Shown: positions 1 to 37,699 of the stretch, one piece after another
How the letters are laid out: each line of letters begins with the position of its first letter
How positions within the stretch are numbered: the stretch's first letter is position 1
Source: a virus
Length of the DNA: 37,699 nt
IMG/VR virus record: IMGVR_UViG_3300026519_000029
Span: 1-37,699 of that record
Reading direction: 5' to 3' (one strand)
Program-made: the position numbers and the translations under genes
The notes under the pieces: generated by a model
What the model was told of the DNA's origin: nothing
The model's database searches: none
What the model saw: only the letters and a program-made list of their open reading frames with translations

Positions 1-1
1 T

Positions 2-253
2 GTCGACTGTACTGAATGTACCCGCTGCACTGACTGCACACACTGCATAGACTGCACCCGCTGCCTCGACTGCTTTGATTGCGTCGACTGCTTTGATTGC
101 ACCCGTTGTGTCGACTGCTTTGATTGCATCCGCTGCGTCGACTGCTTTGATTGTAGCGGCCTGAAAAACGCTACCGATGGTTACTGGGTAAGAGGCGAAC
201 AGGTCTCTAAAGGGGAATTTGATAGAGTTGTTAAAGAGGCAACTAACACTTGA
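2..253 (+). CDS. Cys-rich triplet-repeat protein (5' end cut off by window edge)
   Basis: This open frame has no start in the window and ends at TGA 251-253. The first 51 visible residues are 17 consecutive triplets of the form x-x-Cys. The first position is mostly V, T, I, L or F and the second is mostly D or R, as in VDC, TRC and FDC. A 32-residue tail without Cys (beginning SGLKNATDG, ending VVKEATNT) follows. The DNA carries repeated copies of an 18-nt unit encoding VDCFDC. A strict three-residue period could form a narrow beta-solenoid with a Cys ladder, or bind metal; this is inference. I do not recognise the family. The stop codon lies inside the -35 box of the next promoter. If the molecule is circular, the promoter at 37645-37673 would read into it. 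Confidence 0.7.
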   Translation, partial: VDCTECTRCTDCTHCIDCTRCLDCFDCVDCFDCTRCVDCFDCIRCVDCFDCSGLKNATDGYWVRGEQVSKGEFDRVVKEATNT

Positions 254-278
254 CAAAAAGCCCAGGACCTATTATACT
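250..278 (+). promoter_or_regulatory. sigma70-type promoter for the 331-807 gene
   Basis: TTGACA at 250-255, a 17-nt spacer and TATACT at 273-278 make a near-consensus vegetative promoter. Transcription should start near 285, giving a short leader before the AGGAGA ribosome-binding site and ATG at 331. The -35 box overlaps the stop codon of the upstream Cys-rich frame. Confidence 0.85.
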
Positions 279-330
279 GTGGCTGTAGTTAAACAATTAC
301 TCGCCTATCAATATACCAGGAGAATATGAC

Positions 331-807
331 ATGAGCAAAGAGACTGTAGTGAAAAGTATCTACGACCAAGGCAAGACTGCAACCAAACAGTTGATGAAGC
401 GGGCCGTTAAGCAATTAACGTCTCGAGAGAAACTGCCGTCTGTAACTGCTATTGCTCGAGAGTTCATGGGGGATGAGTGGCGTTTCGACGACCAGTCTCT
501 TCTTGAGTTGCTTGAGGAAGCAGGCGTACAGCACACCAAGTCATTGTCCCGAATAGGAGCCTTACGCCGAGCGTTGAACCGCGCAGGGGACCTGGGTAGT
601 GACTATGCCCCTCAGAAAAAGGATACTACTGAGAAAAAAGATACTACCAAGAAAAAAGATACTACCAAGAAAAAGGCTGCTACCAAGAAAAAGGCTGCTA
701 CCAAGAAAAAGGCTGCTACCAAGAAAAAGGCTGCTACCAAGAAAAAGGCTGCTACCAAGAAACTGGACCCTTTTCTTGAAAAAGACTTGGAAGACGAAGA
801 TTTTTGA
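331..807 (+). CDS. early protein with Lys-rich hexapeptide-repeat tail
   Basis: 158 residues, starting at ATG with AGGAGA seven bases upstream. Residues 1-94 form an apparently folded, helical N-terminal part that I do not recognise. Residues 96-142 are a low-complexity basic tract: three KKDTT-type units, then five KKKAAT units encoded by perfect 18-nt repeats. The tail then turns acidic and ends LEDEDF. The basic tract resembles histone H1-like or AlgP-like tails, so nucleic-acid binding is likely. The acidic phenylalanine-ended tip resembles SSB C-termini and recurs in the ssDNA-binding protein at 3397-3960. It has its own promoter (250-278) and terminator (825-864), so it is a monocistronic, probably early, transcript. 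Function is unknown. Confidence 0.8.
   Translation: MSKETVVKSIYDQGKTATKQLMKRAVKQLTSREKLPSVTAIAREFMGDEWRFDDQSLLELLEEAGVQHTKSLSRIGALRRALNRAGDLGSDYAPQKKDTTEKKDTTKKKDTTKKKAATKKKAATKKKAATKKKAATKKKAATKKLDPFLEKDLEDEDF
616..756 (+). repeat. in-frame 18-nt tandem repeats
   Basis: Five perfect copies of an 18-nt unit encoding KKKAAT (667-756) are preceded by diverged copies encoding KKDTT-type units. The unit length is a multiple of three, so copy-number change would alter tail length without breaking the frame. Confidence 0.9.
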
Positions 808-824
808 GACTTCGTTAAGAACCT

Positions 825-864
825 AAAAAACCCCTGGCGGAGATACTTGCCCGGGGTTTTTTTT
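825..864 (+). terminator. intrinsic terminator after the 331-807 gene
   Basis: AAAAAACCCC (825-834) pairs with GGGGTTTTTT (853-862), with an 18-nt loop. The 3' arm runs into eight T residues at 857-864. It lies 17 bases after the stop codon and just before the next promoter. Confidence 0.88.
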
Positions 865-877
865 AGTCCGAAAAGGT

Positions 878-906
878 TTGACAAAGGTCTACAGGAGTTG
901 TAGAAT
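878..906 (+). promoter_or_regulatory. strong sigma70-type promoter for the leader RNA / early operon
   Basis: TTGACA (878-883), a spacer of exactly 17 nt, then TAGAAT (901-906). The -35 context GGTTTGACAAAG is identical to that of the late promoter on the other strand (37061-37066). No coding frame starts directly downstream; the first product is the structured RNA at about 913-1105. Confidence 0.88.
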
Positions 907-912
907 AGTCAC

Positions 913-1105
913 ATGTTGCATTAACACTGAGCCACCAAGATGGGGACTTCCCTGCTCGTCTCGCGATAAGCGAAGGACAAGGGGCCTGCCTAAAGGTGAC
1001 AACTCTACATAATGTCGTACGGGACGATTCTCGGAATGTCACTGGCGAAGCCGTGGCGACGGTAAACTGCCCGTATACGCAGGAAACCCCTCCTAAGGGG
1101 GTTTT
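913..1105 (+). ncRNA. structured non-coding leader RNA, unknown class
   Basis: This stretch lies between a strong promoter and an intrinsic terminator, has no plausible reading frame and is full of pairable segments. Visible helices: TGTT/AACA (914-926); CACC near 932 with GGTG near 995, closing a domain that contains TCGC-GATAA-GCGA (961-973) and CCC/GGG; TACGGG (1018-1023) with CCCGTA (1070-1075); GGC-GAA-GCC near 1044; and ACGG with CCGT inside GCG/CGC (about 1056-1080). I could not match it to a known riboswitch, group I intron core or other ribozyme. It may be a stable small RNA, an antitermination leader (as the put RNAs of phage HK022 are known to be) or an attenuator. The roles are inference; the pairing and flanking signals are visible. 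Confidence 0.6.
1084..1105 (+). terminator. intrinsic terminator/attenuator after leader RNA
   Basis: AAACCCC (1084-1090) pairs with GGGG (1098-1101) plus U1102-1104, with loop UCCUAAG. Only four T residues follow (1102-1105), so termination is probably incomplete and may act as attenuation. The T residues are also part of the 5' strand of hammerhead stem III, so the two folds compete. Confidence 0.7.
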
Positions 1106-1166
1106 GTCATATAGGGTAGAGCAGCCCTACTGATGAGGCCTGGTGCTGGCTGAAATGAAACGAAAT
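1102..1166 (+). ncRNA. type III hammerhead ribozyme
   Basis: All core elements are present in order. AUA (1109-1111) is a valid NUH cleavage triplet. Stem I is UAGGG (1112-1116) with CCCUA (1125-1129), closed by an 8-nt loop. CUGAUGA is at 1130-1136. Stem II is GGCC (1137-1140) with GGCU (1148-1151). GAAA is at 1152-1155. Stem III starts with A1109-U1156, C1108-G1157 and U1107-A1158; after an AA bulge it can continue G1106-C1161 to about U1102-A1165. Stem III is open, which makes it type III. Predicted cleavage is between 1111 and 1112. It lies directly 5' of the gene at 1181, whose AAAGGAG ribosome-binding site begins at 1168. Confidence 0.85.
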
Positions 1167-1180
1167 GAAAGGAGCTAACG

Positions 1181-1420
1181 GTGAAGACTTTCTATTACGG
1201 TACGTATACTATTGACCGGAAAGGTGTGATAAGGCGAAAGACTCGAGCCCAAGGTACTAGTGCTGGTCGCGTACTGAAGCCTTATACTAGTAACCCTGAC
1301 AAAGCGGGGAGCAACCAAGCAAGATATGTAAGCTTATGCCGCGGTGCTGGGAAGTGTAAAGTGTTTAACTATGACCGACTCGTTATCCGATTCGGTTGCC
1401 ATCAGAGACTGGAGACGTAG
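1181..1420 (+). CDS. small basic protein, weak NUMOD4/HNH-associated resemblance
   Basis: 79 residues, GTG start with AAAGGAG six bases upstream. The pattern Y-x-I-D-x-x-G-V near residues 9-17, then GRVLKP, then YVSLCRGAGK and a late RLVIRFG loosely resembles the NUMOD4 modules at the N-terminus of phage HNH homing endonucleases. No His-Asn-His nuclease motif follows, so it would be a module alone or a remnant. The protein is rich in Lys and Arg and probably binds nucleic acid. It is the first gene after the hammerhead ribozyme, so its mRNA 5' end may be made by ribozyme cleavage. The family call is weak; the start and ribosome-binding site are clear. Confidence 0.65.
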   Translation: MKTFYYGTYTIDRKGVIRRKTRAQGTSAGRVLKPYTSNPDKAGSNQARYVSLCRGAGKCKVFNYDRLVIRFGCHQRLET

Positions 1421-1422
1421 AC

Positions 1423-1533
1423 ATGAACATCTTAGAATTAACTGTTTTGCTTATCCTTGCTGTACTCCCTCTTAGTGCCCTTACAGGAGCACTCTTGTTT
1501 CTCTACGATGAGTGGGCTTGTGCCACTGAGTAG
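1423..1533 (+). CDS. 36-residue single-pass membrane peptide
   Basis: ATG at 1423 with GGAGA eight bases upstream, ending TAG 1531-1533. The product begins MNILELTV and has one hydrophobic stretch over residues 4-28, followed by a short acidic tail (DEWACATE). It starts two bases after the stop of the previous gene, so coupling is likely. Small early phage membrane peptides often act on host envelope functions or exclusion, but nothing here identifies a specific role. Confidence 0.6.
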   Translation: MNILELTVLLILAVLPLSALTGALLFLYDEWACATE

Positions 1534-2203
1534 TACAGGTCTGCAGGAGATAGCCGAATATACTGGTCTGGTTGTTTTAGGCGACAGGATAGACTTTACT
1601 ATCAATGGTGTGGAGTACAGGTTCACTGAAAACCCATCTGGTCTAGTATATTCTGCTAAATTCCCTGATAGTATATGTGAGTGGGTGCATCTAAAAGACC
1701 TACATCGAGCTACTTTACGGAACTGGTTGAGGGGTTTTTTTGGGCAAGGTTTTATAAAGCAAAAGGGGGAGAAGGTAGTAAATACAAAAGTGAGTAACCG
1801 GCAATACCGCCATCGACATTCTGAAAAAGAGAGAAAGAGAGACATGAATAAATTTAACAAGGCAGACCTAATCATCTTACTTACTATGGTCATTGCGGCC
1901 CTTGAGGCTCACGATGAAGACCAGGAACCTTCTCCTCCTGCGAAAGCGAAAGCGAAAGCGAAAGTGAAAAAAGGGGCACGGTCCAAGCCAGCAGAAGATG
2001 AAGATGAAGATGAAGATGAAGACAGGAGTGAAAAAACCGTCACTTTAAACCAGCTACGCAAGGTTGTACGTAGTGCGGCTGCGGAACATGGCAAGCCTGC
2101 TATTAAAGACTTGCTCAAGGACTATGATGTAAGTACTTTATCTGCACTCGAAGAAGAGGACTACGCTTCTTTCCTTTGTGACCTCAAAGAACTTGATGAC
2201 TAG
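1508..2203 (+). CDS. possible upstream extension frame, with T7 slippery run
   Basis: An ATG at 1508, inside the previous small gene, opens a frame that runs without a stop into the gene starting at 1844. Residues 1-75 look protein-like (GDRIDFTINGVEYRF, then SICEWVHLKDL). After a run of seven T (1735-1741) the sequence becomes basic and poor in structure. The run forms a phase-correct T-TTT-TTT heptamer; reading in the -1 frame would end at TAA 1795-1797. So the real upstream gene may be 1508-1797 through frameshifting or a homopolymer miscount, with a separate gene from 1844. The start lacks a good ribosome-binding site, so this entry is tentative. Confidence 0.4.
   Translation: MSGLVPLSSTGLQEIAEYTGLVVLGDRIDFTINGVEYRFTENPSGLVYSAKFPDSICEWVHLKDLHRATLRNWLRGFFGQGFIKQKGEKVVNTKVSNRQYRHRHSEKERKRDMNKFNKADLIILLTMVIAALEAHDEDQEPSPPAKAKAKAKVKKGARSKPAEDEDEDEDEDRSEKTVTLNQLRKVVRSAAAEHGKPAIKDLLKDYDVSTLSALEEEDYASFLCDLKELDD
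1844..2203 (+). CDS. early protein: hydrophobic start, KA/ED tracts, helical C-terminal domain
   Basis: 119 residues from ATG 1844, preceded by a purine-rich stretch (GAGAAAGAGAGAC). Residues 1-20 are partly hydrophobic. Residues 33-47 are a basic KAKAKAK tract, and residues 50-61 an acidic (ED) repeat. Residues 65-116 form a folded helical domain (LNQLRKVV ... IKDLLKDY ... LEEEDYASF). Similar C-terminal domains occur in phage early proteins encoded next to recombination and ssDNA-binding genes; I recall the pattern but cannot name the family. It overlaps the next gene by 8 bases (ATGACTAG), so the two are translationally coupled. A role near replication or recombination is inferred from context. 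Confidence 0.65.
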   Translation: MNKFNKADLIILLTMVIAALEAHDEDQEPSPPAKAKAKAKVKKGARSKPAEDEDEDEDEDRSEKTVTLNQLRKVVRSAAAEHGKPAIKDLLKDYDVSTLSALEEEDYASFLCDLKELDD

Positions 2204-3380
2204 TAAAAAGAAAGGTACGGGGGGGCCAAAGACTCACAAAGTCTTTGGCCCATCGAAGTCGAGACGTTGGATGAACTGCTCACTTTCTGTTAGTCTCTCG
2301 AAAGAGGTTAAGACGAAGCCACAGACTAGTATATATGCGGCGGAAGGTGTAGCAGCTCATGAACTTGCAGAGACTTGCCTTAGGTCCGGCGAAACTGCAA
2401 GCTCTTATCTCGGCTATGTCTTTAACAAGTTTACCGTAGACGAGGAAATGGCAGATGCTGTCCAAGTGTATCTGGACAGAGTAAACGGTGACTTTGAGAA
2501 AGCACCAGGGGGTGCTGAATTGCATGTGGAGTACAGTAACAAAGAGGCCATCATCCATCCTGACTTTGGGGGGACCGCTGATAGTCTGCTCGTAGAAGAT
2601 GATGTGATCTTGAGAGCTTATGACTATAAGCACGGTAAAGGTCTAGATGTATCTGCAGTAGAAAACTCTCAGGCCATGTGTTACTTACTCGAGTATGCAG
2701 CAGTACACCGCTTTAAGTTTCCACGGTATGAAGTAGTGATAGTACAGCCTCGGCTCAGGGGTTCCGAAACCCCTGTAAAGAGCTGGACGTTCAGTCGTAA
2801 GAGACTAAAGAGCTTCCACCTAGAGGTACTCCAGGCGATAGAGTTAGCTGGGTCCGATCAGGCTACTGCTGTCTCAGGTGACTGGTGCCGCTATTGCCCT
2901 GCCGGAGGTATCTGCCCCCGGTTACAAACAGATTCACTCAATGCTGCTATGGTGGACTTCTCTGATAAACCTGACAAAAAAGGCAGGTGCTTGAAGGTAC
3001 CCAACTTGTCAACTTTATCAGCTAGTCAAATAGGGAAGATAGTACAGTCGTCTACCTTGGTAAAGGATTGGCTCAAGAGGGTCGAAGAGGAGGCACTCAG
3101 TCGGTTAAGCTTAGGCGAGAAAGTACCTGGCTTAAAGCTTGTAAAACGGAAGTCAAACAGGAAGTGGTCTGAAGGGGCTGAGTCTGAGCTCTTGGCTAGA
3201 GGTGTACCCCCTGAAGACTTGTTTGATAAGCCGAGTATGAAGTCGCCAGCTAAACTTGAAGCCCTTTACGAAGGAATAGAAGACTTGTGGATAAAGCCCG
3301 AAGCCGGAGTGACGTGTGCTTGTCTGAGCGATAAGCGAGCAAGTGTCAGTCCACCCATCGAAGAAGATTTTTTAGACTAG
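2196..3380 (+). CDS. DUF2800 PD-(D/E)XK nuclease, Cas4/AddB-like
   Basis: 394 residues from ATG 2196; an in-frame GTG at 2178 is an alternative. The RecB-family nuclease signature is visible: AAHELAE (His55), GGTAD (Asp129), then DYKHGKG (Asp143, Lys145) and a Gln motif in ENSQAMCYLLEYA. One N-terminal Cys (RWMNCS, Cys28) and a C-terminal CxxC-x5-C cluster (Cys231, 234, 240) match the four-Cys iron-sulphur arrangement of Cas4 and AddB. The family is common in phages just upstream of the ssDNA-binding protein and DNA polymerase, as here. The likely role is DNA end processing in replication or recombination. The C-terminus is acidic (EEDFLD). Confidence 0.88.
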   Translation: MTSKKKGTGGPKTHKVFGPSKSRRWMNCSLSVSLSKEVKTKPQTSIYAAEGVAAHELAETCLRSGETASSYLGYVFNKFTVDEEMADAVQVYLDRVNGDFEKAPGGAELHVEYSNKEAIIHPDFGGTADSLLVEDDVILRAYDYKHGKGLDVSAVENSQAMCYLLEYAAVHRFKFPRYEVVIVQPRLRGSETPVKSWTFSRKRLKSFHLEVLQAIELAGSDQATAVSGDWCRYCPAGGICPRLQTDSLNAAMVDFSDKPDKKGRCLKVPNLSTLSASQIGKIVQSSTLVKDWLKRVEEEALSRLSLGEKVPGLKLVKRKSNRKWSEGAESELLARGVPPEDLFDKPSMKSPAKLEALYEGIEDLWIKPEAGVTCACLSDKRASVSPPIEEDFLD

Positions 3381-3396
3381 ACGAGGATATCAAGAT

Positions 3397-3960
3397 ATGA
3401 GAAAAAGAAACCGCAGTTCATCAAAAAAAACAGCCCCGGAAGAGACCTTGATCAAGGTAACTACACCTGTCTTCCGTGTCTCATTCCCCGAAGTGTTTAA
3501 CGCTGTCGCACAAGAAAAAGAAGACGGCACCATGGGGCCGCTTAAGTACTCTATCACTATGCTGTTTGAGGAGGGGGAGGATCTGTCAGCACTGGAGAAC
3601 TTAGTCGATGTGCGGGCAAAAGAGTTCTTCTCGGGGAAAGTACCCAAGAATCTCCGCACCCCTTTCCGCGACGGGGAGGAGAAGGAGGAGTACGAAGGTT
3701 ATGAAGAAGGCATGGTCTTTTGTAAGGCGTCCACCTTCTCCCGACCAGGGGTCATAGATCTTAGTCGCGAACCTTTACTAGAAGCAGGCGACTTGTATCC
3801 TGGGTGCTATGCACGAGCAACCGTGTCTGCTTACGGCTACAACAAGAAAGGGAATAAAGGTGTAGCGCTGGGTCTGAGGAACATCCAGAAAGTAGACGAC
3901 GGGGAACGACTAGACGGTAAGGCTTCTGCCGAAGACGACTTTGCCGACGATGATTTTTAA
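3397..3960 (+). CDS. phage ssDNA-binding protein, Enc34/DUF2815 family
   Basis: 187 residues. Features of the DUF2815 family, known from the Enterobacter phage Enc34 ssDNA-binding protein, are visible: TPVFRVSFP near the start, a LKYSITMLFEE strand, a PFRDG segment near residue 90, and GCYARATVSAYGYNKKGNKG followed by LGLRNIQKV. The tail ends ADDDF, the acidic tip that SSB proteins use to recruit partners. It probably coats ssDNA during replication and recruits the polymerase or helicase. It sits 16 bases after the nuclease gene and is followed by a perfect 11-bp hairpin before the polymerase gene. Confidence 0.9.
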   Translation: MRKRNRSSSKKTAPEETLIKVTTPVFRVSFPEVFNAVAQEKEDGTMGPLKYSITMLFEEGEDLSALENLVDVRAKEFFSGKVPKNLRTPFRDGEEKEEYEGYEEGMVFCKASTFSRPGVIDLSREPLLEAGDLYPGCYARATVSAYGYNKKGNKGVALGLRNIQKVDDGERLDGKASAEDDFADDDF

Positions 3961-3971
3961 CCGATAGGCAT

Positions 3972-4003
3972 AAATAGCCACCAGTTGTATACGGTGGCTA
4001 TTT
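3972..4003 (+). promoter_or_regulatory. perfect 11-bp hairpin between SSB and polymerase genes
   Basis: AAATAGCCACC (3972-3982) and GGTGGCTATTT (3993-4003) are exact complements around a 10-nt loop. Only three T residues follow, so it is a poor terminator. It ends two bases before the GGAGG of the polymerase gene. It could attenuate transcription, stabilise the SSB mRNA 3' end, or set SSB:polymerase expression ratio. Confidence 0.7.
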
Positions 4004-4019
4004 ACGGAGGAGTACAAGT

Positions 4020-5999
4020 GTGACAGGAATAATACATCTAGACTTCGAGACCTACTCTGAGTGTGACCTGAAGGCTTGCGGCATGTACAGATATGCAGAA
4101 GACTTGAGTACAGAGATACTGTGCTTGAGTTATGCCTTCGACGAGGAAGAGCCAGAGTTGTGGACCCCTTACGACCCAGAACCTGCGCGCCTCTTCAAGA
4201 AGCTCCGAAAAAGTTCCTGCCGGTTTGCTGGCCTGAATGTGAGTTTTGAGTTGTTGATATGGGAGCACGTAGCCCGCGAACTGCATGGTTGGCCCCGCCT
4301 TGATACTAACAAGGCCATAGACGTTGCAGCAATAGCAGCCATGCACGCATTACCTCGTAGCCTTGCGGGGCTGAGCGAGGTACTGGACCTTAAACACAAG
4401 AAAGATAAAGCAGGAGAGGCGCTTATACGATTACTCTGTAAACCTCGTAAGCCTACTAAGAAAGACAAGCGGACAAGGGTAACGCCTGAGGACTCGCCCG
4501 AGAAGTTCACTGAACTGTATGAGTATTGTAAACAAGATGTGAGAGCTGAGAGAGAGGTTTTTGAGTTACTGGGGGAGTTACCTCGGGACGAGCAGGAACT
4601 ATGGTTACTGGATAACAAGATAAATGGTCGAGGGGTGTTACTTGACCAAGCAGCAGTTAAAGGGGCCATAGCGATACATACTGATACTATCGAGGAGCTC
4701 AATGCTGAGGCAGCTGAGCTATCGGGAGGTGCCTTCGAGACTACCAATCAGAGACAAGCGGTAATGGACTGGAGCGGGTCCCGAGGTTTTAAACTTGACA
4801 GCTATACCATTGACTATTTGCGGGCGGTGATAAAAGGGGATAAGTGCCCACCTGAAGTAAAGAGGATCTTACAGGTGAGGGAAATGTCCTCCCGTACCTC
4901 GGTAAAGAAATTCTATGCCATGGACCGGTCAGTCTGCAGTGACGGTACTATAAAAGGGATGCTACTATACCACGGTGCTACTACTGGTAGGTGGACAGGG
5001 AAGTTGGTACAACTGCACAGTATGACTCGCCCAACGATACCAGAAGAAGATATCACGTTAGCCATAGAGGTTATCAAGGAAGGGGACCACTCTTGGTTGA
5101 GTACAATGTTCGGCGGAGACCCTTTAGATACGATGACCTCATGTATCCGCGGTTGTCTGTTACCGAATAAAGGTAAGAAGCTCTATGCTGGTGACTTCTC
5201 AAACGTAGAAGGTCGAGTATTAATGTGGCACGCTGAGGACCAACAGGGCCTAGGGGTCTTCCGCGAAGACAGGGACTTGTATCTAGAGATGGCATCTTCG
5301 ATATATGACATGAGCTACGAGGAACTGGCGTGCGAATACAAAGGGGGTCAGGACGATAAGAGGCGAGTAGGTAAATTGGCTATACTAGGTCTGGGCTATT
5401 CCATGGGCGCTGACAAGTTCCAGGCTACCAGTAAGGAGAAAGGCGTAGACTTTAGTACAAAGTTCGCACAACATACCGTGGACTCTTATCGGAATAAGTT
5501 TAAGTCGGTTACCCGGTTCTGGAAAAAGCTCGAGAGTGCTGCTGGTCGTGCTATACTAGAACCTGGTAAACCATTTAGTGCAAATAAAGTAAGCTACTGT
5601 GTGGAAGGCATGTTCTTGGTGGCGAGACTCCCTTCAGGAAGAAAGCTATTCTACGCATCTCCGATGATAGTGAAACTGGAAACCCCTTGGGGAGGTACTA
5701 AAGATACTATCACTTACATGGTAAGCAAGAAAGGCAAGTGGATGAGGACAAAGACCTTCGGTGGTAAGATGGCAGAGAACGTCTGTCAAGCCTCTTCTCG
5801 TGACTTGTTGGTGAATGCCATGTTACTTACAGAGAAAGCAGGGTACGAGACGGTCTTTACCGTACACGACGAGATAGTATCCGAGCACGCTTGTGGTTCT
5901 GAGAAAGAGTTTAAGGAGCTCATGGTGACCTTGCCTGCTTGGGCAGAAGGTGCGCCCATAGAAGCAGATACTTGGTGCGGGGAGAGGTACAAGAAATGA
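4020..5999 (+). CDS. family A DNA polymerase with 3'-5' exonuclease domain
   Basis: 659 residues, GTG start with GGAGG at 4006. Exonuclease motifs: DFE at residues 8-10 (Exo I), NVSFE at 73-77 (Exo II, with Glu where Asp is usual) and YCKQD at 169-173 (Exo III). Polymerase motifs: GDFSNVEGR around Asp392 (motif A), the RRVGK-x7-Y-x-M-G region at 448-463 (motif B) and VHDE at 615-618 (motif C). It lacks the 5' nuclease domain of bacterial Pol I, as usual for phage enzymes. It is the replicative polymerase, in the order nuclease, SSB, polymerase, VRR-NUC, helicase that recurs in many phages. Confidence 0.95.
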   Translation: MTGIIHLDFETYSECDLKACGMYRYAEDLSTEILCLSYAFDEEEPELWTPYDPEPARLFKKLRKSSCRFAGLNVSFELLIWEHVARELHGWPRLDTNKAIDVAAIAAMHALPRSLAGLSEVLDLKHKKDKAGEALIRLLCKPRKPTKKDKRTRVTPEDSPEKFTELYEYCKQDVRAEREVFELLGELPRDEQELWLLDNKINGRGVLLDQAAVKGAIAIHTDTIEELNAEAAELSGGAFETTNQRQAVMDWSGSRGFKLDSYTIDYLRAVIKGDKCPPEVKRILQVREMSSRTSVKKFYAMDRSVCSDGTIKGMLLYHGATTGRWTGKLVQLHSMTRPTIPEEDITLAIEVIKEGDHSWLSTMFGGDPLDTMTSCIRGCLLPNKGKKLYAGDFSNVEGRVLMWHAEDQQGLGVFREDRDLYLEMASSIYDMSYEELACEYKGGQDDKRRVGKLAILGLGYSMGADKFQATSKEKGVDFSTKFAQHTVDSYRNKFKSVTRFWKKLESAAGRAILEPGKPFSANKVSYCVEGMFLVARLPSGRKLFYASPMIVKLETPWGGTKDTITYMVSKKGKWMRTKTFGGKMAENVCQASSRDLLVNAMLLTEKAGYETVFTVHDEIVSEHACGSEKEFKELMVTLPAWAEGAPIEADTWCGERYKK

Positions 6000-6238
6000 G
6001 AGAATACCAGTTGTTTGATAGCACCTTTAGTATAAGTGACCATGAAAGAGAAGAGCTAGAGGACCATCTCAGTAACTGGGTCCGACTGCATAGCATTATA
6101 CGGGAGCTGAACAGCACGTCTCTGAAGAAACTGATCGTAGTCGAGTCTGAGGGGCGAGCCCGCTCCTATTTGATTAAACGTTTACACTCACGATTACTGT
6201 CACTTAAACGGGAACAGTACAGGGGTGAAGAGGTCTGA
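5996..6238 (+). CDS. small helical hypothetical protein
   Basis: 80 residues from ATG 5996, overlapping the polymerase stop (ATGA), with GGGGAGAGG upstream. Charged and mostly helical, with a stretch LEDHLSNWVRLHSIIREL and a basic C-terminal half (LIKRLHSRLLSLKRE). No recognisable domain. The overlap ties its translation to the polymerase, so a small replication accessory is plausible but unproven. Confidence 0.72.
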   Translation: MREYQLFDSTFSISDHEREELEDHLSNWVRLHSIIRELNSTSLKKLIVVESEGRARSYLIKRLHSRLLSLKREQYRGEEV

Positions 6239-6241
6239 CCT

Positions 6242-6523
6242 ATGTTAGAGAAAAGGATAGAGAGAAAGTTCATAAAAGAAGCAAAGAGACGCAAGTTGAC
6301 ATTTTATAAAGCAAGAACGCCTAGTAGGCGCAGCGCACCTGACCGGATCGGGCTTATCAAAGGTGGCGTTACTGTCTTTATAGAGTTCAAGAAGCCAGGG
6401 GAAGTACTGCGACCCGCCCAGTCTTACTGTGTCCGTACCCTTGATGAGTTAGGTTTCAGAACCTACTTGGTATCCTCTTTAGAGGAGATAGACGAGGTGT
6501 TAGATGAAATACAGGCACTATAA
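6242..6523 (+). CDS. VRR-NUC domain nuclease
   Basis: 93 residues, a stand-alone VRR-NUC (PD-(D/E)XK type) domain. Visible motif elements: an N-terminal EKRIERKF helix with Glu, SAPDRIGLIKGG (catalytic Asp near 36), FIEFKKPGE (Glu-x-Lys near 50) and the Q of RPAQ, then a C-terminal YLVSSLEEI. VRR-NUC modules are structure-specific nucleases and in phages are commonly encoded between the polymerase and an SNF2-type helicase, exactly as here. The gene overlaps the helicase start by 20 bases, suggesting that the two products work together on branched DNA. Confidence 0.9.
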   Translation: MLEKRIERKFIKEAKRRKLTFYKARTPSRRSAPDRIGLIKGGVTVFIEFKKPGEVLRPAQSYCVRTLDELGFRTYLVSSLEEIDEVLDEIQAL

Positions 6524-7874
6524 TACTCGGTTACGCGAGTACCAACGTAATGCTGTAAGCTTCTTACTAGATAAGCCTTACCGAGCACTCTTTGCTGAAA
6601 TGACGCTCGGAAAGACCGTAATAACTTTACTAGCCCTAGAAGAGATGAAGACGCTGGGTGTACTGCCCCCAGTGTTACTCGTAGCACCAGCTTCTACGTT
6701 GGCTACTACTTGGCCTGACGAGATAAGCGACTGGGGCTTCGACTTCTCCTACGAGGTCTTGGTCGGCGGGAAGCCCCCGGCAAGGAAAAAGCAGCTCGAG
6801 AAACAGGTAGACATTTACATGGTAAGTTATGAGCTGCTCCCTTGGCTTGTAGAGCAAAGGGACTTTAAGAAGCTCAAGGTGCTAGTGTGTGACGAGATAA
6901 CGAAGCTCAAGTCTACTAAGTCCGTGAGGTTCAGGGCTTTACGTAAACATTTAAAGCAGTTCTCCAAGAGAATAGGTCTCACTGGTATGCCGGTCAGTAA
7001 CCACTTGATAGACCTCTTTGGTGTCATGTACGTAGTTGACGCAGGGGAGACCTTTCCAAAAAAGACAGAGTTCCTAGGTGAGTTTTTTCATAACGTGAGT
7101 CACGGGGACTACCCCATATATAAAGTAATACAAGGGGCCGAGAAAAAGATCCATAAAAAGATAGCTAAGAACTCTCTTGTACTTGAGACGAGCGACTACT
7201 TGAATTTGCCCCCTTACGTCTACAGTAACGTTTTGCTTGAGTTGCCAAAAGAGCTCGATAAACTATACCACTCCCTTGAGCAGGACTTTTTAGCGGAGAT
7301 ACAGGACGTTACTATTGCTCCCGAGACGGCAGCTGTATTGTCGACTAAGCTGAGGCAAGTAACATCTGGTTTCCTGTATGGCGAGGAGGAGGTGCTACAG
7401 CTCCACGACTTAAAGATACAGGCTACTAAAGACTACGTTGAGCAACTGGTTGGAGAACCGACGATTATAGCTTACTACTACCAAGAGACTCGGCGCAAAC
7501 TGGCAGAAGCCTTCCCTCGAGCCCCTCAGATTGGTAAAGGCGTAAAAGGTGAAGAGCTACGAGGGGCTGTCAGGAAATGGAATAGCGGGGAAGCACCTGT
7601 GCTGTTAATGCACGCCTCTAAAGGTCACGGTCTGAACTTGCAATTCAGTGGTCACCGACTATTCTGGTATGAGTTAACGTGGATAGGTGAAGACTATGCT
7701 CAGCTCAATGCTAGATTGCGCCGAGTAGGCCAAAGAAGTAACCACGTATTCATACACCACTGTCTCATAAAAGGTACGATAGATGAAAGAATGTTGAAGT
7801 CTTTAAAGGATAAAAAGAGTACGCAGGACCGACTGTTTCAGGCAATTAAACAAGACGGGAAGGAGATGAAATGA
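6504..7874 (+). CDS. SNF2-like DEAD/DEAH-box helicase
   Basis: 456 residues. N-terminal LREYQRNAV, a Walker A variant AEMTLGKTV (residues 31-39, where GMGLGKT is usual), motif II CDEI (129-132), motif III LTGMP (159-163), and C-terminal helicase motifs ASKGHGLNLQ and QLNARLRRVGQR typical of SNF2 proteins. It is shorter than cellular remodellers and matches the compact phage replicative or recombination helicases encoded after VRR-NUC. It would unwind or translocate on DNA using ATP. It overlaps the genes on both sides (20 and 4 bases), so it belongs to a single translationally coupled operon. Confidence 0.92.
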   Translation: MKYRHYNTRLREYQRNAVSFLLDKPYRALFAEMTLGKTVITLLALEEMKTLGVLPPVLLVAPASTLATTWPDEISDWGFDFSYEVLVGGKPPARKKQLEKQVDIYMVSYELLPWLVEQRDFKKLKVLVCDEITKLKSTKSVRFRALRKHLKQFSKRIGLTGMPVSNHLIDLFGVMYVVDAGETFPKKTEFLGEFFHNVSHGDYPIYKVIQGAEKKIHKKIAKNSLVLETSDYLNLPPYVYSNVLLELPKELDKLYHSLEQDFLAEIQDVTIAPETAAVLSTKLRQVTSGFLYGEEEVLQLHDLKIQATKDYVEQLVGEPTIIAYYYQETRRKLAEAFPRAPQIGKGVKGEELRGAVRKWNSGEAPVLLMHASKGHGLNLQFSGHRLFWYELTWIGEDYAQLNARLRRVGQRSNHVFIHHCLIKGTIDERMLKSLKDKKSTQDRLFQAIKQDGKEMK

Positions 7875-8452
7875 AGAAAATGTTTATAGTATTAGAAGGG
7901 CCGGACGGCACAGGGAAGTCTATGCTTGGTAAGGCAATCACTGAACGGTACAACGTGAAAGTCTATCACCGGGCTCGGCCGACTGACTTGAGAGAACTCC
8001 TTTTGCGGACGTGGGTGTATCCTGACAAGCTACCGGGGGTATATGACCGGTGGTCACCTATATCCGAACAAGTATATGGGCCTATAATGAGAAAAAAGCC
8101 ATTGATAGGTCACAAAGAGATGGACGTAGCAATACGTTTCTTTGATCCCTTAATAATACATTGCAAGCCCAGGCTCAACTACCCACCAGGCCTACCGGTC
8201 TTCGACAACAAGAAGCCTTACAAGACCGTGGAGCACGTCTCCCAGGTAAGAGAACACTATGTTGAGATAGTCGAAGGCTACGAAGAAGTAATGAAACGTC
8301 TCCGCGACTCTGGTCTAGAGGTCATAGATTATGAATATGGGAGCCCTTCACTTTTCGAGGATGGCTGCAACCTTCGTAAAAAATTAACCGCTTACTTCCG
8401 GAAGATCGTAGCATCTACTGGGGTAGACATAACTCGAGGTAAAAGACTATGA
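7871..8452 (+). CDS. dNMP/thymidylate kinase-like P-loop enzyme
   Basis: 193 residues. The N-terminal FIVLEGPDGTGKS (Walker A at 9-16) is typical of thymidylate kinase-type nucleoside monophosphate kinases, and YDRWSPISEQVYG resembles their DR(Y/W)-x-S motif. It overlaps the helicase by 4 bases and the next gene by 4. With the TS-like enzyme, dCMP deaminase and MazG-like hydrolase encoded downstream, it probably phosphorylates a pyrimidine dNMP, perhaps a modified one, toward the triphosphate pool. The substrate cannot be read from the sequence. Confidence 0.85.
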   Translation: MKKMFIVLEGPDGTGKSMLGKAITERYNVKVYHRARPTDLRELLLRTWVYPDKLPGVYDRWSPISEQVYGPIMRKKPLIGHKEMDVAIRFFDPLIIHCKPRLNYPPGLPVFDNKKPYKTVEHVSQVREHYVEIVEGYEEVMKRLRDSGLEVIDYEYGSPSLFEDGCNLRKKLTAYFRKIVASTGVDITRGKRL

Positions 8453-8832
8453 GCAAAGACTTAGTAAGAGACGTTCAGCTTTTTAATGAGAAATTCGATG
8501 TGCCTTTACTAGCTTCACCTGGCCTAATGAAAGAAGAGATGATTGAGTACCGACTGAAGTTTTTGGAGGAGGAACTTTTCGAGATACAGCGAGGTTTCGA
8601 CCGAAGAGACTTGGAAGAAGTATTCGACGGTCTCATTGACTTGGTCTATGTAGCTATCGGTACTTCGGAAATGATGGGTTTACCTTTCAACCGTGGCTGG
8701 GACGAAGTACAGGCCTGTAACATGTCAAAAGTAAAAGTGGAACATGCTTCCGAATCAAAAAGAGGGTCTAGTATAGATGTCGTTAAGCCCCCGAACTGGA
8801 CGCCCCCAGACTTCCGAGAAATGCTTAAGTGA
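8449..8832 (+). CDS. MazG/PRA-PH-like all-alpha NTP pyrophosphohydrolase
   Basis: 127 residues. The family helices are visible: FNEKFDVP at the start, FLEEELFEIQRGF (the EExxE metal-binding helix near residues 38-42) and VFDGLIDLVYVAIG (the second acidic helix, ExxD-type, near 59-75). The C-terminal KPPNWTPPDF segment is common in phage members. These enzymes hydrolyse (d)NTPs to monophosphates. In phages that exclude a canonical base, such an enzyme can remove the unwanted dNTP; here it neighbours a TS-like enzyme and a dCMP deaminase. Start and stop overlap both neighbours. Confidence 0.85.
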   Translation: MSKDLVRDVQLFNEKFDVPLLASPGLMKEEMIEYRLKFLEEELFEIQRGFDRRDLEEVFDGLIDLVYVAIGTSEMMGLPFNRGWDEVQACNMSKVKVEHASESKRGSSIDVVKPPNWTPPDFREMLK

Positions 8833-9950
8833 AAGCCCTCGGCATCTACGCAGGTATTGGGGCTATGTTAATTGCTTTCAAGAAGGCTGGTTGGGACATA
8901 GTCGGGAATATAGAGGACCGCAAGATCCATACTTTTACTGACGAGCTCGATAGGAACACCTTCACCGAGAACTTCCAAGAGCAGTTTATCAACTACGGCT
9001 GTACGTTCTGCTCCCCTGGTACAATAGACGTAGTTGCATCCCAACCTAAGTGTGGAGGTTTCAGTACCCTGTATGGTACAGGCAGGAGGCCTGCCGACAA
9101 GACAACCGCAGTAAAAGAGTACGGCGCAGGTCTCCGAATGTCAGCAAAAGAGATATCTCGCATAGGTCCTAAGATTTTCTATGTGGAGAACTTACCGAAG
9201 TCACTACTGGAAGTGTCTTCACAAGAGTGGCAAGAGTTGCTCCCTGATTACGACTTGCAGTTCGAGTACGTCTCTAATTACCACTACGGCAATGCGCAGA
9301 AAGGTCGGAACCGGTTCTACCTAATAGGGTGCCATAAGGACCTCGACTTTATCTTTATACCTCGTGAAGTAAAACTTGGCTCGACCGTTGAAGAGTGCAT
9401 AGGGGACTTACTGACAGCAACACACGTACCCAACCACGAACAACATAGTCGAGACGATACCGACAATCTTACTAACTTGGCAAAGACTAATCGGTGGGGA
9501 GATATAGCTGACTATGTTCTTACCCTGAGACGAGGCGAGAACTTACCTTATCTGGCCAAAGACGGCACAATTAAGCGGCGGATAGGGTCTAATGTACTGC
9601 ACTGGGATAAGCATTGCCACACACTAGCAGGCATAAAAGGAGCTAAGTTTCACCCCCTCACAGGCATGCCTCTGTCTATACGGGAGAGGTGCCGTATACA
9701 GGGTTACCCTGACGATTTTATAATATACGGTACCAAACTGAACAGTGACGGTACCTGGACACTCAGAAAGAATGGTAATGTCGTAAGGCAGTTGAACAAC
9801 ACCGTCCCTTACCAATTCACAAAGGAGTTCGAGAAGCAAGTAAGGTACTACTTAGTAACCGGTGAACTAATAGAAAAAAGACCAGTCCGTAAATTGAAGA
9901 CTAACCTTTTAATACAAGGGGCAAAAAAAGATGGAAATACAGCGCTATAA
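8829..9950 (+). CDS. C5-cytosine DNA methyltransferase, divergent motif IV
   Basis: 373 residues, GTG start overlapping the previous stop (GTGA). Motif I GIYAGIGAM (5-13). Motif IV is QPKCGGFS (72-79) with nucleophile Cys75, where PPCQ is usual. Motif VI is ENL (120-122) rather than ENV. Motif VIII is AQKGRNRFYLIG (156-167), motif IX RERCRIQGYPDDF (285-297) and motif X LNNTVPYQF. The target-recognition region lies about 170-265. It should methylate cytosine in phage DNA, possibly against host restriction. The changed motifs IV and VI could alter substrate or cofactor use. It lies in the nucleotide-modification block, upstream of the TS homologue, which it overlaps by 20 bases. Confidence 0.88.
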   Translation: MKALGIYAGIGAMLIAFKKAGWDIVGNIEDRKIHTFTDELDRNTFTENFQEQFINYGCTFCSPGTIDVVASQPKCGGFSTLYGTGRRPADKTTAVKEYGAGLRMSAKEISRIGPKIFYVENLPKSLLEVSSQEWQELLPDYDLQFEYVSNYHYGNAQKGRNRFYLIGCHKDLDFIFIPREVKLGSTVEECIGDLLTATHVPNHEQHSRDDTDNLTNLAKTNRWGDIADYVLTLRRGENLPYLAKDGTIKRRIGSNVLHWDKHCHTLAGIKGAKFHPLTGMPLSIRERCRIQGYPDDFIIYGTKLNSDGTWTLRKNGNVVRQLNNTVPYQFTKEFEKQVRYYLVTGELIEKRPVRKLKTNLLIQGAKKDGNTAL

Positions 9951-10743
9951 AGACTTCGCAAAAGTCAATGCGGTCTTAGAAGAGAGAATGATTAATTTAG
10001 GTCACACCGTCCACCCCCAGAAGTGGCAAGGCTTCGACGTCTCTTCCAGGCCTGAGGCAGAGATGGTGGAGTTGACAGACGTCTCCTTTAAAGTTCCGCT
10101 ACGGACCCGTGATCTCAGGGTTTTCCAAGGAGACTTATCTCCTAATCTGCCTTGGGCTGATGACCACTTTGAAGAACGTGTAGGAGGTCAGCCTACTAAT
10201 CCAGGAGTTACTTGGACACAGTGGCCTTGGTCTAACAGTGCGGACAAGTCCCGGATGTTTGGTATCAACGGGGAGAAATTCAGTCACTCCTACATGGAGA
10301 GATACTGGCCAAAACATTGCCCAGATAAGTCTGATACTCTGATGGAAGGTCTCCGGTTTGACTATGGTGACTTAAACGACGTAGTAGCTCTGCTTGCGAG
10401 AGAGCCTTCAACTCGACAGGCCTATCTACCTGTGTTCTTCCCTGAAGATACTGGTGTTACTCATGGCAACCGGGTCCCCTGTACCTTGGGTTATCATTTC
10501 TACCAGAGATTCGGCTATCTCCATGTCTACTACCCGATCCGGTCCTGTGACCTACACCGGCATTTCCGCGACGATATGTACCTGACTACTCGCCTACTGT
10601 TATGGGTATTGTCTGAACTGGAAAAAGTGGAGAGCTCTTGGAAAGAAGTTAAGCCTGGCTACTTATCTACTTGGATTGGTAGCCTACACATGTTCGTTAA
10701 TGACTACCGATTATTGCTGTCCAGGGAAGGGTGCGAACCATGA
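9931..10743 (+). CDS. thymidylate synthase / dCMP hydroxymethylase homologue
   Basis: 270 residues, start ATG 9931 with AGGGG upstream. The TS fold signature is clear: catalytic Cys184 in RVPCTLGYHF, the phosphate-binding IRSCD motif (Arg204-Asp207), and SLHMF (His253) in place of the E. coli DTHLY segment. Aligning IRSCD to E. coli RSCD without gaps puts Asp215 (FRDDMY) at the position of E. coli Asn177, the residue that selects uracil. Asp there is the hallmark of dCMP-acting enzymes such as T4 dCMP hydroxymethylase. It may therefore hydroxymethylate dCMP, or act on dUMP with a shifted alignment. Neighbouring kinase, MazG and deaminase genes support a dedicated pyrimidine pathway. Confidence 0.82.
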   Translation: MEIQRYKDFAKVNAVLEERMINLGHTVHPQKWQGFDVSSRPEAEMVELTDVSFKVPLRTRDLRVFQGDLSPNLPWADDHFEERVGGQPTNPGVTWTQWPWSNSADKSRMFGINGEKFSHSYMERYWPKHCPDKSDTLMEGLRFDYGDLNDVVALLAREPSTRQAYLPVFFPEDTGVTHGNRVPCTLGYHFYQRFGYLHVYYPIRSCDLHRHFRDDMYLTTRLLLWVLSELEKVESSWKEVKPGYLSTWIGSLHMFVNDYRLLLSREGCEP

Positions 10744-11228
10744 GGATATCCCGGGACCACCTGTACTTGCTAATAGCAAGAGTTACGTCTTTCCGCCGGA
10801 CTTGTCCACGTCGTGCTGTCGGGTGTGCCTTGGTAGACTCAAAGGGGCGGTTGCTATCGACAGGCTATAACGGTACACCTAGCGGCCTAGGTCACTGTAT
10901 TGCTAAGGAAGAGAACAGGTGTGAAGGTGCGCTCTTCTCTTCCGGAGAAGGCTTGGATAAATGTTGTGCTGTCCATGCAGAGCAGAATGCGCTGTTGCAG
11001 TGCAAGTCCGTCGATGACATAGCAACTTGTTACGTGACAACACAACCATGTTGTCACTGCTTAAAGCTCCTGCTCAATACCCCTTGCCAGAGGATAGTCT
11101 ATGAGGAGCCCTATCCTCAGCCACCGGGTGCAAGGGACTTGTGGGCAGAAGCAGGGCGCGAGATGGTCTGCATGGCAATAGGGGAGGCCAGCGATGAAAC
11201 GTTACACCCCCTTGATGGGTGGTACTAG
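10740..11228 (+). CDS. dCMP deaminase (cytidine deaminase superfamily)
   Basis: 162 residues from ATG 10740, which overlaps the TS-like stop (ATGA) and has AAGGG upstream. Zinc motifs are clear: VHAEQNALL (His and catalytic Glu) and TQPCCHC (the two Cys ligands). YNGTPSGLGHC matches the substrate loop of dCMP deaminases. It would convert dCMP to dUMP and so supply a thymidylate synthase, or reduce the cytosine pool. Its pairing with a TS homologue carrying the dCMP-type Asp is odd, because the two could compete for dCMP. Last gene of the overlapping early operon. Confidence 0.93.
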   Translation: MRISRDHLYLLIARVTSFRRTCPRRAVGCALVDSKGRLLSTGYNGTPSGLGHCIAKEENRCEGALFSSGEGLDKCCAVHAEQNALLQCKSVDDIATCYVTTQPCCHCLKLLLNTPCQRIVYEEPYPQPPGARDLWAEAGREMVCMAIGEASDETLHPLDGWY

Positions 11229-11257
11229 CGCTTAGCAGGAGCTCGGAGCGGGACTTT

Positions 11258-11274
11258 CGCAGTATAATGCTGCG
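11258..11274 (+). promoter_or_regulatory. 17-bp imperfect palindrome containing a TATAAT box
   Basis: CGCAG (11258-11262) and CTGCG (11270-11274) flank a centre that contains TATAAT (11263-11268). No good -35 box is found at 16-18 nt. It lies in the 116-base gap before the membrane-protein gene and could be a weak or activated promoter with an overlapping operator. Confidence 0.4.
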
Positions 11275-11344
11275 TACCCTATTGATAAATATTTAAAACG
11301 TCTTAGAAACTCTCTGCTTAACCAATGAAAGAGGAGAAAAACCG

Positions 11345-11641
11345 ATGGGAACGTCTAGTACTATATTGATCGTGTTACTATTAGTTGCCTTTGTGATAGG
11401 CTCATTGGCCTATGTGTTCTTCTTATGGAAGTTCATGGAATTCGAGAAAGAGGCTAGTAAGTACTTGCAGAAAAAAGGTTGCGCATTGTACAGTAAACAG
11501 ATTGCTCACAGAGTTTATCGGAGAGGGGGTTCACCTCGGGCGGCAGCTTACTTGATGGTAGAGAGGTGCAACGCACTGAATGCCTCGCTAGGTAACGGGC
11601 ATTCAGCCTTTTGCCATCACTCTCCATCTACTCGTCGGTAG
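11345..11641 (+). CDS. small membrane-anchored protein
   Basis: 98 residues, ATG preceded by AGAGGAG. One strong N-terminal transmembrane segment (about residues 6-29), then a charged linker (FEKEASKYLQKKGC) and a basic, Cys- and His-containing C-terminal part. No recognised family. It stands apart from the early operon with its own leader, and its 3' end overlaps the outer spanin gene of the opposite strand by 14 bases. A membrane role during infection, such as exclusion or lysis timing, is possible but not shown. Confidence 0.68.
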   Translation: MGTSSTILIVLLLVAFVIGSLAYVFFLWKFMEFEKEASKYLQKKGCALYSKQIAHRVYRRGGSPRAAAYLMVERCNALNASLGNGHSAFCHHSPSTRR

Positions 11642-11915
11642 TAAGTGCTCGTCGATTGCTCCAGTCACGTAAGGCTCTCTTGTCTAACGTGCAGTTACTC
11701 AGTGCCTCTGTTGCTGATATCGCGTAGAGTACCAGGTCGAAGTTTGTCAAAGGTACTGCCCCCTCACTGAGTAACTTCTCCAGGGGCGGTTGGTCGCAGT
11801 CCATCAGCAGGGCTGGTGGGGGCTTGCTGCAGTAATTTCTCACTACTGGTGGCGAGCCCCCTGGCAGCAATGCGCAAGACTGCAATATACTCATCAGGAA
11901 CAGGGGTGCTAGCAT
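11628..11915 (-). CDS. Rz1: outer-membrane spanin lipoprotein (Rz1-like)
   Basis: 95 residues from ATG 11915; an upstream in-frame start at 11981 is possible but would bury the signal. The N-terminus MLAPLFLMSILQSC is a lipoprotein signal with the lipobox Cys at residue 14, followed by ALLPGGSPP. The mature part is short and proline-containing, as in Rz1 proteins. Its 5' half lies inside the inner spanin gene in another frame, and it runs 136 bases past the spanin stop, an overlapping architecture known for Rz/Rz1 pairs. It would fuse the outer and inner membranes at the end of lysis, which implies a Gram-negative host. Confidence 0.82.
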   Translation of the reverse strand: MLAPLFLMSILQSCALLPGGSPPVVRNYCSKPPPALLMDCDQPPLEKLLSEGAVPLTNFDLVLYAISATEALSNCTLDKRALRDWSNRRALTTDE

Positions 11916-12195
11916 ACTTTGCAGTCTCTTGCATCGTACTAACTTTGTACACTCGGTTGATTGCCTCGTTAACAGTATCACGGTTGTTCCTCTTAGCTAT
12001 GGACCTCTCAGAGAGAACTGCATTAAGCAGGTCGTACTCCTCGAGCTGATTGGCATAAGCCTCTTCGTAGGCCTTCGTTGCCTCTTGCCACTGGTTCTTT
12101 TCTAAGTAACTCTCTCTCCACTGATAGGCTGTGGTCGTACCCCAAGCTACTAGTACCAGTATTGCAAAGGGTTTCGAGAAGAAGAAGCCCATCAT
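11764..12195 (-). CDS. Rz: inner-membrane spanin (Rz-like)
   Basis: 143 residues. One N-terminal transmembrane segment (about residues 9-24, FAILVLVAWGTTTAYQW), then a long charged helical periplasmic region (residues 28-125) with coiled-coil character. This matches type II inner-membrane spanins. It overlaps the holin stop (ATGATG) and contains the start of the Rz1-like gene. A short Pro-rich tail (TSPADGLRPTAP) ends it. Confidence 0.82.
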   Translation of the reverse strand: MMGFFFSKPFAILVLVAWGTTTAYQWRESYLEKNQWQEATKAYEEAYANQLEEYDLLNAVLSERSIAKRNNRDTVNEAINRVYKVSTMQETAKYASTPVPDEYIAVLRIAARGLATSSEKLLQQAPTSPADGLRPTAPGEVTQ

Positions 12196-12386
12196 TTACC
12201 CGAGTTCACGTAGAAATTGAACACGAGTGCTGCCGCTCCGACTAGCGTCGATATAAAAGCAGTCTGTTGCATGTTAGGTTCTGGTACTGACATGAACCAC
12301 TGACTAACGTCATACATGATAAAACCGTAACCGAAAACCAGAAACCTCGGGACTACTCTCCACTTATTAAACGTCTCAGGACTCAT
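12192..12386 (-). CDS. putative holin, two transmembrane segments
   Basis: 64 residues, ATG with GGAGG eight bases upstream. Two hydrophobic segments (VVPRFLVFGYGFIMYDVSQW and AFISTLVGAAALVFNFYV) are separated by a short polar loop with MSVPEPNMQQ. Size, topology and position between the XhlA-like gene and the spanins fit a class II holin, which would release the amidase to the cell wall. Confidence 0.78.
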   Translation of the reverse strand: MSPETFNKWRVVPRFLVFGYGFIMYDVSQWFMSVPEPNMQQTAFISTLVGAAALVFNFYVNSGK

Positions 12387-12387
12387 C

Positions 12388-12645
12388 TTAGGAACCTCCG
12401 TTCTTATTCATTAAACCAATGGCCAGCCCTATTACAGCACCTATGCTTGTAAAAGAGAAGACCATGCCCGCCCAGAAAGAATTCTGGGAGTTCAACTTAC
12501 TTTCTATATTTGCTAAAGACTTCATTACTGAAGCCCTACTGGTGTGCTCTTCCTCCGTGTGTACTTTTAGTACTTCCACTAGTTCAGCTATATCTTCTTC
12601 ATTCCTGCCCACCTTGGTCTCTAGTACTGCTATCTTTTCTTCCAT
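12388..12645 (-). CDS. XhlA-like lysis-associated protein, coiled coil plus TM anchor
   Basis: 85 residues from ATG 12645 (AAGGGG nine bases upstream); TTG 12654 is a less likely start. Residues 1-55 are an amphipathic coiled coil (EEKIAVLETKVGRNEEDIAELVE) and residues 60-80 a single transmembrane helix (FWAGMVFSFTSIGAVIGLAIGL), ending in a short tail. This is the layout of XhlA/hemolysin-type proteins that act with holins. It sits between the amidase and the holin. Confidence 0.75.
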   Translation of the reverse strand: MEEKIAVLETKVGRNEEDIAELVEVLKVHTEEEHTSRASVMKSLANIESKLNSQNSFWAGMVFSFTSIGAVIGLAIGLMNKNGGS

Positions 12646-12667
12646 TATCAGCAACCCCTTTTTTCTT

Positions 12668-13192
12668 CTAAGAGTATTTACGTAAAGCGGAGGCGAGTTG
12701 CCTACAGCACACCAAGCGGTTGGCCTGTATCTTCTCGATATTGTGTATAAACTCGGGTTCGAGAATTATAGCGGTACAGGCTGTTCTTGCTAGAAAGAAA
12801 TTAGGGCCGTTGTCAGGATGCATCCTGTACCAACCTTCTTTAGCACCCCTGTCAGGGGTAAACACGACGGACATACTTTCCTGGAGGGACTCCGCAACCT
12901 CCTTGCCCCGTTTACTACCCGGGTAATACAAAGTCTCGCAGCCTTTGCCTGCCCGGGCGGGGTCACTATTAAAGTGTATCTCTATAGCTAAGTGGTCACC
13001 TTTTTTTGCTTTACAGGACCTGTTAATGTGTGTAACTTTTTCACTCAGCACACCAGTAGGTATCTTCTGTGAGCTCTCCCCGAGATAAGTATCAAGTACT
13101 TCTACCCATCGACTAGCCTCAGCATACTCTGTGTGACCTTGAAAACTCGCACCTTGTCTGTGCTTGTGATGGCCTGTACTAATGAATATCAT
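12668..13192 (-). CDS. endolysin: N-acetylmuramoyl-L-alanine amidase (Amidase_3)
   Basis: 174 residues from ATG 13192, AGGAGG nine bases upstream; the GTG at 13198 is too close to it. Zinc-ligand motifs of Amidase_3 are visible: STGHH near the start, IEIHFNSD in the middle and the catalytic-type ILEPEFIHN near residue 145. There is no signal peptide, so export depends on the holin. It cleaves the amide bond between MurNAc and the stem peptide. It is the first gene of the lysis block, directly after the fibre-like gene. Confidence 0.88.
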   Translation of the reverse strand: MIFISTGHHKHRQGASFQGHTEYAEASRWVEVLDTYLGESSQKIPTGVLSEKVTHINRSCKAKKGDHLAIEIHFNSDPARAGKGCETLYYPGSKRGKEVAESLQESMSVVFTPDRGAKEGWYRMHPDNGPNFFLARTACTAIILEPEFIHNIEKIQANRLVCCRQLASALRKYS

Positions 13193-13194
13193 GT

Positions 13195-13818
13195 TCACGT
13201 ACCTCCTAGTAGTTTAGTATCTGATTCCAAGGTGAGGTTCCTTGTCTCAACCCAGCTCTGGGCTGGGTTAGTAAAGCGGTTGCCATACATCGTCAAAACA
13301 TCACCAGCGCCCAGTGCTATGCCACCTTCCACTTTTTTCACCCATTGACCGTCACCTTCAGACTGTACTACACCTAGTGCTACGTCCCCGGAGTATGTCG
13401 GTGCCTCGTTCCTGTAGAACCTCGCTTGAACACTCCCCTGAACACTCCCTCCCCGCATTTCAAAAGTTACTTGGTAAGTACCACTGCGGGGGACGACTAC
13501 CGTACACAGAGGCATGACCGTAAATACTTGAGGCGTTGTCTGTTCAGTAGCGGGGTTAAAGGCTATACGGTAAGAGGAACCAGTAACGCTGGCAGATACG
13601 TTCAGCTCAGTTATAGTATCGAGTACAGATATGTCGCCGAGTCCGAGATTGGTACGTGCGGAAGAAGGTACATTTGCCCCCGTACCTCCCCCTGCTACTG
13701 ACTGAATAGGTGCACCGGCATCACCAGCAGCCTGCGCCTCAAAGTTATCATCTAACTGTGTCATCTGCGAAGAAGTCAACACAGCCCCAAAGTTGAAACT
13801 CAGGTTAATCCATGGCAC
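13195..13818 (-). CDS. short tail fibre / tail tip accessory protein
   Basis: 207 residues. Start GTG 13818 is chosen because AAGGAGG lies six bases upstream; a longer frame to 13860 has no such site. The N-terminal part contains LDDNFEAQAAG and GGGTGANVPSSARTNLGLG, a glycine-rich segment typical of phage fibre and tail proteins (the GGTGA-x-AR-NLGLG motif). The C-terminal 110 residues look like a beta-sandwich (TYQVTFEMRGG ... QARFYRNE) resembling C1q- or TNF-like trimeric knobs. It probably binds the host surface or completes the tail tip. Confidence 0.75.
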   Translation of the reverse strand: MPWINLSFNFGAVLTSSQMTQLDDNFEAQAAGDAGAPIQSVAGGGTGANVPSSARTNLGLGDISVLDTITELNVSASVTGSSYRIAFNPATEQTTPQVFTVMPLCTVVVPRSGTYQVTFEMRGGSVQGSVQARFYRNEAPTYSGDVALGVVQSEGDGQWVKKVEGGIALGAGDVLTMYGNRFTNPAQSWVETRNLTLESDTKLLGGT

Positions 13819-14014
13819 AGTAATCCTCCTTCTTGCAAAGAACGTCCAAGTGATCCGCAAGCTCGGCTTTGTGTCGTGGGCATAACAGCGGGTTCTCTTT
13901 TGAGTCTAGTATGAGACCACTGAGCTGCCCCCAACCTGGCCAACCGACATTAAGGGTCTCTTCTTCCTCGCTTAAACCACATACGTCACAGACTGCTGTC
14001 CGAATTATTGCCAT
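13805..14014 (-). CDS. small Cys/His (zinc-ribbon-like) protein
   Basis: 69 residues from ATG 14014, with GGGAGG upstream. CDVCG near residue 10 and LCPRHK near residue 45 make a CxxC ... CxxH pattern consistent with one zinc site. It overlaps the fibre-like gene by 14 bases. Its place inside the tail region suggests a small structural or assembly role; the family is unknown. Confidence 0.7.
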   Translation of the reverse strand: MAIIRTAVCDVCGLSEEEETLNVGWPGWGQLSGLILDSKENPLLCPRHKAELADHLDVLCKKEDYCAMD

Positions 14015-14030
14015 CTTTATATCCTCCCTA

Positions 14031-15848
14031 TTAAGACAGTACATCTGTACCGTCGAGATTACTAAAATCTAACCTAAAACCGTTAAGTATCTGGGAAGCA
14101 TCTCCGTAGAAAGACACACCTCCCGTGTCCATATTCAAGGTCCTCCCCATTATGCGGTAGGGCTCTTTTACTATACCTAGATGGTCATCGGTTAGTACGA
14201 CCATTTCTCCAACTTGTCTCAGCACGCCTATCAAAGGGACCTCGACCCCGATTACTTCGTAAGGCCGGTCCTTAATGGAAGTTACTCTTTGGGCTATGTA
14301 TCTAGCAGATACACTGTTGACTAACCACATCGACTGATCTTTCTCGACTGCTTCCCTTAAGCCAAAACTATTGACAGACGCGGAGGACTGCTCAAATACT
14401 GACACGGTATGGTAACGACTCGTTACATCGTATCCAGCCATGACAAACTGCCTATTGACTATATCCTTATCGTCCAAGGTGACTGTTACTTTTTTTAATA
14501 TGCTGTCATCCAGATAGGTCTGTTCACTGCCTAGTACACTAAATTGCCGGAAGAACAGTTTGTTGTCTTCTTGGTATACTGCAGACTTCGATACTCGAGA
14601 GATCTTTCTCAGGCCTTCGGATACCTTTGTGCCAGTAAACTTGGCATTTAAGAATACGCTGTCCGAGCTAAAGACTTCTGCCCACTCCTGAAAAGAGTTA
14701 AAGTCTATGTCAGGGTTACTCGTGGACTCAACTGAACTGAGCCCCCCATAGGAAGTACATAGCCACCAAGCTATGTCTGAGACAAGATAATTACTACCAG
14801 TATACTCAACAGGTACATCAGAAGTGCCTACTATCCTCTCCTGTAACTGACTGAACTTATCTGATACTGCTATTCTCACTTTTGCATCGTCATACTCGAT
14901 GCTCTCTATGCTACCTTCCAGTATGGTTAACATCTCAGGCTCAGAACCACCTTTCGTAAAAGGCTTTAGAGGTTCTGAGATAGACCTTATACCGCAAGAC
15001 CCTACAGTAATAAAACTCCTCGTACTTAGGCTGTCCTGTAGGTTACTCGTGAAAGGGACTTTTAAGACCGGGGCGGGACTTGTCACCTCTGTGCTAAGGT
15101 ACCTCTTGTAGATGGTCACTGCGTCTGGCGGTACTGCATCATAGAGCAATAGGCCGTGGATCGAGCTACTGTTCGGTAGGCCTGTAACAGTGTTATTCCG
15201 AGGGTCTATGCCGATGGACAGCGGCTGGCCCGTCGCAATGGCATACGAAGCTACACTAAAATCCGAACTAACGATTATGCCGTTAACAGCAAGAGTCTTC
15301 AAGTATGGCTGTATCGACCCAGATATGTAGTACGTGCCTACACCCCCAAGGGGGTGGATGGTTGAATGTACTTGCCCAGTCTGGTCCCAAGTACTAAACA
15401 CGAGGTCATTATAGCTGTTTACTGCAAAAGACCAAGCACCAAAGTACGAGTTTGCATTTGAGACGAGAGATACGCTTGTACCTATGCCCCCTATGGTAAC
15501 ACCGAATTCCACACATAGCCCTGAATCTGACTCACTGTCTACCAGCAAACCGTGAGCATAGCTTACTAGGTCGGCATAGAGTGCAGTGCCTTGGGGGAAA
15601 CCAAGTTCCAATTTCACTAAGTCCCTCATCTTGGTCGGGTCTTCCCTCAGGAAATTAAAGTCTCTTTCACCGTTAGCACACGTCATCGATAGCCTTATGG
15701 GTCTCAGGCGGTCCCAAGAGGTCTTGAGCGTAGGCCAGCGCCCGACAAAGCACGTATAGTCTGAGTTGCCTATGGTAAAGCGCCTCAGCGGCTCCCCTTG
15801 CTTCTGACTAGCCTCATACATATAGTAACTGGAAAGTTCCGTTGCCAT
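14031..15848 (-). CDS. tail hub / tail tip protein with LamG-like insert
   Basis: 605 residues. Residues 1-85 look like the start of a siphovirus baseplate hub (RFTIGNSDYTCFV ... IRLSMTCANGERDFNF). Residues about 95-260 resemble a concanavalin/LamG-type sandwich (DSGLCVEFGVTI, HGLLLYDAVPPDAVTIYKRY). The C-terminal 300 residues are hub-like, with LRKISRVSKSAVYQEDNKL and a late DRPYEVIGVEV. It follows the two distal-tail paralogues and precedes the fibre-like gene. The LamG insert suggests carbohydrate recognition at the tail tip. Confidence 0.7.
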   Translation of the reverse strand: MATELSSYYMYEASQKQGEPLRRFTIGNSDYTCFVGRWPTLKTSWDRLRPIRLSMTCANGERDFNFLREDPTKMRDLVKLELGFPQGTALYADLVSYAHGLLVDSESDSGLCVEFGVTIGGIGTSVSLVSNANSYFGAWSFAVNSYNDLVFSTWDQTGQVHSTIHPLGGVGTYYISGSIQPYLKTLAVNGIIVSSDFSVASYAIATGQPLSIGIDPRNNTVTGLPNSSSIHGLLLYDAVPPDAVTIYKRYLSTEVTSPAPVLKVPFTSNLQDSLSTRSFITVGSCGIRSISEPLKPFTKGGSEPEMLTILEGSIESIEYDDAKVRIAVSDKFSQLQERIVGTSDVPVEYTGSNYLVSDIAWWLCTSYGGLSSVESTSNPDIDFNSFQEWAEVFSSDSVFLNAKFTGTKVSEGLRKISRVSKSAVYQEDNKLFFRQFSVLGSEQTYLDDSILKKVTVTLDDKDIVNRQFVMAGYDVTSRYHTVSVFEQSSASVNSFGLREAVEKDQSMWLVNSVSARYIAQRVTSIKDRPYEVIGVEVPLIGVLRQVGEMVVLTDDHLGIVKEPYRIMGRTLNMDTGGVSFYGDASQILNGFRLDFSNLDGTDVLS

Positions 15849-16714
15849 CAGTAGGTCTCCAACTTTATTTTCCCTGCATACAGGTTATTGAAAGGGGGTA
15901 CGGGTGAGGTAACAGGTACACCTTTGTTCCGTATCTGGCATGACATGACCAGTGTACCTTCGTCGTTAACGACCAGTAAACGGGCGTCTTCTTGCCACCA
16001 TCTCCTCAACTGGTCCTGCGTATTCTTGTCGATGTAGTTCAGACCAAAGTCCAAGCTTGTCGATTCCCCGAACCTGTAAGTAAATAAACTGCCATCTCTT
16101 GTGCGGTGCTTTTTCTCGTTGGCTTCAGCCTGGTGGCTCAGGCCTACGGGGTTGAGTGCCAGACGCTGACTGAGTAAAGTAACGTAAGGTTGCCAGACTG
16201 CGAGTTCACCGGTCTCAGCTACAACGTCTGCAGCAGTAGGCCAGAGTGTTACAGTGATATCTTCTGACAGTCCAGAGTTAGGCAAAGTGATTTCCGACAA
16301 CCACCAACCGTCAGCAGCAGGAGTAATCTTGTGATAGGAACCGTTGCTAATTGCAATCGAAGAAGCAGCAGCTGAACCGTTGTCACTAAAAGTAAGTACA
16401 GTCCACGCATCATAACTGTTAGAGTTAATCCCATGGTGTATTTTCATAGCACAGCTCGAGGAGCCGTCTAGTGGTTTTACATACATTCCAAAAAGTATGG
16501 AGTCTTCGGAACCATGTAACCAGTCAGAACCGTCTACATAATAGAAGCGACTTACGTATGTACTAAGAGAGGCATCTTTTAGTACATAGGCTGTCAGGGT
16601 ACCGTCAGGAGCAGGAGCAGTCAAGGAACTAATCTCAGAGAACCAGTTCTGCCAGCTACCGACTAAGGAGAAGTCGTTTGCATTATCCAGGAAATTCTCT
16701 ATGAGGTTAAGCAT
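15848..16714 (-). CDS. distal tail protein paralogue B with CBM-like N-domain
   Basis: 288 residues. The N-terminal 170 residues form a carbohydrate-binding-like sandwich: NDFSLVGSWQNW, APDGTLTAYVLKD, FGMYVKP and ADGWWLSEITLP. The C-terminal 100 residues carry LDFGLNYIDKNTQDQLRRWW and end YAGKIKLETY, matching the neighbour at 16714-17574 in layout and in the last residues. The two are diverged tandem duplicates. They follow the tape measure, where distal tail (Dit-like) proteins are normally encoded. Overlaps both neighbours by one or a few bases (TGATG). Confidence 0.72.
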   Translation of the reverse strand: MLNLIENFLDNANDFSLVGSWQNWFSEISSLTAPAPDGTLTAYVLKDASLSTYVSRFYYVDGSDWLHGSEDSILFGMYVKPLDGSSSCAMKIHHGINSNSYDAWTVLTFSDNGSAAASSIAISNGSYHKITPAADGWWLSEITLPNSGLSEDITVTLWPTAADVVAETGELAVWQPYVTLLSQRLALNPVGLSHQAEANEKKHRTRDGSLFTYRFGESTSLDFGLNYIDKNTQDQLRRWWQEDARLLVVNDEGTLVMSCQIRNKGVPVTSPVPPFNNLYAGKIKLETY

Positions 16715-17574
16715 CAGAATGACTCCAAGTTTATAATACCATCATATTGGTCGTGGTAAGGAAATGCAACTTTAGGCAGAGGGCTCTTGCCTGATAAGGT
16801 TCCTGGTTGTAAAAAAGAACCATAGGTGTCAAAACAAAACAACTGGTCTTGGTTTTGCCAGAAGCTCAACAATTTATCCCTGGTAAACCTGTCAACATAG
16901 CGAGCAGTAAACTGTACCCCTGTGTGAGTGCTACGAGTGTGCTCATAGCTCTTGCGCGATGAGGTAACTACTTTGTCGGTTATCTTCTTAGTGGTCTTTT
17001 TAAAATCGTACTCTGCTTCGAGAGTCACGAAGTCAGACTCTTGACCTGCAAACACACCCCAGATGGCTATTGCGCCAACATTCGGTTCAAAAAAAGTAAA
17101 GTTAACAGCGGATACTTCTATAGCCACGTCCAGGGCATAGCCACTCGATGGCATACTGGTTCTTGCAAACCACCAGCCGTCACTGGTTACTAAGTGCAAG
17201 TCTTCTTTTATCACCGGAAAGCTGGTTACCAGGCTTGCTGTACCGTTGCTTGACCAAGTAACTACCGAGTGGGGGTAAGTAGCTGCTCCTAGTACATTGG
17301 CACCAAAAGACATTGCCGAATTCACACCAGTATTCTTAACAAAGAGACCCATGTGTATGCGGGAGTAGTTACCTATGTTCTCGCCCCCGCTATACGTCTG
17401 GTGCACTAAGTGTGCAGGCCCCGTAAAACTGTCTACCATATTATAAGCAGTATGGGTGCCGTCGGGTGCTATCACACCTGAAGAGCCTATTCCAGGATTC
17501 ACTTTTAACCAACTACCCGAGTCGGTAAAGTTGTTAGCGTCGTGTACGAAAGTGCGTAGCATCGTTATGCTCAT
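16714..17574 (-). CDS. distal tail protein paralogue A with CBM-like N-domain
   Basis: 286 residues. Same plan as the next gene: NNFTDSGSWLKV, APDGTHTAYNMVD, MGLFVKN and SDGWWFARTSMPSSG in the N-domain, then YVDRFTRDKLLSFWQ and a terminal YDGIINLESF. The start ATG overlaps the tape-measure stop (ATGA). It probably joins the tail tube to the tip, with the N-domain exposed for glycan binding; this is inference from position and fold-like patterns. Confidence 0.72.
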   Translation of the reverse strand: MSITMLRTFVHDANNFTDSGSWLKVNPGIGSSGVIAPDGTHTAYNMVDSFTGPAHLVHQTYSGGENIGNYSRIHMGLFVKNTGVNSAMSFGANVLGAATYPHSVVTWSSNGTASLVTSFPVIKEDLHLVTSDGWWFARTSMPSSGYALDVAIEVSAVNFTFFEPNVGAIAIWGVFAGQESDFVTLEAEYDFKKTTKKITDKVVTSSRKSYEHTRSTHTGVQFTARYVDRFTRDKLLSFWQNQDQLFCFDTYGSFLQPGTLSGKSPLPKVAFPYHDQYDGIINLESF

Positions 17575-19676
17575 CAGAGTGCCTCCATCGTTGTCAAGGC
17601 CTCTTGCTTTATGCCTCTTGCTGCAAGTGCATCTAGAGCAGGTATGAACTTCTCGGCAATGAGCTCTTGTAGTTCAGAGATGCTGATATCGAAAAAGTCT
17701 CTTGACTCCATGTAGAAATTAAAATTTTCGACCACAACACTCGAGCCTGTCTGTGCATTCGGTGAATTAGCCAGGAAAGAGGTCAGGTCCCTGTTAGCCT
17801 CTGGCTGTACGACTCGCTCACCTGCTCGTAACAAGAATGTCTCATCTCGGGGAACGTAGTCTAGTCCACCGTGTGCCTGAGAAGTTCCTACTATCTGTTT
17901 GATCTGTGCTGCACCCGCTAAGGCCATGAGTGTAGCAGGTACGATACCCCAAGGGTAACCACCAGCATTCTCATAGGACCTTATGATTGCACTGGGGAGG
18001 CTGACCAAAGCGTTAGCTAGGGCAGCTGCTTTCCACAACTTAAACAGTCCCCCGCTCAAGTTGCGGGCTTGGGCTAACATCGAGACGGCATGACCCGCTG
18101 CACCAATGAGGTCTTTTTTCCTCATTGCTTGACCAAACTCAAAAGACCCTTTGATGGCTCCCTTGTTCTGGTTAGACATGTTGCGTAAATGTTGCTCTTC
18201 CAGTTTCTCTTTCTGGTCTCGGTACAGTTCATCAGACATGCTGAACTCTAAATAGGAGTTCTCGAGATCGAGCAGTTGCTGTTCATACGCTACATTGTGG
18301 AGTTCGGCTTCAGTCATTAGTGACCGTGTCAATATTAAATATTTCTCTTCCAGTGCTGACCGAGAGGCGTTATTGAAAGCCTCCCAGTCAAAGAAACCCG
18401 GGGAGGAGCCACCGTTGGTTACTACGCTCTTAACTCCTTCGATCTTGTTCTGGAGTTTCTCAAAGTTCAATTCGACAGACTTAGTAAAAGCCTCGACCTG
18501 GTCACCTGGCAAAGCTTTACCTAGTGAGGTACGCAGGCTCTCCGTAAGTAACTCTGTTCTCAGTCGGGAGCTCTCCAGCAAACCGTTGAGCATATGCATG
18601 GGGCCAATGTCTATGCCAGGTATAACATTGGCAAGTTCTCGGAAGGTTTCGGCAATGCTGACGGTTCTACTTATAATGGATTCAGCAACGGCAGCAAAAG
18701 CAACCTTCATCCCTTTCCAGGCTCTGCTGACTGTTGCAATGATGTTCACTAACATACCTATGCCGTTCATTACTGACCTGATACCGTCGATAATGAAATT
18801 AACCCAGACTGAGGATTTGTCTGAGCTATCTTTGAGAGCCTTACCAAACTCCGCATCTACTGCCATGGCGATAGCTTTAAAATAGTCCATCAATCCCGCG
18901 TCCATGACTACAGTCCTCAGTTCAAACCACTTATCTGAGATCATGCTCATCAAACCTTCCCAAGTAGTCGACAATGCTTTAGTGGCCCCCCTGAATCTTG
19001 ACTGTGGCTCAGTCCAAGCATTCATGAGCATCTGGCGGGTTTGGCCGACTGAGTAAGATACCCCCGAGGTGAAACCTAACATAGCGGTTACGCCACGTTC
19101 CCTGAACAGGTCAGCACTCGCAGCACCAGCCGATAGCATCCGCTGTACTTGTTCAGTTGTCTTCTGTATAGATAGACCTGAAGTAGCAGCGAGATCACCA
19201 ATGAGCGGCATCCATTCGTTAATCTCGGCCACCCCTCCTTTGAGAACGCCAGAGAGCTGAGTAGCAGACTCCATGATCTCCTGGAACTCGAAGGGTACTT
19301 CTGAAGCAAACTTCTTCATGTCCGCGAACAGCCGATTCCCTTCTTCCACGCTCCCTAACATGATGGTCAACCGTGTATTAAACTGCTCAGAAACAGAAGC
19401 AGCCTCTATAAAAGATCCGACCAGCAGACCGAGGCCCACACCAGCTACGAGACCCTTGAGGGATACCAGTTGCCTCCCTGCACCTTTAAATGCACGTCCG
19501 AGACCTTTAGCACCCTCTTCTAACCTCTTAAAAGACAGCACCTGTTTGCGGGTGCTTTTAGTGGTCTTCTTCAGGTTACGGGCAAAGGCTTTGAAACTGT
19601 CCCCCATACGGTCAAAAGCAGGACCTGTCAAGTCCTCAGCTTTAAAAACTATCTGTATCTGGTTATCTGAGCTCAT
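17574..19676 (-). CDS. tape measure protein
   Basis: 700 residues, ATG overlapping the GT stop. The N-terminal 80 residues are a charged coiled coil (FKAFARNLKKTTKS ... FKRLEEGAKGLG), followed by the hydrophobic GLVAGVGLGLLVGSF segment and the conserved FNTRLTIMLGS ... FASEVPFEFQEIMESATQL ... AATSGLSIQKTTEQVQRML region of phage tape measures. Further hydrophobic helices occur at about 305-320 and 565-600. At roughly 1.5 angstrom per residue, the known tape-measure scaling, the tail would be near 100 nm. It sets tail length and enters the cell during DNA ejection. Confidence 0.93.
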   Translation of the reverse strand: MSSDNQIQIVFKAEDLTGPAFDRMGDSFKAFARNLKKTTKSTRKQVLSFKRLEEGAKGLGRAFKGAGRQLVSLKGLVAGVGLGLLVGSFIEAASVSEQFNTRLTIMLGSVEEGNRLFADMKKFASEVPFEFQEIMESATQLSGVLKGGVAEINEWMPLIGDLAATSGLSIQKTTEQVQRMLSAGAASADLFRERGVTAMLGFTSGVSYSVGQTRQMLMNAWTEPQSRFRGATKALSTTWEGLMSMISDKWFELRTVVMDAGLMDYFKAIAMAVDAEFGKALKDSSDKSSVWVNFIIDGIRSVMNGIGMLVNIIATVSRAWKGMKVAFAAVAESIISRTVSIAETFRELANVIPGIDIGPMHMLNGLLESSRLRTELLTESLRTSLGKALPGDQVEAFTKSVELNFEKLQNKIEGVKSVVTNGGSSPGFFDWEAFNNASRSALEEKYLILTRSLMTEAELHNVAYEQQLLDLENSYLEFSMSDELYRDQKEKLEEQHLRNMSNQNKGAIKGSFEFGQAMRKKDLIGAAGHAVSMLAQARNLSGGLFKLWKAAALANALVSLPSAIIRSYENAGGYPWGIVPATLMALAGAAQIKQIVGTSQAHGGLDYVPRDETFLLRAGERVVQPEANRDLTSFLANSPNAQTGSSVVVENFNFYMESRDFFDISISELQELIAEKFIPALDALAARGIKQEALTTMEAL

Positions 19677-20262
19677 GGAACATGCCCCTGTTCTTGCTTA
19701 AGATGAGTGTACAGTTGGCCCCTTATCATGCCGAACATGGTCAGTAAACATTCCTCTTGGTCTAAGAGGCTCCCGTTATCGGGATAGCACCTCAGCTTCA
19801 ATGAGTCGTGACAGTTCTCATACAGGTCTAACCACATCGAGAGACGGAGTCCACACAGTACTAAGTCCTCCTTCATGTCGCCTATGCTGTAGTATCTCCG
19901 GATGGCGACGTTTGCTTTTTTTTCAAACCCTCGCTCGGTTGACTTATAACAAACAGTTCAGTCATTAAGTCATATACTAACGCTTGGAAGTAAGACTCCT
20001 CCAGTACGGTCTCAAGTGTAACAGGTTTGCCGTCCGCATCTTTCAGCTCTAATGTTATTATGTGACCTGTCAGTACCTCAGACAAGACTTTTGACAGTTC
20101 AGACTGTTTTGAGAAAGACAGTGTTACTTCGCCCCCTTTTGTCTTCTCTAAGTAAGGTGACAGGCTCACTGCTGCGCTCATCTTTAGCCTGCGCATAACT
20201 GCGAGTACTTCCCCCCCGTCGAACTCAGTCTTGTATGTAACGCTGGGTGTAAAGTTAGACAT
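19673..20262 (-). CDS. tail assembly chaperone GT fusion, made by -1 frameshift
   Basis: The first 116 residues are those of the G product. At the A-AAA-AAG heptamer (19921 down to 19915) a -1 slip continues as ANVAIRRYYSIGD and then through the downstream frame (MKEDLVLCGLRLSMW ...) to the stop at 19673, giving about 196 residues. This is the well-known G/GT arrangement of long-tailed phages, in which a minority fusion product chaperones the tape measure. The T part is helical and Cys-containing. The stop overlaps the tape-measure ATG. Confidence 0.85.
19882..20262 (-). CDS. tail assembly chaperone G
   Basis: 126 residues, ATG preceded by GAGGGAC. A mixed beta/alpha N-domain (VTYKTEFDGGEVLAVMRRL, GGEVTLSFSKQSELSKVL, HIITLELKDADGKPVTLE) is followed by a helical part and a Lys-rich end (EGLKKKQTSP) that contains the slippery site. 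Its position between the tail tube and tape measure genes identifies it as the major chaperone of the G/GT pair. Confidence 0.85.
   Translation of the reverse strand: MSNFTPSVTYKTEFDGGEVLAVMRRLKMSAAVSLSPYLEKTKGGEVTLSFSKQSELSKVLSEVLTGHIITLELKDADGKPVTLETVLEESYFQALVYDLMTELFVISQPSEGLKKKQTSPSGDTTA
19915..19921 (-). promoter_or_regulatory. dnaX-type -1 slippery heptamer A-AAA-AAG
   Basis: On the minus strand the G frame reads TTG AAA AAA AAG CAA. The last seven bases before CAA form A-AAA-AAG in the correct phase, the same heptamer used in E. coli dnaX. The -1 frame stays open to 19673. Confidence 0.88.
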
Positions 20263-20286
20263 AGTATGTCCCTCGGTCTCTGTTGA

Positions 20287-21267
20287 TTAATAGGATGCTT
20301 GGGTGTTGACAACCACGACTTGCGCGGAGGTTGCACTACCGGTATGGTACTTACCTTTAGCGGAAATGCTTACTTCGATCTCGCCAGGACCTCCTGCTTG
20401 TACCGGAATGTCTACATAGCGCATTGCTGGGCAAGTAATTTTTATTTCTTCGTAGTAGCCAGACTGTATTTCTGTACCACCCTTGAAGTTGACTATTAGC
20501 TCTCTCTCAGACTGAGCAATAAACTGCTGGTACTCGTCTTGGTTATCGAACTTAAGCGTCCCTGCGACAGCTACCGTCCGCATCCCCGAGCGCTTAATGC
20601 GGGAAGGAAACTTGCTGTTATTGAGGGTATGGGATGCAGTGAGCTGGTCGTCGAATGTAATAGTCAGGTCCATTTGTTCATCACGACCAACGCCTGCTAT
20701 GGAGACGCTAGCAACGTCCCAGGCGAATTTACGACCAACGGGGTAGTCTGCTACAAGTGCTGCTATCTGTAGATGGCTACCCCCAACGAAAGTAATCTTT
20801 GACCGGAGCAGCTCCCCGTTGGTTATACCGAGTTCTAGCATGGAAGCATTTAAGTCATAGAACACTTCTGCCGAACCTGTCTCCAGATATCTGTAATACA
20901 TAGTAGGGTCACCTGCGCACTTTTCACTAAAGTCAGAAGTGCGAGGCGTGAAGGTATGTTCATACACACCCCCAGAAGTTACTGTTACTGGTGGGCCGAA
21001 GAAAGCACGACACATGACACCTAGGCTAATTGCTTGTGCAGTAGTGTCAAAATCCCCTCCCGCAGATTTCGGACCTTCGTAGCTGTCGCCTTCGTCAAAG
21101 ATACCTCTCATGGCTTCATCGACAATCTCACCTATCTCTAGTTTTACTCCGTCAGACAGGTGAGGAAGAAAGTACAATGAACCTACTAAGGTACCGGAAT
21201 CAGTCGTAGCAGTCCCATAAGTATCTTGAAAACCTATTGCTATGTTCGAGTTCTGACCATAAGCCAT
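20287..21267 (-). CDS. major tail tube protein
   Basis: 326 residues, AGGAGG eight bases before ATG. The start MAYGQNSNIAIGFQDTYGT with SLYFLP soon after is typical of siphovirus tail tube proteins. GGDFDTTAQAISLGVMCRAFFG and YEHTFTPRTSDF follow, then a second half rich in beta strands (ITFDDQLTASHTLN, VAVAGTLKF) and a C-terminal immunoglobulin-like strand set. It polymerises around the tape measure. Longer than the roughly 160-250 residues of simpler tube proteins, which fits a two-sandwich architecture. Confidence 0.85.
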   Translation of the reverse strand: MAYGQNSNIAIGFQDTYGTATTDSGTLVGSLYFLPHLSDGVKLEIGEIVDEAMRGIFDEGDSYEGPKSAGGDFDTTAQAISLGVMCRAFFGPPVTVTSGGVYEHTFTPRTSDFSEKCAGDPTMYYRYLETGSAEVFYDLNASMLELGITNGELLRSKITFVGGSHLQIAALVADYPVGRKFAWDVASVSIAGVGRDEQMDLTITFDDQLTASHTLNNSKFPSRIKRSGMRTVAVAGTLKFDNQDEYQQFIAQSERELIVNFKGGTEIQSGYYEEIKITCPAMRYVDIPVQAGGPGEIEVSISAKGKYHTGSATSAQVVVVNTQASY

Positions 21268-21444
21268 TTACTTAACCTCCTGCTTAGTTCTTCCAGTTTG
21301 TTTTGTGTACTTTGCCATCTTACTCTTAACTAGTAATTCGGCACGCTTTTTGTCGAGTGTAAGGGTCTGCCCTTTAACTGGTATACCAAAAGGGGGGACC
21401 ATGTTCCCTGAATCAATAGTCCATACTATCTGTACCATGTTCAT
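21268..21444 (-). CDS. small tail-region protein
   Basis: 58 residues from ATG 21444 (GGAGGT nine bases upstream; ATG 21453 touches it and is unlikely). The sequence has VPPFGIPVKGQTLTLDKKRAELLVKSKMAKYT, a short segment resembling the small protein encoded between the tail terminator and tube genes in Mu-like gene orders (gp38/DUF2635 position). The family match is weak. Start overlaps the previous stop (ATGA). Confidence 0.7.
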   Translation of the reverse strand: MNMVQIVWTIDSGNMVPPFGIPVKGQTLTLDKKRAELLVKSKMAKYTKQTGRTKQEVK

Positions 21445-21884
21445 CCTGCACATACCTCCGCGGTTATCTTTATAGTAGATTGTTGATGATACATAGAGTC
21501 CGACTCCAGATTATTATAGCTATAGTCAGTTGACAGACCTGTTACCATATCTACCTGAGAGCCGAACTTCGGGTCCGACCAGATAGCATCCAGTACTTTC
21601 TGCTCATAGGAACCGAGAAGCCTACAGCACTCACTTGAGCTGCCCAAGTGAGAGGCTTGGACTACTATGATGAGGGACACTACCGCTTTCCAGCTCTGAG
21701 CGTTTCTCCCCAGGCTCGAAGGCGAGTAGGTGACTGGCCCCTTGTAGATCCCGACCCAAGGTGCTCGGTCGGGGTCCATGTTGATGTAAGCCCCGTGTTC
21801 TACGTCCATACCTGCACTCACTATGCCAGGATGTTTTTTTATCTGTAGATATAAAGACTCGGTAATATCATTTATGTTTAGCAC
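21441..21884 (-). CDS. tail terminator-like protein (Mu gp37-like position)
   Basis: 147 residues, GTG start with GAGGGGGTT upstream. INDITESLYLQIKKHPGIVSAGMD, PDRAPWVGIYKGPVTYSPSS, VVSLIIVVQASH and LLGSYEQKVLDAIWSDPKF follow the usual pattern of tail terminators, which cap the tube and meet the head connector. It lies between the Mu G-like tail-completion gene and the tail tube gene, the expected slot. Confidence 0.75.
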   Translation of the reverse strand: MLNINDITESLYLQIKKHPGIVSAGMDVEHGAYINMDPDRAPWVGIYKGPVTYSPSSLGRNAQSWKAVVSLIIVVQASHLGSSSECCRLLGSYEQKVLDAIWSDPKFGSQVDMVTGLSTDYSYNNLESDSMYHQQSTIKITAEVCAG

Positions 21885-21893
21885 GTAACCCCC

Positions 21894-22331
21894 TCATCTC
21901 TTTATGTGTGCCGTAGCAATCTTCTTAATGTCTTCGATAACTTCCTGCTCCAGAGGTACCATGCGCCGCTGGGGTAAGTGCCCTTTACCTTCATTATGGT
22001 ACAGCGAGTACGGGAGCTTCGAGCCTATGCCTGCCTCATCCTTAGTAGACCAGGGCAGGAAAGACAGCTGCAGTGTGCCAGTGTCTCTCAGTATCTGGGC
22101 CGAGGTATCGACCCCCCCGCCTTTTACTCTCCTACCACCGAGTGCAAGCTTCTCCCAACCTCCTACTTTACCTCCTTCAGTTGAGAAGTTCACTTTATTC
22201 CACTGATCTAAGTAGACTGAGATCTTTGCCATGAGGGGGCCAGTATTCTGAGCCTTGCTTTTCGCCCCGGATACTCGCTTCAGCAGTTCGCGGATAGAGG
22301 GGTCGACTTTAAACCCGAACTTAGAACTCAC
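21894..22331 (-). CDS. virion morphogenesis / tail completion protein (Mu gpG-like)
   Basis: 145 residues from GTG 22331, chosen because AGGAGGAG lies eight bases upstream; the ATG at 22349 starts ahead of that site. LMAKISVYLDQWNKVNFSTEGGKVGGWEKLA, ILRDTGTLQLSF, GSKLPYSLYHNEG and LPQRRMVPL reproduce the pattern of the phage virion morphogenesis family (PF05069, Mu gpG). It helps finish tail tube assembly and head-tail joining. Confidence 0.85.
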   Translation of the reverse strand: MSSKFGFKVDPSIRELLKRVSGAKSKAQNTGPLMAKISVYLDQWNKVNFSTEGGKVGGWEKLALGGRRVKGGGVDTSAQILRDTGTLQLSFLPWSTKDEAGIGSKLPYSLYHNEGKGHLPQRRMVPLEQEVIEDIKKIATAHIKR

Positions 22332-22770
22332 GTTTACTCTCCTCCTCACTGAGACGATCTGGGTCTACTCCGAAGTTCTCTATCTCACCTAGGCCGAACA
22401 CAGGGGAGAACTCCATGTCGCTGGAGTAGGCTAAGCCGCTTACTTTGTGTATGACACTACCGTCTGTGCTAAGTAGCACCTTGTCGCCTTTTACTAGAGA
22501 AGATATGTAACTATCAACTGCAGAGAACATCATCCCTGCTTTCTCGGAGTCTTTGAATCTCAGCACTTTAGCAAAAGCAACATCTATACACAAGTCACGT
22601 ACAGTCACATTGCTCGATTCTAGGGGGAGTAAAAACGACTTACCTAGCCCAGATTCTACATAGGACTCAGCATAGACGATAAAGTCCTCTTCTGACTCCT
22701 CGGCGCAGACCACATCACCATATCTTTTGTAGCGACTTACTACGTCATCCCACTTGATGTATCGACCCAT
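22321..22770 (-). CDS. head-tail connector (DUF1320/Mu gp36-like)
   Basis: 149 residues. The N-terminus MGRYIKWDDVVSRYKRY, an acidic helix, LCIDVAFAKVLRFKDSEKAG and SYISSLVKGDKVL fit the small helical connector proteins of Mu-like heads (DUF1320, gp36). It is placed between a small beta-rich gene and the Mu gpG-like gene, as expected for an adaptor at the portal-tail interface. Overlaps the previous gene by one base (TGATG). Confidence 0.65.
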   Translation of the reverse strand: MGRYIKWDDVVSRYKRYGDVVCAEESEEDFIVYAESYVESGLGKSFLLPLESSNVTVRDLCIDVAFAKVLRFKDSEKAGMMFSAVDSYISSLVKGDKVLLSTDGSVIHKVSGLAYSSDMEFSPVFGLGEIENFGVDPDRLSEEESKREF

Positions 22771-23042
22771 CAGTCCACCCCTCCTAGCACGCCTTTGACT
22801 ATCTCTTGCCGTATATAGTCCCGACTGTTAACTATACCTTTACCTCTCAGCCGGAAGAAGCCTGAACTCGTAACAGTATAGTCATAATAGTAGTGACCAT
22901 TGCCGCTACTGGTAAAAGTGCCTGACTCGACTAAGGCTTCTTCACCGTCATGTGCGGTGAATTCAGGGGACATGTTAACCCCTGAATTCACCCACGAGAA
23001 CATGATAGTATCACCAATTAGTACTTTAGTAAATGTGCTCAT
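22770..23042 (-). CDS. small beta-rich virion-region protein
   Basis: 90 residues from ATG 23042, AGGAT upstream, overlapping the previous stop (ATGA). STFTKVLIGDTIMFSWVNSGVNM, HYYYDYTVTSSGFFRLRGKG and a charged end. It reads as a compact beta sandwich, similar to small phage proteins that describe an applied 'ligand and scale' near connectors. No confident family. Confidence 0.7.
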   Translation of the reverse strand: MSTFTKVLIGDTIMFSWVNSGVNMSPEFTAHDGEEALVESGTFTSSGNGHYYYDYTVTSSGFFRLRGKGIVNSRDYIRQEIVKGVLGGVD

Positions 23043-24991
23043 CTTATGATCCTCGTGACTATGTCTAAGTGCTTTAAGCAAGTTACTATGTTTGCCTTCC
23101 TCAGTTCAGTATCTATGACTCCCCAACTAATCAGTAACTGGACCAAAGATATTGATATTGAGTCGTCTACATCTAAGAACTCAGATAGTAGTATCTCCTT
23201 AAAAGCTTGGCCTACGATGGTCCTCAGCAGTTCGTCATTTACTGATAAGTTATTTACCAGTGACCGCAGTATAGCTGAGCTCTTAACCGAGGCGTCTGCA
23301 ACAGCTAGGCTTGAAAGCAATTGGACTACGAACGGTCGGTCTACAAATAGTAAGTCAGACAAAAGGAAACCGTCGGCTAATAGCGCAGTAACGATCCGCC
23401 CCTGTATCAGTGCAACCAGGTCCTCTGACAAAGACAGCGGTTCATTCAGTAATAGTTGCCGGATAGTACTGTGACCGCTCTCATCTGAAGCGGTCACACT
23501 CTCAACGAACCTCTTAGTAAGCTCAGAGTACCTCTCCAGTATGTCAGATAGCTCCGTTGTACTGCGGACTTGTGCATTCCGTATCTTACTGATACTTACT
23601 AACGTGTCGACTCTGAAGTTGTCAGACAGACTAAATATCTTGAGTTGCTGGAAAGAGACGTTCCCTTCTACTTGTAGACCTTCGGAGAACGGGCGGAAAT
23701 ACAGTTTCTGGTTCAGAAGCAGTTCCTGTATATCAAGGCCCTGAGTGAGCAACCTGAACTTGTCAGCAAAAGCTAAGGAGCTATCCGACATACTAACAAG
23801 GGAACTAAGCACCCGCGTTACTGCTTCAGATACAGAGCTAACACTGACTGTGTCTTGGACGGCCAGGAAGCCAAGAAGTATCTTGTTAAAGTCCCGGTAA
23901 TTAGCGGGAGAGTCTGCGAGCCTCACCTCTTCCCTTAAGGACCTGAACTGGACTATTACGCCGGAAGGGAACTCACTTGCGCCTATGTCAGGTGTAGACC
24001 CTAGTCTACTATTACCCGCTATATCTATGCTGAAGTCGACTCGGCTTGTGGGTTCACTACCCGAGCGGTCAAGGCCATTCTGGTAAGGTATATTAGTTGC
24101 TGAGTCGTCAAGTAACAGGAAGTCTTCTGAACCACTGGCAAGCTCATTAACCAAGAAGAACCTGCCGGTAGCCTGGGGCAGGTCGAACAATATGAGCTCT
24201 TCCTGGGAGCCAGTAGTGAGCCCTCTTGCTGTTAGGCTCAGATCTGAAACGGCGTTGTATGACCCCGACCAATTGGTAGTACCCGAGTCGAGTATACTGA
24301 AGTCGTCGTAGCCTGCGAGGGTACCGACACCTGCAGTATTATAGACAGTAATGTTGTTGGTAGCCGTACTACCTGTCCGAGAATTGATGGCCCCTGACTC
24401 GAGCTCACCACTGGAACCGCAGTTTGCTATTGTACACAAGTCTACGTGCCAGTTCTGCGTACCTGAGCCACTATAGTTCTGAGCATGTAGTCCTGCCCGC
24501 CTGAACCCATAGATTATACAGTTAACCAACCGTACAGAGGAGCTCCAGTTCCCTATGTAAACACCGTCCTGGTCTACGTTGGGAGAAGGTGAGTGGACTA
24601 TGCAGCTGTTAATTATAACTTCTGATACGTTAGCAGTAGAAGAGCCTACACGTATACCTTCGTCCGAGGCGCCGAAGGAATCTTGCTGTATGTCGAGAAA
24701 TTCGATAATAGTGAAACTGTCCAGGATATTAAATACGTGTTGACCTGCACTAGAGCCCCTTATCCTCGCATGACCAGTGCCTGAGACTCCGCTGTGCCTT
24801 ACTGAAGGGTCGACTGTCAGTATGACGCGGTTTGTATCCGAAGGTGTGCCGGTAACTCCCGAGAAGACCACGTTCTCGTTGAACTCGGAAGCATCGACGA
24901 TGTTACCGACCCAGTCACCAGCGGTAACGTCCGAATCGGCTTCCCACGCAGCTATCGAAGTATAAGCTTGACCTGCACCTATGTTCGGCAT
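23039..24991 (-). CDS. right-handed beta-helix virion protein with VxD-type repeat tail
   Basis: 650 residues from ATG 24991, with GGGAGG upstream. Residues 1-330 look like a parallel beta-helix of pectate lyase/tailspike type: repeated short strands such as FTIIEFLDIQQDS, EVIINSCIVHS and VRLVNCIIYGF, ending in DIGASEF. Residues 335-650 consist of about ten degenerate repeats of roughly 25-30 residues with a core like LxVxDxxx followed by a basic, Leu-rich helix. It may be a head- or tail-attached fibre or decoration. Its place upstream of the connector genes, far from the tail tip, is unusual for a receptor-binding spike. Confidence 0.65.
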   Translation of the reverse strand: MPNIGAGQAYTSIAAWEADSDVTAGDWVGNIVDASEFNENVVFSGVTGTPSDTNRVILTVDPSVRHSGVSGTGHARIRGSSAGQHVFNILDSFTIIEFLDIQQDSFGASDEGIRVGSSTANVSEVIINSCIVHSPSPNVDQDGVYIGNWSSSVRLVNCIIYGFRRAGLHAQNYSGSGTQNWHVDLCTIANCGSSGELESGAINSRTGSTATNNITVYNTAGVGTLAGYDDFSILDSGTTNWSGSYNAVSDLSLTARGLTTGSQEELILFDLPQATGRFFLVNELASGSEDFLLLDDSATNIPYQNGLDRSGSEPTSRVDFSIDIAGNSRLGSTPDIGASEFPSGVIVQFRSLREEVRLADSPANYRDFNKILLGFLAVQDTVSVSSVSEAVTRVLSSLVSMSDSSLAFADKFRLLTQGLDIQELLLNQKLYFRPFSEGLQVEGNVSFQQLKIFSLSDNFRVDTLVSISKIRNAQVRSTTELSDILERYSELTKRFVESVTASDESGHSTIRQLLLNEPLSLSEDLVALIQGRIVTALLADGFLLSDLLFVDRPFVVQLLSSLAVADASVKSSAILRSLVNNLSVNDELLRTIVGQAFKEILLSEFLDVDDSISISLVQLLISWGVIDTELRKANIVTCLKHLDIVTRIIR

Positions 24992-25398
24992 TTTTTTACC
25001 TCCCGCTGCCCTGGACACTGGCAACACTCTGTAAACTCGTCTAAGCTAATGTCTACATAACTGTTCAGTTCCAGTTCTTCCCTGTACTCAGCTCGTAAAC
25101 TGCCGAGGTCTATGTTCCAAGTACGTTTTGATACCAGTACCAGCTCACCCTCTTCGGTCTCGGTATAGTAGCTTGACAGCAACCACGGCATCTCATGGGT
25201 CTGGCCAGTTACTGAGACTATGCAGAAGCGGCCAAGCCACTCGTTCGGGGGTAGACCTTTCGCAACCCACACGCGCTTATCTTCACGTTCTCCCCAAGAA
25301 AAACCATCTGGTTTTATTGTCACTACGTTACCGACTTCATAGGAGCAAGTAGAGTGACTGTCCTCGGGGCACTTCGCGATTACTAGAAATTCAGCCAT
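24979..25398 (-). CDS. hypothetical phage protein, structural region
   Basis: 139 residues. Starts MAEFLVIAKCPEDSH; a beta-rich body includes EVGNVVTIKPDGFSWG and FCIVSVTGQTHEMPWLL, which is common in small phage head-region proteins of unknown role. Ends Cys-rich (ECCQCPGQ). It overlaps the sigma-factor gene upstream by 8 bases and the beta-helix gene by 13, so all three are made together. Function unknown. Confidence 0.7.
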   Translation of the reverse strand: MAEFLVIAKCPEDSHSTCSYEVGNVVTIKPDGFSWGEREDKRVWVAKGLPPNEWLGRFCIVSVTGQTHEMPWLLSSYYTETEEGELVLVSKRTWNIDLGSLRAEYREELELNSYVDISLDEFTECCQCPGQREVKKCRT

Positions 25399-25846
25399 GT
25401 TCTTTTCTCAACAGTTCGAGGGACCTATTTACTCGAGACTTAATAGTTCCTTTTTTTACTCTGAACTTTTTTGCCATCTCTGCTTCACTGGAGCCATAGA
25501 CGAATTTCTCTATTAAGAGTAACTGTTTCCCTTCATCCAAGCACTTGATCCGGTCTAGAAACTTTTCTATCCCTGAATAGAAGTCCTCGTTTGCGACCAA
25601 GTTGTCTTCTTCAGTAAGACATAGGTGGCCCTTCATTAGGCTTCTCTTGCGCAGTCGGTCTATCTCCTTGTTACGCAGGCAATAGACTACGTAACCTTCG
25701 AAACTACTGTATTCTTTGTCAGGCTCTTTCTGTAGCAGCTCCCAAGCAGTAACCAGTACTTCTTGTTCAGCTTCATCAGCAGTATAGCCCCAGGGCCCCA
25801 AGATAGCAGCACCTAGGGCCCTGGCGTCTATTTTATTTCTGAACAT
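25391..25846 (-). CDS. ECF-like sigma70-family sigma factor
   Basis: 151 residues, close to the usual ECF size. Region 2-like helices span about residues 20-70 (DEAEQEVLVTAWELL, FEGYVVYCLRNKEIDRLRKRS), with a linker to about 100. Region 4 follows with a clear helix-turn-helix: LLLIEKFVYGSSEAEMAKKF (residues 109-128), then VKKGTIKSRVNRSLELLRKE (130-149). It would redirect host RNA polymerase to phage promoters. It is embedded in the late operon, itself read from a host-type promoter, so it may drive very late or internal transcription. It overlaps the secreted-protein gene by 19 bases. I see no anti-sigma gene identified by homology. Confidence 0.78.
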   Translation of the reverse strand: MFRNKIDARALGAAILGPWGYTADEAEQEVLVTAWELLQKEPDKEYSSFEGYVVYCLRNKEIDRLRKRSLMKGHLCLTEEDNLVANEDFYSGIEKFLDRIKCLDEGKQLLLIEKFVYGSSEAEMAKKFRVKKGTIKSRVNRSLELLRKEHG

Positions 25847-26322
25847 AGTGCTACAAAGCCTTCTGGTCGATTAAGAGAGGCTGGTAACTTTCGGTACTGA
25901 CGTTTCCCTGACTGACCAGGTATAGCATCTTGGCAAGGTTCACCGATGGTAGCACGGAGAGTATTGTGTTTGACTAGCAGACCAGTGAGTACATCATAGC
26001 GAGATACTGGGCGCGATAGCCTTGAACCGTTCGAGGCAACGAACCAACCCTTAACGGGTGGTTGAGTACCGTCGCACAAGGCTTTCTCTGTCGGAGTCAG
26101 TTCCCGTAGACTAGATAGTAGAGTTAAGGCGAGACCCTCAAGCGTCGTTTCGCCCTGGGGTAACCGTTGACTTAGTGACTCCAAGTTAAAAGCAAAACAG
26201 CCCGACTTAATAACGACGATAGGGCCGTCTCGGACTACTTTACCTGTGTTACTTGCTACGCTGGTGAATGGTACTACAAGCCCGATCAAAATTAACAAAA
26301 GATAAGATATGTAAGTTTTCAT
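25828..26322 (-). CDS. secreted/periplasmic protein with signal peptide
   Basis: 164 residues from ATG 26322 (AGGAA upstream; TTG 26328 is the alternative). Residues 1-24 are a Sec signal peptide: MKTYISYLLLILIGLVVPFTS with cleavage near SVAS-NT. The mature protein has four Cys that could pair (KSGCFAF, ALCDG, EPCQD, ALCSE), which suits the oxidising periplasm. No known family. Its 3' end overlaps the sigma factor start. It might act on the envelope, as an exclusion factor, or couple envelope state to the sigma factor; the last is speculative. Confidence 0.7.
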   Translation of the reverse strand: MKTYISYLLLILIGLVVPFTSVASNTGKVVRDGPIVVIKSGCFAFNLESLSQRLPQGETTLEGLALTLLSSLRELTPTEKALCDGTQPPVKGWFVASNGSRLSRPVSRYDVLTGLLVKHNTLRATIGEPCQDAIPGQSGKRQYRKLPASLNRPEGFVALCSEIK

Positions 26323-26336
26323 TTCCAAGTTTCCTA

Positions 26337-26855
26337 TTAGATGTTATGGGAACCAACACGCACGTTCATTTCAATACGGAGAAAGTCACTATCCGCCAGT
26401 ACTGTAGATACACTGTTGACAAAGTTCAAGTGAATGCCTGAACCTGAGTCCGGGTGGTTTACAGCAGATGCTGTCCGCAGGTCCAGAGACGAGATGCCGT
26501 CTGCAGCCCCAGCCCAAGTACTACTCAAGATCATGACTTCACGGCTCGAAGTCTGGACTGCTCCTATCTTCCGGTCTACTTCTCCCAGACCAGCCTGTAC
26601 ACTGCCTAGACTAGAGGGGTCAGTCTGAGTACCTATGGCCAAGTAGATAAAGGCACTACCTACACCATTGGTTACACCTAGGCGGGCCAAGTGGTCTAAG
26701 CCTGCTGCTGTTAAGGTGTTCTGTACAGAGGAAGTCTCTACCGTACCGTCAGCGCGAGATATCTCGAACTTCCAGGAACCTTCAATCGCCACATTAGCCT
26801 CTCCTTCGATGAAGCTGTCATAGATCTTCTTGCTAGCTGTATTTTTTGTGTGCAT
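26337..26855 (-). CDS. phage structural protein, appendage-like
   Basis: 172 residues, AAAGGT upstream of ATG. EGSWKFEISRADGTVETSSVQNTLTAAGLDHLARLG and FIYLAIGTQTDPSS follow a pattern common in phage fibre-region proteins (a W-x-F...DG...xxN-x-(I/L)-T...G pattern followed by A(I/V)GTG). It overlaps the fusion glycosyltransferase gene by 23 bases. As the GT gene's immediate partner it is a candidate substrate for glycosylation, which is inference from adjacency. Confidence 0.68.
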   Translation of the reverse strand: MHTKNTASKKIYDSFIEGEANVAIEGSWKFEISRADGTVETSSVQNTLTAAGLDHLARLGVTNGVGSAFIYLAIGTQTDPSSLGSVQAGLGEVDRKIGAVQTSSREVMILSSTWAGAADGISSLDLRTASAVNHPDSGSGIHLNFVNSVSTVLADSDFLRIEMNVRVGSHNI

Positions 26856-29814
26856 GTGTTTTTACCTTTTCGTGGATTAAAAGCGACAGTAGTGAGCGCA
26901 AGTGGTCTTCACTATAGAAATAACCTTCTATTTTATACTCACCGAATTGGAGAGTATATTCAGTACCTGTATTTAACATCTGTACCAAGGGGCTGTAGAA
27001 TTGCAAAGCCTCTATGGCCATCCGGGTAGAGTTACCTTCCTCCAACATTTCACCGAACAGTTCAATGCCTTGTTCAGCTCGGTGAATGACCTCATCGGTT
27101 ATACCGCCTCCTCTTTTAAAGTCAAAGACACACATCTGGTATAAGTCCCTCAACCACAGGAACTTCCCTAGTTTCCGCTCAGGGTTCTTCTCCCGGTCTT
27201 GTGCAAGAAGCCCCAGGTTCCGCTTAAACCTTTTTTGTCGTGTCTCTTCGTCCACATAGCCGTAGTGCCCTATCTCGGTACCTTGCAATATCGTAGCAAA
27301 GCCTACACCTTCGTTAAGTTTCTGTTCGGGGTGTTCGTGTACCAGCCCAATGAACCGGATACCTTTCCCTGTGCGGAATACTCGTACAGGATAGTCCGTC
27401 TTAGTTAGAGCAGCAGGCTCCAGGGAGAAGTGGTGCTGTGCTATGGCATAACCGTTGTACTGGTTGTGGCGTAAACCTTTAAGCAGATTCGACCCACCTG
27501 TTAGTACTTCGTCTGCGTCAAGCCAGAGCACCCAGTCACAGCAAGACTTAGCTATCGTTAAGTTACGCGCAGCATCAAAACCTTGTTCCAAGGGGCTATC
27601 AATGAGCTCGATGGTATAAGGGATGTGGTGGCGAGTACAGTACTCTTTAACGATCTTAGGAGTCGAATCAGTAGAAGTACTGTCGAGCCCTATTATGAGC
27701 TCGTCAATGACACCTGAGACACTGTTCAGACATTTCAACAGTGTCTCTTCACTATCTTTCAGGATCATACACAGGGACAACGTTTGTCGGGTCGCAGGAT
27801 AACCGGTCTTCGAGAAGTAGTCGACCTTCCCGCTAAGCCCTTCAGGACGGTTAAATGTCGTAATATAGCTACCAAGTACTTCTCCTTCCTTGGTACGACC
27901 TGACGGGACGGATACTACTGAGAACTTCGGGTGCTTACCGAACAAGTCCCTTAAGTCTTCTCTCCCGAGGTGGTGTACGTGAGCCCTAAACGGCCAATGT
28001 TCAATATACCCTTGAGCCTCCCATGGTCCATAAGGCGTAGACAAGATGAAAGACCCTGTGTCTTTCAGGAACTTCGTTAAAGTATTTATGCAATCTCCTG
28101 GTGACTCCAGGTGCTCCAGTACTTCTTCGGCTATGATACAGTCATAAGTCGAGTACTTAACTTTATCGCCTTTAATCGTACCTTCGTCTACGTAGCCTAA
28201 GCAAAAAGAGACGTTCTGTAGCCCCTCGCTTTTCGCCCAAGCAGTTGCAGCATCAACGTTAGACTGAGTTATGTCTACCCCCGTAAACTTTAACCCAGGA
28301 AACCGTTTTGCCAGGTTAACAGTATAGTGGCCGTGGGCACAACCATAGTCCAGTATAGTAGAACCTTCACTTAGCTGACTTACCAGGTAAGAGGTGTGCT
28401 CGAACCGCAAATTGCCGTCGAGACTTTCGGGGCCGTACACTACACCTCTAGAAGACTCGTACTCGTAGTATCTCTGGTAGTGTTCTGACCAACCTCCTTG
28501 AGTGAACTGGTAGCACTCAAGAAGTTCCTGCCTTATGGATCGGAGAACTCGGTTGTCAGGGTTGTACACAAAATCCAAGTAGTGCCGGAGAGCATAGATG
28601 TCACTGTTTCTCATTAAGTGCTTGGCTATGCTTGTTGGCGTAAGACTAGCAGACTTAATGTCTAAGACAGAGACCTTGAACTTCTTAAGTACTTCTGACC
28701 AGTCTTTGCTCTTACGCTGCCCCAGTTGCTTGTGTACGAGGCTCTTTAACTCTCCTTGGTTATGAGGGAGAGAGAGTCTCAAGATGCTATCAGTGAAAGC
28801 ATCGACGTCCGCTTTACCGTTAACGCGCAACTCCATGCCCCTGTAGTGCTTGTCGTTAGGTAATACGCCTAGCAGTATTGTACCTGACTTCAGGCACGTC
28901 TCAGACAGTGCACCTACCTTGCTTGTCAGCATTGGTAAACCTGCTGCCATGCACTCCATTGCTGTAATACAAGACGTCTCCTCGAAAGAGGTCGGGTATA
29001 CACAGAGATCACACTTCTTTTGCAGAGCTGCAAGGTCTTTTTTTGTCAAATTGCCTACTAAAGTAACGTTGTCCAACAGTTCACATTGTTTATACAGGTA
29101 AGAATAGTAACCCTGGAAACGGGGGGTCACGTTCAAGTAATTGCATACATACAAGTGGGACGAGTTCCCTTTCTCAGCAAGCTGCTCCATTATCCCCCCT
29201 GGTTTGACGAGATTCTCGAGCCCTCTCTCTGGTCGAGAAGAGTATACTAAGTTCAGTCCGCCTACTTTGCCTCCTCTATCAGGGAGCGGATCAGGTTCTG
29301 TCTCGTGGAGCAGATAAGTCCCCACGTCCACACCGTTTCCGACAGACATAACGATGTCTGGTTTAACCCCTAGTACTTCAACGATCTGCTTCTTATGCCA
29401 ATCGCTTACAGCAAGAATGCCACTGATATTTACCAGTTGGCTATTTAACCCTTCTACCATTCCGGGGTTTGCCAGGTCATGTAACCAAAGCAAATTGATC
29501 TTACTTGCCCAAGGAAATTTAAAAGCAGACGGGTGACGCTGTATGATCATCACGTCTACAGGTGTATTCAAGGCGTAGTGGTGGAAGTCACTACCTAGCG
29601 GTGCTTGCTCAGATACTTGCCCCATCGGTAGGTATCTGACTTTCCCAGTATTACTGGGCTCAAGGATGTTAGTAAATACTTGTACCTTATTATGCCCCGT
29701 CTTTGCTAGCTCTTTGGCCAGATAGTAAGCAGCGGACTCGCTACCTCCTAGGCTACTGTTTTTTACAGTCTTTCCGTTAAAAGGCATACCACCACAGTGG
29801 ATTGTAATAAGCAT
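26833..29814 (-). CDS. GT4 glycosyltransferase - methyltransferase - GT2 glycosyltransferase fusion
   Basis: 993 residues from ATG 29814 (AGGAGA five bases upstream); the longer frame to 30000 covers another gene. Residues 1-350 are a GT-B fold GT4: GGSESAAYYLAKELAKTGH, then FEETSCITAMECMAAGLPML with the EE/E nucleotide-sugar motif. Residues 485-650 are a class I methyltransferase: LDYGCAHGHYT (SAM site), GVDITQ, and IIAEEVLEHLESP. Residues 677-900 are a GT-A fold GT2: LCMILKDSEETLLKCLNSV, DEL and LDADE (DxD at 765-767). The last 100 residues are helical. It could build and O-methylate a glycan on capsid or tail proteins. It lies between capsid and tail genes. Confidence 0.88.
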   Translation of the reverse strand: MLITIHCGGMPFNGKTVKNSSLGGSESAAYYLAKELAKTGHNKVQVFTNILEPSNTGKVRYLPMGQVSEQAPLGSDFHHYALNTPVDVMIIQRHPSAFKFPWASKINLLWLHDLANPGMVEGLNSQLVNISGILAVSDWHKKQIVEVLGVKPDIVMSVGNGVDVGTYLLHETEPDPLPDRGGKVGGLNLVYSSRPERGLENLVKPGGIMEQLAEKGNSSHLYVCNYLNVTPRFQGYYSYLYKQCELLDNVTLVGNLTKKDLAALQKKCDLCVYPTSFEETSCITAMECMAAGLPMLTSKVGALSETCLKSGTILLGVLPNDKHYRGMELRVNGKADVDAFTDSILRLSLPHNQGELKSLVHKQLGQRKSKDWSEVLKKFKVSVLDIKSASLTPTSIAKHLMRNSDIYALRHYLDFVYNPDNRVLRSIRQELLECYQFTQGGWSEHYQRYYEYESSRGVVYGPESLDGNLRFEHTSYLVSQLSEGSTILDYGCAHGHYTVNLAKRFPGLKFTGVDITQSNVDAATAWAKSEGLQNVSFCLGYVDEGTIKGDKVKYSTYDCIIAEEVLEHLESPGDCINTLTKFLKDTGSFILSTPYGPWEAQGYIEHWPFRAHVHHLGREDLRDLFGKHPKFSVVSVPSGRTKEGEVLGSYITTFNRPEGLSGKVDYFSKTGYPATRQTLSLCMILKDSEETLLKCLNSVSGVIDELIIGLDSTSTDSTPKIVKEYCTRHHIPYTIELIDSPLEQGFDAARNLTIAKSCCDWVLWLDADEVLTGGSNLLKGLRHNQYNGYAIAQHHFSLEPAALTKTDYPVRVFRTGKGIRFIGLVHEHPEQKLNEGVGFATILQGTEIGHYGYVDEETRQKRFKRNLGLLAQDREKNPERKLGKFLWLRDLYQMCVFDFKRGGGITDEVIHRAEQGIELFGEMLEEGNSTRMAIEALQFYSPLVQMLNTGTEYTLQFGEYKIEGYFYSEDHLRSLLSLLIHEKVKTHAHKKYS

Positions 29815-29851
29815 CTCTTCTCCTGCGCAATGCGTCTTTATAGTTGCTTGG

Positions 29852-30052
29852 TTATCGGCGGTTCCCGCGTGACTTCCGGGTTTTTTGGACTTCTTCGACT
29901 TCTTCGACTTCTTTGACTCCTTTGACTTCTTTGACTTCTTTCTCCACACGCTGTAAGTATTCTTTACTGACCAGTGACTGCTTGGCAAGCTTTCGCACAA
30001 TTGCCACGCGGTTCAGGTCCAGAGACGTAGGGACTGGGTGACCAGGACTCAT
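29852..30052 (-). CDS. small highly charged protein
   Basis: 66 residues from ATG 30052, AAGGAGA upstream. NRVAIVRKLAKQSLVSKEYLQ is followed by an acidic-basic repeat (EVKEVKGVKEVEEVEEVQ) and a basic end (KSRGNRR), predicted as one long helix. The repeat is encoded by near-perfect 9- to 12-nt units (29885-29942). It is the first gene after the terminator downstream of the capsid gene. Function unknown. Confidence 0.65.
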   Translation of the reverse strand: MSPGHPVPTSLDLNRVAIVRKLAKQSLVSKEYLQRVEKEVKEVKGVKEVEEVEEVQKTRKSRGNRR

Positions 30053-30079
30053 AGATGTTCTCCTTGTTCTGACGGTATT

Positions 30080-30115
30080 AAAAAAAGCAGGGGACAAGCA
30101 CCACTTACCCCCTGC
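30080..30115 (-). terminator. intrinsic terminator after the major capsid gene
   Basis: On the minus strand GCAGGGG (30115 to 30109) pairs with CCCCTGC (30093 to 30087), followed by seven T residues (30086 to 30080). It starts ten bases past the capsid stop. It should let capsid mRNA accumulate above the downstream genes. Confidence 0.88.
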
Positions 30116-30124
30116 TGCTTAGGT

Positions 30125-31072
30125 CTAGGTAGAGCTGTTTACTGAAGTAATCAGGTAACCGTAACTTTTGCCAGTTATCTTCTCGTCAGAATAGTACCCC
30201 ACTTCGACCTCTTCAGACTTCTTCCGGGTATCATATGGGTGCCGTTCTACTGCCATGTCGGCAAGACCGTTGTTTACCCAGCGGAACTCATAGCCGTAGC
30301 TCGGACGTTCACGAGTAGGGCTCGGTGCATTATAACCGACAAACACATTGTCTCCCCATACTGTAGCCAGTACTTCACCTTGACCTGCATCACCAGTATT
30401 CTTGAAACTCCCTGCCACTTGGAAGTTATCGAGACCTAGTAAGTCAGCAAAAGCTTTCTCTGAGACATAGCCTCCACCATTGCCGTTGCCGTAGATGAGG
30501 TCGCGGACAGTAGTATCTCGGCGTGCTGAGTCCCAGGCTTCTGGCCCCATGATACAGATGTTAGGTTTAATACCGTTGGAGTAGCGCACTGCATCAATAG
30601 CAGCATTGATGTCCACAAGTACGTGCCCAGCACCGCCCCAGGCCGAACTGACAGCTGAGCTTGATCCTACATTGGTCACATTATTGACGATCCCTGCGAC
30701 TCTCATCTCTTTATCAAGCATGAGGTCATCAAGTATCAGCTCTACGCGGCCATTGATAAGTTCACGAACGAACATAGGATCGGCGTTTGCTTTGTCCTCG
30801 ATGGTAACCGCGGCCTTAAGCGCATAGTTGTGGCAGTGGTAAGTAGCGGAACCGAAGTCTTGGTTAACCAGGTGCGCCTCAGTACCTGGTGAGCGTCGCG
30901 TCTCTTGTCGGCGTAACCGGCGACCTCGGTCAAATTCGAGATAGATATCGGACTGTTTATCTACTCGTACTTTTGGAAAGATCGTGTCAGCGATAAAGCC
31001 ACTCGGGCGATACCCCATTGCCATCTGTGTTAGTACTTTGTCTACGTGAAGGTTTTTTGCAGTAGCACCCAT
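30125..31072 (-). CDS. major capsid protein
   Basis: 315 residues with AAGGAG before ATG. The N-terminus LTQMAMGYRPSGFIADTIFPKVRVDKQSDIYLEFDRGRR, the central DDLMLDKEMRVAGIVNN, and INAAIDAVRYSNGIKPNICIMGPEAWDSARRD fit HK97-fold capsid proteins of the kind encoded after a Mu I-like protease and a decoration gene. No long cleaved delta domain is evident, consistent with a separate scaffold in the upstream gene. A strong terminator follows it. Confidence 0.88.
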   Translation of the reverse strand: MGATAKNLHVDKVLTQMAMGYRPSGFIADTIFPKVRVDKQSDIYLEFDRGRRLRRQETRRSPGTEAHLVNQDFGSATYHCHNYALKAAVTIEDKANADPMFVRELINGRVELILDDLMLDKEMRVAGIVNNVTNVGSSSAVSSAWGGAGHVLVDINAAIDAVRYSNGIKPNICIMGPEAWDSARRDTTVRDLIYGNGNGGGYVSEKAFADLLGLDNFQVAGSFKNTGDAGQGEVLATVWGDNVFVGYNAPSPTRERPSYGYEFRWVNNGLADMAVERHPYDTRKKSEEVEVGYYSDEKITGKSYGYLITSVNSST

Positions 31073-31084
31073 TCTCTTGTCTCC

Positions 31085-31450
31085 TTATTCGCCATTAGAC
31101 GAGACGTGGTACGTCTGGCCCGCAAAGTTAAAAAATCCTCGACCCTGTGAGCCAGATGATACTGAAGTCTCAGCAAAGCCACAAGATGTACTGCCTGAAG
31201 TTGCATTTACCAAGAAGCCCCCGTCAATAACCCGGAGCCGGTTCCCTTTTACAATTGCACCCCCCGAGATGAACATCTCCCGGCCAAAGACGGTAAAGCT
31301 AGCATCTTCACCGCTGCTCGTCTGAGTTACCAAGATGCCGCTTGCGTCCAAGGGGCCTGTTGCCAGCATCCCGTTTATATTGATTGCTTTGTACTGGTGA
31401 CCCATCAAGTCTTGCTGGACGTCCGTTGCTGGTAGTTTGACCGTACTCAT
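31085..31450 (-). CDS. head decoration-like protein
   Basis: 121 residues, GGAGGG upstream of ATG. Small and beta-rich: GHQYKAININGMLATG, SFTVFGREMFISGGAIVKGNRLRVIDGG and RGFFNFAGQTYHVS. Its size and place between the protease/scaffold and the capsid gene are those of head decoration (gpD-like or DUF2190-like) proteins, which stabilise the expanded capsid. Family call rests mostly on position. Confidence 0.68.
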   Translation of the reverse strand: MSTVKLPATDVQQDLMGHQYKAININGMLATGPLDASGILVTQTSSGEDASFTVFGREMFISGGAIVKGNRLRVIDGGFLVNATSGSTSCGFAETSVSSGSQGRGFFNFAGQTYHVSSNGE

Positions 31451-32506
31451 CTACTTACCCTCCGCATCATGTTGGTCTCGGTAACTTTCTGCAAGTTTAC
31501 TATCTTGCATCATTACCACGTTAACCGCCTCGCTATAGGTGGTGTTAGGTGAAGTTGCTGTGAACTTAACAGCCCGGGCGTGGACAACTTCGTCAGGTCT
31601 CATGCCCTTCTCTCCTTTGTCTTCATCGCCTTCGGTCTTGGCAGTCTCATCAGTACCTGGGGCTACTTTGGAACCATCAAGTAAGACCTTAACTGAGAGC
31701 TTGACGCTGCCCAGTGTCTCTTCGTCCTTAATGAGTTTATCGAGTCCGTCTCGTACCCCTGGAGTAATGGTTCCTGCTTTAACCAAGGACTCCAATTGAG
31801 TAGACAGCTCAACTTTGTCTTTCTCAAACTGGGCCAGCCCTACCAGTTTCTGCGATTCAACCAGTAGCTCCTGGTGTTTCTTTACTTCAGCCTGTGCCGC
31901 GGTATTCTCTGCAGACAGCGTAGTTACCCGTGCGGCAGCAACAGCAGCCTTTGCCTCTGCTTCGGCCACTAGCTTATTCATTTCAGCTTCAGTCATCGTC
32001 TCTCCTCCTGTTTTTTCAGTTAATTGGCCAGATGCCAGTTTCGCACTGAACTCTAGCTTGCTTGTTGAGGACAAGTAGGTCTGTAAGTCGGCAAGCGTAT
32101 TAACGGCGGGTAGAGTCGCGCCTAGTAACGCAAGACCGGATAAGACTGTCCCGTACTCCTTGCCTTTGTATTTTACATCGAGTAGCGCCTCGATTGATAC
32201 TGTCTTATAGAGCTTCGACTTAATAGCATCATACACTACAGCAGGTAAGTCTGTCAGCTCAGCCATGAGTTTGCCCTCACCGTTCAGGTATAGCTCCGAT
32301 ACCCAACCCATTGCTGGCTGCCCGTCTCGCACAGCAACGTCTTTAGCATCATCGGTATGCCCCAGTTTAAGAGGTACGTCCAAGACTGAAGATAGCCCTT
32401 TAAAATTGCTTACCATCTCGTCCATCATGTCAGCAGTAAAAGATATGCCGTTCCACACCCCTTCTGCCAATATCTCGACGAGTAGAGGTGATGTCTTTTT
32501 TGCCAT
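31451..32506 (-). CDS. Mu I-like prohead protease/scaffold
   Basis: 351 residues from ATG 32506 (AAGGAG eight bases upstream; ATG 32512 is too close). Residues 1-150 match the phage I-like domain: VEILAEGVWNG, LDVPLKLGHTDDAKD (His of the GH motif), PAMGWVSELYLNGEGKL, YDAIKSKLYKTVSIEALLD and LSGLALLGATLPAV. Residues 168-225 are a long charged coiled coil (EAEMNKLVAEAEAKAAVAAARV ...), the scaffold part, followed by an acidic C-terminus. It would guide prohead assembly and then be cleaved. Confidence 0.85.
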   Translation of the reverse strand: MAKKTSPLLVEILAEGVWNGISFTADMMDEMVSNFKGLSSVLDVPLKLGHTDDAKDVAVRDGQPAMGWVSELYLNGEGKLMAELTDLPAVVYDAIKSKLYKTVSIEALLDVKYKGKEYGTVLSGLALLGATLPAVNTLADLQTYLSSTSKLEFSAKLASGQLTEKTGGETMTEAEMNKLVAEAEAKAAVAAARVTTLSAENTAAQAEVKKHQELLVESQKLVGLAQFEKDKVELSTQLESLVKAGTITPGVRDGLDKLIKDEETLGSVKLSVKVLLDGSKVAPGTDETAKTEGDEDKGEKGMRPDEVVHARAVKFTATSPNTTYSEAVNVVMMQDSKLAESYRDQHDAEGK

Positions 32507-32508
32507 AG

Positions 32509-32688
32509 TCATATCTCCTTAAGTTCTAGTACAATTTGCTTGCCGCTACGGTAACCTATTGAAATGGATTCGCCTGGTTGCATCATGAACGGGTGATCAC
32601 TTATCTCTAATTCCTCTAGTCCAAGGTCATCGTCGAACACCTTAATACTTACTGTGATATAACTATTAAGTTCATCAGGGCTACTCAT
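32509..32688 (-). CDS. 59-residue protein between portal and protease
   Basis: ATG 32688 overlaps the portal stop (ATGA), and its own stop overlaps the next ATG. MSSPDELNSYITVSIKVFDD, QPGESISIGYRSGKQIVLELKE suggests a small beta barrel. Tight overlap on both sides supports it as a real gene. No family recognised. Confidence 0.68.
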   Translation of the reverse strand: MSSPDELNSYITVSIKVFDDDLGLEELEISDHPFMMQPGESISIGYRSGKQIVLELKEI

Positions 32689-34970
32689 GAGAAGCCCTGT
32701 TGTGGTTCGACGTTTGAAGGTCCACTCTCTTCCCACTCATCCAGTTCGGTTACAGGGATAAGCAAAGACCTGCAATTATGGTGATTAGGTGGTCGCAAGG
32801 TTCTCCACTGATCCGAATCAATGCTGAATATCTTGCCGTGTAACCTTTTGCAAATCTCTGTTCTGCGTGAGTCCATTATGGAACTATAAGAGAGTGCCTG
32901 TACGAAGCCGTCTAGCTGAGAGTCTTTAAAGTAACTGAACCTAGCCTCATTAATGGCCTCGAACAGGTTGGTGCGGACCATCGTGTTAATCCTTGCCTGG
33001 GGGTTTACTATGTCGGTTATGCCCATTTCCTCAAACAGCCAAGCACGTACACTTAATAACAGCAGACCTTCAGTAGCAAGTTCCTGGTAGATTAGTGTCT
33101 CTATCTCACTTACAGTCTTGCCCATCTTTGCTCCTTGTATGATCACCGTCTCGATCTTACTCTTCACATCCTTTGACAAGTCCCCCGACACCTTAAAGGA
33201 CTTAGTCCGGAAGAACTCCTCGCTTATGAGCTCTATGCTCTCCCCTCGTAAACTCAGACTTACACTCTCACCTTTAAGTCGGTCTATTTCTGCCTGTGCG
33301 TGTCTCAGGCCGAGTCTCCAACCTCCACGCAGTACTTTATAAACCTCTCGGTGCAGTTTTGTCTGTAGTCTCCTACTAAACTTCAGACCTCTCACCTCTT
33401 TTGTTACTTGATCGGCATCCCAGTCCATTGACTCAGTCTTAAAAGAAGTCACCAACCCTTTGATCAGATTAAATAGGGAAGTAGCCACATCCATTGAGCC
33501 CTTTTGTTCTAGAGCCTCTGAGTCCCTGCTCATAGTGGTGACATTTACCCGCCCCTCGATCGTCTCGGGGGTGAAACGGGCAGCAGCCCCTTGTATCGTC
33601 TCATCCTCTTTTCCCTCTTTTCCCTCTTTTCCCTCTTTTCCCTCTTCCCCTTCCCCTTCCCCTTCCCCTTCCCCTTCCCCTTCCCCTTCCCCTTCCACTT
33701 CCCCTTCACCCTCTTTTTCCTCTCGTTCCTCTTTTTCCTCTCGTTCAGGAGCACCTAGTAGGTCCCTCACGTATTTCTCGTCGTTGTCGGATACAGACAG
33801 TAACCCTTTGTCGACTAATAAAGACCAAGTCTCAAGTAAGCTGGTTATCTCAGTTTCACCCATCTGCCTGAACTTAAACCGCGGCCAGTGGCTGTCTGAG
33901 AAATTGAGCTCCCCTAATTGCCTCATTAGTTGGTCGTTGATGGTTTCTTCTAACCTGCGTGTGTCGGCATTTAACGTCCAAGCAAAAGCAGTAAGCTGTG
34001 TCTTGGACTGTGAGAAGCTTCCTGTCTGCCCCGAGGGGGTAATGCCTAGCAGATTAGGTACGAGCAAGGATTTTGCTATACCTAGGTCGTGGAATGCAAT
34101 AGCTTCTTTGTACGATACATTATTACCGGGGAATTCCAAGTGCATTTCAACATCTGATGGGAGCAGCATTCCTGTACCCCCTGTGGAGTTACTCAGTACT
34201 TGCTTTAGCGAAGTATGTTCAGGGCTCCCTTGCAATATGACTTTCTTTCCTTTCGGTTGTACCCACTTATACCCGCTCGCATGGCGTTCTAGCCAGACAT
34301 TCCAGAACCTTATGGCTAGGTCTTTGCTAAACCATGACCGGTAGGCTTCGTTTAACTCAGACTGACCGTAGTGCTCATCATATTCAGCATTATGCAAAAA
34401 GTGAATAAACTTACTTTTGTCTAGTGTCTTCTCTTTCCCTTCCGTCGTCTGTACCAGGGACAATATATTACCGTACTCGTCTGTCTTGAACTGGAAAGAG
34501 TCAAAAGGTTTCAGCTTAAGTGCCCTAATACCCCAGTAGGTCTTGCCCCTGAAAAGGAAATGGTCGTACACCTTCTCTGTTATCGACATACCTTGGTACA
34601 TGCTGGATAAGATACCATTCAGGCTCTCAGTAAAACTGCCCTTTATATTATCAATCAGTGCGTAGACCAGTTCTTCCCTGAACCTGGCTTCATCCTCAGA
34701 TAGTGCTAGCCTGTCAGACTCCAGGAACCACTGCCGAGAAGTTATAGCGTCCCTTTTAAAACGGATAGCCGCTTTAACTTGCTCATCCTTCATCATTCTA
34801 CGGTAGATACTGTGCCCTTTTCTGCCTATTAGCTCATCGGGGTTATATTTGTACTCCCCTTGATAGCTATAGGCTGATGGTTCAGAGTAAGCTACTTCCG
34901 CCAATGTAGGCGTTTCGGCTTTTACGTTCTTGCCAAGATTGTCCCTTTTAAAGAAAGAGAAGATGCTCAT
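32685..34970 (-). CDS. portal protein (DUF935/Mu gp29-like) fused to MuF domain
   Basis: 761 residues. Residues 45-405 are a DUF935-type portal: IYRRMMKDEQVKAAIRFKRDAI, GKTYWGIRALKLKPFDSFQF, HNAEYDEHYGQSELNEAYRSWF and IAFHDLGIAKSLLVPNLLG. Residues 410-456 are a Glu/Gly/Lys low-complexity linker. Residues 600-745 are a MuF (Mu gp30) head-morphogenesis domain: INTMVRTNLFEAINEARFSYF, DSRRTEICKRLHGK and LRPPNHHNCRSLLIPV. In Mu these are separate genes, so this is a fusion. It forms the DNA entry ring and nucleates head assembly. ATG follows the terminase stop directly. Confidence 0.92.
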   Translation of the reverse strand: MSIFSFFKRDNLGKNVKAETPTLAEVAYSEPSAYSYQGEYKYNPDELIGRKGHSIYRRMMKDEQVKAAIRFKRDAITSRQWFLESDRLALSEDEARFREELVYALIDNIKGSFTESLNGILSSMYQGMSITEKVYDHFLFRGKTYWGIRALKLKPFDSFQFKTDEYGNILSLVQTTEGKEKTLDKSKFIHFLHNAEYDEHYGQSELNEAYRSWFSKDLAIRFWNVWLERHASGYKWVQPKGKKVILQGSPEHTSLKQVLSNSTGGTGMLLPSDVEMHLEFPGNNVSYKEAIAFHDLGIAKSLLVPNLLGITPSGQTGSFSQSKTQLTAFAWTLNADTRRLEETINDQLMRQLGELNFSDSHWPRFKFRQMGETEITSLLETWSLLVDKGLLSVSDNDEKYVRDLLGAPEREEKEEREEKEGEGEVEGEGEGEGEGEGEGEGEEGKEGKEGKEGKEDETIQGAAARFTPETIEGRVNVTTMSRDSEALEQKGSMDVATSLFNLIKGLVTSFKTESMDWDADQVTKEVRGLKFSRRLQTKLHREVYKVLRGGWRLGLRHAQAEIDRLKGESVSLSLRGESIELISEEFFRTKSFKVSGDLSKDVKSKIETVIIQGAKMGKTVSEIETLIYQELATEGLLLLSVRAWLFEEMGITDIVNPQARINTMVRTNLFEAINEARFSYFKDSQLDGFVQALSYSSIMDSRRTEICKRLHGKIFSIDSDQWRTLRPPNHHNCRSLLIPVTELDEWEESGPSNVEPQQGFS
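33609..33712 (-). repeat. microsatellites inside the portal-MuF linker
   Basis: On the plus strand, about four TTTTCCCTC 9-mers (33609-33646) are followed by about ten CCTTCC-type 6-mers (33647-33712). In the portal frame these encode GKE/KEG and GE repeats of the linker at residues 420-456. Both units are multiples of three, so slippage would only change linker length. Confidence 0.9.
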
Positions 34971-36545
34971 TTAGATTAGCCCCGCGTCATAGTTGTCTGC
35001 CTCATTAATACCAAAGTCCTCAGTCCCGTGACCGCCCCTGAATACCGGTAGCTGCGTGGCATACTGCATCATGTGCGCATCAGCCATGTCAGGTGACTTG
35101 AGGCCTCGAGCCCTCATTTCTCTCTTTGTCTCAAGATCCTCTTTCTGGTCCAGGCCCTCTTTACGCAACACACTACACATCTGTGCGCAAAAGTCGTCCC
35201 AGTCCTGTTCGTCTTCAAAGCAATCATCTGCAAAGATTACTCTACCTTCTCTTAAGGCATCTCTGCCGACCATGTAAGACTGGACACGCCTGCATCTCCA
35301 CTCAGCGGGGTCATCACTGGCCTCGCCCCCTTTATAAGGGATCACGGGGTATGACCTTCGGGTCCCGTCCTCTTGTACTATCCCTTCCATCAAGTAGCCT
35401 GCTGTACCAGCCCCGACCCCTAATGAGTCTACAACGAGGTCATCACCGTTCCGGTAGTCACCCCCGTACTTCTCGAACATCTCTGCTGCCACTTGTGCGC
35501 TCAGCAGTACCGCTCGAGAAGAAGGGAAAGAGTACCGCTTTACTTTAAGGTAATGATCACAGGTCTCGTAGATTCTCCTTACTGAGATAACTGTCTCATC
35601 TTCGCCACCGTCGGCCACATCCACTGATACTCGTAGACGAGGCAGAGAACCATCTTCATAGAAGTCCCGGTCCTTAGCATCTGCTAGCCACTGCATAGCT
35701 ATAACTTGGTTAGCCCCGTCCTCAGCAAACTCACCTTTACATCTTATCTTAAAAACAGGGCTATCCTGGCCATACTTCTCTTTCATCTTAGCAACCCACT
35801 CAGGGGACACTCGCTTGGTCTTACTGAGGTCTACGTGTATCTTGTGGTAGTGCTTAGAAACCTTGTCAGTCATGTGGCTATCATAGAATGTCCCTCTATT
35901 CTTTGTAGGGTTGCCTATCAGTATCAAGATGGTCAAGAACCCGGCTGATACTGCTCCCTCGATGGCCGGAAACATCTCCTCACGGATGCCTGAAGCCTCT
36001 TCAACAACGAATAATAAGTGCTCGTCGTGATATCCTGCTAGGTTCTCAGGTTCGCTTGCCGTCTCTGCGTGAGCGGCCCAGTCTTCGTCTCCACACCATG
36101 TAGCTTTAGAAGCATCGACGTGTATCAGGGAACTGTAAGCAGGACCAGCCCTTTGCCGTATCTTCCTGAATGCGGGCCACAGTCTCGTCCTCAGCTGTTT
36201 CTCCTTGGGTGCTGTGGCTACGATGGTACCCCGGAAGCAGAAATTGAACCAGTGCATAATCCCCGCTACACCGAAGGTCTTACCGGGCCCGTGCATTGCT
36301 CTTACCGTGATGAGATTCTTCCCCCGCCGGTTGTACTTAGTAGTAGCCCCTACCTTGTGTCGATACACGTCAGCAACAGCCTCGGCAAACTCTTTCTGCC
36401 ACGGATCGAGGTCCCAGTTAACCCCCAACCTCCTGTCCTCATCTGTGGTTTCGATGTGTGTCACCTTTTGTAAGAACCACACGGGGTCGAGCCTAGCCTT
36501 CTTGACCGCGGCGCTTACCTGCGCATGGAGTTCGAGTTCGTTCAC
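34971..36545 (-). CDS. terL: terminase large subunit
   Basis: 524 residues. ATPase: RAMHGPGKT (Walker A, residues 82-90), TIVATAPKEKQL, and LLFVVEEA (Walker B with catalytic Glu, 177-184), then ILIGNPTK. Nuclease: SVDVADGGEDET (Asp309), LVVDSLGVGAGT (Asp373) and SPDMADAHMMQYA, the RNase H-like acidic triad. It pumps and cuts the DNA concatemer. It overlaps the small subunit gene (ATGA) and abuts the portal gene. Confidence 0.95.
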   Translation of the reverse strand: MNELELHAQVSAAVKKARLDPVWFLQKVTHIETTDEDRRLGVNWDLDPWQKEFAEAVADVYRHKVGATTKYNRRGKNLITVRAMHGPGKTFGVAGIMHWFNFCFRGTIVATAPKEKQLRTRLWPAFRKIRQRAGPAYSSLIHVDASKATWCGDEDWAAHAETASEPENLAGYHDEHLLFVVEEASGIREEMFPAIEGAVSAGFLTILILIGNPTKNRGTFYDSHMTDKVSKHYHKIHVDLSKTKRVSPEWVAKMKEKYGQDSPVFKIRCKGEFAEDGANQVIAMQWLADAKDRDFYEDGSLPRLRVSVDVADGGEDETVISVRRIYETCDHYLKVKRYSFPSSRAVLLSAQVAAEMFEKYGGDYRNGDDLVVDSLGVGAGTAGYLMEGIVQEDGTRRSYPVIPYKGGEASDDPAEWRCRRVQSYMVGRDALREGRVIFADDCFEDEQDWDDFCAQMCSVLRKEGLDQKEDLETKREMRARGLKSPDMADAHMMQYATQLPVFRGGHGTEDFGINEADNYDAGLI

Positions 36546-37003
36546 TCATCTTCCTCCGTATTAAGCATTGCTTCCTTAAGTGCGCAGGCCAGTGACCCGA
36601 AGGGATTATTGCCTGCGGGGTCCGACAGCTCAATTGCTTTGAGCTCAGGCAGTACAAACTTCAGTCTCTTAAAATTGAGCTCAGTCTTAGCCTTAAGTGC
36701 TTCTAGCCTGAACTTGAGCCCCTCCGCCTGTATCTTACAGAACATTAACCCTTCCTTATTAGACTTGGTCAGTCTGCTCCTCCTTACCATCACCGCATCC
36801 ATGGCAACTATGATAGCATCGTACTCCTGTGCTACTCTCTCTATCTGGGTCAGGTACATATTACCCTTCATCTTGTCCCTCAAGGCGTTCTTTTTCTCCT
36901 CCCGGATTGCAGCTAACCGCCTCGGTGCTCCTGCTCGCTTATCAGGCCTACCTGCCTTAGTAGTCTTTTTTCCTAGTGCCTTCTTTTTTTTAATGAGTGC
37001 CAT
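36542..37003 (-). CDS. putative terminase small subunit
   Basis: 153 residues from ATG 37003 (TAGGT upstream). A very basic N-terminus (LIKKKKALGKKTTKAGRPDKRAGAPRR) precedes long helices (DALLKR-like heptads, e.g. LKFRLEALKAKTELNFKRLKFVL) and an acidic end. The position directly before terL, as the first late gene, and the basic DNA-binding end fit TerS. A classical helix-turn-helix is not obvious. Confidence 0.72.
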   Translation of the reverse strand: MALIKKKKALGKKTTKAGRPDKRAGAPRRLAAIREEKKNALRDKMKGNMYLTQIERVAQEYDAIIVAMDAVMVRRSRLTKSNKEGLMFCKIQAEGLKFRLEALKAKTELNFKRLKFVLPELKAIELSDPAGNNPFGSLACALKEAMLNTEEDE

Positions 37004-37037
37004 CAATTACCTACCATAGCCGGTTACTATTGTGGCA

Positions 37038-37066
37038 TTTATAAAGTAAGATAGCTACTTTGTCAA
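37038..37066 (-). promoter_or_regulatory. late operon sigma70-type promoter
   Basis: On the minus strand TTGACA (37066 to 37061), 17-nt spacer, TATAAA (37043 to 37038). The start of transcription would be near 37031, about 28 bases before the TerS start. The GGTTTGACAAAG context equals that of the leader promoter at 878, so both arms may be read by the same unmodified host polymerase. Confidence 0.85.
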
Positions 37067-37126
37067 ACCGGCAAAATAGTTTACTTAGGTTTTCCCAGCA
37101 GAACCGGGTGACTTATTCTACAAAAA

Positions 37127-37222
37127 AATCCTCATAAGGAGAGGCTTTTGAGGTGTGAAATCCTCATAAGGAGAGGCTTTTGGGGTGTGAAATCCTCATA
37201 AGGAGAGGCTTTTGGGGAAGAA
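37127..37222 (+). repeat. three 32-bp tandem repeats upstream of the late promoter
   Basis: Units start at 37127, 37159 and 37191; the first 24 bases are identical in all three (AATCCTCATAAGGAGAGGC then TTTTG). Each carries the small inverted repeat CCTC-N7-GAGG. The 32-bp period is about three helical turns, so copies face the same side of DNA. They lie 60 bp behind the late -35 box and could bind an activator or be origin iterons. Confidence 0.85.
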
Positions 37223-37234
37223 ATCTCCGAGCCA

Positions 37235-37332
37235 TTGATCAAAAAATGACCAAAAGCGCTAATGTTTTTTTTGGTTTTTTTCCGACCCTGAAAAGTTAGT
37301 CCGTCTAAATTCCAGGTCAGTTGATCAAAAAA
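37235..37332 (+). repeat. paired TTGATCAAAAAA elements
   Basis: The palindrome TTGATCAA followed by A4 occurs at 37235-37246 and again at 37321-37332, 86 bp apart (about eight turns), around an AT-rich stretch with two long T runs. It could be a protein-binding pair in the control region. Confidence 0.6.
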
Positions 37333-37426
37333 CAGTCAGATATTTTTAAAAGACACTTCTGGATATGAGGAGGGTATGAGACTTTTTTTTTGTAAGTCCC
37401 TGTTTTATATATATAAATAAGTCATA

Positions 37427-37555
37427 CTCATACCCTCATACCCTCATAAGGGATAAAGTGGTATGGGGGTAAAAGAAAAAAGAGAAAAAAGAAAAAAAGA
37501 AAAAATATATAATGCTTAGTAGTATTTACCCCTTATGAGGGTATGAGGGTATGAG
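37427..37555 (+). repeat. 26-bp perfect inverted repeat around a purine-rich A/T tract (origin candidate)
   Basis: 37427-37452 and 37530-37555 are exact reverse complements over 26 bases. The 77-bp centre has a purine-only A/G tract (about 37470-37505) and TATATAATG. The arms consist of copies of an 8-mer (ATACCCTC / GAGGGTAT). An easily melted centre flanked by repeated protein sites is typical of replication origins; the assignment is inference. Confidence 0.75.
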
Positions 37556-37624
37556 GGTATGAGGGTATGAGGATACAGAGGTGCAAGGATACAAGGATAC
37601 AAGGATACAAGGATACAAGGATAT
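37534..37624 (+). repeat. two adjacent families of 8-bp tandem repeats
   Basis: TATGAGGG repeats four times (37534-37565) plus one TATGAGGA (37566-37573). After 11 bases, AAGGATAC repeats four times (37585-37616) plus AAGGATAT (37617-37624). An 8-bp period does not match the helix, so slippage-grown or origin-like iterons are both possible. Confidence 0.9.
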
Positions 37625-37659
37625 GGGTCTCGGTGCCTAGGTCATTGACATCGAGACCC
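37625..37659 (+). promoter_or_regulatory. inverted repeat over the right-end promoter
   Basis: GGGTCTCG (37625-37632) and CGAGACCC (37652-37659) are perfect complements 19 bases apart. The second arm lies in the spacer of the promoter at 37645-37673, so it may be an operator; as RNA it would be a hairpin without a clear T tract. Confidence 0.6.
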
Positions 37660-37673
37660 CTTTGTCTTATTAT
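37645..37673 (+). promoter_or_regulatory. sigma70-type promoter reading off the right edge
   Basis: TTGACA (37645-37650), a 17-nt spacer and TATTAT (37668-37673). Transcription would start near 37680 and leave the window at 37699. If the ends join, it would drive the Cys-rich gene that enters at position 2. Confidence 0.75.
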
Positions 37674-37699
37674 AGGAGTGTTGCTTGTGTTGTATTCCT

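Follow-up and report, generated by a model that had tools for sequence, protein, structure and literature searches.

The DNA analysed here is the virus record IMGVR_UViG_3300026519_000029, positions 1 to 37,699, and this whole stretch of 37,699 bases is referred to as the window. Its genes include those for an exonuclease, a DNA polymerase, a helicase, the large terminase, the portal and the tape measure. The locus in question lies 5' of the replication genes, where a good sigma-70-like promoter is followed by an untranslated leader, a stable hairpin, a type III hammerhead ribozyme core, a Shine-Dalgarno (SD)-like sequence and a small ORF (Table 1). Judged from the sequence, transcripts from this promoter likely start near 913-916. 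For the ORF of 79 aa neither a PHROGs match nor any relatives were found.

Table 1. Features of the ribozyme locus (positions of the window)
Feature	Position	Strand	Basis or remark
Sigma-70-like promoter, TTGACA-17-TAGAAT	878-906	+	11 of 12 consensus positions; consensus match only
Untranslated leader	912-1082	+	No credible ORF
Stable hairpin GAAACCCCU-CCUAA-GGGGGUUUU, proposed 3'-end cap	1083-1105	+	-12.0 kcal/mol; 3' end 6 nt before the cut
Type III hammerhead ribozyme core	1107-1158	+	Fold placement, chance estimate, covariance model
Predicted cleavage site AUA^U, after A1111	1111-1112	+	H17 = A1111 in the hammerhead fold; inferred
AGCA of loop I, proposed partner of UGCU in loop II (1144-1147)	1120-1123	+	Sequence complement
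Core CUGAUGA	1130-1136	+	Sequence
Core GAAA (G12 to A15.1)	1152-1155	+	Sequence
SD-like AAAGGAG	1167-1173	+	7 nt upstream of GTG 1181
ORF, 79 aa, GTG start	1181-1420	+	Start 22 nt past the ribozyme core

The stretch from the promoter to the hairpin (912-1084) was considered as a structured RNA or riboswitch and rejected as such, as it gave no noteworthy Rfam match and folded no better than its shuffles (z=-0.27). A coding function was rejected as well, since only short, implausible ORFs are present. No conserved structure was detected in this leader, which cleavage by the ribozyme would free as an RNA. Several further features were noted elsewhere in the window. Positions 1-252 hold the 3' part of a reading frame truncated by the contig end, which encodes CxxC-type repeats (DCFDCVDC...), and an 18-base tandem repeat at 596-775 within a 158-aa ORF (331-807) encodes a lysine-alanine tail of the form (KKKAAT)n. 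Near the right end of the contig, three near-identical, hairpin-forming tandem copies of AAATCCTCATAAGGAGAGGCTTTTGGGG are found at 37120-37220, and a promoter-like TTGACA-17-TATTAT at 37646-37674 reads off this end.

The sequence-only reading had described a hammerhead of type III, complete and placed ahead of a gene, with its cut at 1111/1112. Here, sequence reading together with fold placement recovered every element that had been claimed, and the predicted cut is the same, with A1111 as H17. The observation at 1102-1166 is real, a complete type III hammerhead core. The required parts, CUGANGA, GAAA and the pair U16.1-A15.1 (U1110-A1155), are present and are surrounded by stems of 6, 4 and 4 bp, of which stems I and II are closed by loops and stem III is open. 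Stem I (1112-1117/1124-1129, UAGGGU/GCCCUA) ends in a U.G pair and carries loop I (1118-1123, AGAGCA), while stem II (1137-1140/1148-1151, GGCC/GGCU) carries loop II (1141-1147, UGGUGCU). In stem III, U1107, C1108, A1109 and U1110 face A1155, U1156, G1157 and A1158, which amounts to 4 bp if U16.1-A15.1 is counted. It is followed by an AA bulge (1159-1160) and a possible distal extension (1102-1106/1161-1165, UUUUG/CGAAA). Both this extension and the hairpin at 1083-1105 use U1102-1105 and are mutually exclusive. The cleavage triplet AUA (1109-1111) conforms to the NUH rule. The pair 10.1-11.1 is G.U, in contrast to the strongly conserved, although not strictly required, G10.1-C11.1.

Loops I and II of the window ribozyme are complementary over four letters (Table 1). 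Among other phage type III hammerheads, complementarity of at least 4 letters between these loops is over-represented (4 of 26 versus 0.86 expected, p=0.006). The usual arrangement there is UGCU in loop I and AGCA in loop II, so that the two tetranucleotides have changed places in the window, each at the corresponding 3' end of its loop. Such a loop pseudoknot is used by ~40% of hammerheads and speeds up cleavage (PMC3088659).

A chance match to the hammerhead pattern is very improbable. By chance, 1.2e-4 type III cores whose stems reach 5, 4 and 4 bp or more are expected per window on both strands, and none occurred in 11.3 Mb of Markov sequence. Since about 1e-4 is expected per window, some chance matches have to be anticipated when very many windows are scanned. 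However, an own covariance model, built from 21 other, independent type III hammerheads, placed its best match in the whole window at 1106-1159 with 30.9 bits (E=2.1e-6), the next match reaching 13.5 bits (E=0.14), and the geometry of hairpin and SD seen here is present at 0.14% of window positions. Rfam RF00008 gave 23.3 bits (E=0.0094 over 321 bases), which is below the gathering cut-off of 48.5. This cut-off is a detection threshold and not a defining feature of a hammerhead. Applied to nine loci holding many hammerheads, it called one and missed nearly all clear phage type III examples, and it was discarded as an uninformative membership test for this group. Covariation on one alignment (A1), the rows of which had been chosen for pairing, was also set aside. 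A search for other hammerheads of any permutation in the window found none, leaving a single copy.

Type III hammerheads matching the GUC pattern are numerous in IMG/VR (at least as many as the matches listed), which indicates that phage hammerheads are common. Among the matches listed, most type III examples have a stable hairpin directly before them and many an SD sequence and start codon directly after. This was quantified after removal of redundancy by scoring hairpins of -8 kcal/mol or better within 36 nt upstream of stem III. In a first IMG/VR set, again among the matches listed, 75% of 59 non-redundant type III hammerheads carry such a hairpin, compared to 26-27% of random and gene-start-matched controls and 31% at a second matched position (p about 1e-12 to 1e-15). 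Counted by contig cluster, it is present in 24 of 33 (binomial p=6e-8). Type I hammerheads of the same set have it in 27%, as the controls do. The difference was found again in GTDB genomes, with 58% against 18% (p=6e-6), and once more in a second IMG/VR set, where 60% of type III hammerheads stand against 11-15% of controls (p about 1e-16) and type I reaches 17%. Over the three data sets the hairpin is therefore found in 58-75% of type III hammerheads and 11-31% of controls, while 25-40% of type III hammerheads lack it.

The position of the hairpin is likewise restricted. Mostly, 3-9 nt separate its 3' end from the cut, with a median of 6 nt in all three sets and a mode of 6 nt in GTDB and in the second IMG/VR set. 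The gap of 6 nt in the window is therefore the commonest one at other type III hammerheads. On the other side, an SD-start is found within 30 nt of 43% of the type III hammerheads in set 2 (4% at random positions), and a looser rule gave 44% versus 5% in set 1. For this analysis, a hairpin-capped phage ribozyme module was defined by a hairpin of -8 kcal/mol or better 3-9 nt before the cut, an SD-start within 30 nt of the ribozyme and no U tract. The window copy agrees with this layout in its hairpin (-12.0 kcal/mol, at 6 nt) and in its SD-start (22 nt after the ribozyme). In the comparators, a stop codon lies at a median of 37 nt upstream of the cut, meaning that the upstream product is an mRNA in most of them. 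Unlike these, the upstream product in the window is an untranslated leader, which counts against the assignment.

Some loci stand out by their sequence. Near-identical cap hairpins GUGUCUUCAAAGACAC precede hammerheads at many sites on many contigs (11 loci listed). On contigs of the candidate phyla Nomurabacteria and Taylorbacteria, GAGGAAGCAGAGCCUC, a hairpin and a type III hammerhead are followed soon by GUUCUUU, and no SD is present. GUUCUUU is also located 3' of hammerheads at three further loci.

The hairpin at 1083-1105 can be read in two ways. It could be an intrinsic terminator next to an independent ribozyme, so that most transcripts stop at 1105 and the read-through RNA alone is cut; this reading is distinctly unlikely. 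In its favor, the stem is GC-rich and followed by UUUU, and a pattern scan lists it as terminator-like; there are 5 T in GTTTTGTC. This UUUU is, however, located within the stem; the full stem is followed by GUCAUA, with 3 T in the next 8 nt, and the GC part is followed only by GUUUUGUC, whereas a clear terminator of the same phage near 836-860 runs into T8. Furthermore, the scan found 13 terminator-like sites, against 9.6 expected by chance, and this count is inside the chance range. Hairpins in the same position in other phages do not have a U tract; at other type III hammerheads they are followed by a mean of 2.1-2.8 T in 8 nt, which is the background T content and shows that these hairpins are not terminators. 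Because comparable hairpins are found at other type III hammerheads without a U tract, the hairpin in the window is more likely a 3'-end cap belonging to the module than a terminator. The 'post-terminator' position assigned to the ribozyme by the sequence-only reading is thus not retained. Its preference for mRNA processing over a relic still appears the better reading, because the compensating A16.2-U15.2 pair, which the AUA triplet needs, has been kept and because the surroundings match the recurrent layout of phage ribozymes.

Nevertheless, the window copy has weak points, and some of them speak for a ribozyme that was once active but has decayed or become slow, weakened by G.U 10.1-11.1 and by AUA and left with little function. 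Both letters are rare. Among type I and III hammerheads that had not been selected by search patterns, 10.1-11.1 is G-C in 168 of 170 and G.U in one (0 of 74 type III, 1 of 96 type I), and AUA is absent from the 74 type III examples. A search directed at AUA yielded 6 type III hammerheads, five with AUA and one with GUA, of which one has an upstream hairpin, and this counts against reading the window copy as a processing site. The copy is also alone in its genome, and a nearest-neighbour model favors a competing fold by 2.6-2.8 kcal/mol. Since the folding balance is equal or worse in 22% of other phage type III hammerheads, this competing fold is a handicap and not an exclusion. Similarly, a U10.1-U11.1 mismatch has been reported to be active (PMC3088659), which suggests that G.U at this position lowers the expected rate and not the membership. 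Decay is further opposed by the retention of all catalytic core residues together with A16.2-U15.2, of the loop-loop complement, of the hairpin at 6 nt and of the SD. Neither DNA comparison nor the neighboring proteins led to close relatives, and conservation of the element is thus unsupported by relatives. Overall, a decayed ribozyme is unlikely, and the ribozyme of the window is, judged by its letters, probably active, perhaps slow.

More distant relatives carry hammerheads of another type. None was found in stretches from 60 contigs with related DNA polymerases, and the type III model gave only weak matches on whole records of such relatives. A pattern search detected type I hammerheads in 5 of 50 phage records whose DNA polymerases are related (about 30-37% identity). 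A single contig stretch has as many as three of them, and several lie shortly before an SD-start. Ribozymes thus recur within this wide group in another permutation, probably by separate gain.

The permutation determines what the cut leaves behind. Cleavage of types I and II leaves an upstream product that is closed by the ribozyme's own stem III hairpin, and the type III product stops in the 5' strand of stem III, which is bare. Over the final 40 nt of this product, a structure of -8 kcal/mol or better is present in 93%, 100% and 78% of types I, II and III, respectively, compared to about one third in random controls (types I and III). The additional hairpin is present only where the fold provides none. 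On this basis, a ribozyme of another class that cuts near its 5' end, twister-P1, is predicted to carry one. Five twister matches were obtained initially, with a hairpin at three of the four located on one 139-kb contig. The prediction was then tested in a fresh scan, in which 65% of 72 non-redundant twister-P1 ribozymes have the hairpin, compared to 22-24% of matched controls (p about 1e-11 to 1e-13); by contig cluster these are 28 of 40. The gap between hairpin and cut, which we take to be at U^A of UAAUGC, has a mode of 5 nt, and an SD-start follows within 40 nt in 35 of 72 (8.5% in controls). A few kb of the 139-kb phage contig (IMGVR_UViG_3300006139_000003, 92406-97742) hold at least two type I hammerheads besides four twister-P1-like ribozymes, and the hairpin abuts P1 in three of the four twisters.

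Based on these data, the type III hammerhead of the window, with its proposed loop I-loop II pairing, is probably the cutting part of a co-transcriptional RNA-processing ("cut-and-cap") site. Transcription from 878-906 would proceed through the hairpin and the ribozyme into the 79-aa gene, and the ribozyme would cut after A1111. The upstream product, an untranslated RNA of ~200 nt (about 913-1111), would then end 6 nt past the hairpin with a 2',3'-cyclic phosphate. A tail this short behind a hairpin is gripped poorly by most 3'-5' exonucleases. The downstream mRNA would carry a 5'-OH at its first nucleotide, 1112, and would open with the hairpin of stem I, behind which lie the SD and GTG 1181. 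In this manner, a protected 3' end would be made without stopping transcription, and the fates of leader and mRNA would be separated. Cleavage by the window copy, protection of this end and a benefit to the phage are what we infer from this arrangement.

Alternatively, the hairpin might be a folding aid, which stacks on or insulates the open helix and speeds up folding without protecting a 3' end. The hairpin often abuts stem III as well as P1 of twister, which makes coaxial stacking possible, and in the window it sequesters GGUUUU, which would otherwise pair with UGAUGAGGCC and hide the core. Yet an open helix behind upstream sequence is equally a feature of type I hammerheads, which have no added hairpin, the frequency of hairpins there being that of the controls in both sets (27% and 17%). 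This argues against a pure folding-aid role; the hairpin tracks the bare side of the cut and not the open helix. A stacking test comparing the hairpin gap with the length of stem III gave no correlation (rho 0.12, p 0.36), although this measure is blurred by the inclusion of stem III letters in the fold. A mere folding aid is considered unlikely. Returning to the cut-and-cap site, a wider proposal, which could prove right as readily as wrong, is that unrelated phage ribozymes are the cutting half of one device. Here, the cut would fall a few nt behind a hairpin that is either borrowed from the ribozyme (hammerhead types I and II) or added upstream (type III and twister-P1), and mRNA 3' ends would be protected without termination. 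The window copy would be one such device, freeing a leader of ~200 nt.

What hammerheads and twisters do in prokaryotes and phages has been called unknown (PMC6155905, PMC10085705). That ribozymes of two unrelated classes have a hairpin 5-6 nt ahead of their cut, and that it is absent where the ribozyme ends in its own hairpin, offers a concrete and cheap test of this question. If the proposal is true, it would also provide a ready-made part for dividing operons into stable mRNAs in bacteria. An account of an upstream hairpin at such ribozymes was not found in the open-access literature, to which the search extended (subscription papers and preprints being outside its scope), and a recurrent processing site composed of hairpin and ribozyme appears to be undescribed.

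Several known systems resemble the window in part. Hammerheads of phages and prophages, including type III, and their loop pseudoknots have already been published, together with the suggestion that they process long phage RNAs into mRNAs (Perreault et al. 2011, PMC3088659). These hammerheads share with the window copy the core, the order and lengths of the stems (stem I exceeding stem II by two pairs), loops I and II with the potential for Watson-Crick pairing and the intercistronic phage context. The window differs from them by AUA, by G.U at 10.1-11.1 and by the letters of loops I and II, which are swapped relative to the common UGCU-AGCA; the cap hairpin 6 nt from the cut is unmentioned in that paper. 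Theta (HDV-like) ribozymes next to phage tRNAs are similar in that their cut sets the 3' end of a structured RNA located just upstream (PMC10879173), and their position at tRNA 3' ends agrees with the idea of a common device, although the upstream RNA is a tRNA and the ribozyme belongs to another class. Twister-P1 (RF03160) in phage contigs shares the cut near the 5' end, the hairpin a few nt before it and the SD-start soon after; it has a different catalytic fold and is absent from the window. The proposed site would work like the RNase III sites in the early mRNA of phage T7, where cleavage between cistrons, without termination, leaves the upstream mRNA with a hairpin at its 3' end. In T7 the cut is made by a protein of the host, whereas the RNA of the window would cut itself.
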